From Betaproteobacteria bacterium HGW-Betaproteobacteria-16 (GTDB taxonomy: Bacteria; Pseudomonadota; Gammaproteobacteria; Burkholderiales; Burkholderiaceae_C): a stretch of 64,000 nt of DNA. Both the position numbers and the translations under genes were made by a program. Shown in pieces: positions 1 to 64,000 of the stretch; positions within the stretch are counted from its first letter, which is position 1, and each line of letters begins with the position of its first letter. The stretch lies in the NCBI GenBank assembly GCA_002840835.1, contig PHCQ01000001.1, forward strand, positions 124,001-188,000. The letters run 5' to 3'. The notes beneath the pieces are model-generated. The model worked only from the letters and a program-made list of their open reading frames with translations, searched no databases and had not been told where the DNA came from.

Positions 1-81
1 TTTCCGGGCCCAACAAAGGGCCAGGACCTTGGCTCATCGCGGCAGCGAGGCCTGATTCAACGCCCCACCTCTGCGCTGTGA

Positions 82-672
82 TCAACCACCAAAGTTGACC
101 GTGGTGTAAGCGCTCTTGCCGCTTTTGGTGCACGCAGCACCCATCTCCTTCATGTCCTCGCTCATCAGCACACGGCAATGCCCCGGGCTCTTGAGCCATC
201 CGTCCAGGATCAATGGAATCATGTTGCCTGCATTTGCGCCCGTCACCTTGGCCAGGATTTCGCCGCTGCCATTGGACACATAGCCTGCAGCGGCGATGCG
301 GTCAGACGAGTGGCTGCCGTTGAAACCGGTATGGGAAAAGAAGTTGTGCGTGGCCATGTCGGCCGAATGGCCGGCCGCCGCCTGGGTCAGCAGCATGTTC
401 CAGGACAGGGCACTGGCCGCTGGCATGGCGGTTCCGCCACAGTCGTGGCCAGCTGCGCGCGCTGCGTTGATGGCAGCCAGTATCTTCTGGGCGTACTGGC
501 CAATATCGCAGGTCTGACCGCCGGGCTGGCTGACGGTGTTCACATCCACCGCGCCGTTCCTGCCCAATGCGGGCGATGCAGATGCTGCACTGGTGTCTCC
601 ACCACCGCCGCCGCCGCAGGCGCTGAGAAAAACTGCGCAGAGCAGGCTGAAGAGCGCCGTCTTGTGTGTCAT
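82..672 (-). CDS. CAP-domain (SCP-like) lipoprotein
   Basis: The protein of about 196 residues starts with a lipoprotein signal ending in LSAC followed by a run of glycines, so it is probably lipid-anchored in the envelope. The rest looks like a CAP/SCP domain: an alanine-rich N-terminal helix, then HSADMATHNFFSHTG and later GWLKSPGHCRVLMS, which match the conserved His/Glu cavity segments of the family. CAP proteins bind lipids or act on the cell surface; the exact role here is unknown. I chose the ATG at 672 because a G-rich ribosome site (GGGGG) lies 5 bases upstream; in-frame ATGs lie further upstream. It is transcribed away from the signalling genes that follow. Confidence 0.8.
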   Translation of the reverse strand: MTHKTALFSLLCAVFLSACGGGGGGDTSAASASPALGRNGAVDVNTVSQPGGQTCDIGQYAQKILAAINAARAAGHDCGGTAMPAASALSWNMLLTQAAAGHSADMATHNFFSHTGFNGSHSSDRIAAAGYVSNGSGEILAKVTGANAGNMIPLILDGWLKSPGHCRVLMSEDMKEMGAACTKSGKSAYTTVNFGG

Positions 673-1055
673 GAAACCCCCATGCATGAAAAGTTGTCGA
701 TGCACGCAAAGTCATTCGGGGGTATTGCGGTCCGGTGTTTTCTGACGAAAGGCAGATGCCAGTTCAACCGAAATTGCACATCTGGACCTGCTTGGGTTTA
801 CCTCCTTCTTACCGCTCTCAACTTTCGTTTTACAGAGCAAGGAAGTGCCCGTCGCCGATTCACTTTGCATAGGTGATCTATCGGCGAAACGGGACCAGGC
901 TTGAGCTGCGCGGAGCCTGATTTAGCAGGCGCCCACCTCACCAATTCCTGTGGCGATTTCACTCACACACTTTTACAGATGGGAGATTGGTGTTAAGTTG
1001 ATGCCTGACCGATGTGAACGCCGTCCACTTCAGGAATCCACACCCCGCCTGCGCA
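673..1055. other. Divergent intergenic region with a stem-loop
   Basis: No gene is seen here. The region separates the CAP lipoprotein from the receiver-kinase gene and should hold promoters for both. A perfect 8-bp inverted repeat (TCGCCGAT at 852-859, ATCGGCGA at 880-887) encloses a 20-base loop; it could be an operator or a leader hairpin. No convincing sigma70 pair was identified by eye. Confidence 0.5.
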
Positions 1056-2246
1056 ATGCCCAACGCCACCGCGCCACTGCAGAACCACAAGCCGAGGCTG
1101 CTTGTGGTCGATGACGAGCCGAAGCAGCAGCAGGCCGTGTGCGAGATCCTTACTGAGCAGGGCTACGACACCACCGGCTTTTCTGACCCCCAAGCGGCTC
1201 TGCAGGTGCTTGAGAACCAACGGTTCGAGTTGCTGCTGACCGACCTGCAGATGCCGGACCTCAATGGCATCGATCTGATCCGGCACGCCCAGGTCCTGTC
1301 GCCAGACACGGTGGTCGTCCTGATGACGGCGCATGGCAGCGTCGACAGCGTGGTGGATGCCATGAGAAACGGGGCGCTGGATTATGTGCAAAAACCCTTT
1401 CGCATAGGCACCATCGTTCCGGTGGTGGAACGCGCGCTGGAGGTGCAGCGGCTGCGCGTGAACAACCGGAGCCTGCAGGCTGCGGTGACCCAGCAACTGA
1501 GACAGCTTCGCGCGGTGAACCAGGAACTGGATGCGTTTGCCGCCCGACTGGCGCACGACTTGCGGGGCCCCCTGGTGAACATGCGAAGCATTCTGCAGAT
1601 GGTGGGGCAGGAACTGGACGCCACCGAAAACGCACCCCTTGCCGACATGCTGCGCAGGGGTGTGGCCTCAGGCGATCTGGCCCTGCGGATGGTGAAGGAT
1701 CTGCTTGATTTCGCTCGACTGGGCGACGAACCCCTGACGCTGGCACCCGTGGCGCTTGACGACGTGCTGAACACCGCCATGACAGCCCTGGAGCCGCTGT
1801 GCAAGGGGCGCGACATCCAGTGGCGGATCGGGCCGCTGCCGCCGATTCACGGCCATGCCGGCTTGCTGCACCAGGCCTTCGTGAACCTGCTGGGCAATGC
1901 CATCAAATACACGGCAGCGCAAGCACAGGCACGCATCGAAGTCCGGGCCATGTTGCGGCCCAGTGGCAGCCATGAAATTTCGGTTATCGACAATGGTGCC
2001 GGCTTCGACCCGGCGCATGCCGATCAGCTCTTCAAGCCTTTTCGCCGCCTGCACTCCGCGCAGGATTTTGTGGGTGAAGGCATGGGCCTGGCCAATGTGC
2101 GCCGGATCGTCGAGCGGCACGGTGGCGCGGTCGAAGCCCGGGGGCGGCTGGGTGAAGGCGCGATGTTCACCATGGTCTTTCCACGGCACCCGTTGGCAGC
2201 CGAGCCAGTGATCGCCCGCGCGAATCCGGACAGAACCGGAACATGA
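1056..2246 (+). CDS. Response regulator-histidine kinase (REC-HisKA-HATPase)
   Basis: A soluble two-component protein of about 396 residues. An N-terminal receiver domain (LLVVDDEP acidic pocket, LLTDLQMPDL phospho-acceptor Asp, VQKPF lysine) is followed by a dimerisation helix with the H-box LAHDLRGPLVN and an ATPase domain with NLLGNAIKYT, DNGAGFD and GEGMGLANV. No membrane segment or sensory domain is visible, so the input is probably another phosphoprotein. The start is uncertain: the ATG at 1056 and an in-frame GTG at 1014 both lack a clear ribosome site. It is followed after 13 bases by a second receiver protein, and the two probably form an operon. Confidence 0.85.
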   Translation: MPNATAPLQNHKPRLLVVDDEPKQQQAVCEILTEQGYDTTGFSDPQAALQVLENQRFELLLTDLQMPDLNGIDLIRHAQVLSPDTVVVLMTAHGSVDSVVDAMRNGALDYVQKPFRIGTIVPVVERALEVQRLRVNNRSLQAAVTQQLRQLRAVNQELDAFAARLAHDLRGPLVNMRSILQMVGQELDATENAPLADMLRRGVASGDLALRMVKDLLDFARLGDEPLTLAPVALDDVLNTAMTALEPLCKGRDIQWRIGPLPPIHGHAGLLHQAFVNLLGNAIKYTAAQAQARIEVRAMLRPSGSHEISVIDNGAGFDPAHADQLFKPFRRLHSAQDFVGEGMGLANVRRIVERHGGAVEARGRLGEGAMFTMVFPRHPLAAEPVIARANPDRTGT

Positions 2247-2259
2247 AAGGCGGCAGCAC

Positions 2260-2985
2260 ATGAACGCTGACAAACCCGCTGACGCGCCAGCACTGCCTGA
2301 CGAACAACTGCAGGCGCTCAAGCGCTCGTCCAGCCAGCTTGCCCACAAGATCAACAACCTGCTCTCGCCAGCGGCCCTGTATGTGGATTCGGTGCTCGCT
2401 CGTGAACACCAGCTCAACGCGCGCAGCCAGGAACAGCTGCGCAGTGTGCAAGCCGCCATCGATGAGGTGAGCCAATCGCTGGAGTCGTTTCGGCAACTCG
2501 ACCGTCCGACCGACGCCAGCACCACCCAGCCCGATGATCAGGCGGGTGCCGCCGCTGCTCAGGCGTCAACAGTGGCCTCTGCTCCCAGGCCATCCCCTTC
2601 GACCGTTGGCCTGCGCGTGCTGCTGGTGGACGACGATCCCCTGTTGCTGGAAGCGCTGACCTACACAGTGAATTTTGATGGCCATGCGGTGGTGTGCGCG
2701 CCGGACGCCACCGAAGGCCTGGCACAGGCCGAACGCGCCAAAGCAGCGGGACAGGCGTTCGATGTGGTCATCACCGACCTGACGATGCAGGGCATGGATG
2801 GGCTGGCCCTGGCTGAGCAACTGAAAACTCGAGGACTCACCCGCCATGTGATCCTGCTCACGGGCTGGGGCAGCGATCCGCTGGCCGAAGGTCAACCGCC
2901 CGAACACATCGATCAGGTGATGACAAAGCCCCCTCGCCTGTCTGCGCTGCGTTCGGCGCTGGCCGGTGTCGCCGGGCGGCGTTAG
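2260..2985 (+). CDS. DHp-like helix plus receiver domain protein
   Basis: A 241-residue protein. Residues about 15-75 look like a kinase dimerisation helix pair with a His-Lys-Ile-Asn-Asn H-box (LAHKINNLLSP), but no ATPase domain follows. After a low-complexity Ala/Thr linker, residues about 115-240 form a receiver domain with LLVDDDPLL, VVITDLTMQGMDG and the lysine in MTKPP. It may receive phosphate from the kinases on either side and act as an intermediate in a relay; that is inference. The start has a good ribosome site (GAAAGG). Its stop lies two bases from the stop of the convergent hybrid kinase gene. Confidence 0.8.
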   Translation: MNADKPADAPALPDEQLQALKRSSSQLAHKINNLLSPAALYVDSVLAREHQLNARSQEQLRSVQAAIDEVSQSLESFRQLDRPTDASTTQPDDQAGAAAAQASTVASAPRPSPSTVGLRVLLVDDDPLLLEALTYTVNFDGHAVVCAPDATEGLAQAERAKAAGQAFDVVITDLTMQGMDGLALAEQLKTRGLTRHVILLTGWGSDPLAEGQPPEHIDQVMTKPPRLSALRSALAGVAGRR

Positions 2986-2987
2986 TT

Positions 2988-5117
2988 TCAGCGCACTGCG
3001 GGCAACCCGATCACGTCTCGCAGTCTTCTGGCCAGGTCTTCGCGCCGATAGGGCTTGCTCAGCAGATGCACGCCGGGGTCGAGCCGGCCGTGGTGCACGA
3101 TGGCGTTTTCGGTGTAACCCGAGGTGAACAGGACCTTGAGGCCCGGGCGCAATGCCGTGGCCTGATCGGCCAGTTGCCGGCCGCTCATGCCCGGCATCAC
3201 CACGTCGGTGAACAACAGATCAACGGCCTGGCCTTCGCGCAAGATGGTCAGCGCCTGAGCCCCGCTGTGGGCCTCGATCACGCGGTAGCCCAATGCCACC
3301 AGTTGATCAAAGGCGTAGCGGCGCACCATCGGGTCGTCTTCCACCAGCAGCACGGTTTCATGCCCTCCTGCCACAGTCAAGGTCTCCACAACGCGCCGGG
3401 AGACCGTTGCAGACTCGAACGCACGCGGCAGGTAGAGTCGGAAGGTGGTGCCGGCACCAGGCTCTGAATAGACGCTCACATGGCCACCGCTTTGCTTCAC
3501 GAAGCCATAGATCATGGCCAGTCCGAGCCCGGTGCCTTTGCCTGCGGCCTTGGTCGTGAAGAACGGTTCGAACACCCGCCGCACGTGCGCCGGATCGATG
3601 CCCGTGCCGGTGTCGGAGACCGCCACCATCACGTACTGGCCGGGGCGCACATCGGCATTGTGCGCGGCATAGTCCTCGCTCAGATGCGCATCACCGGTTT
3701 CAATGGTCAGGCGACCACCTTCGGGCATGGCGTCACGCGCATTGAGGCAGAGGTTCAGCAAGGCGTTGTCGAGCTGGGCCGGGTCGACCAGCGCCGGCCA
3801 GAGGCCCGCGCCCCGGATGAACTCGATTTCAATGTGTCCTCCCAATGAGCGCCTGAGCAAGGGGTCCATTTCCGCGACCAGCTGGTTGATGTCGACCGCC
3901 TTGGGGTCCAGCGTCTGGCGACGGGCAAACGCCAGCAGGCGCTGGGTGAGCTGAGCGCCACGCTCGCCTGCACTGACCACCATGCCGGCCAGGGGTGCGA
4001 GCCTCGGGTTGTCGAGCAGTTGTTCATGCAGCAACTCGGCATTGCCAAGAATCACCGTCAAAAGGTTGTTGAAGTCATGGGCCACGCCACCGGTGAGCTG
4101 GCCCACTGACTCAAGGCGCTGCGACTGCCGCAGGCGTTCCTCCATTTCGTGGGCGGCACTGTTGTCCAGACAGACAAAGACCATGCCAGGCGGTGCATCC
4201 GGCGTCACCGCTGCAACGGCAAAACTCAGTTTGGTCCACAGCGTCTTCCCGCTTGCAGTCTGCAATTGCAGCTCGGCCTGGAAGTCGGTGCTGCTGCCGC
4301 GCTGCATGTCGGCTTTCAGACGCTGCCAGCTGGGCTGCGATGCCGGTGCAATCAGGGTTTCAAAACGGCAGCCTTCCAGTTCAGCTGCCGGACGACCGAG
4401 CATGCTGCCGAAGGTGGTGTTGACGTGCTGACACCGTCCGTCCACCGTGATCCAGCCAATGCCACTGGCCGCATTCGACAAAGTGCGACGGAACGCCGCC
4501 TCGCTGGCCTGCACAGCCCGCCGGGTGGCTTCAAGTGCATCGGCCCGCTCCCGCTCTGAGATGTAGGCTTCGCGGTACTTGGCGAACAGCTCCAGAATCA
4601 GCGCAAAGCTGGTCACGCACAGGCAATAGACCAGGAGCATGGGCGGCTCGGTCTCGGCGCCCGGCAAGGTCGCGATCCTGCCCACGGCCAGCGACACCGC
4701 ACAGAGATAGATGGCGAAAGAAAGACGCTGCTGGTACCAGGAAACGTTCACGAAACGGTTGAACGCGAGCAGGGGAAAGAACCACATCAGATAGACCAGG
4801 AAACTCTGCAGGATCGAGTCGCGCGTGATCGACGACAGGGCGCCCAGCACCAGATAGCTCAGAAAGAAGAGGCTCGAGACCGGTGCGATCCAGGCGGCAC
4901 GGTCGAAAGGCCTGGCCAGCAGCACCCCCATCATGGCGACGCAGAACACAGCAGAGGCGCCTACCAGCCAGATCTCGGCGCCCACGACCGCTCCGGTGGA
5001 TCGACCCAGCGTCAGCCCCAGCACGGAACCTGCCAGGGCCAAGGTCAGTGCCGCGAACACCATGCGCCGCGCACTCTTTTGCGGGTTCAGACCAGCGAAA
5101 TCCGTCTGATGGGCCAT
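2988..5117 (-). CDS. Membrane hybrid sensor histidine kinase
   Basis: A 709-residue hybrid kinase. About six hydrophobic segments span residues 19-180, followed by a short coiled coil, a PAS domain (about 205-325), an H-box LTGGVAHDFNNLLTV, an ATPase domain (NLCLNARDAMP, DTGTGIDP, GKGTGLGLAMIYG) and a C-terminal receiver domain (LLVEDDPMV, LLFTDVVMPGMSG, LSKPYRREDL). The H-box and C-terminal receiver are typical of PAS-linked hybrid kinases. The signal sensed by the membrane part is unknown. It faces the receiver-kinase and DHp-receiver genes tail to tail, which suggests a shared phosphorelay but does not prove it. Confidence 0.88.
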   Translation of the reverse strand: MAHQTDFAGLNPQKSARRMVFAALTLALAGSVLGLTLGRSTGAVVGAEIWLVGASAVFCVAMMGVLLARPFDRAAWIAPVSSLFFLSYLVLGALSSITRDSILQSFLVYLMWFFPLLAFNRFVNVSWYQQRLSFAIYLCAVSLAVGRIATLPGAETEPPMLLVYCLCVTSFALILELFAKYREAYISERERADALEATRRAVQASEAAFRRTLSNAASGIGWITVDGRCQHVNTTFGSMLGRPAAELEGCRFETLIAPASQPSWQRLKADMQRGSSTDFQAELQLQTASGKTLWTKLSFAVAAVTPDAPPGMVFVCLDNSAAHEMEERLRQSQRLESVGQLTGGVAHDFNNLLTVILGNAELLHEQLLDNPRLAPLAGMVVSAGERGAQLTQRLLAFARRQTLDPKAVDINQLVAEMDPLLRRSLGGHIEIEFIRGAGLWPALVDPAQLDNALLNLCLNARDAMPEGGRLTIETGDAHLSEDYAAHNADVRPGQYVMVAVSDTGTGIDPAHVRRVFEPFFTTKAAGKGTGLGLAMIYGFVKQSGGHVSVYSEPGAGTTFRLYLPRAFESATVSRRVVETLTVAGGHETVLLVEDDPMVRRYAFDQLVALGYRVIEAHSGAQALTILREGQAVDLLFTDVVMPGMSGRQLADQATALRPGLKVLFTSGYTENAIVHHGRLDPGVHLLSKPYRREDLARRLRDVIGLPAVR

Positions 5118-5293
5118 GGGTCGCTCTGGTTGGCCTGAGGCCTTTCAACCCGATGCAGTCACATCCGCAGTTGACGGGCCCCTGGCAGGACACGGGGAAG
5201 GCGACGCCGCCGCGCGAGAGGTGGTGCACCTGTGGCTGGGCGGTGTGATTGGAATCGAGAATACCAAACGTCTTGTGTTGCCAGCGGCCCAGG

Positions 5294-5327
5294 AAAAAGC
5301 CCCTTCATGGCGATGCCATGAAGGGGC
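5294..5327 (-). terminator. Rho-independent terminator
   Basis: A perfect 13-bp stem (5299-5311 with 5315-5327) and a GAT loop, followed on the minus strand by five T residues (5298-5294). It lies 23 bases after the stop of the small lipoprotein gene and would end transcription coming from the sox side. Confidence 0.9.
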
Positions 5328-5350
5328 CTGTCGGGACAGTTGCCGGGGGA

Positions 5351-5581
5351 TCAGCTGTCGTTGGCCAGCAAGCGGAAACCCTTGCCCCGCATGCAATGCG
5401 CGACCATGAGTTCCTGCTCTTTCTCGGGGATCTTGTTCAGACCGATCTGGAAACGACAAGCGGACAACTCGGTGTAGGCGTCATCCGCAGTGGCGTTGGG
5501 CTTGTGCCAGTAGGGTTTGGCTGTCGAGGCACAACCTGCGAGCACAGCCACGGCGATCAGCATCCCTGCGAACTTGGTCAT
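5351..5581 (-). CDS. Small lipoprotein, unknown function
   Basis: A 76-residue protein with a lipoprotein signal (LAVAVLAGC-like lipobox, LAGCAST) and a short mature part of about 58 residues containing two further cysteines (LSACRF and VAHCMRGKGF). I do not recognise the family. It lies 83 bases downstream of soxB on the same strand and is followed by a strong terminator, so it may be the last gene of the sox transcript or have its own promoter. A ribosome site AAGGA precedes the ATG. Confidence 0.75.
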   Translation of the reverse strand: MTKFAGMLIAVAVLAGCASTAKPYWHKPNATADDAYTELSACRFQIGLNKIPEKEQELMVAHCMRGKGFRLLANDS

Positions 5582-5664
5582 GGATTCGTCCTTGAAGATT
5601 CAACAAGGCTTGAGGATAACAAAGCAGGATTCCGCGACACCTGTTCACAAGGGTGAAAAGTGTC

Positions 5665-7389
5665 TCAGAACGCAATACCCGGATTGCCTTCCATGCCTGT
5701 GATGCGGGGGGTGTTGATCTTCACGCCCTTGATGACCTTCTTGTCTCGCAGGTAGCCAGAGACCACGTCCCAGATCGGTTCGCCCTGCACACCTTCCTGC
5801 ACCGACGCCCACCCCGCCACCTTGTAGGTCTTGTCGGCCTCGATGGGCTTGTCCTTGAGCACCATGTTGTTGATGCGTTGTCCCATCTCCGCCTTGGGGG
5901 ACACCGTGTACTGCAGACCGCCCACACGCACCATGTCGCCACCCTGCTGGTAGTAGGGGTCGGGGTTGAAGATGTTGTCGGCCACGTCCTCCAGGATCTC
6001 CTTGATCTGCGTGCCCGTGAACGTGTTGAGCGTGGTGGCCGGGTAGGTCAGGGCCATCTGATCCATCATGCGCTCGTAGGTGATGATGTCGCCCGGCAGC
6101 AGCGACGTGCCCCAGCGCACGCCTGGCGAAAACGCGATGTCGGCGCCCTTGTTCTGCATGAGCGCGTCACAGATCACCTGGTCCCACGAGCCGTTGAAGT
6201 TGCCACGGCGGTACAACAGGTCTTCGGTGACGGCGAGCTTCTCTTCAAGCTTGGCCTTGTACGGCGCGCGCACCTTGTCGATGTGGGCCTGCATGGCGGC
6301 ATCGGCCGGCAGCAGATTGGAAAAGATGGGCAGCAGCTTGTACTGGAAACCCTGCACTTTGCCACCGCGCACGTCGAAGTCCAGCACGCCGAGAAACTTG
6401 CTGTTGGAACCTGCATTGGTGACGAGGGTTTCGCCGCCGCCGTTTTTCACGATGGTGGGCGCAGGCATGCCGTCGTGCGTGTGGCCACCCAGGATGGCGT
6501 CAATGCCGCGCACCCGTGAGGCCATCTTGATGTCCACGTCCATACCGTTGTGCGAGAGCACCACCACCACCTGGGCGCCCTTGCTCCGCGCTTCGTCCAC
6601 CATCTTCTGCATGTGCTCGTCCTGGATGCCGAAGGTCCAGTCAGGCACCATGTGGCGCGGGTTGGCAATGGGGGTATAGGGAAAGGCCTGACCAATCACC
6701 GCCACCTGCACGCCGTTCATCTCGCGCATGGCGTAGGGCTTGAAGACGATGTCTTCGAAGTCGGTGGTCTTGATGTTCTGCGCGAGGAATTCCATGTTCC
6801 CCTTCAGGTCCTTCTCCACGATTTCCTGCACCCGTTGGGCACCGAAGGTGTGCTCCCAGTGCGAGGTCATCATGTTCACGCCCAGCAGCTTGCAGGCGTC
6901 GACCATGTCCTGCCCGTTGGTCCACAGCGAGGTGGCCGAGCCCTGCCAGGTGTCGCCGCCGTCGAGCAGCAGCGCGTGGGGCCGGCTGGCCTTGAGTTGC
7001 TTGACCAGCGTGGCCATGTGGGCGAAGCCACCCACCTTGCCGTAGGTCTTGGCGGCTTGGCTGAAATCCAGGTAGGAGAAGGCGTGTGCCTGTGCGCTGC
7101 CGGGCTTGAGCTTGAAGTGCTGGAGCAGCTTTTCGCCCACGAGGTGCGGCGGGCGGCCCACGGCATCGGCCACGCCCAGGTTCACGTTCGGTTCGCGGAA
7201 ATAGATCGGGGTCAGCTGTGCATGGCAATCAGTGAAATGCAGAAAGCTCACGTTGCCGAACTTCGGCACGTCGTACAGGCGCTCACCCGCACCAGGCGCA
7301 GCCGCCAGCACATCACGATGGTCCAGGGCCATGCCTGTGGCACTGGCCACTGCCAGCACCTGCATGAATTCACGGCGACTGAAGCCCAT
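5665..7389 (-). CDS. soxB: Thiosulfohydrolase SoxB
   Basis: A 574-residue periplasmic enzyme that hydrolyses sulfate from the thiosulfonate group carried on SoxY. The N-terminus has a twin-arginine signal (SRREFMQ) and an alanine-rich hydrophobic stretch, as expected for SoxB, which is exported folded with manganese. Metallophosphoesterase/5'-nucleotidase motifs are visible: LHFTDCHAQLTP, LLDGGDTWQGSAT, VLSHNG and LGGHTHDGMP. Length matches the family (about 560-575). The start has an AAGGAA ribosome site. It is separated from soxX by 141 bases that include a stem-loop, so it may be expressed at a different level from the rest of the sox operon. Confidence 0.96.
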   Translation of the reverse strand: MGFSRREFMQVLAVASATGMALDHRDVLAAAPGAGERLYDVPKFGNVSFLHFTDCHAQLTPIYFREPNVNLGVADAVGRPPHLVGEKLLQHFKLKPGSAQAHAFSYLDFSQAAKTYGKVGGFAHMATLVKQLKASRPHALLLDGGDTWQGSATSLWTNGQDMVDACKLLGVNMMTSHWEHTFGAQRVQEIVEKDLKGNMEFLAQNIKTTDFEDIVFKPYAMREMNGVQVAVIGQAFPYTPIANPRHMVPDWTFGIQDEHMQKMVDEARSKGAQVVVVLSHNGMDVDIKMASRVRGIDAILGGHTHDGMPAPTIVKNGGGETLVTNAGSNSKFLGVLDFDVRGGKVQGFQYKLLPIFSNLLPADAAMQAHIDKVRAPYKAKLEEKLAVTEDLLYRRGNFNGSWDQVICDALMQNKGADIAFSPGVRWGTSLLPGDIITYERMMDQMALTYPATTLNTFTGTQIKEILEDVADNIFNPDPYYQQGGDMVRVGGLQYTVSPKAEMGQRINNMVLKDKPIEADKTYKVAGWASVQEGVQGEPIWDVVSGYLRDKKVIKGVKINTPRITGMEGNPGIAF

Positions 7390-7494
7390 AAATATTCCTT
7401 GTCAATTGTTTACTGATATTCAAGTCAAGCTTCATCGGAACCAAAGTGAACCCGTGAGGCGGGGGCCGGATCAAGTCCACTGTCGCAACAGCGA

Positions 7495-7521
7495 TCCTCC
7501 TGGGGCTTCACCCCAGGAGGA
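7495..7521 (-). promoter_or_regulatory. Stem-loop between soxX and soxB
   Basis: A perfect 11-bp inverted repeat (7495-7505 with 7511-7521) with a 5-base loop CTTCA, starting 9 bases after the soxX stop. No T-run follows on the minus strand, so it is not a standard intrinsic terminator. It may stabilise the upstream soxCDYZAX message or attenuate readthrough into soxB. Confidence 0.6.
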
Positions 7522-7530
7522 CGATGCCAA

Positions 7531-8181
7531 TCACTTGTTGACGGGAGAAGCCGGATCAAGCAGCAGTGCCATCACGTGCTGCATCTGCTTTTCATTCAGG
7601 ATGCCCTTGTGCCCGGCACGCGGCATTTGCGAGCAGGCGTTGTAGGCCCGAGCGTTGTACATCTTGCCCCAGGTGTACTCCACGATGGCCTTGCTGGCGG
7701 CCGCGTTCGGATCGGTCACGCCGCGCAGCTTGCCGTAGTTGTAGAGGCTGGGCCCCAAGGTACCAAAGGAGATCTCTTCCTTGCTGATCTGGTGGCAGTT
7801 ATAGCAGTTGCCGCCGTTGGCGGCATCTGCCTTGTCGCTCCAGGTCATGCCGCGGCCACTCTGCGCGATCTTCTCCCCCTCTTTCCAGTCACCCAGGAAC
7901 TTGCCGTCGCTAGGCCATTTCATGGTCTTCATGTTGGCCGCCTCAATGGCCTTGGCCACTTTTTCGTCGATGGGCTTGCCGGCCACATCGGCGGCCGCGC
8001 ACTCGCGGTTGGCTTCATCCTGCACAAGACGATCCACCTTGGCGATGCCGCGGTCCTGGAAAGAGGTCTTCAGAATGTCTGCAGCGGCCTTGTCATAGTC
8101 GGTGGCCGAGGGCGAAGCGGTGCAGCCAGCCAGAACGAGTGCAGCCACAGGCAGCAGGGCGGAAATGAGTTTCTGTTTCAT
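7531..8181 (-). CDS. soxX: SoxX, monoheme cytochrome c of the SoxAX complex
   Basis: A 216-residue c-type cytochrome with one heme site CYNCH (residues 126-130) and the downstream segment LGPSLYNYGKLRG typical of SoxX; a methionine in CSQMPRAGHKG is the likely distal ligand. With SoxA it forms the enzyme that couples thiosulfate oxidatively to the SoxY cysteine. The signal ends in VLAGC, a lipobox, so the protein may be membrane-anchored. About 100 residues precede the heme domain, making it longer than short SoxX forms. soxX follows soxA by 16 bases, as in other sox operons. Confidence 0.94.
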   Translation of the reverse strand: MKQKLISALLPVAALVLAGCTASPSATDYDKAAADILKTSFQDRGIAKVDRLVQDEANRECAAADVAGKPIDEKVAKAIEAANMKTMKWPSDGKFLGDWKEGEKIAQSGRGMTWSDKADAANGGNCYNCHQISKEEISFGTLGPSLYNYGKLRGVTDPNAAASKAIVEYTWGKMYNARAYNACSQMPRAGHKGILNEKQMQHVMALLLDPASPVNK

Positions 8182-8197
8182 GTCGGTGTTCTCCCGT

Positions 8198-9004
8198 TCA
8201 GCGCTTGATGGCCGGCACGATGGACTCGGCCGTCTTGGCGTTCACGCCCATGTAGACACCCAGGGCGATGGTGGCGTCACTGCCGAACTTGGGCTCGGGG
8301 AAACGCTGCTGACGGAAACAATCGTTGAGGCGCAACTGCATCCCCCACATCTGCGAGTTCGACACACGGTAGGCGGGCCAGGCGGCGAAGCCGATGCCGT
8401 CGCCGGGGTTCTTGGTCAGGTTGGGCAGGTCTTGCAGGCGGATGCGCTTGTCGTCTTCACCGTGGCAGGAGGCGCAGGAAAAATCGTGCGTACCGCCGCG
8501 TGTGAAGAAGATGCGCTTGCCGGCTTCGTACATGAGCTTTTCTTGCGGATGCGCTTGCGGCAGGTTGAACTTCATGCCCTTGGACGCCGTGGCCACATAG
8601 GTGGCCAGCGCGGTGACGTTGGCCATTTCGCCGCGACCGAACGGCGTCTTGGCGATGTCTTCACCTTTGAATCCCTGCAGTGTTTCCATGCAGGTGATCA
8701 GCCGCGTCTCCAGGTCCTGCACCCTTCCGGTGTCCTTGAAGTAGCGCGGCAACTCGACAAACACGCCTTCAATGACACCCGGTCCCTTGCCCAGATCACA
8801 CTGCTCCAGCGAGGCGCTCTTCGGGCCACGCTTCTGTTTCCAGAGTTCCTCGCCCTTCATTTCAAACAGCTCGGCGGGGTTACCGTCCTGCAGCATCTCG
8901 CGGTATTTGGCGATGCCGTCGGCGGTGGACGACTGGGCCTGCACGGATGCAGCGGCCAGCAGTCCGGCAATCGCCAGCACGGCTCGGGAGGTGGTGGATG
9001 TCAT
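8198..9004 (-). CDS. soxA: SoxA, cytochrome subunit of the SoxAX complex
   Basis: A 268-residue protein with a cleavable signal peptide (ends near VQAQ). Only one heme motif is present, CASCH at 177-181. Where diheme SoxA proteins have a first heme site there are two separate cysteines (C69 and C105), which fits the monoheme class with a structural disulfide. C229 in RLNDCFRQQR is the expected active-site cysteine that carries a persulfide. SoxA with SoxX attaches thiosulfate to SoxYZ in the periplasm. It lies between soxZ and soxX on the minus strand; a dispersed stem-loop repeat fills the gap to soxZ. Confidence 0.95.
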   Translation of the reverse strand: MTSTTSRAVLAIAGLLAAASVQAQSSTADGIAKYREMLQDGNPAELFEMKGEELWKQKRGPKSASLEQCDLGKGPGVIEGVFVELPRYFKDTGRVQDLETRLITCMETLQGFKGEDIAKTPFGRGEMANVTALATYVATASKGMKFNLPQAHPQEKLMYEAGKRIFFTRGGTHDFSCASCHGEDDKRIRLQDLPNLTKNPGDGIGFAAWPAYRVSNSQMWGMQLRLNDCFRQQRFPEPKFGSDATIALGVYMGVNAKTAESIVPAIKR

Positions 9005-9062
9005 CGGGTGTCTCCTCGTTGTAGTGATGTCAAAAACGCGGTGTCTTCAGACCAGGGACATC

Positions 9063-9106
9063 GCGGAACCGGCTTTGCCGGGCCGCCGATGTCGCCCCCT
9101 GGGGGG
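9063..9106 (-). repeat. Dispersed stem-loop repeat, copy A (short)
   Basis: Contains GCGGAACCGGCTTTGCCGGG and a CCCCC/GGGGG hairpin also found at 22937-23006, 30399-30466 and 41547-41615. This copy lacks the third hairpin. It abuts the soxZ stop codon (9107-9109) and fills most of the soxZ-soxA gap. Confidence 0.8.
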
Positions 9107-9418
9107 TCAAGCGATCACGGCTTCGTCGGTCCGGGTGTCGTTCTTGTTGTCGACCCATTTCACCATCACTTTGTCACCCTTGGCAGCGCCGGTGAACTTG
9201 AAGGACAGGAATGGGTTTTGCGACACGGCGCCACTGAACATGGCTTTCAACACGGTCTTGCCGTTGTGGGTGGCTTCCACGTCGCGAATGTAATGGGCGG
9301 GAATGACTTCGCCTGAGGCGTTCTTGCGTGTCCCCGTCTCCATGACGTGAGACATGAGCACGCGAACGGTGGTCTCGTTGCCTGCAAGGGCAGCGCGGAT
9401 GCGCATCGGATCGGCCAT
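9107..9418 (-). CDS. soxZ: SoxZ, sulfur carrier complex subunit
   Basis: A 103-residue protein without a signal peptide, beginning MADPMRIRAALAG, with the family segments VLMSHVMETG and the C-terminal KFTGAAKGDKVMVKWVDN. SoxZ forms a heterodimer with SoxY; lacking its own signal, it is exported as a complex with SoxY through the Tat system. The order soxY-soxZ with a 54-base gap is standard. The length is typical of the family. The ATG is preceded by an AGGAG-type ribosome site. Confidence 0.95.
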   Translation of the reverse strand: MADPMRIRAALAGNETTVRVLMSHVMETGTRKNASGEVIPAHYIRDVEATHNGKTVLKAMFSGAVSQNPFLSFKFTGAAKGDKVMVKWVDNKNDTRTDEAVIA

Positions 9419-9472
9419 GATGGTCTCCTGAAATCGGTTGGGTGAGCTATCGGGTCTGGAAGTGGTGGGCGA

Positions 9473-9928
9473 TCAACCGCCGCAGCCGCCCAGCGTGACT
9501 TTGGTTTCCTTGACAGCAGAATACAGTTTGCCGTCGGCCTTGACGATGGCCATGATGTTCGAGCTCTGTCCCATCTTCAGGCGGGTCTGCACGTCTGGCG
9601 CGGTCCCTGCCGGGATCATGAAGGCAGCGCAGAGTGGCATCGGGTTCTTTTCGACGATGAAATAGATCTCGGTGGTGTTGGGCAGCTTGCTGCTGGCGCC
9701 CACAGGCACCACAGCACCGTTTTCAGCAATGTCGGGCGAGTTCAGGGTGACCTGGTCGCTGGTAGCGGGCGTTCCACCCACCGCTTTGAGGGCTTCTTCC
9801 AGTGTCTTGACCTGGAAGCTCGCGTGATCGACAGCGGCCTGGGCCTGGCTCTGGGTGATGATGCCCAGCGACACCAGCGTGGCAAAAGCCCCAGTGGTCT
9901 TGAGGGCGACTCGGCGTGAGGGGTTCAT
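9473..9928 (-). CDS. soxY: SoxY, sulfur carrier protein
   Basis: A 151-residue protein that carries sulfur intermediates on a C-terminal cysteine. The C-terminus ends VTLGGCGG, the diagnostic swinging-arm motif. The N-terminus MNPSRRVALKTTG followed by a hydrophobic stretch is a twin-arginine signal, which also exports its partner SoxZ. The open frame continues upstream, but the ATG at 9928 is chosen because of the Tat motif and the AGGAG site upstream. It sits between the extra cytochrome gene and soxZ. Confidence 0.96.
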   Translation of the reverse strand: MNPSRRVALKTTGAFATLVSLGIITQSQAQAAVDHASFQVKTLEEALKAVGGTPATSDQVTLNSPDIAENGAVVPVGASSKLPNTTEIYFIVEKNPMPLCAAFMIPAGTAPDVQTRLKMGQSSNIMAIVKADGKLYSAVKETKVTLGGCGG

Positions 9929-9974
9929 TGGGGGCTCCTGTGAAATGAGGAAAGGGAAAGAGTGTATGGGCGGT

Positions 9975-10316
9975 TCATTGGTCGGGTGCACCGGCCAGGA
10001 TCCACCCTGCCAGCAACTTGAGTTCATCGTCCTTGAGCTGGGCCTGCGGCGGCATTGGCACGGGGCCGTACATGCCCGATCCACCGGACTTGATGCGCGC
10101 AGACACTTTTTCAAGAGCGTCGGCTTGCCCTTTGTGCTTGGCCGCCACGTCCTTGTAGGACGGACCAACCAGCTTCTTGTCGACTGCATGGCAAGCCAGG
10201 CAGGCGCTCTTGGCCGCCAGCGCCTTGGCAGCGGCGGCATCCAGAGCCAGTGCTTGTGAGCTTGCCAGTGCGAACAGGCTTGCAGTGAACAGCGGGAGGG
10301 TGGAAAACATCTTCAT
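9975..10316 (-). CDS. Monoheme cytochrome c, SoxD C-terminal-domain paralog
   Basis: A 113-residue periplasmic cytochrome with a signal peptide (cleavage near ALAL) and one heme site CLACH (39-43). From the heme onward it matches the second heme domain of SoxD encoded just upstream: both have VGP, AAKHKGQ, a GG-G segment, PVPMP or DVPMP with the distal methionine, and W-I-AGA at the end. It probably passes electrons from SoxCD or SoxAX to the respiratory chain. It is placed between soxD and soxY in the operon, with about 100 bases to soxD. The nearest named type would be a c551/c552-like Sox electron acceptor. Confidence 0.9.
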   Translation of the reverse strand: MKMFSTLPLFTASLFALASSQALALDAAAAKALAAKSACLACHAVDKKLVGPSYKDVAAKHKGQADALEKVSARIKSGGSGMYGPVPMPPQAQLKDDELKLLAGWILAGAPDQ

Positions 10317-10422
10317 AGGTTAGGGAATCCTTCTCGCAGTTTGAATAGGGAATACGAGTACATGCAAATATTTAACTAAGAGAATCTAAGCGGCCTGCTG
10401 GCAAGAATGCGTACATTCCCGG

Positions 10423-11481
10423 TCACTGGGCGCCGGCGGCGATCCACCGCGCAAGCACACCGGCGTCAGCCTCACTGAGCTGGGGTTGTGCCGGCATGGG
10501 CACATCGCCGAACACGCCCACGCCACCTTCCCGGATCTTCCCGCTCAGATAGGTCTCCAGCTTTTCCTGCCCCTTGTGCTTGGCAGCGATCTCGCTGAAG
10601 CCGGGTCCCACGATCTTCTGCTTCAGGCCATGACAGGCCGTGCAGCCGTTGGTGTCAAGCAGCGTCTTGACGTTGCCCGCACCGGCGTCGGCGGCGCCGA
10701 CGACGGCCACCACCGGGCGAGGCAGGGTACCCACCGGTCCGGCTGGAGGCGGCTTGGTGGTGTCAGCACCACGCACCGGCCCGATGATCCGGTTCTGCTC
10801 GGCGATGTTGCCGTGCGCATCGCGGGCAAAGTCGGGCAGCGAAGAGCGGATGGTGACCTCCACCGGACAGTCCTTCATGCAAGCCACGTTCTTCACATCG
10901 CCTTTGCCACCCACTTTCCACAGCGGCCCATGGAAGACCATGCCGTTGCGGTTGGGCATGCGCTTCTGCACCTCGGCGATGTTCTCGTTGCTGAGCGTGA
11001 AGTCCGGGGGCACCACGTCGGCCAGGCTCAGGATGTAGGCGGTGACGCTGTAGACCTCGTCGGGCTTGAGTGACTTGGGCGCATTCCACGGCATGGCGCG
11101 GTTGATGTAGTCCCACAGGGTGGAGACGGTGGCCACCTTCATCATGGTGGTCTTCTGCGGGAAAGTGGAACCGGCCTCCAGGTTCTTCACCCTGCCGCGT
11201 TCGATGTCGGCCTTGGTGGTACCGCCCACGATGGGCGTGAACACCTCGTTCGATTCACCAAAGCTGCCGTGGCACGACGCACACTGCGCCTCCCACAGCC
11301 GCTCGCCCTGCTCCACGGTGCCAGCGCCTTTGGGCAGGCCTTTGAAGTCGGGTCGCACGTCGATGTCCCAGGCTTTCACTTCGGCCGGCGTCGCGTCGCG
11401 ACCAATGTCGTGCCAGGGGGTGGGCTGAGCCCATGCGGCACTGCTGATCAAGGCTGCCGCGAGAATGTTCAGGGATCGCAT
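10423..11481 (-). CDS. soxD: SoxD, diheme cytochrome subunit of sulfane dehydrogenase
   Basis: A 352-residue protein with a signal peptide (ends AWAQ) and two heme sites, CASCH at 67-71 and CTACH at 280-284. With SoxC it forms the sulfane dehydrogenase that removes six electrons from the outer sulfur atom bound to SoxY. The C-terminal 73 residues form a compact cytochrome domain whose close paralog is encoded next in the operon. The start at 11481 is 11 bases after the soxC stop, so the two are tightly coupled. An in-frame extension upstream overlaps soxC and is not used. Confidence 0.93.
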   Translation of the reverse strand: MRSLNILAAALISSAAWAQPTPWHDIGRDATPAEVKAWDIDVRPDFKGLPKGAGTVEQGERLWEAQCASCHGSFGESNEVFTPIVGGTTKADIERGRVKNLEAGSTFPQKTTMMKVATVSTLWDYINRAMPWNAPKSLKPDEVYSVTAYILSLADVVPPDFTLSNENIAEVQKRMPNRNGMVFHGPLWKVGGKGDVKNVACMKDCPVEVTIRSSLPDFARDAHGNIAEQNRIIGPVRGADTTKPPPAGPVGTLPRPVVAVVGAADAGAGNVKTLLDTNGCTACHGLKQKIVGPGFSEIAAKHKGQEKLETYLSGKIREGGVGVFGDVPMPAQPQLSEADAGVLARWIAAGAQ

Positions 11482-11492
11482 GGCGGGCCTTG

Positions 11493-12836
11493 TCAGTAGA
11501 CGTGTACGTTGGACACTTCGCCGTTTTCGGCGACCTTCCAGGACTGGATGGCGTTCTGGTGGTAGACCGATCGGGTGCCACGGACGGCGCGCAACTGGTT
11601 GAGCTTGGGCTGCACATAGCCAGTGCTGTCGATGGCGCGGCTCTGCAGGATGGCGGGCTTGCCGTCCCATACCCAGTCGATGTTGAATCGGGTGAGCGCC
11701 TTGGGCAGCACCGGGCCTTCAAGCCGCGCGGTGCGCCAGTTGCGCCCGCCGTCGGTGCTCACGTCCACACGCTTGATGCTTCCCCTGCCCGACCAGGCCA
11801 GGCCAGTCACGTTGTAGAAGCCCTTGTCGAGCAATGTCTGGCTGCCTGAAGGCGTGGTGATCACGCTCTTGCATTCCTGGATGCCGGTGTACTGCCGGTG
11901 CGTGCCATCTGGCATGTGGTCGATGTAGTGGATGGCCTCATCCTTGGCGGCCCACTTCATGTCGCCCACCTCCAGCCGGCGCAGGTACTTCACCCAGCTC
12001 ACGCCCTGGATGCCGGGCACCACCAGGCGCAATGGGTAGCCGTTTTCCGGGCGCAGCATCTCGCCGTTCATGGCCCAGGCCACGATGCAGTCGTCCATCG
12101 CGCGCTCGATGTCGATCGTGCGTGTCATCGACGAACCGTCGGCACCTTCGGCCAGCACGTACTTGCCGTTTTTCTTGTCGTATCCACACATTTCAAGCAG
12201 CGTGGAAAGCAGCACGCCGGTGTACTCGCAGCAACTCAGCATGCCATGGGTGTACTGCACGGCCGGCAGCGCCACATTGCCCCATTCGGGCGCGGAGTTG
12301 GCACCGCATTCAATGAAGTGGATGCGCGAGACGCTGGGCAGCCGCATGAGATCGTCCATGGTGAACACGCGCTCGCGTTTCACCAGGCCGTTGACCATGA
12401 GGCGGTGCTTGCTGGGGTCGATGTCCCACCAGCCCTGGTGGTGGCGCTCGAAGTGAAGGCCATTGGGCGTGATGATGCCGAACAGGCCTTGCAAAGGCGT
12501 GAAGCTCACCGAGGCCTGCTGGACACGGGTCAACCCCGGGCTTTCACGGCGCTGCAGGTTGGCTTCCCACTTGCTCGGTTTGCCGTAACCGTCGGTGGTC
12601 ACCCCCTGACCCAGACCGGTGGTATGGGCTGGCAGCTTGAGAATGGCGTCTTCACCTTCAGCGGCGACCGCACGGGTCGCCGCAGTTGCACTGGCAGCCG
12701 CACCCGCCCCCATCGCCAAGGCCTTGCCCATGAAACTGCGCCGGGCCTTGCGAGCCTGCTCAAGCTTCTCTGCGTTCAGATGATGTTCGGGCGCCGGCAA
12801 GACGCGCCCGATGACATCGCTCAACTCTTTGGACAC
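11493..12836 (-). CDS. soxC: SoxC, molybdopterin subunit of sulfane dehydrogenase
   Basis: A 447-residue protein of the sulfite oxidase family. The N-terminal region has a Tat signal (ARRSFMGKALAMG), and the catalytic molybdenum-ligand cysteine lies in HFIECGANSAPEWG. A C-terminal dimerisation domain contains DVSTDGGRNWR, typical of sulfite-oxidase-like proteins. Together with SoxD it oxidises sulfane sulfur and allows complete oxidation of thiosulfate to sulfate. I chose the GTG at 12836 because AAGGAAA lies about 6 bases upstream; an ATG at 12935 gives 33 extra residues. It is the first gene of the sox operon. Confidence 0.93.
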   Translation of the reverse strand: MSKELSDVIGRVLPAPEHHLNAEKLEQARKARRSFMGKALAMGAGAAASATAATRAVAAEGEDAILKLPAHTTGLGQGVTTDGYGKPSKWEANLQRRESPGLTRVQQASVSFTPLQGLFGIITPNGLHFERHHQGWWDIDPSKHRLMVNGLVKRERVFTMDDLMRLPSVSRIHFIECGANSAPEWGNVALPAVQYTHGMLSCCEYTGVLLSTLLEMCGYDKKNGKYVLAEGADGSSMTRTIDIERAMDDCIVAWAMNGEMLRPENGYPLRLVVPGIQGVSWVKYLRRLEVGDMKWAAKDEAIHYIDHMPDGTHRQYTGIQECKSVITTPSGSQTLLDKGFYNVTGLAWSGRGSIKRVDVSTDGGRNWRTARLEGPVLPKALTRFNIDWVWDGKPAILQSRAIDSTGYVQPKLNQLRAVRGTRSVYHQNAIQSWKVAENGEVSNVHVY

Positions 12837-13450
12837 TTGTGATTTCCTTTTGATGTCGGCGGCGGCAGGTTTCAGGCCACCGCGGCGAAGTGAGGGGCAA
12901 GGCACATTTCCGCTCCCCAGCCGATCCCTACGCATGCCAGCGGGCCACCTGGACGGACTCGGGGGTTTGACAGAGAACGGGCTGGATGCATGGAATTTCT
13001 GAGAAGGGATCAGACAGCTTGATGCCCGACTATATCCGTACTTGCTGATATTCGGATTAGAGTTAACCCGAATATGGACGTCGAATCGGCAGAAAAACGG
13101 ATGCAAGAATCTTGGGCGCATCGTGCGGGCTCCGGGCCACTGCCGTGTCGACTTCCAGCGCTGGCTACCTTGCGATGCCATGGAAAGCCGGCTGAAGCAG
13201 CGCTAGGGTTTTCACCGTGCGATGCATCCGGGTGCGATGCTAGGATGAAACATCTACATATGCGTAAGCACTAATGTTTAGCAGCGTGGGAGCCCTCCCC
13301 CGCAGATGGTTGCAGGAAGCGAAAGTGACAACTGCGCACCCATGGGTGCAAAAGCGCGGCTTCACCTGCAGCTTGAATGCGGGACAGAACACCAGGGCCT
13401 CTGCTACAGTTTTCGATGGTGTCAGTTCAACCCCTCTTCTGGAGACAACA
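12837..13450. other. Divergent sox/sulfide dehydrogenase control region
   Basis: About 610 bases without a convincing gene. The region separates soxC (minus) from the sulfide dehydrogenase genes (plus) and must hold their promoters. A palindrome at 13048-13075 and a minus-strand -10 box at 13029 are annotated separately. Small open frames here lack ribosome sites and recognisable products. No sox regulator gene is seen. Confidence 0.6.
13029..13075 (-). promoter_or_regulatory. Candidate sox promoter and operator palindrome
   Basis: On the minus strand a TATAGT box (13034-13029) is a likely -10 element. Upstream lies a perfect inverted repeat, ATATTCGG at 13048-13055 and CCGAATAT at 13068-13075, with a 12-base spacer. 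Its proximal arm covers the expected -35 position, where the sequence is a poor match to TTGACA. This geometry fits a repressor site, for example for an ArsR-type sulfur regulator, but no regulator is encoded in the window. Confidence 0.5.
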
Positions 13451-13753
13451 ATGGTGAAAACGATGAAATGGCTGGCGGCCGGCGTGCTGTGCGCCAGTGC
13501 GGTGGGCGCCCAGGCGCAGGTGAACCAGGTACGTGTCTGGGCTGCCGCTTGCGCCAACTGTCACGGCACCGACGGGAGGGCCGAAACGGGCATGGAATCC
13601 CTCGCGGGCAAGGACAAGGACGAAATGCTGCAGAAGCTGATGGACTTCAAGTCCGGCCGCAAGCCCGCCACCATCATGCATCAGCTCTCCAAGGGCTACA
13701 CCGATGAGCAGCTGGCACAGATCGTCGGCTATTTCGCTGCGCAAAAGAAATAA
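13451..13753 (+). CDS. Sulfide dehydrogenase cytochrome subunit (monoheme)
   Basis: A 100-residue secreted cytochrome c with a signal peptide ending near GAQAQ and one heme site CANCH (34-38). It is followed after 12 bases by the flavoprotein subunit of flavocytochrome c sulfide dehydrogenase, so it is the likely electron-accepting subunit (FccA/SoxE type). Classical FccA is a diheme protein about twice this size; this one has a single heme domain. The ATG at 13451 has a GGAGA ribosome site; the frame is open further upstream but without signals. It is transcribed divergently from the sox operon. Confidence 0.88.
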   Translation: MVKTMKWLAAGVLCASAVGAQAQVNQVRVWAAACANCHGTDGRAETGMESLAGKDKDEMLQKLMDFKSGRKPATIMHQLSKGYTDEQLAQIVGYFAAQKK

Positions 13754-13765
13754 GGAGCCCACACC

Positions 13766-15043
13766 ATGAAACGTCGTCAATTCGTACAGTCTCTGGGTGC
13801 CGGCTCTGCCGTCGCCGGTCTGGGTCTCATGGCCGGTTGCGCCACCACCGGCAGCGGTGCCAAGGTGGTCGTGGTTGGTGGCGGCTATGGCGGCGCCACC
13901 GCTGCCAAGTACGTGCGCCTGTTCTCCGATCACGGCATCGATGTGACCCTGATCGAGCCAAACGCCGCGTTTGTCTCCTGCCCCATTTCCAACCTGGTGA
14001 TCGGCGGACACAAGACCATGGCCGACATCACCACGCCCTACGACAACCTGAGCAAGCGCCACGGCGTGAAGGTCGTGCGCGACATGGTGGCCAGCATCGA
14101 CCCGGCCAAGCGCACGGTGAAGCTGGCCAGTGGTGGCGAACTGCCCTATGACCGACTGATCGTTTCGCCCGGTATCGATTTCATGATGGAGTCCATGCCT
14201 GGCATGGCCAAGCCGGGTGCGGCCGACAAGGTGCTGCACGCCTGGAAAGCCGGCCCGCAGACGGTGGCACTGCGCCAGCAGCTTGAGGCCATGCCCGACG
14301 GCGGCGTGTACGCCCTGTCGATTCCACTGGCACCGTACCGCTGCCCGCCCGGCCCCTACGAGCGCGCCTGCATGGTGGCCAGCTACTTCAAGAAGGCCAA
14401 ACCAAAGAGCAAGGTCGTCATCTTCGACGCCAACGACGACATCACCTCCAAAAAGGGCCTGTTCATGAAGGCCTGGAAAGAGCACTACGACGGCATGATC
14501 GACTACCGCCCCAAGCACAAGGTGGTGGACGTGGATGCTGCCACCAACACGCTGAAGTTCGAATTCAACGACGACTTCAAGGCCGGTGTCGCCAACGTCA
14601 TTCCCAACATGCGCGCGGGCGACATCGCGGTGAAGACCGGCCTGGCCACCGCCAACGCACGCTGGTGTGAAGTGGATTTCCTCACCTTCGAATCGAAGGC
14701 CCACAAAAACATCCACGTGCTGGGCGATTCGATCCAGATTGCACCGGCCATGCCCAAGTCCGGCCACATGGCCAACCAGCATGGCAAAACCTGCGCTGCG
14801 GCCGTGGTTTCACTGCTGCAGGGCAAGGAAGCACCGTCGTTGCCAATCTACGCCAACACCTGCTACAGCTTCGTCACGGCCGAAGACGTGGTGCACGTCG
14901 CCAGCGTGCACAGGTACGACGCCGACAAGAAGACCATGCTGCCAGTCACTGGCGCGGGTGGTCTCTCCCCCGCCGCCAACGAGCTGGAGGGACGCTACGC
15001 CCTGGCCTGGGCGCGCAATATCTGGGCCGATACCCTGGCCTGA
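13766..15043 (+). CDS. fccB: Flavocytochrome c sulfide dehydrogenase, flavoprotein subunit
   Basis: A 425-residue FAD protein that oxidises sulfide in the periplasm and passes electrons to its cytochrome partner. The N-terminus has a Tat signal (MKRRQFVQSLGAG), followed by the FAD-binding motif VVVVGGGYGG. Two cysteines expected for the redox-active disulfide are visible in FVSCPISNLV and YRCPPGPYER. The C-terminal part has HVLGDSIQIAPAMPKSGHMA, typical of the FccB/SoxF family. It forms an operon with the small cytochrome gene upstream and ends at a strong terminator at 15055. Confidence 0.94.
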   Translation: MKRRQFVQSLGAGSAVAGLGLMAGCATTGSGAKVVVVGGGYGGATAAKYVRLFSDHGIDVTLIEPNAAFVSCPISNLVIGGHKTMADITTPYDNLSKRHGVKVVRDMVASIDPAKRTVKLASGGELPYDRLIVSPGIDFMMESMPGMAKPGAADKVLHAWKAGPQTVALRQQLEAMPDGGVYALSIPLAPYRCPPGPYERACMVASYFKKAKPKSKVVIFDANDDITSKKGLFMKAWKEHYDGMIDYRPKHKVVDVDAATNTLKFEFNDDFKAGVANVIPNMRAGDIAVKTGLATANARWCEVDFLTFESKAHKNIHVLGDSIQIAPAMPKSGHMANQHGKTCAAAVVSLLQGKEAPSLPIYANTCYSFVTAEDVVHVASVHRYDADKKTMLPVTGAGGLSPAANELEGRYALAWARNIWADTLA

Positions 15044-15054
15044 TCCACCTCCAC

Positions 15055-15082
15055 GCCCTGGCTTCGGCCAGGGCTTTCTTTG
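15055..15082 (+). terminator. Rho-independent terminator after fccB
   Basis: An 8-bp stem (GCCCTGGC at 15055-15062, GCCAGGGC at 15067-15074) with a stable TTCG tetraloop, followed by TTTCTTTG. It lies 11 bases after the fccB stop and separates the sulfide dehydrogenase operon from the diheme cytochrome gene. Confidence 0.88.
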
Positions 15083-15110
15083 CGTTTGAATATCCGTTTG
15101 GGGTTATGCA

Positions 15111-15728
15111 ATGAAGCTTCCGACACCTGCCCGGCTCCTCCTGGCATTCGTGGCGAGCGCCGCCCTGCTGGGCGCCGGTGGTGCGTGGGCACAGGCCGAT
15201 GAAGCGCGCGCCAAAAAGATCGCCGGGGGTTCGTGCTTCCTGTGCCATGGTGCCAATGGCGAATCCACCAGCGAGGCGTTCCCGCGTCTGGCGGGGCAGC
15301 ATGCGGGCTATATCGCGCGCCAGCTGGAAGCTTTCAAATCGGGCCAGCGCAAAAGCACCGCCATGGCAGACATGGTGGCGCGGCTCACGCCCGACGAGAT
15401 GCTCGCACTGGGCAAGTACTACGAACAGATGAGTCTGCCGCGCGAAGAAGCGAAGGACCCGCAACTCGCGGCCATGGGCCGATACATCTATCACAACGGC
15501 AACAAATACAGCGGTGTGCCGGCCTGCGCCTCTTGCCATGGCATGGCAGGCGAAGGTACGGCCACCCTGCCCCGCCTGGCCACGCAGTTCTCGGGCTACT
15601 TGCACAACCAGCTCAAGTCGTTCGGCAAGCGCGAGCGCACCACCGACAACGCGGTGATGCACGCCGTGGTGGACAAGATGACCGAACTCGAGATGGCCGC
15701 CGTGGCCGAATACCTGAGCAGCAAGTGA
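15111..15728 (+). CDS. Diheme cytochrome c (cytochrome c4 family)
   Basis: A 205-residue periplasmic cytochrome with a signal peptide ending near AWAQ and two similar heme domains, CFLCH at 42-46 and CASCH at 139-143. Each domain carries the PRLA-Q-YI/YL-QL segment typical of the c4 family. Cytochromes c4 deliver electrons to terminal oxidases, so it may accept electrons from the sulfide and thiosulfate systems encoded next to it. It follows the fccB terminator by about 30 bases, so it probably has its own promoter or depends on readthrough. Confidence 0.9.
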   Translation: MKLPTPARLLLAFVASAALLGAGGAWAQADEARAKKIAGGSCFLCHGANGESTSEAFPRLAGQHAGYIARQLEAFKSGQRKSTAMADMVARLTPDEMLALGKYYEQMSLPREEAKDPQLAAMGRYIYHNGNKYSGVPACASCHGMAGEGTATLPRLATQFSGYLHNQLKSFGKRERTTDNAVMHAVVDKMTELEMAAVAEYLSSK

Positions 15729-15745
15729 CGCCCTGCCAGGCTGGA

Positions 15746-16735
15746 TCAGTGAACGGTCGCACTCATCGCATGCAAGGCTTCTGCACGCGCCGGAACGGCG
15801 CCACTCAGTGGTGCCAGCGCTGACTGAATACGCGCCAGTTGCGCCGCACTGACCAGTCTGCCCAGCATCGCCTGGAAGCGCGGCTCCAGCGTGCCGGAGA
15901 CGATGTATTGCCAGCGGTAGGCCCTCAGCATGGTGGCTTTGACCTGATCGGCGCGTTCGCCCACCTGCCCCATGCCGGTCACGTGCAGGAAGTAGTCGGC
16001 ATCCGCCTTGGCCTGCGCCTGAAGGATGCCGTCAACGCCGCCGACCAGTGCAATCAGGTCGTCCACCGCTTGGTCGCACTGCGCATCAGAGGCCAGCTTG
16101 GCGTCTTCGCGTTCCCATTCCAGTTCGTCGATGATCGCGTGCTGCGACTCCTCGCGCCAGTGGAACAGAAACACGTCCTTGAACAGCGGTGACAGGTCCT
16201 CGGCCGCAGCGATACTGGCGCGGTAGTGCGCCTGCGAGAACAGCTCGATGTGGCAGGTGAGTGCCAGCACGGCCCAGGTGCACTTGCCCAGCACGAAGGC
16301 GGCCACGTCGTTGGCCGACACATCGAAGCGGTAGCCCGCCGGCATGTCAGCGGCAACCAGCAGCTCGATGCGACGGAACAGCTCCTGGTGCTTGAGCTCC
16401 TCGTCGGTGAGACGCACGATGGCTTCCAGCGCGGTCTGGTCGCCCAGCCAGTGGTCGCGGCTCACGTCCAGCATCTTCGCGCTGATGAAGCGCTCGACCA
16501 AGCCGAACATGTTCGCATAGGTGCGGCCCTGCACCTGACTCAGGAAGCGGCGCTCGGCCGGGTTCAGAAACGTCAGTTCGTCGGCCAGGGACAGCCCGTC
16601 GGGCAAAAAGGTGTGGTTCAGGTCAAAACCGCGACCGCGGATGACGTCGCGATCAATGTCCCAGCGAATGCGTTTGGAGACCTCGATGGTCTTGGCATAG
16701 CGCGGGATATCCAGTGGAGTGGCTTGGGTCTGCAT
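15746..16735 (-). CDS. Ferritin-like diiron-carboxylate protein
   Basis: A 329-residue protein that is mostly helical. It shows the order of residues expected for a diiron site in a four-helix bundle: a Glu near residue 81 (LVERF), ExxH at 113-116 (EELKH), a Glu near 164 (CHIELF) and ExxH at 196-199 (EESQH). No signal peptide is seen. It could be an oxygenase (AurF-like) or a ferritin-like stress protein; I cannot tell which. The ATG at 16735 has a GAGGAA ribosome site. It is convergent with the diheme cytochrome gene and divergent from the hydrolase-LuxR gene. Confidence 0.75.
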   Translation of the reverse strand: MQTQATPLDIPRYAKTIEVSKRIRWDIDRDVIRGRGFDLNHTFLPDGLSLADELTFLNPAERRFLSQVQGRTYANMFGLVERFISAKMLDVSRDHWLGDQTALEAIVRLTDEELKHQELFRRIELLVAADMPAGYRFDVSANDVAAFVLGKCTWAVLALTCHIELFSQAHYRASIAAAEDLSPLFKDVFLFHWREESQHAIIDELEWEREDAKLASDAQCDQAVDDLIALVGGVDGILQAQAKADADYFLHVTGMGQVGERADQVKATMLRAYRWQYIVSGTLEPRFQAMLGRLVSAAQLARIQSALAPLSGAVPARAEALHAMSATVH

Positions 16736-16848
16736 GGTGGTTCCTCTCAGGTTGCATCCGTCAAATCGACGTGCATCAAGCATTCACCCCTGCGGGCATT
16801 CCCGCATGAGGCGGATGTCCCATATCCCCCAGCAAGGAGACGGTGCCC

Positions 16849-17982
16849 GTGCAAGGGCATGGGACCAGCGGCCTACGCGCGCGACAATGGCGCATGCCCG
16901 CCGTTCCGAGTCCGCCCTCGATCCCGCGACAGCGCCTGCGTTTCTGCAACGCGCCGGACGGCACCCGCATCGCCATCTCGTCCATCGGTTCAGGCCCACC
17001 GCTGCTGCGTGCAGCGCACTGGCTCAGCCACGTCGAACACGACCTGCACAGCCCAGTCTGGCGACCCTGGCTGACCGAACTCTCGCGCGACCACCACTAC
17101 ATCTGCTACGACCAGCGGGGCTGTGGTCTGTCCGACAGTGCGGTGGCCGACTTCTCGCTCGACGCCTGGGTGGGCGACCTCGAAGCCGTGGTCGACAGCC
17201 TGGGCTTGCGCCGTTTTCCGCTGATCGGCATGTCGCAAGGTGGCGCCGTGGCCATTGCCTATGCGGTGCGCCACCCGGACAAGGTGTCGCATCTGGTGCT
17301 GCCGGGCGCCTACGCGCGAGGCGCGCTGCAGCGTGCCACCAGCGATGCCGAGCGGCTGGAAGCAGAGACCCTGGTGAACCTCATCCGCCTGGGGTGGGGT
17401 CGGGACAACGCAGCCTTCCGGCAGGTGTTCACCAACCAGTTCATTCCTGGCGGCACGCCGGCGCAGCACCAGTGGTGGAACGAACTCGAGCGACTGACCG
17501 CCAGTCCCGAGAACGCCGCGCGCACGCTCGAGGCCTTCCACCGCGTCGACGTGACCGAACTTGCGCGCCAGTTGCGCGTGCCGACGCTGGTGCTGCATGC
17601 GCGGGGTGATGCGCGCGTGCCGTTCGATGAAGGGCTGCGGCTGGCGGCGCTGATCCCAGGGGCCCGATTTGTTCCGCTGGACAGCGACAACCACGTGTTG
17701 TTGGACTCCGAACCAGCGTGGCCCGCCTTCCTGGATGAACTGCGCACATTTCTGGGCGCCGCTGCGGCCGAGTCCACGCACGACAACGGTGATACCGCGC
17801 TGACACCGGCCGAGCGCGAGGTGCTACACCTCGTGGCCCTCGGCCTGGACAACGCGGCCATTGCGCAGCAGTTGAAGAAAAGTGACAAAACGGTGCGCAA
17901 CCAGGTGTCAAGCATCTTCGACAAACTGGGCGTGCACTCGCGGGCCGAGGTGATCGTGCGCGTGCTCGACCGAAAGCACTGA
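16849..17982 (+). CDS. Alpha/beta hydrolase fused to LuxR-type HTH domain
   Basis: A protein of about 377 residues with an N-terminal alpha/beta hydrolase domain: the oxyanion segment GSGPPLL, nucleophile elbow GMSQGGAV, acid residue near ARGDARVPFDEG and histidine in DSDNHVLL. The last 65 residues are a LuxR/GerE-type helix-turn-helix (LTPAEREVLHLVALGLDN, KSDKTVRNQVSSIFDKLGV). Such fusions probably sense a small molecule through the hydrolase fold and bind DNA. The GTG at 16849 has an AAGGAG site at good spacing; an ATG at 16894 is an alternative. Its targets are unknown. Confidence 0.83.
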   Translation: MQGHGTSGLRARQWRMPAVPSPPSIPRQRLRFCNAPDGTRIAISSIGSGPPLLRAAHWLSHVEHDLHSPVWRPWLTELSRDHHYICYDQRGCGLSDSAVADFSLDAWVGDLEAVVDSLGLRRFPLIGMSQGGAVAIAYAVRHPDKVSHLVLPGAYARGALQRATSDAERLEAETLVNLIRLGWGRDNAAFRQVFTNQFIPGGTPAQHQWWNELERLTASPENAARTLEAFHRVDVTELARQLRVPTLVLHARGDARVPFDEGLRLAALIPGARFVPLDSDNHVLLDSEPAWPAFLDELRTFLGAAAAESTHDNGDTALTPAEREVLHLVALGLDNAAIAQQLKKSDKTVRNQVSSIFDKLGVHSRAEVIVRVLDRKH

Positions 17983-18029
17983 TTGCCCGCTTGCCCCCAC
18001 GCAGTGGCGAGGGCCGCCACGCCCGAGAC

Positions 18030-19067
18030 TCAGGCGTAGCGCGGAATCATCTTCTCCAGCGGCAAGGGCACGATCTTGCCGGCCATGCCAGCGCAGCCGA
18101 AGGCCTGGAAACGGGCCTGGCAGATGTCTTTGGCGGCCAGCGTCGCGTCCTTGAAGAACTTGCGCGGGTCGAACTCGCCCGGGTTCTTTGCCATGGTGCG
18201 GCGCATGGCACCCGTCATGGCCAGGCGGATGTCGGTGTCGATGTTGACCTTGCGCACTCCGCTTCGGATACCGCGCACGATTTCCTCCACCGGCACGCCG
18301 TAAGTCTCCTTGATCTCGCCGCCATGCTCACGAATGATGGCCAGCCACTCCTGTGGCACGCTGCTTGATCCGTGCATCACCAGGTGCGTGTTCGGGATGG
18401 CCTGATGAATAGCCACGATGCGGTCCATGGCCAGGATGTCGCCGGTGGGCGGGCGGGTGAATTTGTAGGCGCCGTGGCTGGTGCCGATGGCGATGGCCAC
18501 TGCGTCCACGCCGGTCTGTGACACGAAGTCCTTGGCCTGCTGCGGGTCGGTCAGCATCTGATCGTGCGTGAGGTGCCCTTCCGCACCGACGCCGTCTTCT
18601 TCACCGGCCTCACCGGTTTCCAGCGAGCCCAGGCAACCGAGCTCGCCTTCCACCGACACGCCCACCGCGTGCGAGAACTTCACCACCTCGCGCGTCACGG
18701 CCACGTTGTACTCGTAGCTCGCCGGCGTCTTGGCGTCTTCCATCAGGGAGCCGTCCATCATCACGCTGCTGAACCCGCTGCGGATGGACTGCTGGCACAC
18801 CGCAGGTGTGGCGCCGTGGTCCTGGTGCATCACGATGGGAATGTGCGGGTACATCTCGATCGCCGCTTCCACCATCTTGCGCAGAAAGGGTTCACCGGCG
18901 TACTTGCGCGCACCCGCACTGGCCTGCAGGATCACCGGCGCGTTGCTGGCATCAGCGGCCTGCATGATGGCCTGGATCTGCTCCAGGTTGTTGACATTGA
19001 ACGCAGGCACGCCGTAGTGGTTTTCGGCGGCGTGGTCGAGCAGTTGGCGCAGGGCGATGAGGGCCAT
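18030..19067 (-). CDS. cbbA: Class II fructose-1,6-/sedoheptulose-1,7-bisphosphate aldolase
   Basis: A 345-residue zinc-dependent aldolase that condenses triose phosphates in the Calvin cycle and gluconeogenesis. Zinc and catalytic motifs are visible: [22 protein letters not shown] and VMHGSSSVP. Its length and the segment [20 protein letters not shown] fit the CbbA (Fba) type of proteobacterial autotrophs. The ATG at 19067 has a GAAGGA ribosome site. It is the last gene of the minus-strand cbb operon, 19 bases after cbbZ. Confidence 0.95.
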
Positions 19068-19086
19068 GGTGTGTCCTTCGGTGGGT

Positions 19087-19758
19087 TCAAGCAATGAGGG
19101 CGGAGAAATCGGCGATCACGCGGTCGGGATGGGCGCTTTCGATGGGTTGGCCCATGTTGTAGCCATAGGGCAGAACCCACACGGCCACACCCGCATTGCG
19201 CGCCGTGGCGACGTCGATGGATGAGTCGCCCACGAACAGTGCGCGTTCGCCACGGATGAGAAAGTGATGCAGGCAGTCGTGAACGCCCATGGGGTCGGGC
19301 TTCTTCAGCGGCAAGGTGTCACCGCTGATGACACGAGCAAACAACGGCGTGAGCTTGTGTGCATCCAGCACGACCTGGGTGTAGCGCTGCTCCTTGTTTG
19401 TGACCACCGCCAGCTTCACACCTCGTTCGCGCAAGGTCTGCAAGGTTTCCCGCACATGGGGGTAGAGATGGCTGCGCGTGCCACAGCGCTTCTGATAGTG
19501 CACACCAAAGGCCGCTTGAATGCGCGCAAAGCTCGCACTCCTTCGCACCGCTTCAGTGGTGCTCTTGTCGGTGAACGCCAGTGCCGAAATCAGCAGCTCC
19601 CGCGTGCCGTGGCCGATCCAGTCGTTGACCTGCTGCTGGCTGATGTGCGGGCGGTCGAAAGCCTCCAGCGTGTCATTGACCGCATCGGCGATTTCGGGCG
19701 CGGTCTCGATCAGCGTACCGTCGAGATCGAAGAGGATGAGGTCGAATGGGTTGTTCAC
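19087..19758 (-). CDS. cbbZ: Phosphoglycolate phosphatase
   Basis: A 223-residue HAD-superfamily phosphatase. Motif I is [17 protein letters not shown], motif II is in LAVVTNKEQ, and motifs III/IV are in KKPDPMG and [12 protein letters not shown]. Phosphoglycolate phosphatase removes 2-phosphoglycolate, the product of RuBisCO oxygenation. It sits between transketolase and aldolase in the cbb operon, as cbbZ does in Cupriavidus-type operons. Its close relative Gph has the same sequence features, so cbbZ is assigned by context. Confidence 0.93.
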
Positions 19759-19784
19759 AGCAGATCACCCTTTTGAGGGGAATG

Positions 19785-21809
19785 TCATGCGAGCAGCCCT
19801 TTCACCGCCTCGACCACCTTGCGCACCGTGATGCCGAAGTGCTCATACAGGTCCTTGGCCGGAGCGGATTCGCCGAAGCTGGTGATGCCCACCACGGCGC
19901 CCGTGCGACCCACGTACTTGCGCCAGAAGTCCGGGTGAGCGGCTTCCACCGCCACAGCTGGCAGATCGAGCGGCAGCACGGCGTGCTGGTAGGCCAGCGG
20001 CTGGCGATCGAACACATTGGTGCATGGCATGGAAACCACGCGGGTGGCGATGCCCTCGGCCGCCAGCGCCCGATGGGCTTCCATGGCGAGCGAGGTCTCG
20101 GAACCCGTGGCCACCATCACCGCCACGGGGTTCACCCCTTCGGCCAGCACATAGCCGCCTTGACGAACACGGTTCGCCAAGGCGGCCTCGGTCAGGCGGG
20201 GCAGGTTCTGGCGCGACAGGCACAGCGCACTGGGTCCGTCACGGCGCTCGATGGCACAGGCCCAGGCCACTGCCGTTTCGAGACCATCGGCCGGTCGCCA
20301 CACGTCCAGCCCGGGCACCATGCGCAGGCTGGGGATGTGCTCCACGCTCTGGTGGGTGGGACCGTCTTCGCCCAGACCGATGCTGTCATGCGTGAACACA
20401 TGGATCACCCGCAGCTTCATCAACGCGGCCATGCGGATGGCGTTGCGCGAATAGTCACTGAAAGTGAGAAAGGTGCCGCCGTAGGGGATGTAACCACCGT
20501 GCAGCGCGATGCCGTTCATGATCGCAGCCATACCGAACTCACGCACACCGTAGCTCATGTGGTTGCCCCAGGCATCGCGGCCGGCCTTCACACAACCCTT
20601 GAAGTTGGTGAGATTGGAGCCGGTCAGGTCGGCGCTGCCACCGAAGAACTCGGGCACCAGCGGGGCCAGCACATCGAGCGCGTTCTGGCTGGCCTTGCGG
20701 GTGGCATAGGCGTCGGCTTTGGCGGCGATGGCTTCCAGCACTTCGGGCAGTTTGTCGGCAAATGCGGGGAGCAGATCACCGGCCATGCGGCGTTCGAACT
20801 CGGCCGCTTCCAGCGGGTACTGTGTGCGGTAGGCCTCGAAGCGATGGCGCCAGGCACGTTCGGCTGCGGCGCCGCGCTCCACGGCGTTCCAGGCGATGGC
20901 GATCTCGTCCGGGATGTCGAACGGTGGCGCCGTCCAGCCCAGTTGCTCTCGGGTGGCCGACACCTCGGCGGCACCTAGCGCGGCACCGTGCACGTCGTGC
21001 GTGCCGGCTTTGTTGGGTGAGCCCATGCCGATCACGGTCTTGCAGCAGATCAGCGTGGGCTTGCCGTGGGGCAGCGCGCCCTGCTTCTTCGCCTCTACCA
21101 GCGCGGCTTCGATGGCGGCGGGATTGTGGCCGTCCACGCTGGGAATCACATGCCAGCCGTAGGCCTCGAAGCGCTTGGGGGTGTCGTCGGTGAACCAGCC
21201 TTCGACGTGGCCGTCGATGGAGATGCCGTTGTCATCGTAGAAGGCCACCAGCTTCGAGAGGCGCAGCGTGCCTGCCAGCGCGCAGGCCTCGTGGCTGATG
21301 CCTTCCATCATGCAACCGTCGCCCAGGAAAGCGTAGGTGTGGTGGTCAACGATGTGGTGGCTGACGTCTTCGTCTTCGCGGTTGAATTCCTGCGCGAGCA
21401 GCTTTTCGGCCAGCGCCATGCCCACCGCGTTGCTGATGCCCTGGCCCAGCGGTCCGGTGGTGGTTTCCACGCCGGGGGTGATGCCCACCTCGGGGTGGCC
21501 GGCAGTCTTGCTGTGCAACTGGCGGAAGTTCTTCAGCTCGCTCATGGGCAGGTCGTAACCCGTCAGGTGCAGCAGCGCGTAGATCAGCATCGAGCCGTGG
21601 CCGTTGGACAGCACGAAGCGGTCGCGGTCGGGCCAGTGTGGGTTGCTGGGGTTGTGCTTGAGGTGGCGGCTCCACAGCACCTCGGCGATATCGGCCATGC
21701 CCATGGGCGCGCCGGGATGGCCGCTCTTGGCTTTTTCCACCGCATCGACGGCGAGCATGCGGATGGCATTGGCCATCTGGCGGGCGAGTTCGGGAGAGGG
21801 GTTGTTCAT
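19785..21809 (-). CDS. cbbT: Transketolase
   Basis: A 674-residue thiamine-diphosphate enzyme that transfers two-carbon units in the Calvin and pentose phosphate cycles. Visible features are [12 protein letters not shown] near the N-terminus, the cofactor-binding [13 protein letters not shown] segment, and the pyrimidine domain [10 protein letters not shown] and [15 protein letters not shown]. Length is typical. The start at 21809 removes an out-of-place upstream extension through the repeat region. It lies 26 bases before cbbZ and about 185 bases after cbbP, with a repeat in that gap. Confidence 0.96.
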
Positions 21810-21862
21810 GATTGACCTTCGATGCTTGGAGATTCGGGTTTCTGGCGGAGGTGTCTGCTGGC

Positions 21863-21969
21863 GGGCCCCCACCCCTGCCCTCCCCCAGAGGGGGAGGGAG
21901 TGATACGGGGAAGCGCTCGCACTCGGGCTTTCACTCCTCCTCCCTCTGGGGAAGGCGGGGATGGGGGCC
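21863..21969. repeat. Large imperfect inverted repeat between cbbP and cbbT
   Basis: Two arms of about 40 bases (21863-21903 and 21931-21969) are inverted copies, both rich in CCCC/GGGG runs around an AGAGGG core, with a 27-base spacer. Each arm also folds on itself. It resembles the paired REP-like elements common in Burkholderiales chromosomes and lies inside the cbb operon. Confidence 0.75.
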
Positions 21970-21994
21970 TGCGCGAAGCAGCGTCGCTAAAAAG

Positions 21995-22879
21995 TCAAGC
22001 CAAGCCCATGGCTCTCTTCTTGCGTTCCACCATTCGCCAAATAAAGGGCGTGAAGATCAGCTGCATCGCCAGCTCCATCTTTCCGCCCGGCACCACGATG
22101 GTGTTGGCGCGGCTCATCATGGAGCCGTGCACCATGCTGAGCAGGTACTGGAAATCGATGCCCTTGGGTTTCGCAAAGCGAATCACCACCATGCTCTCGT
22201 CGGCGGTGGGCACGTCGCGCGCCACGAAGGGGTTACTGGTGTCCACGATGGGCACACGCTGGAAGTTCACGTGGGTGTGCTGGAACTGCGGGGTGATGTA
22301 GTGCACGTAGTCGGGCATGCGGCGCAGGATGGTGTCGGTCACCGCATCGGCGCTGTAGCCGCGCATGTTCTTGTCGCGCCAGAGCTTCTGGATCCACTCC
22401 AAATTAATCACGGGCACCACGCCCACCAGCAAGTCCGGGTACTGCGCCACATTGACTTCGGGTGTCACCACCGCACCGTGCAGGCCTTCATAAAACAGCA
22501 TGTCGGTGTCTGTGGGCAGATCTTCCCAGGCGGTAAAGGTCCCCGGCTCCTGCTGGTACGGCGCGGCCTCTTCGGCGTTGTGCAGGTACTTTCGGCTGCG
22601 TCCCTGACCGGTTTCGCCGTAGCTGCGAAACAGCGTCTCGATCTCTTCAAAGAGATTGGATTCAGGGCCGAAATGGCTGAAGTTCCGGTTGCCTTCAGCC
22701 TCGGCCTCGGCGGCCTTGAGCTTCATCTGCTTACGGTCGTAGCGGTGGAAGCTGTCGCCTTCAATCACGGCAGCGGTCACGCCTTCGCGTCGGAAAATGT
22801 TCTCGAACGTGCGGGTGACGGTGGACGTGCCCGCTCCACTGGAGCCCGTGATGGCGATGATGGGGTGGCGTTCTGACAT
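21995..22879 (-). CDS. cbbP: Phosphoribulokinase
   Basis: A 294-residue kinase that makes ribulose 1,5-bisphosphate from ribulose 5-phosphate, a step specific to the Calvin cycle. The P-loop is ITGSSGAGTSTVTRTF, and the family segments VIEGDSFHRYDR, HFGPESN and FYEGLHGAV are present. Size and motifs match the octameric proteobacterial enzyme. It is encoded between cbbF and cbbT. Since the enzyme has no use without RuBisCO, the RuBisCO genes are expected elsewhere in the genome. Confidence 0.96.
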   Translation of the reverse strand: MSERHPIIAITGSSGAGTSTVTRTFENIFRREGVTAAVIEGDSFHRYDRKQMKLKAAEAEAEGNRNFSHFGPESNLFEEIETLFRSYGETGQGRSRKYLHNAEEAAPYQQEPGTFTAWEDLPTDTDMLFYEGLHGAVVTPEVNVAQYPDLLVGVVPVINLEWIQKLWRDKNMRGYSADAVTDTILRRMPDYVHYITPQFQHTHVNFQRVPIVDTSNPFVARDVPTADESMVVIRFAKPKGIDFQYLLSMVHGSMMSRANTIVVPGGKMELAMQLIFTPFIWRMVERKKRAMGLA

Positions 22880-22936
22880 GGCGTACTCCGAATAAACAAA
22901 CTGGGTCAGGCGCCGAGGCCCTTGTCCAAGGGCACC

Positions 22937-23006
22937 GCGGAACCGGCTTTGCCGGGCCGCCAGTGCCGCCTCCTTGAGGGGGCGACGCCGAAGGCGGCGC
23001 GGGGGC
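22937..23006 (-). repeat. Dispersed stem-loop repeat, copy B (full)
   Basis: Three consecutive hairpins can be read: GGCTTTGCC type, CTCCTTGAGGGGG, and CGCCGAAGGCGGCG. The same set recurs at 30399-30466 and, in part, at 9063-9106 and 41547-41615. It starts 8 bases after the cbbF stop codon and lies in the cbbF-cbbP gap. Confidence 0.85.
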
Positions 23007-23014
23007 GTGTTTCA

Positions 23015-24112
23015 CTAATCCCTGAACAGAGAGCGCTCCGCAAACAGCGGGTTGCGCTCGTCCTTGAAGGCTTGCGGTTCTGCGTGGTAACGCTCGATGC
23101 GCTCCACTTCATTCTTTGACCCGAACACCAGGCCAATGCGCTGGTGCAGTGAGGTCGGCCTCACGGCAAGCATGGGTTCGCGACCGGTGCTGGCGCGCCC
23201 GCCCGCCTGTTCGATGAGCATGCCCACCGGGTTGGCCTCATAGAGCAGGCGCAGGCGGCCTGGCTTGCTCGCGTCCTTGGTGTCGCGCGGATACATGAAC
23301 ACGCCGCCGCGCATGAGGATGCGGTGGGCTTCGGCCACCATGCTGGCGATCCAGCGCATGTTGAAGTCCTTGCCACGCGGACCGGTCTTGCCGGCCAGGC
23401 ATTCGTCCACGTAGCGTTTCACTGGCGCCTCCCAGAAGCGGCTGTTGGAAGCATTGATGGCGAACTCCTGCGTGTCTTCGGGCACGGTCATGGTCGGGTG
23501 GGTAAGCATGAACTGACCCAGGTTGGGGTCGAGCGTGAAGCCCGCCACGCCATTGCCCACCGTGAGCACCAGCATGGTGGTGGGGCCATAGAGCGCGTAG
23601 CCGGCGGCCAGTTGCTGTGCGCCAGGTTGCAGGAAGTCGGCTTCGACCACGTCGCGCCCGCTGTCAATGACTTCCTGAGGCGCACGCAAGATGCTGAAGA
23701 TGCTGCCCACTGTGACATTGACATCGATGTTGCTGGAGCCGTCCAGCGGGTCGAACACCAGCATGTACTTGCCACGCTGCAAGGTGTCTGGGATCTGGTA
23801 GGGCTCGTCCATCTCTTCAGATGCCATGCCCGCCAGATGACCACCCCATTCGGTCATCTGGGTGAAGTACTCGTTGCTGATCACATCCAGGCGCTTCTGC
23901 TCTTCGCCCTGCACGTTCAGGCTGGTGGCCACATCCACCACCGGGTTGCCCAGCACGCCGGTGAGTTCACCAAAGGCCACCGAGCGCGCAATGGCCTTGC
24001 AGGCCAGCGCCACGTCGAGCACCAGGGCGTTGAAGTCCCCGCTGGCCGACGGAAAGCGGCGGCGCTGCTCGATCAGGTACTGGGTGAGGGTGAAGCGGCG
24101 TCGTGTGGTCAT
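23015..24112 (-). CDS. cbbF: Class I fructose-1,6-bisphosphatase
   Basis: A 365-residue sugar phosphatase of the Calvin cycle and gluconeogenesis. Metal- and substrate-binding segments are visible: [40 protein letters not shown] and [18 protein letters not shown]. The start at 24112 ([13 protein letters not shown]) is the expected family start, and the upstream open frame overlapping cbbY is rejected. It follows cbbY by 46 bases and precedes cbbP, with a stem-loop repeat between cbbF and cbbP. Confidence 0.95.
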
Positions 24113-24158
24113 GGTGGTTGGGCACTGCCAAAGGTGAAAGAAAAAGAGAGAACGCCCT

Positions 24159-24890
24159 TCAGGCCCGAGCGCGCTGTGCAGGCTCGGCCGCCAGCCATTC
24201 GCGCAGGCGCGACACGCTGACCGCAGCCAGATCGGGCACCACACGCAGCGCCCCCTGAAAACGGTGGTGACGGGTGAAACCGGTCGGCGTGATCACGGTG
24301 GACAGACCCGCGCCCATGGCGGAGTGCAAGCCATTGGCAGAGTCCTCAAACGCGATGCACGCATCAGCGGGCAGGCCCATGTCGCCCAGCACCCGCAGGT
24401 ACACCTGTGGATGGGGCTTCTTGATGGGTGCCGATGAGGCGTCTGCAATGGCCACGAAGTTCATCCGCCAGTCGGCCCCGATGGCGTGGCGCAGCAACGC
24501 CGCCACATTGACCGGCGAAGTGGTGGTGGCTATGGAAAGCGCCAGACCCTGCTCGAGGGCCTCGTTCATCAGGGCCAGCACCCCGGGACGCAATGAAACA
24601 GCACCGCCATTCACCGCGTTTTCATAGAACGCCGTCTTGATTTCGTGCAAACGGTCGATGGTGGCCCGCACCGCGCCGCCCTGCAGTTCCTTGAGGTCGG
24701 GTTGAACACTGCGCCAGTGGTGAAGCATGCGCTCCTTGCCACCAGAGATGTCGAGCAGTTGGGTGTACTGTTCGGGGGTCCAGTGCCAGTCCAGCCCCTC
24801 TTCGGCAAAGGCGTGGTTGAAAGCCGCCAGGTGCAGGGCTTCGGTGTCGGCCAGGCTGCCGTCGACATCAAAAATCAGCGCTTTCAACAT
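24159..24890 (-). CDS. cbbY: HAD-family sugar phosphatase CbbY
   Basis: A 243-residue HAD phosphatase. Motif I is [16 protein letters not shown], the cap region contains GLDWHW, and later motifs include [23 protein letters not shown] and [11 protein letters not shown]. CbbY enzymes remove the RuBisCO inhibitor xylulose 1,5-bisphosphate, which fits its place in the cbb operon. It is the first gene of the operon, with a GGGAGG ribosome site, and shares a short control region with the divergent cbbR. Confidence 0.92.
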
Positions 24891-24936
24891 GGGGCCTCCC
24901 GCTTCCAGAACCCCTGTCTCACCGGGGGATGGACGG

Positions 24937-24965
24937 ACTATAAGTACGCGATGAAGTAAGGTAAA
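24937..24965 (-). promoter_or_regulatory. Candidate cbb operon promoter
   Basis: On the minus strand TTTACC (24965-24960) and TATAGT (24942-24937) are separated by 17 bases, a good sigma70-like pair with a weak -35. It lies about 47 bases upstream of cbbY. Confidence 0.65.
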
Positions 24966-25003
24966 TTCACGATTTATTCAATTTCGATTAAGAAAAACCT
25001 TAA
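24962..25003. promoter_or_regulatory. Candidate CbbR operator
   Basis: Two inverted repeats lie between cbbY and cbbR: TAAAT-N5-ATTTA at 24962-24976, overlapping the -35 box of the cbb promoter, and TTAAG-type TTAA...TTAA at 24988-25003, overlapping the cbbR start. They contain TNA-N8-TNA spacings as described for CbbR sites. The layout fits activation of the operon and autoregulation of cbbR. Confidence 0.55.
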
Positions 25004-25944
25004 TGAAGAACGCCACCATTCGGCAACTCCGGGTGTTCGCCGAGGTCGCACGGCACCTCAGCTTCGCTCGCGCGGCAGAAGTGCTGCACCTCACGCCACC
25101 GGCGGTGACCATGCAGGTGAAAGAGCTGGAGGGCCATATTGGTCTGCCGCTTTTTGAGCGCCAGGGGCGTCAGGTGACGCTGACCACGGCGGGCGAATAC
25201 ATGCTGGTCTACGCGCGCAGGGTGCTGGCCACGCTGAAAGATGCCGAAGATGCCGCCGCGCGCCTGCAGCGGCTGGAGGTGGGCACGCTCACCATCGGCA
25301 TGGTGAGCACCGCCAAGTACTTCCTGCCCGGCCTGCTGGCCGAGTTCCGGCGCGAGCACGAAGGTATCGAGATCCGGTTGGCCGTGGGCAACCGCGAACA
25401 ACTGGTGAAGATGCTACACGGCAACGAAGTGGACATTGCCATCATGGGCCGCCCGCCCACCGAACTGGCCACCCGCGCCGAGCCGTTCGCGGCCCACCCC
25501 CATGTGTTTGTGGCGCCCACCGACCACCCGCTGCTCAAGGTGGATCCCCTCACGGTGAATCACTTGCGACCCTATGGCTTCATCCTGCGCGAGCGCGGTT
25601 CGGGCACCCGGGCGGCCATGGAAGCTTTCCTGGCGTCATCGCGCATGGAGCCCCGCGTGGTGATGGAAATGACCAGCAATGAGACCATCAAGCAGGCGGT
25701 GATGGCGGGCCTGGGCATCAGCTTCCTGTCGCTGCACACCATCGGCCTGGAGCTGGAGCACCAGCTGATAGCCACGCTCGACGTTGAGGGCACGCCCATC
25801 GTGCGCGGCTGGAACGTAGTGCACACGCTGTCCAAGCTGCTCTCGCCAGCCGCCGAGGCGTTTCGCTATTTCATGCTGGAACGTGCCGAAGGCGCACTGG
25901 CCAGCAAGTACGGGCACCTGCTTCGCTTGCACACGGCCCCCTGA
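25003..25944 (+). CDS. cbbR: LysR-type regulator of Calvin cycle genes, CbbR
   Basis: A 313-residue LysR-family regulator. The N-terminal helix-turn-helix is FARAAEVLHLTPPAVTMQVK and the rest is a substrate-binding-like effector domain (from about residue 90). Its position divergent from the cbb operon and its motifs support CbbR, which activates cbb genes in response to metabolites such as NADPH or sugar phosphates. A 112-base control region lies between it and cbbY. The ATG overlaps a palindrome, suggesting autoregulation. Confidence 0.93.
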   Translation: MKNATIRQLRVFAEVARHLSFARAAEVLHLTPPAVTMQVKELEGHIGLPLFERQGRQVTLTTAGEYMLVYARRVLATLKDAEDAAARLQRLEVGTLTIGMVSTAKYFLPGLLAEFRREHEGIEIRLAVGNREQLVKMLHGNEVDIAIMGRPPTELATRAEPFAAHPHVFVAPTDHPLLKVDPLTVNHLRPYGFILRERGSGTRAAMEAFLASSRMEPRVVMEMTSNETIKQAVMAGLGISFLSLHTIGLELEHQLIATLDVEGTPIVRGWNVVHTLSKLLSPAAEAFRYFMLERAEGALASKYGHLLRLHTAP

Positions 25945-25996
25945 CCTTTGAGGCCAGGCGCGAGAGCGCCACGCCCCCCACTTTCACACAGCAACC

Positions 25997-26218
25997 ATGA
26001 CCTCATTGAACACGCCCACCGACGAACGCCTGACCCAGCTGGAGATCAAGATCAGCTACACCGAAGACCTGCTCGACACCCTCAATGCCCTGGTGGCACA
26101 GCAGCAGGACCAGATCGACCTGCTGCTGCGTGAAGTGGCCCGCCTTCGGCAGCAGGACACGGGCCTGGGCGCCGGTGGTCAGCACGTACCTGGCGACGAA
26201 TTGCCCCCGCACTACTGA
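25997..26218 (+). CDS. slyX: SlyX family protein
   Basis: A 73-residue protein with a heptad pattern typical of SlyX: RLTQLEIKISYTEDLLDTLN followed by LVAQQQDQIDLLLREVARL and a C-terminal ELPPHY. The molecular role of SlyX is not established; it is a small coiled-coil cytoplasmic protein. It starts 52 bases after cbbR on the same strand and is convergent with mrp. Confidence 0.85.
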   Translation: MTSLNTPTDERLTQLEIKISYTEDLLDTLNALVAQQQDQIDLLLREVARLRQQDTGLGAGGQHVPGDELPPHY

Positions 26219-26257
26219 AGGCGCACCAACCGTCCGTATTTGCGCGGGCTCAGCCTC

Positions 26258-27349
26258 TCAGGTGTCCTTCGACACCTTGATGCTCGGAAACTTGCTGGAA
26301 AAATCCTTCGCCTTGGCGGCGATCTTGATCGCCACCTGGCGTGCCACGGTCTTGTAGATGCCGGCGATTTCACCCTCAGGGTCGGCCACCACGGTGGGCA
26401 TGCCGCTGTCGGCCTGCACACGGATACTCATGTTCAGCGGCAACGCGCCCAGGTAGTCCATGCCGTATTCGGTCGCCATGTTCTTGCCACCGTCGGCACC
26501 AAAGATGTGTTCGATGTGGCCGCAGTTCGGGCAGCAGTACACCGCCATGTTCTCCACGATGCCCAGGATGGGCACGCCCACCTTCTCGAACATCTTGATG
26601 CCCTTGCGCGCATCCAGCAGGGCAATGTCCTGCGGCGTGGTCACGATCACGGCGCCGGTCATGGGCACGCGCTGGCTCAGGGTGAGCTGGATGTCGCCGG
26701 TGCCGGGCGGCATGTCCACGATCAGGTAATCGAGGTCCTTCCAGTTGGTCTGGCGCAGCAGTTGTTCCAGCGCCTGCGTGGCCATGGGGCCGCGCCAGAT
26801 CATGGCTTCGTCGCGGTCCACCAGGAAGCCGATGGAGATCACCTGCACACCGTAGTTCTCCAGCGGTTCCATGGTCTGGCCGTCGGCGCTTTCGGGCCGG
26901 CCTTCCACGCCCATCATCATGGGCTGGCTGGGGCCGTAGATGTCGGCGTCCAGAATGCCGACCTTCGCGCCTTCGGCGGCCAATGCCAGGGCCAGGTTCA
27001 CCGCCGTGGTGCTCTTGCCCACGCCGCCTTTGCCGGAAGCCACGGCGATGATGTTCTTCACGTTCGGCATGAGCTGCACGCCGCGCTGCACCGCATGCGC
27101 GGTGATTTTCATGCTCAGGTTCACCGACACGTTGTCCACGCCGGCCACGCTTTTGGCGGCCGCGATCAGCGCACGGCGCAGGGCGGGCATCTGGCTCTTG
27201 GCCGGGTAGCCCAGCTCCACGTCGAACGACACGTCGCCGTCCTGCACCTGCAGGTTCCTCAGCGCCTTGGTGGACACGAAGTCCTTGCCGGTGTTCGGGT
27301 CGGTCACGGCCTGGAGGGCGTTCAGCAGCGCTTGTGTTTCTACGGCCAT
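26258..27349 (-). CDS. mrp: Mrp/ApbC family iron-sulfur carrier ATPase
   Basis: A 363-residue P-loop ATPase that carries and delivers Fe-S clusters. An N-terminal MIP18-like (DUF59) domain occupies about residues 1-90, the deviant Walker A motif is ASGKGGVGKSTTAVNLALAL, and the CxxC pair that holds a bridging cluster is in YCCPNCGHIEH. Length is typical. The start at 27349 has an AGGAGA site about 10 bases upstream. It is divergent from metG, a common arrangement in Burkholderiales. Confidence 0.93.
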   Translation of the reverse strand: MAVETQALLNALQAVTDPNTGKDFVSTKALRNLQVQDGDVSFDVELGYPAKSQMPALRRALIAAAKSVAGVDNVSVNLSMKITAHAVQRGVQLMPNVKNIIAVASGKGGVGKSTTAVNLALALAAEGAKVGILDADIYGPSQPMMMGVEGRPESADGQTMEPLENYGVQVISIGFLVDRDEAMIWRGPMATQALEQLLRQTNWKDLDYLIVDMPPGTGDIQLTLSQRVPMTGAVIVTTPQDIALLDARKGIKMFEKVGVPILGIVENMAVYCCPNCGHIEHIFGADGGKNMATEYGMDYLGALPLNMSIRVQADSGMPTVVADPEGEIAGIYKTVARQVAIKIAAKAKDFSSKFPSIKVSKDT

Positions 27350-27585
27350 GAGGGGCAATCTCCTGTTGGAATCGGTGAAATCGTTGGGTTCGGTTGCGAT
27401 GGGGTCGCCAGAGGCGTGGGAGGAAGTCTACCCGCGTGTCCGGACGCCCCCCATTCACACAATCGGCATGAGGGCATCGGCCCTGAGCCGCGCCGGACCC
27501 CTCGCATGGGCCGTCCTGCACGGGCAGGGAGCCAGCGGCCTAAAATCGCGGGTTACCCCAGACAGCCCTTACCGGAAAGCCTCTC

Positions 27586-29640
27586 ATGAGCCAGCGACGC
27601 CTGTTCGTCACCACCGCCCTGCCCTACGCCAACGGCAACTTCCACATCGGCCACATCATGGAATACATCCAGGCCGACATCTGGGTGCGGTTCCAGCGCA
27701 TGCAGGGCCACGAGGTGCATTTTGTGTGCGCGGACGACGCGCACGGCGCGCCCATCATGATCGCGGCCGAAAAAGCCGGCAAGACACCCCAGCAGTTTGT
27801 GGCCGACATCGCCGCCGGCCGCAAACCCTACCTCGACGGTTTCCACATCGGCTTTGACAACTGGCACAGCACCGACGCCCCTGAAAACCATGAGCTGGCG
27901 CAGGACATCTACCGTGCGCTCAAGGCCGACGACCTGATCGAGACCCGCACCATCGAACAGTTCTTCGACCCAGAAAAGAACATGTTCCTGCCCGACCGCT
28001 TCATCAAGGGCGAATGCCCCAAATGTGGCGCCAAGGACCAGTACGGTGACAACTGCGAGGTCTGCGGTGCGGTGTACGCGCCCACGGAGCTGAAGAACCC
28101 GTATTCGGCCCTGTCCGGCGCCAAGCCGGTGCTCAAGCAATCTGACCACTTCTTTTTCAAGTTGTCAGACCCGCGCTGCCTGGCCTTCCTGGACCAGTGG
28201 ACACAGAGCGGCGCGGTGCAGCCCGAGGTGCTCAACAAGATCGCCGAGTGGATCGAACCCGGTGAAGACGGCAAACCCAGGATGGGCGACTGGGACATCA
28301 GCCGCGACGCACCTTACTTCGGCATCGAAATCCCGGACGCCCCGGGCAAGTATTTTTATGTGTGGCTGGACGCCCCCATCGGCTACCTGGCCTCGCTGAA
28401 AAACTGGTTCGGCAAACAAGGCATCGACTACAACGCCTTCATGGCGGACCCCACCACCGAGCAGTACCACTTCATCGGCAAGGACATCATCACCTTCCAC
28501 ACCCTGTTCTGGCCGGCGATGTTGAAGTTCAGCGGCCGCAAGGTCCCCAATGCGGTCTTCGTGCACGGCTTCCTCACCATCAACAACGGCGAGAAGATGA
28601 GCAAGAGCCGGGGTACCGGCCTTGACCCCCTCAAGTACCTGAGCCTGGGCATGAACCCCGAGTGGCTGCGTTACTACCTGGCCGCCAAGCTGACCGGCAA
28701 GAACGAAGACATCGACTTCAACCCCGAAGATTTCATGCTGCGGGTCAACAGCGACCTGGTGGGCAAGTACATCAACATCGCCTCCCGCGCGGCAGGCTTC
28801 ATTGCCAAGCGCTTCGAAGGCAAGCTGGGCACGGTCTCAGCCGATGGCGACGCCTTGCTCGACCACCTGCAGAGCGTGGCGCCCATCGTGACCGAGCTCT
28901 ACGCAGAGCGCGAATACGGCAAGGCACTGCGCGAAATCATGCAACTGGCCGACCGCGTGAACGCCTATGTGGACCAGAACAAACCCTGGGAACTGGCCAA
29001 GAAGGAAGGCATGGACGGGCGGTTGCAAGATGTGTGCACCACCTGCATCGAAGCCTTCCGCCTGATCTCGATCTACCTCAAGCCGGTGTTGCCTTCGCTG
29101 GCAACCCAGGTGGAGGCGTTCCTGAAAGTGACGCCACTGACCTTTGCCGACGCCGCCCGACTGCTGGGCGCCGGCCACACCATTGGCGCCTACCAGCACC
29201 TGCTGCAGCGTGTGGACGTCAAACAACTCGATGCCTTGTTCGAGCCCCCGCCTGAACCGGTGGCCCCCGCCACCGTGCCCGGCGGTGAACCCATTGCGGA
29301 CACCCTCACCATCGACGACTTCAGCAAGATCGACCTGCGCATCGCACAGATCGTCAACTGCGAAGCCGTGGAAGGTTCGACCAAGCTGCTGCGCCTGACG
29401 CTGGACGTGGGCGAAGGCAGAACCCGCAACGTGTTCAGCGGCATCGCCAGCGCCTACGCTCCAGCCGATCTGGTGGGCAAGCTCACGGTGATGGTGGCCA
29501 ACCTGGCACCACGCAAGATGAAGTTTGGCGTGAGCGAGGGCATGGTGCTGGCGGCCAGCCACGCCGACGAGAACGCCGAACCGGGCATCCATATCCTCAA
29601 CCCCTGGCCAGGCGCCACGCCCGGCATGCGGGTGCGCTAG
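27586..29640 (+). CDS. metG: Methionyl-tRNA synthetase
   Basis: A 684-residue class I aminoacyl-tRNA synthetase. The HIGH-type motif is [13 protein letters not shown], the zinc knuckle has [18 protein letters not shown], and the KMSKS loop is [13 protein letters not shown]-terminal EMAP/Trbp111-like tRNA-binding domain (about residues 580-684, [16 protein letters not shown]) is present, as in long proteobacterial forms. A TAAAAT box at 27541 is a possible -10 element. The stop codon lies inside a 24-bp palindrome. Confidence 0.97.
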
Positions 29641-29660
29641 TGCCTGTTAACAGGCACTAG
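29637..29660. repeat. 24-bp perfect palindrome overlapping the metG stop
   Basis: CTAGTGCCTGTT followed by its exact reverse complement with no spacer. It includes the metG stop codon (29638-29640) and ends 5 bases before the next ATG. No T-run follows, so it is not a typical terminator; it could be an operator, a processing site or an insertion target. Confidence 0.9.
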
Positions 29661-29665
29661 AGGCT

Positions 29666-30394
29666 ATGTTCGCCAGCATCCGGGGCTTCACCAGCCTTCA
29701 GCGATCACCGCAGGCCGACCTGAAGCTCGGTACCGTACTGGCCTTCGTGGCCGGCGCGACCAATGCAGGCGGCTTCCTGGCCGTGGGGCAGTACACCTCT
29801 CACATGACGGGCATCCTCTCATCGGTTGCCGACAACGCGGTGCTCGGCCAGTTCGCGCTGGCCCTCGGTGGCCTGGGCGCATTGCTGGCCTTTCTGCTAG
29901 GTGCCATGACCACCGCCTGGATGGTGAACTGGGGCCTGCGCCGCCACCTGCGCAGCGCGTACGGCCTCCCCCTGCTGCTGGAGGCCGTGCTGCTGCTGGT
30001 GTTTGGCCTGTTCGGTGCCGCCATCGGCCTGATGACCGCCGTGTTCCTGCCACTGACCGTGGTGCTGTTGTGCTTCATCATGGGGCTGCAGAACGCCGTG
30101 ATCACCAAGATCTCGCGCGCCGTGATCCGCACCACCCACATCACCGGCCTGCTCACCGATCTGGGCATTGAACTGGGCAAGCTGCTGTACGTCAACCGCC
30201 ACCCCGATCAAAAACCGGTACGAGCCAACCGCGACCGGCTTCGCGTGCATGGCCAGCTCATTGCCAGCTTCTTCGTGGGTGGCCTGGCGGGCGCGCTGGG
30301 CTTCAAATACCTGGGGTATGTGAGCACGGTGCCGTTGGCAGCCTTGTTGTTGCTGTTGGTGATGCGGCCGGCGCTGGACGACTTCAGGCGATAG
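29666..30394 (+). CDS. DUF1275 (YoaK-like) membrane protein
   Basis: A 242-residue integral membrane protein with about six hydrophobic segments. The family segments GATNAGGFLAVGQYTSHMTG and the NAVITKISRAVIRTTHITG region are typical of DUF1275/YoaK proteins. Function is unknown; a transport role is suspected. The ATG lies 25 bases after the metG stop with only a weak ribosome site (AGGC), so translation may depend on metG. A stem-loop repeat starts 4 bases after its stop. Confidence 0.85.
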   Translation: MFASIRGFTSLQRSPQADLKLGTVLAFVAGATNAGGFLAVGQYTSHMTGILSSVADNAVLGQFALALGGLGALLAFLLGAMTTAWMVNWGLRRHLRSAYGLPLLLEAVLLLVFGLFGAAIGLMTAVFLPLTVVLLCFIMGLQNAVITKISRAVIRTTHITGLLTDLGIELGKLLYVNRHPDQKPVRANRDRLRVHGQLIASFFVGGLAGALGFKYLGYVSTVPLAALLLLLVMRPALDDFRR

Positions 30395-30398
30395 AAGA

Positions 30399-30466
30399 CC
30401 CCCCCGCGCCGCCTGCGGCGTCACCCCCTCAAGGGGGCACACCATCGGACCGGCAGAGCCGGATCC
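30399..30466 (+). repeat. Dispersed stem-loop repeat, copy C (full)
   Basis: Reads as the reverse complement of the 22937-23006 copy on the plus strand, with three hairpins (CGCCGCCTGCGGCG, CCCCCTCAAGGGGG, CCGGCAGAGCCGG). It lies 4 bases after the DUF1275 gene stop and may act as a bidirectional end point between two convergent genes. Confidence 0.85.
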
Positions 30467-30534
30467 TGGGTGTTACTGGATGAAGAGATTCCTCTCCGGA
30501 AACGGCACTTGGAGCACGCAACGTTCAGGGTCGT

Positions 30535-31077
30535 TCAGCGCCCGCGCTCCAGATCGGGATCGCTCACCGACATGGTGGACACCACTTTCAGATCGTTGTC
30601 GAACACCACAGTGAAGATTTTTGAGTCGCTGGTGTTGGGGCCGTCGAGGTAGCGCCAGTCGTAGTGCGTTTCGCGCTTGGCTTCATAAGGCGTGATCTTC
30701 ATTGGCTTGCCCAGCATCTTTCGCACCTCGGTCATGGGCATCCCGGGCTGCACCTGTGCGAAGTTCTCGGGGGTGAGCACCTGGCGCAAGGAAGTCATGC
30801 GACCGTCGGGGCCGATGGTGATCATGTAGTTGCGGTGGCCGGCAGGCTGGCGGTTGTATTCGTAGATCTGGGCGCCATCGGGCCCGTCCCACACCGCTTC
30901 GGGTTCGCCCATCTTTTCGCGCACGTCTTCTTCGGTCGAGAAGCCTTCTTCGAGTTCGCTGATGTTCTGCACGTCGCAGCCCAGCAGCGCGAGCGCCGCA
31001 CCGGCAGCCAGGAGCCCCGCCCGCAGGCGGCTCAGGGCAAAAATGCGACGTGTTTGGGGGAGTTGACGGAAGATCAT
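30535..31077 (-). CDS. BamE/SmpA-OmlA-like lipoprotein
   Basis: A 180-residue protein with an N-terminal hydrophobic segment ending in ALLGCDV, a plausible lipobox. The mature part holds two similar segments of the SmpA/OmlA type, EEDVREKMGEPEAVW and MTEVRKMLGKPMKIT, each followed by a Tyr/Trp-containing strand, so it seems to be a tandem BamE-like fold. BamE proteins belong to the outer-membrane assembly complex; whether this one does is unknown. It is divergent from the SulP gene. Confidence 0.78.
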   Translation of the reverse strand: MIFRQLPQTRRIFALSRLRAGLLAAGAALALLGCDVQNISELEEGFSTEEDVREKMGEPEAVWDGPDGAQIYEYNRQPAGHRNYMITIGPDGRMTSLRQVLTPENFAQVQPGMPMTEVRKMLGKPMKITPYEAKRETHYDWRYLDGPNTSDSKIFTVVFDNDLKVVSTMSVSDPDLERGR

Positions 31078-31158
31078 GAGGAAAATCAGTGTAAACCCTC
31101 AGTTCTGCGTTGCCCTCTTGTCAGCTTCACGAACTGTGGTGAAAGGTAACATTTGCCG

Positions 31159-32802
31159 ATGCTCCAAGGATTGCCGCCGCTTGCCCCATTCCGCCCGCGC
31201 CTGATTCAGGACCTCAAGGGCTACACCCGGGACAAACTGATGCGCGACGTGGGTGCGGGCATCACGGTGGGCATCGTGGCGCTGCCGCTGGCCATGGCGT
31301 TTGCCATTGCCAGCGGGCTCAAGCCCGAAGCCGGTCTGTGGACCGCCATCATCGCTGGCTTCATCATCTCGGCGCTGGGAGGTACCTCGGTGCAGATCGG
31401 CGGACCGGCCGGCGCCTTCATCGTGATCGTCTACGGCATCGTCGAGCGCTACGGCGTGGCCAACCTGCTGATCGCCACCGCCAGCGCCGGTGTGCTGCTT
31501 TTCCTGCTCGGTCTGTTCAGGCTGGGCACCCTGGTGCGTTACGTGCCAGTGAGTGTGGTCATTGGCTTCACCAACGGCATTGCGGTACTGATCGCGCTCT
31601 CGCAGGTGCGCGACCTGTTCGGCTTGGAGATCGCCAAGATGCCGGCCGATTTCTTCAGCCAGATCGGCGCCATTGCCGGTCACATTGGCGGCCTCAATTT
31701 TTATGCGCTGGGGCTTGGCGTCGTCTGTGTGATCGGGCTTTTCATCTGGCCGCGACTGTGGGCGGTCGATTCCCAGTTCCGCCGGCAGCTCGACAAGATC
31801 GAAACCGTGAGCGCACTCCGTGCCACCTCGCGGGTACCCGCACCGGTGGTGGCGCTGGTTTCGCTGTCGCTGCTGGCCTGGGCATTCAGCTTGCCGGTGG
31901 AGACGATTGGCACGCGCTTCGGCGGCATTCCTCAGGGCGGGCCGGTCTTCGAGTTGCCGGCCTTCTCCTGGGACACCGTGCGCCTGCTGGTCACCCCCAC
32001 CCTCACCATTGCGATTCTGGGCGCCATCGAGTCGCTGCTCTGCGCACGCGTGGCCGACCAGCTCGGCGACGCGCCCAAGCACGACCCCAACCAGGAGCTG
32101 ATGGCGCAGGGCATTGCCAATACCGTGGTGCCTTTCTTTGGCGGCATGCCGGCCACCGGCACCATCGCCCGCACGGTCACCAACATCCGCTCCGGGGCCG
32201 CATCGCCCGTGGCAGGCATGGTGCATGCCGGCACGCTGGCGGCGGTGGTGTTGCTGGCTGCGCCACTGGCTGCGCACATTCCGCTGGCCGTGCTGGCCGG
32301 CGTGTTGCTGTTCGTGGCATGGAACATGGGCGAATGGCGTGAATTCGGCCGGCTCAAACAGTTCAGCAACCACTATCGGCTGATGATGGTGTCCACCTTC
32401 CTGGTGACCATCGTCTTCGACCTCACGGTGGCGGTGGAACTGGGCCTGGTGCTGGCGGTGGTGCTGTTCGTGCGCCGCCAGAGCGACATCTTCCGTGCCG
32501 AACCCATTTCCCGCAACGAACACCAGATCACCTTCCGGCTCTTCGGCTCGCTGTTCTTTGGCGCGGTGGCCAAGATCGACCCGATCGTGGCCGAGGTGGA
32601 GCGCTCACCCACGCCCGTCAACGTCATGCTGGACGCCACCCACCTGATTTCGCTCGACACCACCGGGCTGGATGCGCTGGAGCAACTGCACAGGGCGGTG
32701 GAGAAGCGCGGTGGCCACCTGGGGTTGCTTGGCCTGAACCCGCAGCCCAAATCGCTGATGGAACGCTCGGGCTTTGCGGCCAAGTTGCACACCTTTCAGT
32801 GA
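31159..32802 (+). CDS. SulP family anion transporter
   Basis: A 547-residue transporter with 10-14 hydrophobic segments and a C-terminal STAS domain (from about residue 440; the segment VMLDATHLISLDTTGLDALE). N-terminal segments DVGAGITVGIVALPLAMAFA and GTSVQIGGPAGAFIVIV match the SulP signature. SulP proteins carry sulfate or bicarbonate, usually with sodium or protons. The next gene encodes a carbonic-anhydrase-like protein whose possible GTG start overlaps this stop codon, which favours bicarbonate as the substrate; sulfate is also plausible in a sulfur oxidiser. Confidence 0.92.
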   Translation: MLQGLPPLAPFRPRLIQDLKGYTRDKLMRDVGAGITVGIVALPLAMAFAIASGLKPEAGLWTAIIAGFIISALGGTSVQIGGPAGAFIVIVYGIVERYGVANLLIATASAGVLLFLLGLFRLGTLVRYVPVSVVIGFTNGIAVLIALSQVRDLFGLEIAKMPADFFSQIGAIAGHIGGLNFYALGLGVVCVIGLFIWPRLWAVDSQFRRQLDKIETVSALRATSRVPAPVVALVSLSLLAWAFSLPVETIGTRFGGIPQGGPVFELPAFSWDTVRLLVTPTLTIAILGAIESLLCARVADQLGDAPKHDPNQELMAQGIANTVVPFFGGMPATGTIARTVTNIRSGAASPVAGMVHAGTLAAVVLLAAPLAAHIPLAVLAGVLLFVAWNMGEWREFGRLKQFSNHYRLMMVSTFLVTIVFDLTVAVELGLVLAVVLFVRRQSDIFRAEPISRNEHQITFRLFGSLFFGAVAKIDPIVAEVERSPTPVNVMLDATHLISLDTTGLDALEQLHRAVEKRGGHLGLLGLNPQPKSLMERSGFAAKLHTFQ

Positions 32803-32816
32803 CTCCACCTCGCACC

Positions 32817-33881
32817 ATGGTTCCTCACAACAGCCCCATCACCGAACGCATCGACTGGCTGTTTGGTCTGGCGCAGCGACACGCACAGGAATACGCCAGC
32901 CCCGAAGCCTGGCTGGCCCGCCAGCGCCACCTGGCCAACCACCCCACCGCCATCCTGGTGATGAAGTGCATGGACGGGCGCATCAACATCCCCATCGCCA
33001 CACAGACCCCCAAGGGCATCATCCAGCCGTTTCGCAACCTGGGGGGCATCTTCAACCTGGGCTGGCCGCACCTGGGCGAGACACTTACCGCGGCGCTGGA
33101 GAAAGTGGTGCGCAGTGGCCGCCAGGCCCTGGTGGTCATCACCTACCACCACAGCAAGGGCGACGAGCGCCGCGGCTGCGCTGGCTTCAATTTCCGCACC
33201 GCCGACGCCCGCGCACACACCTTCGAGATCCAGCGCGAGGTGTCTGCCGTTTTCGGTGCGGCACATGGCACGGTGTATCCGCTGGTCTGCGGTTTTGAAA
33301 CCGACGAAGAAGCACTGGTGGTACACGGGGCCAACGGTGAAACACTGAACATGGCCGACCTGAACGAGGCCGACGTACCCGGCCTGCCCCAGCGCCTGCT
33401 GCACCTGCTGCCCGACATGCCGACCCAGATCCGGCACGACCTGCTGCCCCTGCTGCTGGGCAACCTGCGCCACATTGCGCAGATTCGCCAGACCGTGCGC
33501 ACGCTCGACATTGAACACCGCGAGTGGATGATCTGCGTCGGGCGCGGTTTCGACTGGCTGCACCTGCCCAACCTGGCGCTCATCATCGGACCCTACAGCC
33601 CCGACCTGGCCGACCCGATCCGCAAGGCGGCCGGCATCATTCAGGCCAACATGCGCGCCGGCCGCATTCCCGACGACGGCTTTCTGATCCTGTCGTCCGT
33701 GCCCTATGAAGACATCGGCGTTGACAGGGCTCGCGCCGTGCTCAAGTCCAATTTCATGGCCGACTTCGCTGCCGACGTGGTGCGAAAGGAGTTCGAGCAC
33801 CTCGCACCACTCATGACCGTGCGGAAAACCGTGCTCAACTGGAACAGCCGCACGGTGGAGCCGCTGGCGCCAGTCGGCTGA
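32817..33881 (+). CDS. Carbonic anhydrase-like protein (CsoSCA/beta type)
   Basis: A protein of about 354 residues. The segment VMKCMDGRIN has the Cys-x-Asp-x-Arg motif of beta-class carbonic anhydrases, and YHHSKGDERRGCAGF can supply the His and second Cys zinc ligands, with about 60 residues between the first Cys and the His, and about 10 to the second Cys. This spacing is closer to the carboxysomal CsoSCA type than to ordinary beta enzymes. No signal peptide is visible. The start may be the ATG at 32817 or the GTG at 32799, which overlaps the SulP stop. It probably interconverts CO2 and bicarbonate. Confidence 0.72.
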   Translation: MVPHNSPITERIDWLFGLAQRHAQEYASPEAWLARQRHLANHPTAILVMKCMDGRINIPIATQTPKGIIQPFRNLGGIFNLGWPHLGETLTAALEKVVRSGRQALVVITYHHSKGDERRGCAGFNFRTADARAHTFEIQREVSAVFGAAHGTVYPLVCGFETDEEALVVHGANGETLNMADLNEADVPGLPQRLLHLLPDMPTQIRHDLLPLLLGNLRHIAQIRQTVRTLDIEHREWMICVGRGFDWLHLPNLALIIGPYSPDLADPIRKAAGIIQANMRAGRIPDDGFLILSSVPYEDIGVDRARAVLKSNFMADFAADVVRKEFEHLAPLMTVRKTVLNWNSRTVEPLAPVG

Positions 33882-33977
33882 ACACCAGAAAGCAGCCTGG
33901 GTCGGTTCGGAAGGCCTTTTCAGGGGCGTGGTGCACCGGCTCGCTAAAATGGCGGTCTTTGTCTGGTTCGCCTCAAC

Positions 33978-34190
33978 ATGTCCATCTTTGCCCGCCCGCA
34001 CTACACCTCTGACGCGACACAGTTCATCCAGAAGCTGAAAGCCGACAAGCCCAACCTGGAAAAAGAACAGCGCGAGGGCCGTTCCCTGTTGTGGGACAAG
34101 CAGATCGACCGCGAATTCCAGGCCCGGGCCGATGCTGCCGAGGTGCCCCAGCAGCCCTACGTGTACCAGACCCGCTCTGATCACGCCTGA
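33978..34190 (+). CDS. DUF3460 family small protein
   Basis: A 70-residue, charged cytoplasmic protein (MSIFARPHYTSDATQFIQKL) ending in QPYVYQTRSDHA. It resembles the small DUF3460 proteins found upstream of scpA in many Burkholderiales. Function is unknown. It starts 32 bases ahead of scpA and may be cotranscribed with it. A TAAAAT box at 33945 is a possible promoter element. Confidence 0.78.
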   Translation: MSIFARPHYTSDATQFIQKLKADKPNLEKEQREGRSLLWDKQIDREFQARADAAEVPQQPYVYQTRSDHA

Positions 34191-34222
34191 AAAACTCAGC
34201 CTGCTCGGCCCCAGCGCCCACC

Positions 34223-35077
34223 ATGAGCCAGGAGCCCCAAACGCTCGACGACGCCCCTGAGGGCCTGGAGGCCTTGTTGCCCAGCGTGGTCGATCACGTC
34301 GCCCTGGCCCGACTTTATGGCGAGCCGCTGTTCACCATGCCGCGGGACCTGTACATCCCGCCAGACGCGCTACAGATCTTTCTGGAAGCCTTTGAAGGCC
34401 CGCTGGACCTGCTGCTTTACCTGATCCGCAAGCAGAACTTCAACATCCTCGACATCCCGATGGCGGCGGTCACCCGCCAGTACCTCAGCTACGTGGACGA
34501 AATCCGCGCCGGCAACCTGGAGCTGGCGGCCGAGTACCTGCTGATGGCCGCCATGCTGATCGAGATCAAGTCGCGCATGCTGCTGCCGCCCAAGAAGACG
34601 GCCGAAGGCGAAGAGCCCGAAGACCCGCGCGCCGAACTGGTGCGCCGCCTGCTCGAATACGAACAGATGAAGCTGGCCGCACAGCGCCTGGCCGACACGC
34701 CGCAATACGGCCGCGATTTCCTGCGCGCCCAGGTGCACATCGAACAATCGCTGGCGCCCCGCTTCCCGGACGTGCACGTGCTCGACCTGCAAAGCGCCTG
34801 GCGCGACATCCTCAAACGCGCCAAGCTGGTCCAGCACCACCGCATCAGCCGCGAGGAACTGTCTGTGCGAGAACACATGAGCATCGTGCTGCGCCGCCTG
34901 CAAGGCCGCAAGTTCGTGGAGTTCGGTGAATTGTTTGATCCCGAAAAGGGATCGCCCGTGCTGGTGGTGACCTTCATTGCCATGCTGGAGCTGGCGAAAG
35001 AAACCTTGATCGAGCTCACCCAGGCCGAGGCATTCGCACCCATCTACGTGCGCCTCGCCTATACACCACAAGACTGA
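34223..35077 (+). CDS. scpA: Segregation and condensation protein A
   Basis: A 284-residue kleisin that bridges SMC heads in the chromosome condensation complex. The N-terminal kleisin segment FEGPLDLLLYLIRKQNFNI and the following VTRQYLSYVDEIRAGNLELA are diagnostic, and the C-terminal winged-helix region is present (VVTFIAMLELAKETLIEL). scpB is not in this window. It follows the DUF3460 gene and is 51 bases ahead of nadB. Confidence 0.93.
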   Translation: MSQEPQTLDDAPEGLEALLPSVVDHVALARLYGEPLFTMPRDLYIPPDALQIFLEAFEGPLDLLLYLIRKQNFNILDIPMAAVTRQYLSYVDEIRAGNLELAAEYLLMAAMLIEIKSRMLLPPKKTAEGEEPEDPRAELVRRLLEYEQMKLAAQRLADTPQYGRDFLRAQVHIEQSLAPRFPDVHVLDLQSAWRDILKRAKLVQHHRISREELSVREHMSIVLRRLQGRKFVEFGELFDPEKGSPVLVVTFIAMLELAKETLIELTQAEAFAPIYVRLAYTPQD

Positions 35078-35128
35078 AAACGGACGCAAGCGCGCGGCGA
35101 CCGTTCTCCTGATCCGATTTCACCCGAA

Positions 35129-36727
35129 ATGACCGACCCACACCGCTTCGACGTCCTCATCATCGGCAGCGGCCTCGCCGGTCTGACCGCTGCCCTGCAC
35201 CTGGCCAGCACGCACCGGGTGGCCGTGGTCACCAAGCGTCAGGTCGAAGACGGCTCCAGCAACTGGGCCCAGGGCGGGATCGCTGCTGTGCTCGGCGAAG
35301 GTGACACCGTGGCCTCGCACATTGAAGACACGCTGATCGCAGGCGCCGGCCTGTGCGACCTCGAGGCCACCCGCTTCACCGTGGAAAACGCACCCGGTGC
35401 CATTGCCTGGCTGCGCGAACTGGGCGTGCCCTTCTCCACCGAAAAGGGCGAACTGCACCTGACCCGCGAAGGCGGTCACAGCCATCGCCGCATCGTGCAC
35501 GCCACCGATGCCACCGGCGCGGCCGTGCAGGCCACCCTGATCGAACGTGTGCGCGCCACGCCCGGCATCACCCTGTTCGAACACCACATGCTGGTCGACC
35601 TCATCACCGACCGCAAGTTGCCGCACGCGGCCGGCAGCACTCCTCGCTGCCTGGGCGCCTACGTGCTCGACGAAGAGCGCGATGAAGTCATCACCTTCAG
35701 CGCGCCGCACACCATCCTTGCCACCGGCGGTGCGGGCAAGGTTTACCTCTACACCACCAACTCGGACACCGCCACCGGCGACGGCATCGCAGCCGCGTGG
35801 CGCGCAGGCTGCCGCGTAGGCAACATGGAATTCATCCAGTTCCACCCCACCTGCCTCTACCACCCCCACGCCAAGAGCTTCCTGATCACCGAAGCCGTGC
35901 GCGGTGAGGGCGGCCAGCTCAAGCTGCCCCCGCGACTGGGCAGCCACCGCTTCATGCCCGACCACGACCCACGCGCCGAACTGGCGCCTCGCGACGTGGT
36001 GGCCCGCGCCATCGACTTCGAGATGAAGAAACACGGCCTGGACTGCGTGCATCTGGACATCTCGCACCAGAGTCCGGAGTTCCTGCAGGAGCACTTTCCG
36101 AACATCCTGGCTCGCTGTGCCGAGCTGGGCATCGACATCACCCGGGAACCCATTCCCGTGGTGCCGGCGGCGCACTACACCTGCGGCGGCGTGATCACCG
36201 ATCTAAAGGGCCAGACCGACCTTGAGGGCCTGTACGCAGTGGGAGAAACCACCTGCACCGGCCTGCACGGGGCCAACCGGCTCGCCAGCAATTCCCTGGT
36301 GGAGTGCATGGTGTTCGCGCAGGCGGCCGTGAAATCGATCCGCCAGAGTGATGCCTCCTGGAGCCCCGCCCTGCCCCAATGGGACGTGAGCCGCGTCACC
36401 GACGCTGACGAACAGGTGGTGATTTCACACAACTGGGACGAACTGCGCCGCTTCATGTGGGACTACGTGGGTATTGTGCGCACCGACAAGCGACTGGAGC
36501 GCGCGGCACATCGCATCACCCTGCTGCAAAGCGAGATCCACGAGTTCTATTCACAGTTCCACGTCACCCGCGACCTGCTGGAGCTGCGCAACCTGGTGCA
36601 GGTGGCCGATCTGATCGTGATGTCGGCCATGATGCGCCGCGAGAGCCGCGGTCTGCATTTCAGCCGCGACCACCCCGACCTGTTGCCTGAAGCCCGTCCC
36701 ACGGTGCTGGTGCCTCCGGCTCGCTGA
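35129..36727 (+). CDS. nadB: L-aspartate oxidase
   Basis: A 532-residue FAD enzyme for the first step of NAD synthesis, making iminoaspartate from aspartate. The FAD motif is LIIGSGLAGLTAALHLA, then SSNWAQGGIAAVL, a catalytic region HRRIVHATDATG, and GGVITDLKGQTDLEGLYAVG. Length is typical. The later NAD enzymes nadA and nadC are encoded about 2-4 kb downstream on the other strand, with pabBC between. Confidence 0.96.
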   Translation: MTDPHRFDVLIIGSGLAGLTAALHLASTHRVAVVTKRQVEDGSSNWAQGGIAAVLGEGDTVASHIEDTLIAGAGLCDLEATRFTVENAPGAIAWLRELGVPFSTEKGELHLTREGGHSHRRIVHATDATGAAVQATLIERVRATPGITLFEHHMLVDLITDRKLPHAAGSTPRCLGAYVLDEERDEVITFSAPHTILATGGAGKVYLYTTNSDTATGDGIAAAWRAGCRVGNMEFIQFHPTCLYHPHAKSFLITEAVRGEGGQLKLPPRLGSHRFMPDHDPRAELAPRDVVARAIDFEMKKHGLDCVHLDISHQSPEFLQEHFPNILARCAELGIDITREPIPVVPAAHYTCGGVITDLKGQTDLEGLYAVGETTCTGLHGANRLASNSLVECMVFAQAAVKSIRQSDASWSPALPQWDVSRVTDADEQVVISHNWDELRRFMWDYVGIVRTDKRLERAAHRITLLQSEIHEFYSQFHVTRDLLELRNLVQVADLIVMSAMMRRESRGLHFSRDHPDLLPEARPTVLVPPAR

Positions 36728-36782
36728 CCATCCGCGCTGGCGCACAGGTCCCGGCGACTGGCCTCCTGCCACCGCCATGCAA

Positions 36783-38546
36783 TCACAGCTGGGCAGGCAG
36801 CCAGCCGCGCAGGCTGTTGAGAAACGCCAGTCCTTGCGCCTGCGGCAGCGTCTCCCGCCCGATCACGCGCTCCACCAGTCGGCCGCTGGCGATATCGACC
36901 TGTCGTTGCACGCCGTTAAGCAGGCCACAACGCAGTGAAGGCGTGCACCACTGGCCGTCCAGCTGCACGGCAATATTGCCGCGCGTGCATTCGGTAAGTT
37001 CGCCCGCCGCGTTCCACAACAAGGTGTCGAACACCTCGGGATGCCGAGGTGCATGGGATTCGTAGTGGCCCCGTCGCGTGGTCTTGAAGCGCGTGAACTC
37101 GCTGCCCGCCTCCTCGAAGGCCCGATCCGCCAGCTGCAGCCTCACCCTGCCGTCAAAAGGCTGGAACGCAAATGCTTCTGCCTGCAGCCGGCCGCCGGCA
37201 TCCAGCAACAGGCGCACGCGCCAGTTGCCTGCTGGGTGCCTTTGGGCAAGATCGAACAAGGCGTCGTGCCACACCTGCGGCTGCCATGCATGGCCGAAGT
37301 GCTTCGCCGCTTGCGCCATGCGGGCCATGTGCAGTTCGGCATGCTGCGCCTGCCCGTCCTGCAACAAGAGGGTTTCGAGAATATCGAAGGGCTCTCGGGC
37401 CCGTTCCAGAAATGCCCGCTTCTGGCGCCATTCGGCCCATTCACCCTCGGCGGTGGATCCTGCCGTGATGCCGCTGCCAATGCCGCACCGCCAACTGGTG
37501 CCGCGAACGGTGGCGGTTCGGATGGCCACGTTGAAAGTGGCCACACCACCGGGCCGCACCACACCGACCGCGCCGCAATACACACCGCGCGGCTCGGGCT
37601 CCAGCGCGCGAATCTGGCGCATCGCCTGAAGTTTGGGGGCACCCGTCACGGAACCGCAAGGAAACAACGCGGCAAAAATGTCACCCAGCTGCACGCCCGG
37701 CCGTGTCCTGGCGGTGACGTCCGACGTCATCTGCCACACCGTGGGCCAGCCCTTCACGTCGAACAGCACCGGCACCTTCACGGAATGGGGCAGCGCCACG
37801 CGCGAGAGGTCGTTGCGCAGCAGGTCGACGATCATCACGTTCTCGGCGCGGTCCTTTTCCGAGCTCTGCAAAGCTTCTTTGAGAGCCTGATCGTCAACCG
37901 GATGTGATCCCCGCGCCGCCGTGCCTTTCATGGGGCGTGCCAGCAGGCTCGCTCCGTCCCAGTGGAAGAACAATTCAGGCGACACGCTCAGGATCTGCTC
38001 CTGGCCATCGTCAAGATAAGCTGCATAGCCGCCGGGCTGGGCGCGCCGCAGCCGCTGGAACCATTGAAACGCATCGCCCTGCAACGTGCCGCGAAGGCCT
38101 GCCGTGTGATTGAGCTGGTACAGGTCGCCGGCGCTGATGGCCGACTGGATGCGTTTCAGCGAGGTATCAAACGCCGTGCGGTCCGGTTCACTCGTGCAGG
38201 ACGCGAGCGTCACATCCCCGGAAGGACCACCTGGAGACCAGGCTTCCGTCGGCAAGGGCGCCTCGTGCACCGCAAACCAGGCCAGGGGACCTTCCACCGG
38301 GTGCACGGCCATGGCCGGGTCGAACGCGGGCGCCGCTTCATAACGCACGTAGCCCACGCACCAGCAGCCCCGCAAGGAAGCTTCATGGACCCGTTGCAGC
38401 ACGGTCGCCACCTCTGCGGGGGCGTGCGCCACCAGGCAACGGAGGGGCTCACCAAATGCCAGTCGGAGAGGCTCGCTGCCACCCGTTTCCAGGGGTGAAA
38501 CAAAGTCGATCCAGGCGCTGATCCGGCCCGTGGACGCCTGACTCAC
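36783..38546 (-). CDS. pabBC: Fused aminodeoxychorismate synthase I and aminodeoxychorismate lyase
   Basis: A 587-residue fusion of folate synthesis enzymes. Residues about 1-370 form the chorismate-binding PabB part (SVSPELFFHWDG, KGTAARG, PCGSVTGAPKLQAM, YCGAVGVV). The last 200 residues form a class IV aminotransferase fold as in PabC (ETLLLQDGQAQHAELHMARM, GELTECTRGNIAV). It makes aminodeoxychorismate and then p-aminobenzoate. The start is the GTG at 38546, 14 bases after nadA, with a poor ribosome site, so translation may be coupled to nadA. A longer open frame through nadA is rejected. Confidence 0.9.
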   Translation of the reverse strand: MSQASTGRISAWIDFVSPLETGGSEPLRLAFGEPLRCLVAHAPAEVATVLQRVHEASLRGCWCVGYVRYEAAPAFDPAMAVHPVEGPLAWFAVHEAPLPTEAWSPGGPSGDVTLASCTSEPDRTAFDTSLKRIQSAISAGDLYQLNHTAGLRGTLQGDAFQWFQRLRRAQPGGYAAYLDDGQEQILSVSPELFFHWDGASLLARPMKGTAARGSHPVDDQALKEALQSSEKDRAENVMIVDLLRNDLSRVALPHSVKVPVLFDVKGWPTVWQMTSDVTARTRPGVQLGDIFAALFPCGSVTGAPKLQAMRQIRALEPEPRGVYCGAVGVVRPGGVATFNVAIRTATVRGTSWRCGIGSGITAGSTAEGEWAEWRQKRAFLERAREPFDILETLLLQDGQAQHAELHMARMAQAAKHFGHAWQPQVWHDALFDLAQRHPAGNWRVRLLLDAGGRLQAEAFAFQPFDGRVRLQLADRAFEEAGSEFTRFKTTRRGHYESHAPRHPEVFDTLLWNAAGELTECTRGNIAVQLDGQWCTPSLRCGLLNGVQRQVDIASGRLVERVIGRETLPQAQGLAFLNSLRGWLPAQL

Positions 38547-38560
38547 CTCTTGACGGCTGA

Positions 38561-39673
38561 TCAGGCCGCCCCGATGTTCGGCACCAGTGCCCCCGGGTTC
38601 TGTCCTCCACGCTGCGCGGCGGTGAAGGCCAGCATGCGGTCGATCGGCAGGCGGGCGCGTTCGATCAAGGCGGCATCCACTTCGATGCGGTTCAGGCCTT
38701 TTTCCAGCACCTGCGCCACACCGGCCAGGCCGTTCATGGCCATCCAGGGGCAGTGTGCACAGCTCTTGCAGGTAGCGCTGTTGCCCGCCGTGGGCGCCTC
38801 GATGAATTGCTTGCCCGGGTTCTGCTGGCGCAGCATGTGCATCATGCCGTTGTCGGTGGCCACAATGAAGGCTGGCGCGTCCATTTCCCGCGCGGCTTTC
38901 AGGATGGCCGATGTGGAACCCACGGCATCGGCCAGCGCGATCACATCGGCCGGGCTCTCCGGGTGCACCAGCACCTTGGCCTGGGGATGCTCTTTTTTCA
39001 AGGCTTCCAGTTCGAACGCCTTGAATTCGTCGTGCACGATGCACGAACCGCTCCACATGACCATGTCGGCCCCGGTTTCGCGCTGGATGTAGGCACCGAG
39101 GTGCTTGTCGGGCGCCCACAGGATCTTGTGGCCCTTTTCTTTCAAGGCGCTCACGATGTCCAGCGCGCAGCTCGATGTGACCAGCCAGTCCGAACGCGCC
39201 TTCACCGCCGCGCTGGTGTTGGCGTACACCACCACCGTACGGTCGGGGTGGGCGTCGCAGAACGCGCTGAATTCGTCGATGGGGCAACCCAGGTCGAGCG
39301 AACAGTTGGCGTCCAGGTCGGGCATCAGCACCGTCTTTTCAGGCGAGAGAATCTTGGCGGTTTCACCCATGAAGCGCACACCGGAAACCACCAGCGTCTG
39401 CGCCGCATGATCGCGACCAAAGCGCGCCATTTCCAGGGAATCGCTGACGATGCCGCCGGTTTCCACCGCCAGATCCTGCAAATCCGGGTGCACGTAATAG
39501 TGCGACACCATCACGGCATTGCGTTCCTTGAGCAACTGGCGAATGCGCTCCTTGAGCGCCTCGCGCTGCTTCGGGCCGGGTTCCACCGGCACACGCGCCC
39601 AGGCGTGCTGCGTGGGGCAAGCGGGTTGCTCGTATTCAACGTCGATCACATCGCTGGAGTCGCTGGATGTCAT
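38561..39673 (-). CDS. nadA: Quinolinate synthase
   Basis: A 370-residue 4Fe-4S enzyme condensing iminoaspartate and dihydroxyacetone phosphate to quinolinate. Substrate segments [32 protein letters not shown] and [15 protein letters not shown] are visible. The three conserved cysteine regions are [20 protein letters not shown] and CKSCAHCPW. It lies between nadC and pabBC on the minus strand; the order nadC-nadA-pabBC suggests one transcript. Confidence 0.95.
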
Positions 39674-39712
39674 GGTGGTCTGCCTTGCGTTCGTGCGAGG
39701 AGTTCAAAGGGT

Positions 39713-40576
39713 TCAGATGGCGTCAAAGCGCATCGAGAAATCAATGGCCTTGACGTCCTTGGTCAGGGCTCCAATGGAGATGCGGTCCACGCCGGTTTCT
39801 GCAAGAGCGCGCACGGTTTGCAGGTTCACCCCACCCGAAATCTCCAGGATGGCGCGCCCGGCATTGCGGCGCACGGCTTCGTTCAGCGTGGGCAAGTCCA
39901 TGTTGTCGAGCAACACCATGGTGGCGCCGCACGACAGCGCCTCGTCCAGTTGCGCCAGGGTCTCCACCTCGATTTCCACAAAGTGGGCCTCCGGCACCGT
40001 GTCACGAACCCGCTGCAGCACGTTGGCGATGCCACCGGCCGCTGCAATGTGGTTTTCCTTGATCAGCACCGCGTCATACAGCCCCACACGGTGGTTCACG
40101 CCACCCCCTGTGGTCACGGCGTATTTCTGGGCCAGACGCAGCCCGGGCAAGGTCTTGCGGGTGTCCACGATCTGGGCGCGGGTGCCGGCCACCGCCGCCT
40201 TGTACACGGCGGTCTTGGTGGCCACGGCCGACAGCAGCTGCAGGAAGTTGAGCGCGGTTCGTTCGGCCGTGAGCAGCGGCCGGGCGTGGCCCTCAATCTC
40301 CAGGACCACCTGATCGGCCACGCAGCGCTCACCCTCCTTCACATGCCAGACCAGTTGGGCCTGGGGGTCACAGGCCAGCACCGCCGCTTCCACCCAGGGT
40401 GCCCCGCAGATCACCGCGTCTTCGCGGGCCACAATGCGGGCGCGGGCCCGGCGGGAACCATCGACCAGCGCAGCGGTGAGGTCACCACCACCGACATCCT
40501 CGGCCAATGCACGGCTGACATCGGAAAGCGCCAGTTCTGCCAAATCGCTTGCGCTGAATTCAGAGAGGTGTTTCAT
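39713..40576 (-). CDS. nadC: Nicotinate-nucleotide diphosphorylase (carboxylating)
   Basis: A 287-residue enzyme converting quinolinate to nicotinate mononucleotide. Visible family segments: ALAEDVGGGDLTA, TALNFLQLLSAVAT, DTRKTLPGLRLAQKYAV, GGGVNHRVGLYDAVLIKENH and LEISGGVNL. The start at 40576 (MKHLSEFS) is the first sensible ATG; a longer frame reaching into panB is rejected. It starts the nadC-nadA-pabBC block and diverges from panB across 69 bases. Confidence 0.95.
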   Translation of the reverse strand: MKHLSEFSASDLAELALSDVSRALAEDVGGGDLTAALVDGSRRARARIVAREDAVICGAPWVEAAVLACDPQAQLVWHVKEGERCVADQVVLEIEGHARPLLTAERTALNFLQLLSAVATKTAVYKAAVAGTRAQIVDTRKTLPGLRLAQKYAVTTGGGVNHRVGLYDAVLIKENHIAAAGGIANVLQRVRDTVPEAHFVEIEVETLAQLDEALSCGATMVLLDNMDLPTLNEAVRRNAGRAILEISGGVNLQTVRALAETGVDRISIGALTKDVKAIDFSMRFDAI

Positions 40577-40645
40577 AGGGGCCAAGCATAACGGGATCGA
40601 ATATAGTGCCCCCCATCTGCGGTCTATGCCGCCAGGGAACCGAAC

Positions 40646-41536
40646 ATGAACCCAAGCGCCTCCGCCTCCCCTCCCACCGGCACGCCCTATGGCACGCTGC
40701 CGTCGGCCTCGCCACTGCCGCAGCGCAAGCCGGTGAGCCTGCCGCGCCTGCATGAAATGCGTGAGCGAGGCGAAAAAATCACCATGCTCACAGCCTACGA
40801 CGCGACCTTTGCGGCGGTCGCCGATGCGGCCGGCGTGGAGTGCATTCTGGTCGGCGATTCGCTGGGCATGGTGTGCCAGGGTCTGTCCAGCACCGTGGGC
40901 GTCACGCTTGATGCCATGAAATACCACACCGAAAGTGTGGTTCGCGGTCTGCAACGTGTGCAAGCCACCGCCTGGGTGATTGGCGACCTGCCGTTCGGCA
41001 GTTACCACGAGTCAAAGGAGCAGGCCCTGCGCAGCGCCGCGGAGTTGATGCGCGCCGGTGCTCACATGGTCAAGCTCGAAGGCGGCGGATGGACCGCCGA
41101 GACCGTGCGCTTCCTGGTGGAACGCGGCATTCCGGTGTGTGCCCATCTGGGCCTGACCCCCCAGACCGTGCACGCCCTGGGCGGCTACCGGGTGCAGGGC
41201 CGGGGCGACGCGTCGGCCTTGCAACTCAAGCGCCAGGCGCTGGAACTGCAGGATGCCGGCGCGGCGATGCTGGTGCTGGAGATGGTGCCCGCCGTGCTTT
41301 CAAAAGAGATCACCGAACAGCTCAAGACCTGCCACACGATCGGCATCGGTGCCGGGAAGGACACCGCCGGTCAGGTACTGGTCATGCACGACATGCTGGG
41401 CATCAACCTGGGCAAAAATCCAAAGTTTGTTCGCAACTTCATGGAGGGTCAGGCCAGCGTACGCGATGCCATGGCCGCTTATGTGGCGGCCGTGAAAGAC
41501 GGCAGCTTCCCCGACAACGCGCTTCATGCCTGGTGA
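40646..41536 (+). CDS. panB: 3-methyl-2-oxobutanoate hydroxymethyltransferase
   Basis: A 296-residue enzyme of pantothenate synthesis. Signature segments: [49 protein letters not shown] and [18 protein letters not shown]-like [10 protein letters not shown]. Length is typical, with a Pro/Ser-rich N-terminal extension. The gene is divergent from nadC and followed by panC, with a stem-loop repeat in between. A TATAGT box at 40602 could be its -10. Confidence 0.95.
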
Positions 41537-41546
41537 ACAGCACACA

Positions 41547-41615
41547 CCCCGGCAGTGCCGTCAGCGCGACCTCCTGAAGGGGGCGGCGCTGGCGGCCCGG
41601 CAAAGCCGGTTCCGC
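41547..41615 (+). repeat. Dispersed stem-loop repeat, copy D
   Basis: Shares CCCGGCAAAGCCGGTTCCGC and a central CTCCTGAAGGGGG hairpin with the copies at 9063, 22937 and 30399; the outer hairpin has diverged. It starts 10 bases after the panB stop and fills most of the panB-panC gap. Confidence 0.8.
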
Positions 41616-41627
41616 GGCACCACTTGA

Positions 41628-42512
<885 letters not shown>

Positions 42513-42560
42513 AGGCGGCGCATGGCGCCCGTGAACCCCAGCTTCGAGGGTCGAGAGGGC

Positions 42561-42728
42561 CTAGTGTGCTGTCCCTGAAACAGTTGCATGAAATGAAACC
42601 GATGGATTCGCGCCCAGGGCAAGGCGCAAACCGCAGCGATAGCCTGAGCTGTCGCGAGGATTTGTAACGCAGCCATGGGTGTGAAGGCACGGTTTCATAT
42701 GCAAGTTATTTGCGGGACAGCACACTAG
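42561..42728. mobile_element. MITE-like element flanked by CTAG
   Basis: A 168-base segment bounded by perfect inverted repeats, CTAGTGTGCTGTCCC at 42561-42575 and its reverse complement at 42714-42728. The similarity extends inward with gaps to about 40 bases, ending in ATGAAACCG/CGGTTTCAT. The outer CTAG on both ends could be a target-site duplication. No transposase is encoded, so it would need to be moved by an element elsewhere. The right end provides the stop codon of gpsA. Confidence 0.8.
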
Positions 42729-43759
42729 AGCGCTTCCTGCTTCGGATCGCGCCCCATCAGCACGGCCAGCGCCTGCGCCGGCTGGAGTCGCCCCTCCAGC
42801 AGCTCCACCACAGCCTCGCTGATCGGCATGTCCACGCCCAGCAGGCGCGCGCGCTGCACCACGGTTTGTGCGCTGTAAACACCTTCGGCCACATGGCCCA
42901 ATGAGTCCACCGCCTGCCTCAAGGTGAGCCCTTGCGCCAACAGCTGACCGACGCGCCGGTTGCGAGAGAGGTCGCCTGTGGCGGTCAACACCAGATCACC
43001 CAGGCCGGACAGCCCCATGAAGGTGTCGGCGCGCGCACCCAGCGCCAGGCCCAGCCGGGTCATTTCTGCCAGCCCCCGGGTGATCAGGGCCGCCCGGGCA
43101 TTCAATCCGAGCTTCAGACCATCGCAAAGGCCGGTGGCAATGGCCAGCACGTTCTTGACGGCCCCGCCCACTTCCACGCCCACCAGATCTTCGTTGCCGT
43201 ACACCCGCAAGGCCGGACCATGAAACGCCGTCACCAGCGCTTCACGCACACTGGCATGCTCACTGGCAGCCACCAGCGCGGTCGGCTGACCCAGCGCCAC
43301 TTCCTGCGCGAAACTGGGGCCACTGAGCACACCCGCCTTGAGCAGCGGTGCCACGCGTGCCTGAATCTCGTGGCCCAGCAGCCCCACGGGCTGGTCCGGC
43401 CCCTGAGGCGACTCGAACCCTTTGCAAAGCCAGGCGACGGGACCGGGGTGTTCGCGCAGCCCGGTCAACACGGCGCGCAGACCGGCCATGGGCGTGCCAA
43501 CGATCACCAGATCGTCTGGCCCAAGCCGCTGCATGACCACGCCGGACACGGCTTCCAGGGGCACGGCTTCAACGATCAGATCTTGAGGAAAAGCCCCCCC
43601 CGGGAGATAGCGGCGGTTTTCGCGCACCGCCTGCATGTCCTGGAACTGGGCAGTGTCGCGCGCCCAGAGGCTCACTTCACGATCAGCACCTGCCAGACGG
43701 GCGGCACTGACCGCCAGCGCAGTCCCCCAGGCTCCCGCGCCGAGCACAACGATCTTCAT
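42725..43759 (-). CDS. gpsA: Glycerol-3-phosphate dehydrogenase [NAD(P)+]
   Basis: A 344-residue enzyme making glycerol 3-phosphate for phospholipids. The NAD-binding motif is [14 protein letters not shown], followed by [32 protein letters not shown] and the catalytic region [18 protein letters not shown]. It is the last gene of the rhodanese-grxC-secB-gpsA group. Its TAG stop (42725-42727) is inside the terminal repeat of the MITE-like element, so the last few codons may differ from the ancestral ending. Confidence 0.95.
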
Positions 43760-43783
43760 TGCGCCTGATCCAGCGAACGGGCG

Positions 43784-44242
43784 TTACTGCGTGACGATGC
43801 GTGGCGCGTCTTCGGCGGCCTGCGCCTGTTGCTGCTCGTACATGGCCTGGAAGTTGATTTCTGCCAGGTGCACGGGCGGAAACCCTCCACGCTGGATCAG
43901 GTCGGCCACGTTGGAGCGCAGGTAGGGATACACAATCTGCGGGCAGGCGATGCCCATGATGGGACCCATCTGCTCTTCGGGCAGGTTGCGGATCTCGAAG
44001 ATGCCGGCCTGCTTGGCTTCCACCAGGAAGACCGTCTTTTCCTTGATCTTGGTGGTCACGGTGGCGGTGACGCAAATTTCGTAAACGCCATCGGCAGCGG
44101 GGCTGGCTTCCACGCCCAGCTGGATGTCGACGGAAGGTTGCTCCTGCTCCAGCAGGATGGAGGGGGAGTTCGGCTGTTCCAGCGAAGCTTCCTTCAGGTA
44201 GACACGCTGGATCTGGAAAGTGGGTTCTTGGTTGTCGGCCAT
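43784..44242 (-). CDS. secB: Protein-export chaperone SecB
   Basis: A 152-residue chaperone that keeps preproteins unfolded and hands them to SecA. Family features: [17 protein letters not shown] near the start, [20 protein letters not shown], and [20 protein letters not shown]. The ATG at 44242 is the expected start. It lies upstream of gpsA by 24 bases and is preceded by a terminator-like stem-loop. Confidence 0.96.
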
Positions 44243-44260
44243 GATGGTGTCTCGATAATT

Positions 44261-44303
44261 AAAAAACGAAGCCCGCAGCGGGTGATATTCGTCCGCAGCG
44301 GGC
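44261..44303 (-). terminator. Terminator-like hairpin in front of secB
   Basis: On the minus strand a 6+4-bp stem (44303-44298 with 44276-44271, and inner GCGG/CCGC) is followed by TTCG and six T residues (44266-44261). It lies after grxC and only 18 bases before the secB ATG. It may end the grxC transcript or act as an attenuator of secB. Confidence 0.6.
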
Positions 44304-44343
44304 ACTGATGGGGGATTATGTCAGCCCCAACCAGAAGGGCTGT

Positions 44344-44604
44344 TCAAGCCGCCTGGAGCAGGGGAACCAGGCCACCACGGGCGTCGAGCGCATGCAGGTC
44401 ATCGCAGCCCCCTACATGGGTGTCGCCAATGAAGATCTGCGGCACGCTTGTGCGCCCGGTGCGCTCGGTCATCTGGGCGCGAAGTGCCTGCTGGCCATCC
44501 ACGAACACCTCCTTCAGATCGACCACGCCGTGCCGCTGGAGCAAGGCTTTGGCCCGGCTGCAGAAGGGGCAGTAAGCGCTGGTGTACATCGTGACGGTGG
44601 CCAT
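44344..44604 (-). CDS. grxC: Glutaredoxin 3
   Basis: An 86-residue thiol reductase with the active site YCPFCSRAK, the substrate segment TSVPQIFIG and GGCDDLHAL. It reduces disulfides with glutathione and may serve ribonucleotide reductase. The ATG at 44604 has a GGAGA ribosome site. It lies between the rhodanese gene and secB, a common arrangement in Burkholderiales. Confidence 0.94.
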   Translation of the reverse strand: MATVTMYTSAYCPFCSRAKALLQRHGVVDLKEVFVDGQQALRAQMTERTGRTSVPQIFIGDTHVGGCDDLHALDARGGLVPLLQAA

Positions 44605-44645
44605 GGAATCTCCTGAAACAGACAAAATTTGAAGGAAACGAATGA

Positions 44646-45056
44646 TCAGGCCTTTTCCACCGGCAGGCTGGCAGCGCGCCACGCCCCCATGCCGCCCGAG
44701 AGGGAATGGGCGTTCTCATAGCCCAGTTTCTTGGCGATGGCCAAGGCCCGGTTGGAGCGCGCCCCGGAAGCGCACACCAGAATCACCGGCGTGGCTTTGT
44801 TCTTCACCGTGCCGGGCAGCTTCGTCTCCAGATCGGCCAGAGGGACGTGTTTGGCACCAATGACGTGTCCGGCCGCGAATTCGGTGGCATCGCACACATC
44901 CACCACCACCGCCTTGTCCCGGTTCATCAGCATCACAGCTTCGGTTGGTTTGAGCGATCCGGTGCGACCACCCGCCGAGACCGCCGGCCACACCAGCATG
45001 GCGCCGGCGGCAAAGGCCACAGCAATCAAAATCCAGTTTTCGATGAAGAAACTCAC
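44646..45056 (-). CDS. Membrane-anchored rhodanese-like protein
   Basis: A 136-residue protein with an N-terminal hydrophobic segment (WILIAVAFAAGAMLVWP) and a rhodanese domain: VVDVCDATEFAAGHVIGAKH and the active-site loop VCASGARSNRAL with the catalytic cysteine. It probably handles sulfane sulfur near the membrane. The GTG at 45056 has a GAAAGGG site 7 bases upstream; a TTG at 45077 is less likely. It starts the minus-strand group with grxC, secB and gpsA. Confidence 0.85.
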   Translation of the reverse strand: MSFFIENWILIAVAFAAGAMLVWPAVSAGGRTGSLKPTEAVMLMNRDKAVVVDVCDATEFAAGHVIGAKHVPLADLETKLPGTVKNKATPVILVCASGARSNRALAIAKKLGYENAHSLSGGMGAWRAASLPVEKA

Positions 45057-45195
45057 AGGGGTACCCTTTCTAGACAACCCGGGATTTTAGAATGTCTGGC
45101 TGTCCTGCGTGGCAACCATCGCCAACAGTCAGCCGGCGCCAAGATGTGCCGAGCTACGTCCGATCGCTTTTTCAGTTCAATCCGATTCACTGCCC

Positions 45196-45939
45196 ATGTA
45201 CAAACTTGTCCTGATTCGCCATGGCGAATCCACCTGGAACCTCGAAAACCGATTCACCGGCTGGACCGACGTGGACCTGACCGCCACCGGCCTGGAACAA
45301 GCCAAGAACGCGGGCCGGCTGCTCAAGGCCGAAGGCTACGACTTCGATCTGGCCTACACCAGCGTGCTCAAGCGGGCGACCCGTACGCTGTGGCACACAC
45401 TTGATGAAATGGACCGCACCTGGCTGCCCGTGGTGCACAGCTGGCGCCTCAATGAGCGCCACTACGGGGCCTTGCAGGGTCTGAACAAGGCAGAAGTCGC
45501 CAAACAGTATGGCGATGATCAGGTATTGATCTGGCGGCGCAGCTACGACACCCCCCCGCCGGCACTGGAGCCGAATGACCTGCGTTGCGAACGCCACGAC
45601 CGCCGCTATGAAAAGCTCGGCCCGAACGAAGTCCCGCTGACCGAATGCCTCAAGGACACCGTGGCGCGCGTCCTGCCGTTCTGGAACGAATCCATGGCCC
45701 CGGCCATCCGCTCCGGCAAGCGCGTGGTGGTGGCCGCCCATGGCAACAGCATCCGGGCGCTGGTCAAGTACCTGGACGGGGTATCAGATACCGACATCGT
45801 CAACCTGAACATCCCGAACGGGATTCCGCTGGTCTATGAGCTTGACGCCGCCCTGCAGCCGATCAGGAGCGAATATCTGGGCGATCCGGAGGCCATTGCA
45901 AAGGCTGCTGCGGCCGTGGCGGCGCAGGGCAAGGCCTGA
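45196..45939 (+). CDS. gpmA: 2,3-bisphosphoglycerate-dependent phosphoglycerate mutase
   Basis: A 247-residue glycolytic enzyme interconverting 2- and 3-phosphoglycerate. The phosphohistidine motif is [20 protein letters not shown], with [14 protein letters not shown] and [17 protein letters not shown] later. The ATG at 45196 is the expected start. It diverges from the rhodanese gene and is followed by the C-terminal processing protease. Confidence 0.96.
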
Positions 45940-46122
45940 GAGGCCCGGTCACGGGGTGCCCGTGCGGGGCGTACATCGTCAGAATGCCACCGTTGGGCAG
46001 GCACATCGCGCCTCTGTGACGGGCTTTGCGGAACCGAAGGCTTGGACACCGCTCCAAGGTGTATATTGGCTCGCCAGTGGGCCAACCGTGCTTGGCGCTG
46101 GTGTTAACTTCAGGATATTTCG

Positions 46123-47607
46123 ATGGGCAAACAAGTGAGTCACAAGCTGAGAATCGCAGGCTGGGTGGCCATTGGTGCGGTGGCAGGAGCGCTCACTACG
46201 GTGCAGTTCCAGGCCGTGGCCAGGAGCACCATGGCGCCGTTGCCACTGGAAGAACTGCAACAGCTCGCTGCGGTGTTTGGCATGGTCAAGAGCGACTATG
46301 TCGAACCCGTGGATGAGAAAAAGCTCATTTCAGACGCGATCACGGGCATGGTCGCCAGCCTGGACCCCCATTCCCAGTACTTCGACAAGAAGTCCTTCAA
46401 GGAATTCCGCGAGGGCACCAGCGGGCGGTTTGTGGGTGTGGGCATCGAAATCACCATGGAAGACGGCCTGGTCAAGGTGGTTTCACCCATTGAAGACTCG
46501 CCCGCCTTTCGCGCCGGACTGAAATCCGGCGACCTGATCACCAAGATTGACGACACCATGGTCAAGGGCCTGGCGATCAACGACGCGGTGAAACTGATGC
46601 GCGGGGAGCCGCGCACCAAGGTGTTGCTCACTATCTTCCGCAAGGACGAGAACCGCACTTTCTCGGTGACGATCACGCGAGAAGAGATCAAGACCCAGAG
46701 CGTGAAGACCAAGGTGGTTGAGCCCGGCTACGCCTGGGTTAGGGTCTCGCAGTTCCAGGAACGCACCATTGAAGACTTTGCGCGCCGCGTCGAAGACATC
46801 TACAAGGCCGACCCCAACATCAAGGGCATGGTGCTCGACCTGCGCAACGACCCGGGCGGTCTGCTTGACGCGGCGGTGGCGCTGTCTGCCGCCTTCCTGC
46901 CGGAAAACGTGACGGTGGTGTCCACCAACGGGCAACTGGAAGACAGCAAGTTCGTCTACAAGGCGGTGCCTCAGCACTATCTGCGCCGGGGCGGCACCGA
47001 CCCCATCCGCCGCCTGACAGAGACGACCAAGGGCGCCTTGCGGACGGTGCCTCTGGTGGTGCTTGTGAACGAGGGTTCGGCCTCTGCCAGCGAAATCGTT
47101 GCTGGCGCGCTTCAGGACTACAAGCGCGCCACCATCATGGGCAGCCAGACCTTTGGCAAGGGATCGGTCCAGACGGTGCGGCCTCTGGGCCCGGACACCG
47201 GCCTAAAGCTCACGACGGCCCGTTACTACACCCCGCTGGGAACGTCCATCCAGGCCAAAGGCATCGTGCCGGACGTGCTGGTGGACGAAACGGCTGAAGG
47301 TAACGTGTTTGCCGCCCTGCGGACCCGCGAGGCGGATCTGCAGAAGCACCTGAGCAACGGCAATGGAACGCCTGCGCCGATGACAGATGCGCAACGGGCA
47401 GCCGAACAGCGCCGTGACCAGGACCGGGAAGAGGCACGCCAGCGGCTCGAGGAAGAAGCGCGCAAGAACCCAGGGCAGCGCCTCGTACCCGAGTTCGGCA
47501 GCGAACAGGACTTTCAACTGCAGCAAGCCTTGAATCAGCTCAAGGGGCAGGTGGTGCTCGTGAGCAAGACCCAGACCGTTCGCACCGAAGAAAAAACCGC
47601 GAACTGA
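46123..47607 (+). CDS. ctpA: C-terminal processing peptidase (S41 family)
   Basis: A 494-residue serine protease with an N-terminal signal/anchor (IAGWVAIGAVAGAL). A PDZ domain (about 95-180; GVGIEITMEDGLVKVVSPIE) is followed by the S41 domain with the catalytic Ser in NEGSASASEIVAGAL and Lys in SQTFGKGSVQTV. The last 90 residues are charged and Gln/Glu-rich. It degrades or trims envelope proteins. The ATG at 46123 follows a weak ribosome site. It lies between gpmA and a MoeB/ThiF gene. Confidence 0.93.
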   Translation: MGKQVSHKLRIAGWVAIGAVAGALTTVQFQAVARSTMAPLPLEELQQLAAVFGMVKSDYVEPVDEKKLISDAITGMVASLDPHSQYFDKKSFKEFREGTSGRFVGVGIEITMEDGLVKVVSPIEDSPAFRAGLKSGDLITKIDDTMVKGLAINDAVKLMRGEPRTKVLLTIFRKDENRTFSVTITREEIKTQSVKTKVVEPGYAWVRVSQFQERTIEDFARRVEDIYKADPNIKGMVLDLRNDPGGLLDAAVALSAAFLPENVTVVSTNGQLEDSKFVYKAVPQHYLRRGGTDPIRRLTETTKGALRTVPLVVLVNEGSASASEIVAGALQDYKRATIMGSQTFGKGSVQTVRPLGPDTGLKLTTARYYTPLGTSIQAKGIVPDVLVDETAEGNVFAALRTREADLQKHLSNGNGTPAPMTDAQRAAEQRRDQDREEARQRLEEEARKNPGQRLVPEFGSEQDFQLQQALNQLKGQVVLVSKTQTVRTEEKTAN

Positions 47608-47638
47608 CGATTTCGGCCAAAGCTGACAGATTCCGCCC

Positions 47639-48397
47639 TTGAACGACGAGCAGCTTCTTCGCTATTCGCGGCACATCCTGCTCAACGAGCTGGGCGTCGA
47701 AGGGCAGGAAAAGCTGCTCGCTTCGCACGCCCTCGTGGTGGGAGCCGGTGGTCTGGGGTCGCCGGTGGTGCTTTATCTGGGCAGTGCGGGTGTCGGTCGC
47801 ATCACCATCGTTGATCACGACACGGTCGACGCCACCAACCTCCAGCGCCAGATCGCGCACAACCTGGCGCGTGTTGGGCATCCCAAGGCCGAATCCGCCC
47901 GCGACGCGATCACGGCCATCAACCCGGACGTGGTGGTGAACGTGGTCAACCAGCGTGCCGACCCCGAGATGTTGAGTCAGCTGGTGGCGCAGGCCGATGT
48001 GGTGCTCGACTGCACGGACAACTTTGAGACCCGTCACGCCATCAACCGCGCGTGCGTGGCCCACAAAAAACCGCTGGTTTCTGGCGCTGCCATTCGCATG
48101 GACGGCCAGCTCAGCGTATTTGACCCTCGGCAGCCGGGCAATCCCTGCTATGCCTGCGTGTTTCCTGAAACCAGCGGCGTGGAGGAAACACGCTGCGCCA
48201 CCATGGGTGTGTTCGCGCCCCTGGTGGGCATTGTGGGCACGCTGCAGGCGGCCGAAGCGCTCAAGTTGCTCACAGGCATCGGTTCGCGCCTGGTTGGACG
48301 ACTGGTGATGATCGACGGCCGGGACATGGCCTTCAACGAGATTGCCCTGCCTCAGAACCCCCATTGTGCGGTGTGCGGCCCGCCTCAAGGGCACTGA
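47639..48397 (+). CDS. MoeB/ThiF family adenylyltransferase
   Basis: A 252-residue E1-like enzyme that adenylates the C-terminus of a sulfur-carrier protein. The ATP site is VVGAGGLGSPVVLYLGSAGV and IVDHDTVDATNLQRQ; zinc cysteines lie in NPCYACVF and HCAVCGPP; the candidate catalytic Cys is in EETRCATMGVF. It starts with TTG; an in-frame stop lies just upstream, so no longer start exists. Whether it serves molybdopterin (MoeB) or thiamine (ThiF) synthesis cannot be told from sequence; SoxC needs molybdopterin. Confidence 0.9.
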   Translation: MNDEQLLRYSRHILLNELGVEGQEKLLASHALVVGAGGLGSPVVLYLGSAGVGRITIVDHDTVDATNLQRQIAHNLARVGHPKAESARDAITAINPDVVVNVVNQRADPEMLSQLVAQADVVLDCTDNFETRHAINRACVAHKKPLVSGAAIRMDGQLSVFDPRQPGNPCYACVFPETSGVEETRCATMGVFAPLVGIVGTLQAAEALKLLTGIGSRLVGRLVMIDGRDMAFNEIALPQNPHCAVCGPPQGH

Positions 48398-48427
48398 ACC
48401 GGGTCCGCCGGAGGCGGGCGGACAGCA

Positions 48428-49000
48428 TCAAGGCAGGGGACAAGGCCCATGGCGGCGGCGGAAGTCGCGCGGCAGTTCCGGTGTCGGGCCGGAAAATATG
48501 CCCCTGCGATGCTTGCGGGCCACTTCCTCTTCCTCGGCGTAAGGACCCAGGCTGTGCCGCCTGCGGTAGGACCAGGCATGGCCGGCACCGACCAGTCGGG
48601 CCGAAACATCCTCACCACCCACACTCAAGTGCACCAACGCCCGCCCATAGTCGTCGTAGCGATGCACTTCCACGCGCACATCCTGCGCCGACACCATGGC
48701 AGCCAGCGCGTCGCGTGACGCCACGCCGCCGGCCTGACAGATCTCGGGTGCATCAATGCCAACCAGCCGCAGCTTTCGGTATCGCCCTCCCGCAAGGGGT
48801 CGCACCCACAAGGTGTCGCCATCAAACACCCGGGTCACCTTGGCCAGATACACCTTCTCTTTGGGGCTGCTTTTTCGGTCGTGGTCGTTGTCTGCCGCAC
48901 CCGCAACCGCCACGGCCAGAAAGAGACAGAAGAACAGGAACAGGCGTGCAGACCATGCCCGCGGAAGAAGCTCAGTGGAAGTCAATCGAAAGTGGCTCAT
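48428..49000 (-). CDS. Thermonuclease family protein
   Basis: A 190-residue protein with an N-terminal hydrophobic segment (LFLFFCLFLAVAVAGA), probably a signal peptide, and a staphylococcal-nuclease-like domain: VTRVFDGDTLWV, RLVGIDAPE and YDDYGRALVHL carry the metal and catalytic positions. It is probably a secreted or periplasmic nuclease. I chose the ATG at 49000; the ribosome site is weak. It is convergent with the MoeB/ThiF gene. Confidence 0.85.
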   Translation of the reverse strand: MSHFRLTSTELLPRAWSARLFLFFCLFLAVAVAGAADNDHDRKSSPKEKVYLAKVTRVFDGDTLWVRPLAGGRYRKLRLVGIDAPEICQAGGVASRDALAAMVSAQDVRVEVHRYDDYGRALVHLSVGGEDVSARLVGAGHAWSYRRRHSLGPYAEEEEVARKHRRGIFSGPTPELPRDFRRRHGPCPLP

Positions 49001-49117
49001 GCGCCGAGTCTGCCACCACCAATCAGGACCCATCCGGGAACCCCTGCGCGCTCGCTCCATTGAATGCGCTTTCCGTGCCACCACCACCTGCTTTGGGCAG
49101 GCGGGATCGCAGATGAC

Positions 49118-49706
49118 CTACATCGCCATGTAGCGCCCGGGTCGGTGATTGATGGCCAGCGCGAGATTCAGCACCACGGCACCCAGCACCGACCAGGCCA
49201 CCTGCTGCCAGTCCACCACCAGAAAGGCTGCCAACACGATCGCACAATCCATTGCCATCTGCAGGTGCCCCGCCCGCCATCCGAAGCGCTCCTGCGCATA
49301 GAGCACCAGCACGTTGAAACCGCCCAGGCTGGCGCGATGGCGAAACAGCATCAGCATGCCAGCACCCATCAGCAATCCACCCATCACCGACACAAACCCG
49401 GTACTCAGCTTGTCAAAGCTGATCCAGAGCGGCACCCAGTGCACAAACGCAGCCAGCAGGGCCACCGCAGCAAAGGTTTTGAGTGTGAACGCCCACCCCA
49501 TGCGACGCACCGCCAGGGCGTAGAAAGGCAGGTTGATCGCGAAAAACACGGCGCTGAAGCTCCAGCCCGTGGCGTAATGCAGCAGGAACGCCAGGCCAGC
49601 CGTGCCGCCGGTCAGCAGACCGGTTTGCTGAAACATGACGACGCCCAACGCAACGAACAAGGTCCCGGTGAGCAGGGCCTGCACATCTTCGTGAGGACGA
49701 TGCATC
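49118..49706 (-). CDS. YitT family membrane protein
   Basis: A protein of about 195 residues with five or six hydrophobic segments. QTGLLTGGTAGLAFLLHYATG and ASLGGFNVLVLYAQ match the YitT (DUF161) family. The C-terminal cytoplasmic DUF2179 domain of longer YitT proteins is absent. Function is unknown. The ATG at 49706 is used; a GTG at 49774 would add a 23-residue Pro/Ser-rich tail. It is divergent from the DASS transporter gene. Confidence 0.82.
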
Positions 49707-49905
49707 ACCTGGGCTTTCGCGACGACAGGCGTCGAGGACGGCGGTGAGGGGCGATGCAAAGGAATGGAAGACACGGTGGCGGCCAGACGGTTGGGGCAGA
49801 CAGGGCATATGCTGGAACGGAAGGCCACAGTGTCCGCCTGCAACGGGCCAGAACCCTTGACGCAGGTCAGAACGGTGACAGGTGCGCGCCGTTTATCCTG
49901 TCTCC

Positions 49906-51408
49906 ATGTCTGAATCCGGATCGTGTGCCCCTGGCCCCACCGAAGAACGGTGGCAAACCCGCGTGAGATGGGCGGGTCTCATGGCCGGTCCCACGCTGTT
50001 CTTGCTCTGCTTGTGGTTGCTGCCCCAGGGAGAGACGCTCAGTCCGGCGGGCCGCACTACGGCAGCATTGGGGGTCTGGATGGCGGTCTGGTGGATGACC
50101 GAGGCGATTCCACTGCCCGCAACCGCCCTGCTCCCTGTGGTGGCCTTTCCGCTCTCTGGCGTGCAAAGCACGGCACAGACGCTGCAGCCCTACGCCTCTG
50201 ACATTATCTTCCTGTTCATGGGTGGCTTCATCATCGGATTGGGCATGCAGCGCTGGGGCCTGCATGTGCGGCTCGGACTCGCCATCGTCCGGATGGTGGG
50301 CACTTCGCCGGCGCGCCTCGTGGCAGGCTTCATGGCGGCAACGGCCTTCATGAGCATGTGGATTTCGAACACCGCGGCAGCCATGATGATGCTGCCGGTG
50401 GGCCTGAGCGTGATCCAGTTGCTGCGGGATCGCACACCCCTCAGCGACGGCGCAGCACAACCTGGGTTACACCATTTCGGCACCTGCCTGCTGCTGGGTA
50501 TCGCCTACGGGGCCTCCATCGGTGGACTGGGCACCCTCATCGGTTCGCCACCGAACCTGATCCTGGCAAGCTTCGCGCGCGAACAATTGGGCATGGAGAT
50601 CACCATGCTGGCATGGATGGCCCTGGGCCTCCCTCTGGTGATGGTCCTGCTGCCGCTGACCTGGCTCTGGCTGGTCAAGGTGGCCTTCCCCATCCGACTT
50701 AAAGTTGACGCCAGCACCCGCGAAACCCTTCTGACCGATCTGAACAGCCGCGCGCCAATGAGCCGGGGCGAAGCCATCGTGCTCGCCGTCTTCGGCCTCA
50801 CCGCCACCGGTTGGATGCTGCGCCTGCCGTTGTCCCAGTGGCTCGACCTCCCGCAGTTGACCGATGCGGCCATCGCCATGACGGGTGCCCTGCTTCTCTT
50901 CGTCCTGCCCGTCGACATCCGCCAGCGCACCTTCGCCATGAACTGGGAAACGGCAGTCAAACTGCCCTGGGGCATCCTCTTGCTGTTTGGCGGTGGCCTC
51001 AGCCTGGCCGGCGCCATCAGCACCCACGGCGTGGACGCCTGGCTGGCTTCTGGCTTTTCAGCGCTGGCCGGCATGCCCATGTTCTGGGTGCTGCTGGCGG
51101 TGACCACCCTGGTCATTTTCCTGACCGAACTGACCAGCAACACAGCGGTCGCCAACACGCTCATGCCTGTGATGGCGGCAGCCGCAGTAGGGCTGGGTGT
51201 CGATCCATTGCCCCTGCTCATGGCGGTGGCCCTGGCCGCGAGCTGCGCGTTCATGCTGCCGGTGGCCACGCCACCCAACGCCATCATCTATGGCTCAGGA
51301 CAGGTGGCCATGTCAGACATGATGAAAGCGGGGTTCGGTTTGAATCTGCTGTCACTGCTGGTGATCGCCGCATTGGTTCACTGGCTGGGGGCACCCCTGT
51401 CCGGCTGA
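49906..51408 (+). CDS. DASS/SLC13 family anion:sodium symporter
   Basis: A 500-residue membrane transporter with about 11-12 hydrophobic segments. The two inverted halves carry the family motifs MWISNTAAAMMMLP and LIGSPPNLI in the first, and ELTSNTAVANTLMP and VATPPNAIIYGSG in the second. Members carry dicarboxylates, sulfate or tricarboxylates with sodium; the substrate here is unknown. The ATG at 49906 is the expected start. The gene is divergent from the YitT gene. Confidence 0.9.
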   Translation: MSESGSCAPGPTEERWQTRVRWAGLMAGPTLFLLCLWLLPQGETLSPAGRTTAALGVWMAVWWMTEAIPLPATALLPVVAFPLSGVQSTAQTLQPYASDIIFLFMGGFIIGLGMQRWGLHVRLGLAIVRMVGTSPARLVAGFMAATAFMSMWISNTAAAMMMLPVGLSVIQLLRDRTPLSDGAAQPGLHHFGTCLLLGIAYGASIGGLGTLIGSPPNLILASFAREQLGMEITMLAWMALGLPLVMVLLPLTWLWLVKVAFPIRLKVDASTRETLLTDLNSRAPMSRGEAIVLAVFGLTATGWMLRLPLSQWLDLPQLTDAAIAMTGALLLFVLPVDIRQRTFAMNWETAVKLPWGILLLFGGGLSLAGAISTHGVDAWLASGFSALAGMPMFWVLLAVTTLVIFLTELTSNTAVANTLMPVMAAAAVGLGVDPLPLLMAVALAASCAFMLPVATPPNAIIYGSGQVAMSDMMKAGFGLNLLSLLVIAALVHWLGAPLSG

Positions 51409-51424
51409 CGCCCTGTAGCGGGAC

Positions 51425-51844
51425 TCAGTAAGGGCGGCCCAGGCGCAGCAGCTGCATGCGCTCGCCCAGTCGCTCGTACTCGGCAGGGTGCTGCTTCTGC
51501 AGACGGTTCAGCGCCTGCTCCACATCGCGAACCAGGGAGGCGGCGTCCTTGGTCTTGATCTTTTCGATCTCGAGCTGAATGGCCCTGAGCCGTTTCAAGG
51601 ACTTGACGGCCGTCTCCGACTGAGGCGGGACCTGCTCGGCCAACTCGACGAGCACCTCGGTCAGCAGCCCAAGCTGCCGACCGTACGAGGCAACTTCAAA
51701 GGCCTGCCGCTCAATCCTGCTGTCACCTGCGGTCGCGTCGATGCCGTCAAAAAACCAATCGGTCTGCGGGTCGATCCGCTGCGCCACGCTGCCGCTGAAC
51801 GGCAGGTGCCACTGGGGCGCAAAGATGAAAAACCATGGAAACAT
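51425..51844 (-). CDS. Hypothetical protein, helical C-terminus
   Basis: A 139-residue protein I do not recognise. The N-terminal 20 residues are aromatic and hydrophobic (MFPWFFIFAPQWHLPFSG), then a Trp/Asp-rich segment and a long, mostly charged helix (SETAVKSLKRLRAIQLEIEK and following). A GGAGG ribosome site precedes the ATG at 51844. It is convergent with the DASS transporter gene. Function unknown. Confidence 0.75.
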   Translation of the reverse strand: MFPWFFIFAPQWHLPFSGSVAQRIDPQTDWFFDGIDATAGDSRIERQAFEVASYGRQLGLLTEVLVELAEQVPPQSETAVKSLKRLRAIQLEIEKIKTKDAASLVRDVEQALNRLQKQHPAEYERLGERMQLLRLGRPY

Positions 51845-51964
51845 GCACACCTCCCTGAAAGAGACGCCCATTTAAGCGCAACCACACCAAAACCACATCC
51901 CCAAGCCGTTGGGGAATGTCAGATGGCGCAGCACCGGAAGTGCGCCGCCCGTCACACACTGCCA

Positions 51965-53317
51965 TCAGAGCAGCCATCCGCCCAGTTGCACACCGATGCC
52001 AAGCGATCGTGTGCGGTGGTTGTAATCGATCAGGCTCTCCCCATAGCCATCAAACCACTGCAGGTAGCCGCGCAAGTTCTTGTACAGCGGGTAGCTCCAG
52101 TCGAGCTGATACGCGCCTTTGCGCGTGCTCAGGTTGCGGCGAAACATGGCGCTGAACTCGCTCTCGCCCTGGCGGTAGATGCCGGTGAGTTCGAAACGAC
52201 CCATGAAATCCACAATGTCCGGGTTGTCGTCCTTGGCGGCGTCCTCGCTGAGGCGCTGCCACACACGTGCATTGAGCGCAAACGGGCCCCGTTCATACAA
52301 GGATTCAAGGAACACCCGGTTCCAGCTGCGCGACAAAGGACCAGCCTGGCCGTTGGACTGGTGGTTGAAACCTAGACTGATCACCCTGAACCGACCGCCG
52401 AGAAGGGAAAGGTCGCTGCGCCAACGCATCCACACTTCTGGTTCGTGGTTGGTCTCGCGAAACGGAGACGAGACTTCCTTGTTGAACACCTGCCAGAACG
52501 AACGGTTGGTGTACCCCGCGATCAAGTCCGCCTGACCGTCAAACAGGTTGAGCGCCAGCGGCACCTTCAGACTGATCTGAAACTTGGCTTCGTCTCGGTG
52601 CAAGGTTGAAGAAACCTCCGGAAAGGCCGCCTGAAACGGCGCCGAGTTGGGTGTCGAAAACTGCCGCCCGAGCAGTAGGTAGGAGGGACGGTTGAGCGTG
52701 AGCGCGTAAGGATTGTCATAGGCAGCCCATTCACCGGCGAGCCGGCTGCTGGTGCTGGCCACCACCGGCTCGGCATCTGCATCTTCATCCGGGACAGTGA
52801 CACCCTCAGGGGCAGCCTCAGCCGCAACTGCGGGCGCTGATTCAGCTTGTGCCACATCGGTCGGCTGACATGACTGGCGCACCTCAGCCAATGTGGCGGT
52901 CGGCGGCATGCTGCGCAAGCGTTCCAGCAGACAGATTTCGGTCGCGTCAACATCCGTCTTGGGTGCGGCGGAAGCCACGACAACGGACTTGGTCGCGACA
53001 CAAGTCAAGGGCGCCTGGCCCTGCAGGTGCAAGAGTGCACGGTCCTTCTGTCCACTGAATGAGTGCTTGCCGTCGCCATACGCAAAACCGGACCCAGTGG
53101 TCTGTGCCGGCAATTCCAGCACCTGCCCGGTCGGCAAGGCCACGATGAGCTGTGCCCGATCTGCGGCAAGACGAACCACCAGCGGCTGATCCACGCCGCA
53201 GCTGTACTTCAGCTCGCCAGCGGCGGATGCCTCGTCTGCTGCCTTCACCGCCAGTGGGCACGCCGCCACAAAGGCGCCGATCACAATCGGTCTTTCAAGG
53301 AATCGGGGGGTGCGCAT
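51965..53317 (-). CDS. pldA: Phospholipase A1 with N-terminal MliC-like domain
   Basis: A 450-residue outer-membrane protein. After a signal peptide (to about 26), residues 37-107 resemble MliC/PliC c-type lysozyme inhibitors: LKYSCGVDQPLVV, TGSGFAYGDGKHSF, KDRALL and a closing Cys in LTCVA. A linker rich in Ala/Glu follows. Residues about 195-450 are an OMPLA beta-barrel: AGYTNRSFWQ, LGFNHQSNGQ with the catalytic His and Ser, a following Asn, and a C-terminal barrel ending in aromatic-rich strands. PldA hydrolyses phospholipids misplaced in the outer leaflet. A GGAG site lies ahead of the ATG. Confidence 0.9.
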   Translation of the reverse strand: MRTPRFLERPIVIGAFVAACPLAVKAADEASAAGELKYSCGVDQPLVVRLAADRAQLIVALPTGQVLELPAQTTGSGFAYGDGKHSFSGQKDRALLHLQGQAPLTCVATKSVVVASAAPKTDVDATEICLLERLRSMPPTATLAEVRQSCQPTDVAQAESAPAVAAEAAPEGVTVPDEDADAEPVVASTSSRLAGEWAAYDNPYALTLNRPSYLLLGRQFSTPNSAPFQAAFPEVSSTLHRDEAKFQISLKVPLALNLFDGQADLIAGYTNRSFWQVFNKEVSSPFRETNHEPEVWMRWRSDLSLLGGRFRVISLGFNHQSNGQAGPLSRSWNRVFLESLYERGPFALNARVWQRLSEDAAKDDNPDIVDFMGRFELTGIYRQGESEFSAMFRRNLSTRKGAYQLDWSYPLYKNLRGYLQWFDGYGESLIDYNHRTRSLGIGVQLGGWLL

Positions 53318-53638
53318 TTGTACGGGGCTCCACGCTGAAGGATCTGTGAATGATCCTGCGCATTATGGAGACGTGGAATCCACGTCGCTGCACCTAAAAA
53401 CAATGCGCCTTGGAAGTCGCGCACATTCACCATATCAGTGATGCACTTCACATCCGGAAAACCGGCACAGCCTTCAAAGAAAAACTACCTGCCTTGGCGC
53501 TGACAACGGAACTTCAGGCGAGCACCAAATCTTGAAAAACATACCGATTCCCTCGCTTGCTCGGGAAGCGGCTTGGCAATGGCCGTGTGGTGCGCGCACC
53601 TCGGTGCAGACCGCTCCACCCGGCCATGCCGACACCCA
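53318..53638. other. Intergenic region between DUF4148 gene and pldA
   Basis: No gene is seen. It holds the pldA promoter region. A perfect hairpin GACGTGG-AAT-CCACGTC lies at 53370-53386, 53 bases upstream of the pldA ATG, and a weaker GGATC/GATCC pair lies nearby. Either could be an operator; no T-run marks a terminator for the DUF4148 gene. Confidence 0.5.
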
Positions 53639-54007
53639 TCACTTCTGCACGACCTGGGTGGCACGCACACCGGCCAGACGGATCTGCTCGGATTGCGCTG
53701 GCGTGGCGACCGGCTGGATCTCGCCGACGGCAAGCAAGCCCATCCGGCGTGCTGCGGCCAGTTCTGCGCGCACCTGGGCGCGGCTCTTGCCAATGCCCTG
53801 CTCGGCCTGCACGGGCTGGATTTCACCACTTGCAATCAAGCCATCGGCGCGGGCTGCCACGGCCTGATCACGTACTTCAGCGCGGCTCAGCGTTGACTGG
53901 GTGGACGAAGAGAAGACTTCGTTGCCCTCCAGCGGGCCTTCTGCGAACGAGGCACCGGCGGCCAGGGTGAATGCGAGGGGAACGAGAATTCGGGTGGAGA
54001 GTTTCAT
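53639..54007 (-). CDS. DUF4148 family exported protein
   Basis: A 122-residue protein with a signal peptide (cleavage near GASFA) and a mature part containing the repeated segment LSRAEVRDQAVAARADGLIA / KSRAQVRAELAAARRMGLLA, each followed by SGEIQPV or VGEIQPV. This repeated pattern is typical of DUF4148 proteins of Burkholderiales, whose function is unknown. It is divergent from a two-component system across 195 bases and may be under its control. Confidence 0.85.
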   Translation of the reverse strand: MKLSTRILVPLAFTLAAGASFAEGPLEGNEVFSSSTQSTLSRAEVRDQAVAARADGLIASGEIQPVQAEQGIGKSRAQVRAELAAARRMGLLAVGEIQPVATPAQSEQIRLAGVRATQVVQK

Positions 54008-54202
54008 GATGATTCCTGAGAGGTTGAGGGTTTGCTTCGCGTGCCGCTTTGACTAATCTGCGGCACGGAATGAACTTTAAAAACCGCAGGTTGCGTTTCA
54101 TGAACACGAGAATTACCAATTCGTAATGCAGCCAGGCCCCGATTCCCCGACAATTTGCACCTCCCCATCGCATTCCCACCGGCAACACCACGCCCTCACA
54201 CC

Positions 54203-54883
54203 ATGCGCATCCTGGTCATTGAAGACGAAGCCAAACTGGCGGACTACGTCAAGCGCGGTCTGACCGAAGCCGGGCACACGGTGGACGTGGCGCGCGACGG
54301 CATCGAGGGCCGCTACCTCGCCCTTGAAGGCGACTACCAGCTGGTGGTGCTCGACATCATGCTGCCCGGCATTGATGGATTTGGTGTTCTTTCCGCCTTG
54401 CGCCAGCGCCACGGCACACCGGTGTTGATGCTCACGGCGCGCGACCGGGTGGAGGACCGTGTGCAAGGCCTGGAGGCCGGCGCAGACGACTACCTTGTCA
54501 AGCCGTTCGCGTTCTCAGAACTGCTCGCAAGGGTGGGGGCGCTTCTGCGCCGTGGCCCGGCAGCCAGCGAAGCCGCGACGGCCCGCATGGCCGTGAGCGA
54601 CCTGGAGATGGACCTGCTCAGCCGCAAGGCCTGGAGGGCGGGCCAGCGGCTCGATCTGACGGCCAAGGAATTCTCCTTGCTGGCATTGCTGGCCCGGCGC
54701 AAGGGTCAGATCCTGTCGCGCACCACCATTGCGGAACAGGTGTGGGACATGAACTTCGACTCAGACACCAATGTGGTCGAGGTCGCGGTGCGCCGCTTGC
54801 GTTCCAAGATGGACGACCCATTCAAGCCCAAGCTGCTGCACAACGTGCGGGGCATGGGTTATGTGCTGGAGGAGAGAGCATGA
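54203..54883 (+). CDS. OmpR-family response regulator
   Basis: A 226-residue regulator with a receiver domain (ILVIEDEAKLADYVKRGL, LVVLDIMLPGIDG, VKPFAFSEL) and a C-terminal winged-helix domain (FSLLALLARRKGQILSRTTI, VWDMNFDSDTNVVEVAVRRL, NVRGMGYVLEE). The C-terminal signature resembles CopR/CusR heavy-metal regulators, but the signal is not proven. The next gene encodes the kinase. The ATG at 54203 is the expected start. Confidence 0.93.
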   Translation: MRILVIEDEAKLADYVKRGLTEAGHTVDVARDGIEGRYLALEGDYQLVVLDIMLPGIDGFGVLSALRQRHGTPVLMLTARDRVEDRVQGLEAGADDYLVKPFAFSELLARVGALLRRGPAASEAATARMAVSDLEMDLLSRKAWRAGQRLDLTAKEFSLLALLARRKGQILSRTTIAEQVWDMNFDSDTNVVEVAVRRLRSKMDDPFKPKLLHNVRGMGYVLEERA

Positions 54884-54947
54884 GCGCCGCGCCGGGCCGT
54901 TCCCAAGCAAGCTCAGTCCCGCAGTGCGCAGCACGGAGGGTCGTCCA

Positions 54948-56354
54948 GTGAATGCCAACACCGCGGCCATGCCGGCCGGCGCGTCCGCAGCCAAGGCGGG
55001 CACCACACCCTGCGCGTATTCGATTGGCCGGCGCCTTTCCCTGCTGCTGGCCATACAGACGGTGATAGGCCTTGGTGTGTTGCTGGCGACCATCTATGGC
55101 GCCACCACCATGCTCTTCAATATGAAGCACGAAGAGCAACTGCGCACCTACAGCAACGTGCTGGTCGATGTGATCAAGGAGTCCAACATCCAGGGCGGGG
55201 AAGCTGAGGTCGTGTCCAAACTGAGCTGGCTGGCTGAGCGAAGCTCCGGGTTTTATCTGGAAGTGGAAAGAGCGGATGGCAGTGCGCTCTATCGCGATGT
55301 CGCCCCCTCATTCAACATGGCTGAAAGCGTCACCAATGCCATGGCGTTCACCGTGCCGACAGCGGCTGGTGAACCCCTTTACCGGGGCCAGCTCGTCCTC
55401 GACTGCACCCAGGACGCCAAGACCGGCCGCAGGGTGGCTTTGCTCTTGATTGTTTCGGTCATTGCCGGGGCTGCCCTGGTGGGCTGGGGCACGTTCTGGC
55501 GGGTCCGCTGCAGTCTGCGGCCCCTGATCGATCTGGCAGCACAAACCAAGGCGATCGATGCCAGGCGGCTGGGCCAGCGCCTCACGCTGGAGGAGCCGGT
55601 AGAAGAGCTTCAACCACTGATCGATCAGTTCAACGGACTGATGCACCGGGTTGAACGGACCTACACGCAGCTCGAGGGCTTCAACGCCGACGTGGCCCAC
55701 GAGCTCAGAACCCCGCTGGCCACGCTGATCGGTCACACCGAACTGGCCCTGAGCCGGGAAAGAAGCGCAGATGAGCTGAGCGAAACGCTGGTGTCCAACC
55801 TGGAAGAGCTCCAGCGCATGGCAGCCATTGTCAACGACATGCTCTTCCTCGCCCAGGCCGACCGGGGCGTCAAGGCCAGGCGTGGTGCGCCCGTCGGCCT
55901 GGCGCACCTGGTGCAGCAGGTGGTGGAGTTTCACGAGGCCGCCATTGAGGAGTCAGGACTGTGCGTGGCCATTGAGGGTGACGCCCGCCTGCCGCTGGAT
56001 GAACCCCTGGTCAAACGGGCACTCTCCAACCTGCTTGGCAACGCCATCCGCTATGCAGACAAAGGGTCCCGGCTTTCGGTGCACATCGCCCAGGATCAGG
56101 ACCGTTCCGTGCGGCTCTGGGTGGAAAACGCTGGCCCCAGCATCGATGAGGCCCATCTCCCACGGCTCTTTGACAGGTTTTTTCGCGCAGACTCCGCCAG
56201 GAGCGAGCCGGACCGCCTTCATCATGGCCTGGGGCTGTCGATCGTGGCCGCCATCGCGCGCATGCACGATGGCTTTCCGACGGCAGAGTCGACCAATGGC
56301 ACCACCCGGGTGGGCTTCAGTCTGCGTGCCGTTGAAGCAGGCATGGGCGCTTGA
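54948..56354 (+). CDS. Sensor histidine kinase (heavy-metal-sensor type)
   Basis: A 468-residue membrane kinase with two transmembrane segments (about 32-58 and 165-185), a periplasmic loop, a HAMP domain, the H-box FNADVAHELRTPLATLIGHT, and an ATPase domain (LLGNAIRYAD, NAGPSIDEAHL, GLGLSIVAAI). It pairs with the response regulator just upstream. The GTG at 54948 has GGAGGG upstream. An ATG overlapping the regulator's stop opens a 23-codon frame that ends in the TGA overlapping this GTG (see findings). Confidence 0.9.
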   Translation: MNANTAAMPAGASAAKAGTTPCAYSIGRRLSLLLAIQTVIGLGVLLATIYGATTMLFNMKHEEQLRTYSNVLVDVIKESNIQGGEAEVVSKLSWLAERSSGFYLEVERADGSALYRDVAPSFNMAESVTNAMAFTVPTAAGEPLYRGQLVLDCTQDAKTGRRVALLLIVSVIAGAALVGWGTFWRVRCSLRPLIDLAAQTKAIDARRLGQRLTLEEPVEELQPLIDQFNGLMHRVERTYTQLEGFNADVAHELRTPLATLIGHTELALSRERSADELSETLVSNLEELQRMAAIVNDMLFLAQADRGVKARRGAPVGLAHLVQQVVEFHEAAIEESGLCVAIEGDARLPLDEPLVKRALSNLLGNAIRYADKGSRLSVHIAQDQDRSVRLWVENAGPSIDEAHLPRLFDRFFRADSARSEPDRLHHGLGLSIVAAIARMHDGFPTAESTNGTTRVGFSLRAVEAGMGA

Positions 56355-56384
56355 TCCGCTGCCCCAACTGCAAGGGGCCACCCA

Positions 56385-57671
56385 TCAGTCGGCGAGGAAC
56401 AGGCTTTGCAGATCGCTCAGAAAATCGAAGCCCCGGGCAGTCGGCCTCACCCATGACGCGTCGAGCGTGACCCAGCCCTGGTCATGCGCCTGTTGCAGAG
56501 CCTGATCGATGGTGGAGAGCGGCAACCCAGTGCGCTCGGTGAATTGTTGCAGGGTGAACCCGTCCCTGAGCCTTAGCGCATTGAGCATGAACTCAAACGG
56601 CAGTTGCTTCCTCGACACCTCGTCGGCGCTGACCACCGCATCACCGGCCATGGCCCGTTCCATGTACAACCTGGGGTCACGCACGCGCACCGGTCGGCCA
56701 ATGCGATGCGCGAAACTGAGCTTGCTGTGCGCGCCCGCGCCAATACCCAGGTAGTCACCAAATTGCCAGTAGTTCAGGTTGTGCCAGCAGCGATGCCCTT
56801 CGCGGGCATAGGCCGACACTTCATAGCGTCCCAGGCCCGCCTGACCGGTGGTTTCGGTGATCAGATCCAGCATGTCCCAGGCATCGTCTTCCTGCGGCAG
56901 CACTGGAGGGTACTTCGCAAAGTAGGTGTTGGGCTCCAGCGTGAGGTGGTAGATGGAGATGTGCGGTGGCGAAAACGACAGGGCCGTGCGAATGTCCTTC
57001 TCGCAATCGGCCAGCGACTGACCCGGCAGCGCGTACATGATGTCCAGGTTGAAGGTGTCGAATGAACGGGCGGCTTCTTCGACGGCCGCCAGGGCCTGGT
57101 TTCCATCATGAACCCGGCCCAGCGCCTTCAGGTGCTGGTCATTGAAGCTCTGCACCCCGATCGAAAGCCGCGTCACACCGGCCTCGCGAAACGCACGGAA
57201 CCGGTCTTTCTCGAAAGTACCGGGATTGGCCTCCAGCGTGATCTCCGCGTCGGCATCAAGCCGCACCAAAGAGCGGATGTCGCCCAGCAACCGGTCGATG
57301 GCAGCAGGGGAAAACAGGCTGGGGGTACCACCACCAATGAAGACACTGTGAACGGGTCGGCCCCAGATCAATGGGAGCGAGGCCGTGAGATCGGCTCGCA
57401 AGGCGTCCAGGTAGCGAGCCTCCGGCAGAGCTTCATCAGCGCCTGCGGTGGCGGCCCATTCGTGGGAGTTGAAGTCGCAATAGGGGCACTTCTTCAGGCA
57501 CCAGGGCAAATGCACGTAGAGCGACAGCGGCGGCAGGCTCTGCAGCTGCAGCGTGCCTGGCCGCATCCAGCGATTCACGTCGTTCCATGCGGCCTGTGAC
57601 TGGGGGGACGCATCCCGGCCTTCTGCGATCTCTCGGGGCCAGGACATGGCCACCGGCTTGCCCGCTGTCAT
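56385..57671 (-). CDS. hemW: Radical SAM heme chaperone HemW
   Basis: A 428-residue radical SAM protein. The 4Fe-4S motif is WCLKKCPYCDFNSH (CxxxCxxC), followed by SVFIGGGTPSLF, RLSIGVQSFNDQHLKALGR and NLDIMYALPGQS. It resembles coproporphyrinogen dehydrogenase HemN but has the HemW arrangement with a C-terminal helical part. HemW inserts heme into respiratory enzymes, which fits this cytochrome-rich organism. Its ATG overlaps the rdgB stop by 4 bases (ATGA). The first 45 residues are an N-terminal extension. Confidence 0.92.
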   Translation of the reverse strand: MTAGKPVAMSWPREIAEGRDASPQSQAAWNDVNRWMRPGTLQLQSLPPLSLYVHLPWCLKKCPYCDFNSHEWAATAGADEALPEARYLDALRADLTASLPLIWGRPVHSVFIGGGTPSLFSPAAIDRLLGDIRSLVRLDADAEITLEANPGTFEKDRFRAFREAGVTRLSIGVQSFNDQHLKALGRVHDGNQALAAVEEAARSFDTFNLDIMYALPGQSLADCEKDIRTALSFSPPHISIYHLTLEPNTYFAKYPPVLPQEDDAWDMLDLITETTGQAGLGRYEVSAYAREGHRCWHNLNYWQFGDYLGIGAGAHSKLSFAHRIGRPVRVRDPRLYMERAMAGDAVVSADEVSRKQLPFEFMLNALRLRDGFTLQQFTERTGLPLSTIDQALQQAHDQGWVTLDASWVRPTARGFDFLSDLQSLFLAD

Positions 57672-58291
57672 GTGCGCGCTTCGGCAGGCAGTGCGAACCA
57701 GCGCTCGCGCATCAGCGCCAGCATCTGCCGGGCCGCCCGGCCCCGGTGGCTGTTGGCATTCTTGACTTCGGTGGGCAATTCGGCAAACGTCTTTCCAAAC
57801 TCGGGCAGGAACATCACAGGGTCGAAGCCGAAACCATTTTTCCCCAAAGGCTCGCGGGTGATCAGCCCTGGCGCGCGACCTGTTGCCACCAAAGGCTCGG
57901 GATCATCTGCACTGCGCAGTGCCACCAGCGTGCTGACCAGCGCTGCGCGCCGGTCGTTCACGTCGGTCATTTGTTCGAGCAGGGCGCGCACATTGTTGTC
58001 ATCGCCCTTCTCATACCCAAACCGGGTGGCATAGAAGGCGGTGTCCACGCCGGGCAGTCCGCCAAAGGCCTCCACACACAGCCCCGCGTCGTCCGCAACG
58101 GCGGGCAGCCCGCTCACGCGCGCCGCATGGCGTGCCTTGGCCAGGGCGTTCTCGACGAAGGTGCGATGGGGTTCGGGTGCCTCGGGAATGCCAAGCTCGC
58201 CCTGCCTCACCAGTTCCACGCCCAGCGGTGCAAACAGTGCCTGCAGCTCGGCCAGCTTTCCTGCGTTGTTGGATGCCAGTACCAGCTTCAT
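57668..58291 (-). CDS. rdgB: Non-canonical purine NTP pyrophosphatase
   Basis: A 207-residue HAM1/RdgB enzyme that removes ITP, dITP and XTP from nucleotide pools. Family segments: LVLASNNAGKLAELQALF, TFVENALAKARHAARVSGL, ADDAGLCVEAF and FGFDPVMFLPE. It lies between hemW (ATGA overlap) and rph, a conserved neighbourhood. Confidence 0.95.
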   Translation of the reverse strand: MKLVLASNNAGKLAELQALFAPLGVELVRQGELGIPEAPEPHRTFVENALAKARHAARVSGLPAVADDAGLCVEAFGGLPGVDTAFYATRFGYEKGDDNNVRALLEQMTDVNDRRAALVSTLVALRSADDPEPLVATGRAPGLITREPLGKNGFGFDPVMFLPEFGKTFAELPTEVKNANSHRGRAARQMLALMRERWFALPAEART

Positions 58292-58320
58292 GGCAGCTTC
58301 ACGCCCGGTATGACGACAGA

Positions 58321-59052
58321 TCAGGACAACCCAAGCGCGCGACGCTGCAGGCTCACGAGTTCACCAATGCCCTTTTCTGCCAGCACCAGCAGTGCGTCCA
58401 TTTCGCGCCGGGTGAAGGCCGCGCCTTCTGCCGTGCCCTGCACTTCCACGAAATGACCGGCGCCCGTCATCACCACGTTCATGTCGGTGTCGCAGGCAGA
58501 GTCCTCCACGTATTCGAGGTCAAGCAGGCTTTCGCCTTGAAGAAGACCCACGGAAATGGCAGCCACGTGATCCTTGATCGGTGATGCCGCAATCTTGCCT
58601 TCCTTGAGCAGCTTGCTCACCGCATCGTGTGCCGCCACGAATGCGCCGGTGATGCTGGCGGTGCGGGTACCACCGTCCGCCTGAATCACGTCGCAATCCA
58701 GCGAAATGGTTCGCTCACCCAGGGCCTTGAGGTCAAACACCGCACGCAGGGAACGCCCAATCAGCCGCTGAATTTCCTGGGTGCGTCCGCTTTGCTTGCC
58801 GCGAGCGGCTTCCCGGTCGCTGCGGGTGTGGGTGGCGCGAGGCAGCATGCCGTACTCGGCCGTCACCCAGCCTTCTCCGCTGCCACGCTTGTGCGGCGGC
58901 ACCTTCTCTTCCACCGACGCGTTGCACAACACCTTGGTCTGGCCAAATTCGATCAGCACCGAGCCTTCGGCATAAAGGGTGTAGCCACGGGTGATGCGAA
59001 CGTCACGCAGGGCATCTGGGGCCCTTTGGCCCGGTCGAATCAATGCTGTCAT
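58321..59052 (-). CDS. rph: Ribonuclease PH
   Basis: A 243-residue phosphorolytic exoribonuclease for tRNA 3' end maturation. Visible segments: [69 protein letters not shown] and [18 protein letters not shown]. Length is typical and the C-terminus looks intact. It sits between the PP2C phosphatase and rdgB genes. Confidence 0.96.
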
Positions 59053-59070
59053 TGGAGAAAAAAGAGGGGG

Positions 59071-59970
59071 TCAGAGTTTGCGCTCGGCCGTGCGGCGGAT
59101 CGCTTCATTGATCTCGGCTATGGATCTCTCAATAGCCTCGTCGTCCATGTCCTCGATGGTGGGATCGGGTACGCCAGACTGGATGGTGGATGCGAACACA
59201 CCATCTTCAATGTCCTCGGTGGACACGCTGGTCGACTGGAATTCTTCAGGTGTTTCCCACTCCATGGCGAGCACGGTCACGTTGTCGCAACGCGCCCCGC
59301 CGCGCTTGAGCGCCATCTCCACCAGTTCCGGGACGGCCTGTTCCAGAGGGCGCTTGGAGAGCTCATCCGCGATCTCCAGATCCTTCACCGTGCCCCAGAG
59401 GCCGTCAGAACACAACAGCACGCGGTCGCCCTGTTGCAACTGCAGCGGCCCTGACAGGTCGTAGACCGGCTTCGCGGGCGAACCCAGGCAGGTGAACAGG
59501 ATATTGCGGTTGATGTGGTCGGTGGCCTTGCCGAGGTGCGCCTGTTGCTCCATGTAGGAATGGTCGCGTGTGCGGGTGAGTAGCTTGCCGTCCCGCACGA
59601 TATAGAGGCGGGAGTCACCACAATGCACCCAGTGCATGTGGTTGCGCTCCATCACAGCCGCCACCAGCGTGGTACGCGGCGTGTCCAGCATGCCTTTTTC
59701 AGACGCGTAGCGAATGATCTGGTGATGCGCGGCCATCAGGGCGCTGGAGAGGAATTCGGCCACCTCTCGCACCGTGGGATTTGCCGCCTTCTGGAAATAG
59801 GCAGAAAACGTCTGCAGCGCGAGCTGTGCAGCCATGGCGCCTTCGGGGTGCCCACCCATGCCATCGGCGAGCACAAACAGGCCTGCCTCACGCGTGTAGG
59901 CATAGCCCATGCGATCTTCGTTTCGCTCGCGACCGCCTTGACGACTGATCTGGTAGACCGAAAACTTCAT
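59071..59970 (-). CDS. PP2C-family serine/threonine phosphatase
   Basis: A 299-residue phosphatase. Metal-binding segments of the PP2C fold are visible: GRERNEDRMG, LFVLADGMGGHPEG, HWVHCGDSRLYI, RVLLCSDGLWG and RGGARCDNVTVLAM. The last 55 residues are acidic and outside the domain. Its start overlaps the kinase stop by 4 bases (ATGA), so the pair is translationally coupled. It likely reverses phosphorylation by the kinase. Confidence 0.94.
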   Translation of the reverse strand: MKFSVYQISRQGGRERNEDRMGYAYTREAGLFVLADGMGGHPEGAMAAQLALQTFSAYFQKAANPTVREVAEFLSSALMAAHHQIIRYASEKGMLDTPRTTLVAAVMERNHMHWVHCGDSRLYIVRDGKLLTRTRDHSYMEQQAHLGKATDHINRNILFTCLGSPAKPVYDLSGPLQLQQGDRVLLCSDGLWGTVKDLEIADELSKRPLEQAVPELVEMALKRGGARCDNVTVLAMEWETPEEFQSTSVSTEDIEDGVFASTIQSGVPDPTIEDMDDEAIERSIAEINEAIRRTAERKL

Positions 59971-60974
59971 CGAAACTTGGTACCAGCGTTCGTGGACTTG
60001 CGCATCGATTTCTTGTTGTCCGACACGATGCTGTCAAACTGCAGCCGCATCTTTTCGGCCACCGTGAGCTTGGTGTAGCTGCGTTCGGTCTCCCGGCTCA
60101 GTTCCTTCTGCAAGGCGAACACCGATTGCGGACGAGACAATGGATCGAGCGACATGCACCATTCCACCACCTCGATGAGGTTGTCCGAATACACACCGCG
60201 CAGGCGGGACAAAGCGAGCGACAGACGGTCCTTTTCCAGTCGCTGCGGCGCGTCGTTGGGTGGATAGCCCTGCATGCTGGCGTAAATGCATGCGCCGATG
60301 GCGTAAATGTCGGTCCACGGACCCATGGAGGAGTCGCGACGGTACATTTCTGGCGCCGCAAACCCCGGCGTGTACATGGGCCGAATGAAATTGCCTTCTT
60401 TGCTCAACACCTCGCGGGCGGCGCCGAAATCGATCAGCACGGCGCGGTTGTCGTCGGTCACAAAGATGTTCGCCGGCTTGATGTCGAGGTGAAGCATTTT
60501 GTGCTGGTGCACGATGCGCAATCCCCGAAGCACCTCGTCGTACAGTGAGCGAATCGTCGACTCGCGAAACACCTTCTGCTTCTTTTGTTCACGTGCAGTG
60601 ATGATGAATTCCTGAAGGGACGCACCCTCAAGGTAGTTCATCACCATGTAGACCGTTTCGTTTTCACGAAAGAAATTCAGCACGCTCACCACCGATGCAT
60701 GCGAAATTTGCGCCAGCGCCCGGCCTTCTTCGAAAAAGCTTTTGAGGCCAAGCCGGTAAAGCGAGAGCTTTTCTGGCTGAACCTGGGGAAGCAACTCACC
60801 TGGCGCCCGTGAGGCGAGCGAAGATGGCAGGTATTCCTTGACGGCCACTTGCTGGCCTTCGGTGTCCACGGCCAGGTACACGACACCGAAACCACCCGCA
60901 GCTACCTTGCGGACAATGCGATAACCGCCAATGACGGTGTCGGGCGGCAAGGGGGCGGGTTTGACCTTTGACAT
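59967..60974 (-). CDS. Hanks-type serine/threonine protein kinase
   Basis: A 335-residue soluble kinase. The glycine loop is KVAAGGFGVVYLAVD, the ATP lysine is in VAVKEYLP, the catalytic loop is LHLDIKPANIFV, and the metal motif is IDFGAAREV. The C-terminal lobe has GFAAPEMYRRD, DIYAIGACIYAS. No membrane segment or extracellular sensor is visible. It forms a coupled pair with the PP2C phosphatase; substrates are unknown. It is divergent from yicC across 61 bases. Confidence 0.93.
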   Translation of the reverse strand: MSKVKPAPLPPDTVIGGYRIVRKVAAGGFGVVYLAVDTEGQQVAVKEYLPSSLASRAPGELLPQVQPEKLSLYRLGLKSFFEEGRALAQISHASVVSVLNFFRENETVYMVMNYLEGASLQEFIITAREQKKQKVFRESTIRSLYDEVLRGLRIVHQHKMLHLDIKPANIFVTDDNRAVLIDFGAAREVLSKEGNFIRPMYTPGFAAPEMYRRDSSMGPWTDIYAIGACIYASMQGYPPNDAPQRLEKDRLSLALSRLRGVYSDNLIEVVEWCMSLDPLSRPQSVFALQKELSRETERSYTKLTVAEKMRLQFDSIVSDNKKSMRKSTNAGTKFR

Positions 60975-61035
60975 AATTCGGATGGATTCCGGAACGCCTC
61001 GTTTTGGACCAGACAACCTGATGGGGCACAGTTCG

Positions 61036-61968
61036 ATGGCAGTTTACAGCATGACCGGCTACGCTACGGGCCAATCCGGAGGCACCGCGGACGCCAGAAC
61101 GCCAGACCATATTCGCGAGGCCCAGCCTTCTGTGGGCGTGGAGATCCGCTCGGTCAACAGCCGTTTTCTGGACCTGTCTTTCAAATTGCCGGACGACCTG
61201 CGCGGCGCGGAGCCGGCACTCAGGGAGATCCTGACGGCCAAACTCAAGCGGGGAAAAGTCGAAGTCCGCGCATGGATCGAAGGTCGGACCGATGCCGGCC
61301 CTCGCTCACCCAGTGCACTGGAACTCCAGAAGCTGGTGGGCCTGCAAGACAATGTTCGGGCATGGCTGCCCACCGCCGCACCACTGTCCGTTGCTGAAGT
61401 ACTCCAACTGTCCTCCCGCAACCACGTGGATGTGGGCGATCTGCACAAGCCCTTGATGGAGCTGGCAACCAAGGCACTGGACAACCTGCTCTCGGCCCGC
61501 GCGCGCGAAGGCCAGCGGCTGACCGACATGCTCCTGGATCGCCTCGGTCAACTGAGGCAACTGGCGCACGACGCACAGCCCCTGATACCCCAACTGGTGA
61601 CACAACAGCGTCAGCGCTTCATCGACCGATGGAATGAAGCACTGTCCGCGTCGGCGGGCGCAGTGACCGGCAACTCGGTGGCCCCCGAGATGGCCCATGA
61701 TCGGGCCCTGACGGAAGCCACCGCGTTCGCCATCCGGATCGATGTGGCCGAGGAACTGACGCGGCTGGACTCGCACTTGACCGAGATCGAGCGGCTGCTC
61801 AACAAGGGCGCCGAAGTGGGCAAACGGCTCGACTTCCTGATTCAGGAACTGCATCGCGAAGCCAATACGCTGGGCTCCAAGTCGTCCAATCTTGAACTGA
61901 CCCGGATTTCTGTGGACATGAAAGTGCTGATCGAACAGATGCGCGAACAAGTCCAGAACATTGAATAG
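61036..61968 (+). CDS. YicC family endoribonuclease
   Basis: A 310-residue protein starting [16 protein letters not shown], the expected family start, and ending in [20 protein letters not shown] and [12 protein letters not shown], which carry the conserved C-terminal motif. YicC proteins are RNases acting on small RNAs in enterobacteria; the target here is unknown. The gene is 10 bases ahead of gmk, the usual partner. An upstream in-frame extension into the kinase promoter region is rejected. Confidence 0.93.
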
Positions 61969-61978
61969 CCAGAATTTC

Positions 61979-62599
61979 ATGCAATACCCCGGAAACCTGT
62001 TCGTTGTGGCTGCACCGAGTGGTGCAGGCAAGTCAAGCCTGGTCAAGGCACTGATGGAGCTCGACGCACGTGTGGTGCCCTCCGTTTCGCACACCACCCG
62101 CCCCCCTAGAGGGCAGGAATTGCACGGACGGGAGTACTATTTCGTATCGAAGGAAACCTTCGACCAGATGGTCATTCAAGGCGCGTTTCTTGAATGGGCC
62201 ATGGTGCATGGCAACCGCTATGGCACGTCCAAAATGGCGATAGAGCAGCGCATGGCGCAAGGTGCCGATGTGGTGCTGGAGATCGACTTCCAGGGAGCGA
62301 TCCAGGTCAAGCGGATTTTTCCGAATGCCGTGCTCGTCTTCATACTTCCCCCGAGCTGGGACGAGTTGCGCTCGCGCCTGGAACGCCGCGCCGAGGACAC
62401 GCCAGACGTGATCGAACTCCGGCTGCAGAACGCGGCCACCGAAATGAGCCACGCCCGGGAATTCGATTTCGTTATAATCAATGAGTTGTTTGAACGGGCC
62501 TTGTTCGACCTCAAGGCCATCGTCCATGCTCAGCGGCTCAAGTTCGCCGCCCAACGTATCGCCAGGAGCGACACGTTCAGCGCACTCAACATCTCCTGA
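61979..62599 (+). CDS. gmk: Guanylate kinase
   Basis: A 206-residue kinase converting GMP to GDP. The P-loop is [19 protein letters not shown], followed by [29 protein letters not shown] and [14 protein letters not shown]. The ATG at 61979 is used; a TTG at 61961 is possible but lacks support. yicC-gmk-rpoZ-rsh form a typical transcription unit linking nucleotide pools, RNA polymerase and (p)ppGpp. Confidence 0.96.
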
Positions 62600-62625
62600 T
62601 TCACCGCAATACCCGGAGCCCACAC

Positions 62626-62829
62626 ATGGCACGCATCACCGTCGAAGACTGCCTGGAAAAAATCCCGAACCGTTTCCAGCTTGTGCTGGCAGCCACCTAC
62701 CGCGCCAGAATGCTCAGCCAGGGCCACGCCCCAAAGATCGAAAGCAAGAACAAGCCAGGTGTCACCGCCCTGCGCGAGATTGCCGAAGGCAAGGTCGGGC
62801 TTGAAATGCTCAAGAAGGTCCCACTCTGA
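62626..62829 (+). CDS. rpoZ: RNA polymerase omega subunit
   Basis: A 67-residue subunit starting [20 protein letters not shown] with [18 protein letters not shown] near the C-terminus. It helps assembly of RNA polymerase and takes part in the (p)ppGpp binding site. It sits between gmk and the RelA/SpoT gene and is followed by a terminator. Confidence 0.97.
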
Positions 62830-62851
62830 TCAGGCAGCGCCTTCTCGCTGG

Positions 62852-62877
62852 AAAGCACCGCAACGCGGTGCTTTTTT
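62852..62877 (+). terminator. Rho-independent terminator after rpoZ
   Basis: Stem AAAGCACCGC/GCGGTGCTTT with an AAC loop, running into six T residues (62872-62877). It ends the yicC-gmk-rpoZ transcript before the RelA/SpoT gene, which then needs its own promoter. Confidence 0.93.
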
Positions 62878-62964
62878 GTTTCTGCGACCTGCTCAATGAC
62901 GCTCAAAGACAGGCTTCAGACGGGCCTGCGGCCAAGTTGTGCCATCTCGCGCTAAAGTAGTGGC

Positions 62965-64000
62965 ATGAGTCCAGTGGCCCCATCCGGTGTTTTCGCGCCA
63001 GCAGAAGTGCCTTCGCACCCTGCTGTGAGCGCCGCTGCGGCCAGCTTTGCGGCACTGGTCGGCAAACTCGATTACATGACGCCGGTTGAAGTCGAAAGCG
63101 TCCGCCAGGCTTATCGACTCGCCGATGAGGCGCACCTGGGACAGCTGCGCAAGAACGGTGACCCCTACATCACCCACCCCATCGCGGTGGCTGCCCAGTG
63201 CGCGGAGTGGAAGCTTGATGCGCAGGCATTGATGGCGGCGCTCATGCACGACGTGATCGAGGACTGCGGCATCACCAAACCGGAATTGGTGGAACGGTTC
63301 GGATCCCCGGTGGCCGAACTCGTGGATGGGCTGACCAAACTGGAGAAGCTTGAGTTCGATACGCGCGAGCAGAACCAGGCAGAGTCGTTTCGCAAGATGC
63401 TGCTGGCGATGGCAAAGGACGTTCGCGTCATCCTGATCAAGCTCGCCGATCGCACCCACAACATGCGCACCATGGGTGACATGCCGCGCAGCAAATGGGA
63501 ACGTATCAGCAGTGAAACGCTGGAAATCTACGCGCCCATCGCTCACCGGCTTGGCTTGAACTTCACCTACCGCGAACTGCAGGACCTGGCTTTCCGCCAC
63601 CTGCACCCTTGGCGCTATGAGGTGCTTCGCAAGGCCTTGAACAAATCCCGCACCCGCCGCCGGGATCTGATCGGCCGGGTGGAACAGGAGGTCGAGTCCC
63701 TTTTTGCCCAGCACGGCATGCCCGTGCGAATCCTCGGTCGAGAGAAGACGCTGTATTCGGTGTACCGAAAAATGGACAGCAAGCACCTGTCGTTTTCGCA
63801 GGTGACCGACATCTATGGCTTTCGCATCGTGGTGCCCGAGCTGACCGACTGCTACACAGGCATGGGCATCCTGCACCAACTCTACAAGCCTTTGCCAGGC
63901 AAGTTCCGGGACTACGTTGCGATTCCGAAGGTCAACGGCTACCAGTCGCTGCACACCACGCTGATTGGTCCGTTCGGCACCAACATCGAATTCCAGTTGC
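62965..64000 (+). CDS. spoT: Bifunctional (p)ppGpp synthetase/hydrolase, 5' part (window edge)
   Basis: The first 345 residues of a RelA/SpoT protein; the gene runs off the window. The hydrolase HD domain is intact (PYITHPIAVAAQ, ALMHDVIEDCG, IKLADRTHNMRTM), which favours the bifunctional SpoT/Rel type over RelA. The synthetase region begins with LGREKTLYSVYRKM and VTDIYGFRIVV and continues to the edge (GYQSLHTTLIGPFG). The ATG at 62965 is the first suitable start after the rpoZ terminator. It controls the stringent response. Confidence 0.92.
   Translation, partial: MSPVAPSGVFAPAEVPSHPAVSAAAASFAALVGKLDYMTPVEVESVRQAYRLADEAHLGQLRKNGDPYITHPIAVAAQCAEWKLDAQALMAALMHDVIEDCGITKPELVERFGSPVAELVDGLTKLEKLEFDTREQNQAESFRKMLLAMAKDVRVILIKLADRTHNMRTMGDMPRSKWERISSETLEIYAPIAHRLGLNFTYRELQDLAFRHLHPWRYEVLRKALNKSRTRRRDLIGRVEQEVESLFAQHGMPVRILGREKTLYSVYRKMDSKHLSFSQVTDIYGFRIVVPELTDCYTGMGILHQLYKPLPGKFRDYVAIPKVNGYQSLHTTLIGPFGTNIEFQL

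Follow-up and report, generated by a model that had tools for sequence, protein, structure and literature searches.

A MITE with IS630-like ends and a widely distributed hairpin core at the gpsA stop codon of a Burkholderiaceae_C bacterium

Results

The window, a stretch of 64,000 nucleotides, contains two convergent neighbours that were identified from the ORF list and by Pfam: panC, encoding pantoate-beta-alanine ligase (41646..42512, + strand), and gpsA, encoding NAD-dependent glycerol-3-phosphate dehydrogenase (42725..43759, - strand). Between them, and reaching into the gpsA stop codon, lies a segment of 168 bp (42561..42728, both CTAG sites included) whose terminal inverted repeats are perfect over 15 bases (CTAGTGTGCTGTCCC). 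The left repeat (42561..42575, + strand) includes the C-TA of the target; the right repeat occupies 42714..42728 (- strand), and over its outer ~30 bp it is similar to IS630-family ends. A repeat search gave 20 nt at 90%. The sole overlapping frame in a list of ORFs of at least 100 amino acids was gpsA, which agrees with the description of a non-coding segment with perfect 15-base ends in the initial annotation. The repeats had also been said to extend imperfectly to about 40 bases; inverted pairing was found there, but instead of stopping near 40 bases it spanned the whole element. Folding gave a full-length imperfect hairpin of -94.8 kcal/mol on the + strand (z -10.4, equalled by 0 of 200 shuffles), with z scores of -9.8 for the - strand in the shuffle test and -9.6 when DNA parameters were used.

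The CTAG on either side had been read as a target duplication. CTAG was present at both ends, but a 4-bp duplication is unnecessary and a 2-bp duplication of TA fits, because 7 of the 37 elements with the same ends sit at CTAA, TTAG or TTAA sites (the framing of two rows, L120 and L170, is probably wrong). TA target duplication is established for the IS630 family. End typing on this basis places the left TA at 42562..42563 and the right TA, which provides the gpsA stop codon with its T and A, at 42726..42727, and leaves a mobile body, GT...AC, of 162 bp (42564..42725). In the two CTAGs, the inner G and C are element bases and the outer C and G are target bases. Being short and non-coding, with terminal inverted repeats, a target duplication and dispersed copies, the segment is a MITE.

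We compared the gpsA junction with those of relatives. The TAG stop codon (42725..42727, - strand) lies inside the right CTAG, as initially annotated. The further suggestion that the insertion had altered the end of gpsA was not borne out and was rejected for G028 (L415) and G011 (L401), where gpsA ends in CTC TAG, as it does in the window, at an unoccupied CTAG; in G011 the gene adjoining gpsA is not panC. Because the homologous CTAG is unoccupied and the ending is the same in these two relatives, the stop codon most likely existed before the insertion and was regenerated by it. With TA duplicated, its T and A are target bases and its final G is the terminal base of the element, so that the letter is unchanged. 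Natural CTAG stops of gpsA also occur in L040, L042, L043 and L055; the gpsA of the closest proteins (L034 and L035) ends four codons later and is uninformative on the origin of the stop. The element was absent in nine distinct relatives whose junctions were aligned (10 rows, L413 and L035 being one contig) and from the 260 bases shown at each of 19 gpsA loci.

The own genome, which is Hydrogenophaga-like, carries five full-length copies on five contigs, with 92-100% identity over 165-168 bases; the assembly comprises 232 contigs with 6.26% contamination. In one copy (L004) the outer part of the right end is lost. Two full-length copies were found in G015 and a nearly full-length copy in G035. 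The 168-bp element was matched in 12 of 60 genomes (own included, E ≤ 0.001), mostly via the middle of the element alone, and on 3 of 72,556 plasmid records, again in the middle only; there were 0 matches among 50,697 phage records. The copies at unrelated sites, the absence from the gpsA of relatives and the IS630-family elements with the same ends described below support the original reading of a mobile element. A segment held at one place in all relatives and lacking other copies would have pointed to a fixed local structure, and this is not the distribution that we found.

Fragments were also seen. At 13381-13395 of the window (- strand), together with ~60 adjoining bases, lies a decayed half of a family-A element, with the end CTGGTGTTCTGTCCC and arm-like sequence. 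Elsewhere in the own genome, a single end, CTAGTGTGCTGTCCCG, lies at C96:40181 (L022 1501-1515) with neither a partner nor a core.

We searched for insertion sequences with the same ends, as had been proposed. Allowing up to two mismatches, the own genome contains CTAGTGTGCTGTCCC 14 times, 9 times as an end of one of the five copies; the reversed control gave 12. No pair of CTAGTGTGCTGTCCC-like ends in the own genome encloses an insertion sequence, and an autonomous IS630 element with these ends was not found there. The only DDE_3 gene of the own genome is 40% identical to a Methylibium transposase; its locus is without such ends, and it was rejected as the mobiliser. A 39-base arm query matched three plasmid records at E 0.04, one of them from Cupriavidus; the other two, plasmids of Pandoraea faecigallinarum and Methylibium petroleiphilum, carry IS630-family transposases between CTAGTGTSCTGTCCC-like ends. 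With the Methylibium transposase as query, matches at 1e-20 were obtained in 15 of 60 genomes. G009 contains a complete element of 1167 bp with ends CTAGTGTCCTGTCCCG and a transposase 92% identical to the Methylibium protein, and G001 contains complete 1167-bp elements (73% identity) in three copies with identical ends, also CTAGTGTCCTGTCCCG, at three sites. These ends are the same as those of copy L005 of the MITE. The insertion sequences sought thus exist in G009, in G001 and on plasmids; in the genome search neither G001 nor G009 gave a MITE match. Since IS630-family elements share the ends and Pfam identified DDE_3 domains in the transposases, the outer parts of the MITE are, by sequence, IS630-type. 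An IS481-type reading of the CTAG was dropped once the IS630 partner was found. We infer that the MITE is moved in trans by a transposase whose ends it carries.

On a Cupriavidus plasmid (L334 2501-3503), IS630-type ends lie ~1 kb apart with no annotated transposase between them and a third end inside.

The middle 58 nt of the element (42618..42675, + strand; G000:C38:166618-166675) match many loci whose outer arms differ. A covariance model of this core hairpin, R1, was built from 20 rows and scored the present core at 79.4 bits. At E ≤ 1e-4 and with the own genome included, R1 cores were found in 93 of 150 genomes of the family, representing 89 of 141 genera (in several genomes of this family-wide search the best 37 candidates were scored), in 28 of 120 genomes of the order, in 19 of 143 of the class and in 6 of 150 of the phylum. 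Cores number 30-31 in the own genome. R1 found no core in any of the 80 gpsA loci of relatives. Cores often lie at contig ends, as on contigs of G206 and on C19, C64, C74 and C170 of the own genome; because the repeats seem to break assemblies in this way, copy numbers are probably underestimated. At L206, L207, L244, L278-L289 and L322, two cores lie ~104 bp apart, mostly in opposite orientation.

The covarying stems were examined in two alignments. In the alignment of 102 rows, which was fitted to R1, 94.7% of the cells were paired versus 77.2% in shuffled alignments, 17 of 19 pairs were changed on both sides, and covariation was 0.421 versus 0.126; slid versions of the structure were 28-44% paired. 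In the unfitted 20-row alignment, 93.2% of the cells were paired versus 81.7%, and the corresponding count of pairs was 11 of 19. Unpaired positions such as A5, G7, C8, A59 and A60 were kept in 96-99 of 101 distinct rows. On the AAGGCGC strand, G-U cells outnumbered A-C cells (37 vs 20), and this excess, together with the better folding of that strand, hints at one active single strand. Conservation relative to the arms differed between families: in family A the pairwise difference was 0.065 in the core vs 0.042-0.129 in the arms, the core being no better kept, and in family V it was 0.055 vs 0.085-0.114, the core being better kept. Rfam gave nothing above the gathering score in 16 loci, the best sub-threshold matches being unrelated. 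At 13 loci with autonomous elements or related ends, R1 gave just two matches, of 13.5 and 12.4 bits (E 0.29 and 0.54).

We then typed the ends around the cores. A total of 229 core positions was considered, with second head-to-head cores and L322 omitted and L137 and L177 counted as one place. Strict rules typed 73 of them: 37 have GT..AC bodies between TA, 22 have GA..TC bodies next to TNA, and 14 have GG..CC bodies next to YTAR. The other 156, some of which have mutated ends or short flanks, were untyped under these rules. All three end classes, which are mutually incompatible, are present in the own genome. In the TNA class the middle base is equal on both sides in 17 of 22 elements. The body is 158-162 bp long in 70 of the 73 typed elements, within a search restricted to arm lengths of ~44-70 and ~38-64 nt.

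Partners of the YTAR class were found at L360 (G072, ~1.19 kb) and L374 (G025, ~1.18 kb), with ends CTAGGGCAACGCTGATTAAGTCC and CTAGGGCTACGCTGAACAAGTCC. Both have CTAG outside, GGCAACGCTGA-like ends and DDE_Tnp_1 transposases, and their ends match the MITE ends GGCAACGCTGAACAAGTCC. For two end classes there are therefore autonomous elements with matching ends, and their transposase domains, DDE_3 in one case and DDE_Tnp_1 in the other, are unrelated. We take the YTAR and TNA classes to be IS5-type, where the analysis itself shows DDE_Tnp_1 (PF01609) alone. A short DDE_Tnp_1 element, L367, has ~10 end bases in common with L169, a weak match. For the commonest TNA ends (types V and VI; TNA followed by GAGGCTGAGAG, and GAACTTGTCCG), no insertion sequence was found among the best plasmid matches, nor was one found at type IV ends on plasmids (including H28) or in record H10; the partner of type IV came from the genomes. 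Across the end classes, the middle would be the lasting part of the element and the ends would be exchangeable, their exchange being inferred.

We determined where the typed elements had inserted. Among those with long flanks, a stop codon was present in the duplicated target in 21 of 35 (TA class, 7 of 18; TNA class, 11 of 14; YTAR class, 3 of 3). At other occurrences of these motifs in the loci concerned, a gene's stop was present in 22 of 869 cases, and in 29 of 238 when sites outside gene interiors were considered (odds ratio 10.8, Fisher p 2e-9); genes were called from GC at codon positions, with a slightly different definition for elements and background sites. Location in a stop codon is thus the rule among typed elements. 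Purging of insertions inside genes is insufficient to account for all of this enrichment, to which purging at promoters may add. The gene with the occupied stop reads into the core strand opposite to the AAGGCGC strand in 16 of 21 cases (two of these 16 elements have genes on both sides) and solely into the AAGGCGC strand in 5 of 21. Eight elements with TNA followed by GAGGCTGAGAG (L012, L016, L019, L131, L132, L135, L136 and L168) have one orientation relative to the gene, and all lie in stops.

The core motif CAAGGC..GCAACG has a likeness to the Correia repeat of Neisseria. The Correia consensus matched a gonococcal record at 97.4%. One gonococcal record of 2.17 Mb, NZ_CP119140.1, is filed as a plasmid and has the size of a chromosome. 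The inner segment of CREE/NEMIS, CAAGGCG..CGCAG..AGG..GCAACG, resembles the core of the present element. CREE end in the 26-bp Correia repeat (TATAGTGGATTAA), whereas the present element has the ends CTAGTGTGCTGTCCC, so that it is not a CREE and is at most a relative of the CREE core. CREE are described as having TA-type ends, lengths of 104-157 bp and >120 copies in gonococcal genomes (PMC2649163).

Comparisons were made in both directions. The long CREE differs in having an internal insertion, and R1 gave it 8.5 bits (E 0.084); R1 found no match on the CREE loci L419-L421 and L431. A search of 300 genomes of the order, which took the best 2 candidates per genome, matched 12 in all; in 8 of these, belonging to 7 other genera, CREE residues ~26-61 lie under other ends. 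In G186 and G208, CREE-like residues and R1 cores are both present. R1 matched four CREE-like hairpins at E 0.002-0.005. A second model, R2, was made of 12 CREE-like hairpins, one row being from the CREE-bearing genus, and contains only 4 base pairs; it matched gonococcal CREE at up to 79.3 bits. When R2 was run on 42 core loci together with 14 gpsA loci, 28 matches reached E ≤ 0.1: 19 on first R1 cores, 3 on second cores, 1 at a likely second core, 1 on the CREE-like element of L052 and 4 elsewhere; 23 of the 42 first R1 cores were unmatched at this threshold. Compared with the 102 R1 cores, the short gonococcal CREE core gave z 6.7, reached by 0 of 300 shuffles; among the CREE-like rows, 8 of 12 were reached by no shuffle, and 4 of 12 were reached by 2-13 of 200. 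These likenesses suggest that common descent of the core and the CREE is likely.

Discussion

The element at the gpsA stop codon is highly probably a non-autonomous element composed of IS630-derived ends and a core inherited from an old superfamily. Its outer part, ~15-30 bp per end, would have been copied from IS630-family insertion sequences, and an IS630 transposase would cut and paste it in trans at CTAG (YTAR) sites, duplicating TA. Its inner part, the asymmetric 58-nt core with the inner arms, would have come down from the superfamily, other members of which would carry IS5-type or other ends with 3 or 4 bp duplicated, the core and the ~160-bp body being kept. How ends might be exchanged is a guess: once one arm has gained a new end, template switching in the long hairpin could duplicate it on the opposite arm. 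We think that the core serves the mobility of the element, either as a hairpin of the single strand or as a site for a host factor, and not the host.

Insertion into the stop of a gene would be harmless, because the targets (TA in CTAG, TNA and YTAR) read as stops and the duplication rewrites the target. A stop-like target that is then copied would give a mobile element a simple route to harmlessness.

We considered whether the core might be a functional RNA selected by the host, a hairpin for 3'-UTR processing or stability comparable to CREE transcripts processed by RNase III. Strong covariation, conserved unpaired residues, the location of core elements directly after stop codons and the excess of G-U over A-C noted above for the AAGGCGC strand would all be expected of such an RNA, and binding of CREE transcripts by RNase III is described (PMC2649163). 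However, genes with an occupied stop enter the other strand in 16 of 21 cases, which speaks against a role in 3'-UTRs; in addition, the 16 loci gave no Rfam family at the gathering score, and family-A cores are kept no better than their arms. We regard an RNA of this kind as unlikely.

An attC site is an asymmetric hairpin of which one strand is used. By analogy with such sites or with REPs, the core could be a single-stranded DNA substrate for recombination or transposition by a dedicated enzyme, the ends being secondary. The unpaired A5, G7, C8, C18, A19, A59, A60 and G62 are invariant or nearly so, one strand folds better, and the size is constant across different ends, as this proposal would predict. 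However, an extra enzyme is not needed for movement, because the ends match known insertion sequences, whose families typically show target duplications of these kinds; a dedicated enzyme thus appears distinctly unlikely.

It is very unlikely that the element is an ordinary IS630-derived MITE that has lost its middle, with the core as a functionless filler that is common by descent. The match of the ends to IS630-family elements over ~30 bp and the family-A cores, no better conserved than the arms, are in keeping with such an origin. However, the core covaries across genera, it also occurs in elements whose ends fit unrelated transposases, and it does not appear to be an internal piece of an insertion sequence in the loci examined, because the two R1 matches at the 13 loci with autonomous elements or related ends were non-significant. 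A conserved structure local to the gpsA-panC junction, such as a bidirectional terminator, would suit a strong hairpin between convergent genes but is extremely improbable and was rejected as the origin of the segment, given the copies at unrelated places and the absence from the gpsA 3' side in nine distinct relatives and, by R1, from all 80 gpsA loci.

The composite element of IS630-derived ends and inherited core can be compared with known systems. REP/BIME sequences with their RAYT transposases are likewise multicopy intergenic palindromes; the present element differs in its 162-bp body, IS630-type ends and target duplications. REPs are given as 20-40 bp (PMC3733652). The RUP of pneumococcus, with IS630-Spn1, is also small and non-autonomous and has IS630-like ends and a TA duplication (PMC2229807). 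The present element differs from RUP in that its core also occurs under the ends of other transposase families, in its constant body length and in its concentration in stop codons. ERIC, RPE and other palindromic repeats are similarly ~100-200 bp long, with stem-loop transcripts and often TA ends; a common core over different end types is not described for them in the passages of PMC2229807 consulted, and in this respect the description sets them apart. Searches of the open-licence literature found neither an account of the core or of ends being exchanged nor a transposon paper with these ends. The element is a MITE of unusual organisation. MITEs are usually viewed as wrecks of one insertion sequence in which only the ends count; here it is the middle that would last, and the core would be a module that parasitises several unrelated transposases.

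More broadly, we lean toward a history in which an ancient core survived across Beta- and Gammaproteobacteria by changing between IS630-type, IS5-type and other ends, with Correia elements as one branch. That the body has always stayed at ~160 bp, and has mostly been placed inside stops repaired by the insertion itself, is part of this reading and is held with the same modest preference. If it is true, Correia elements, so far regarded as restricted to one genus and as lacking a known origin, would be one branch of the core superfamily, and these elements, whose mobiliser has been stated to be unknown, would gain an ancestry beyond Neisseria that can be tested.

In Acidovorax sp. A1169 (L052 3511-3612), a CREE-like element with ends TACGGATTTGC lies in the TGA stop of gpsA, with TGA on both sides.
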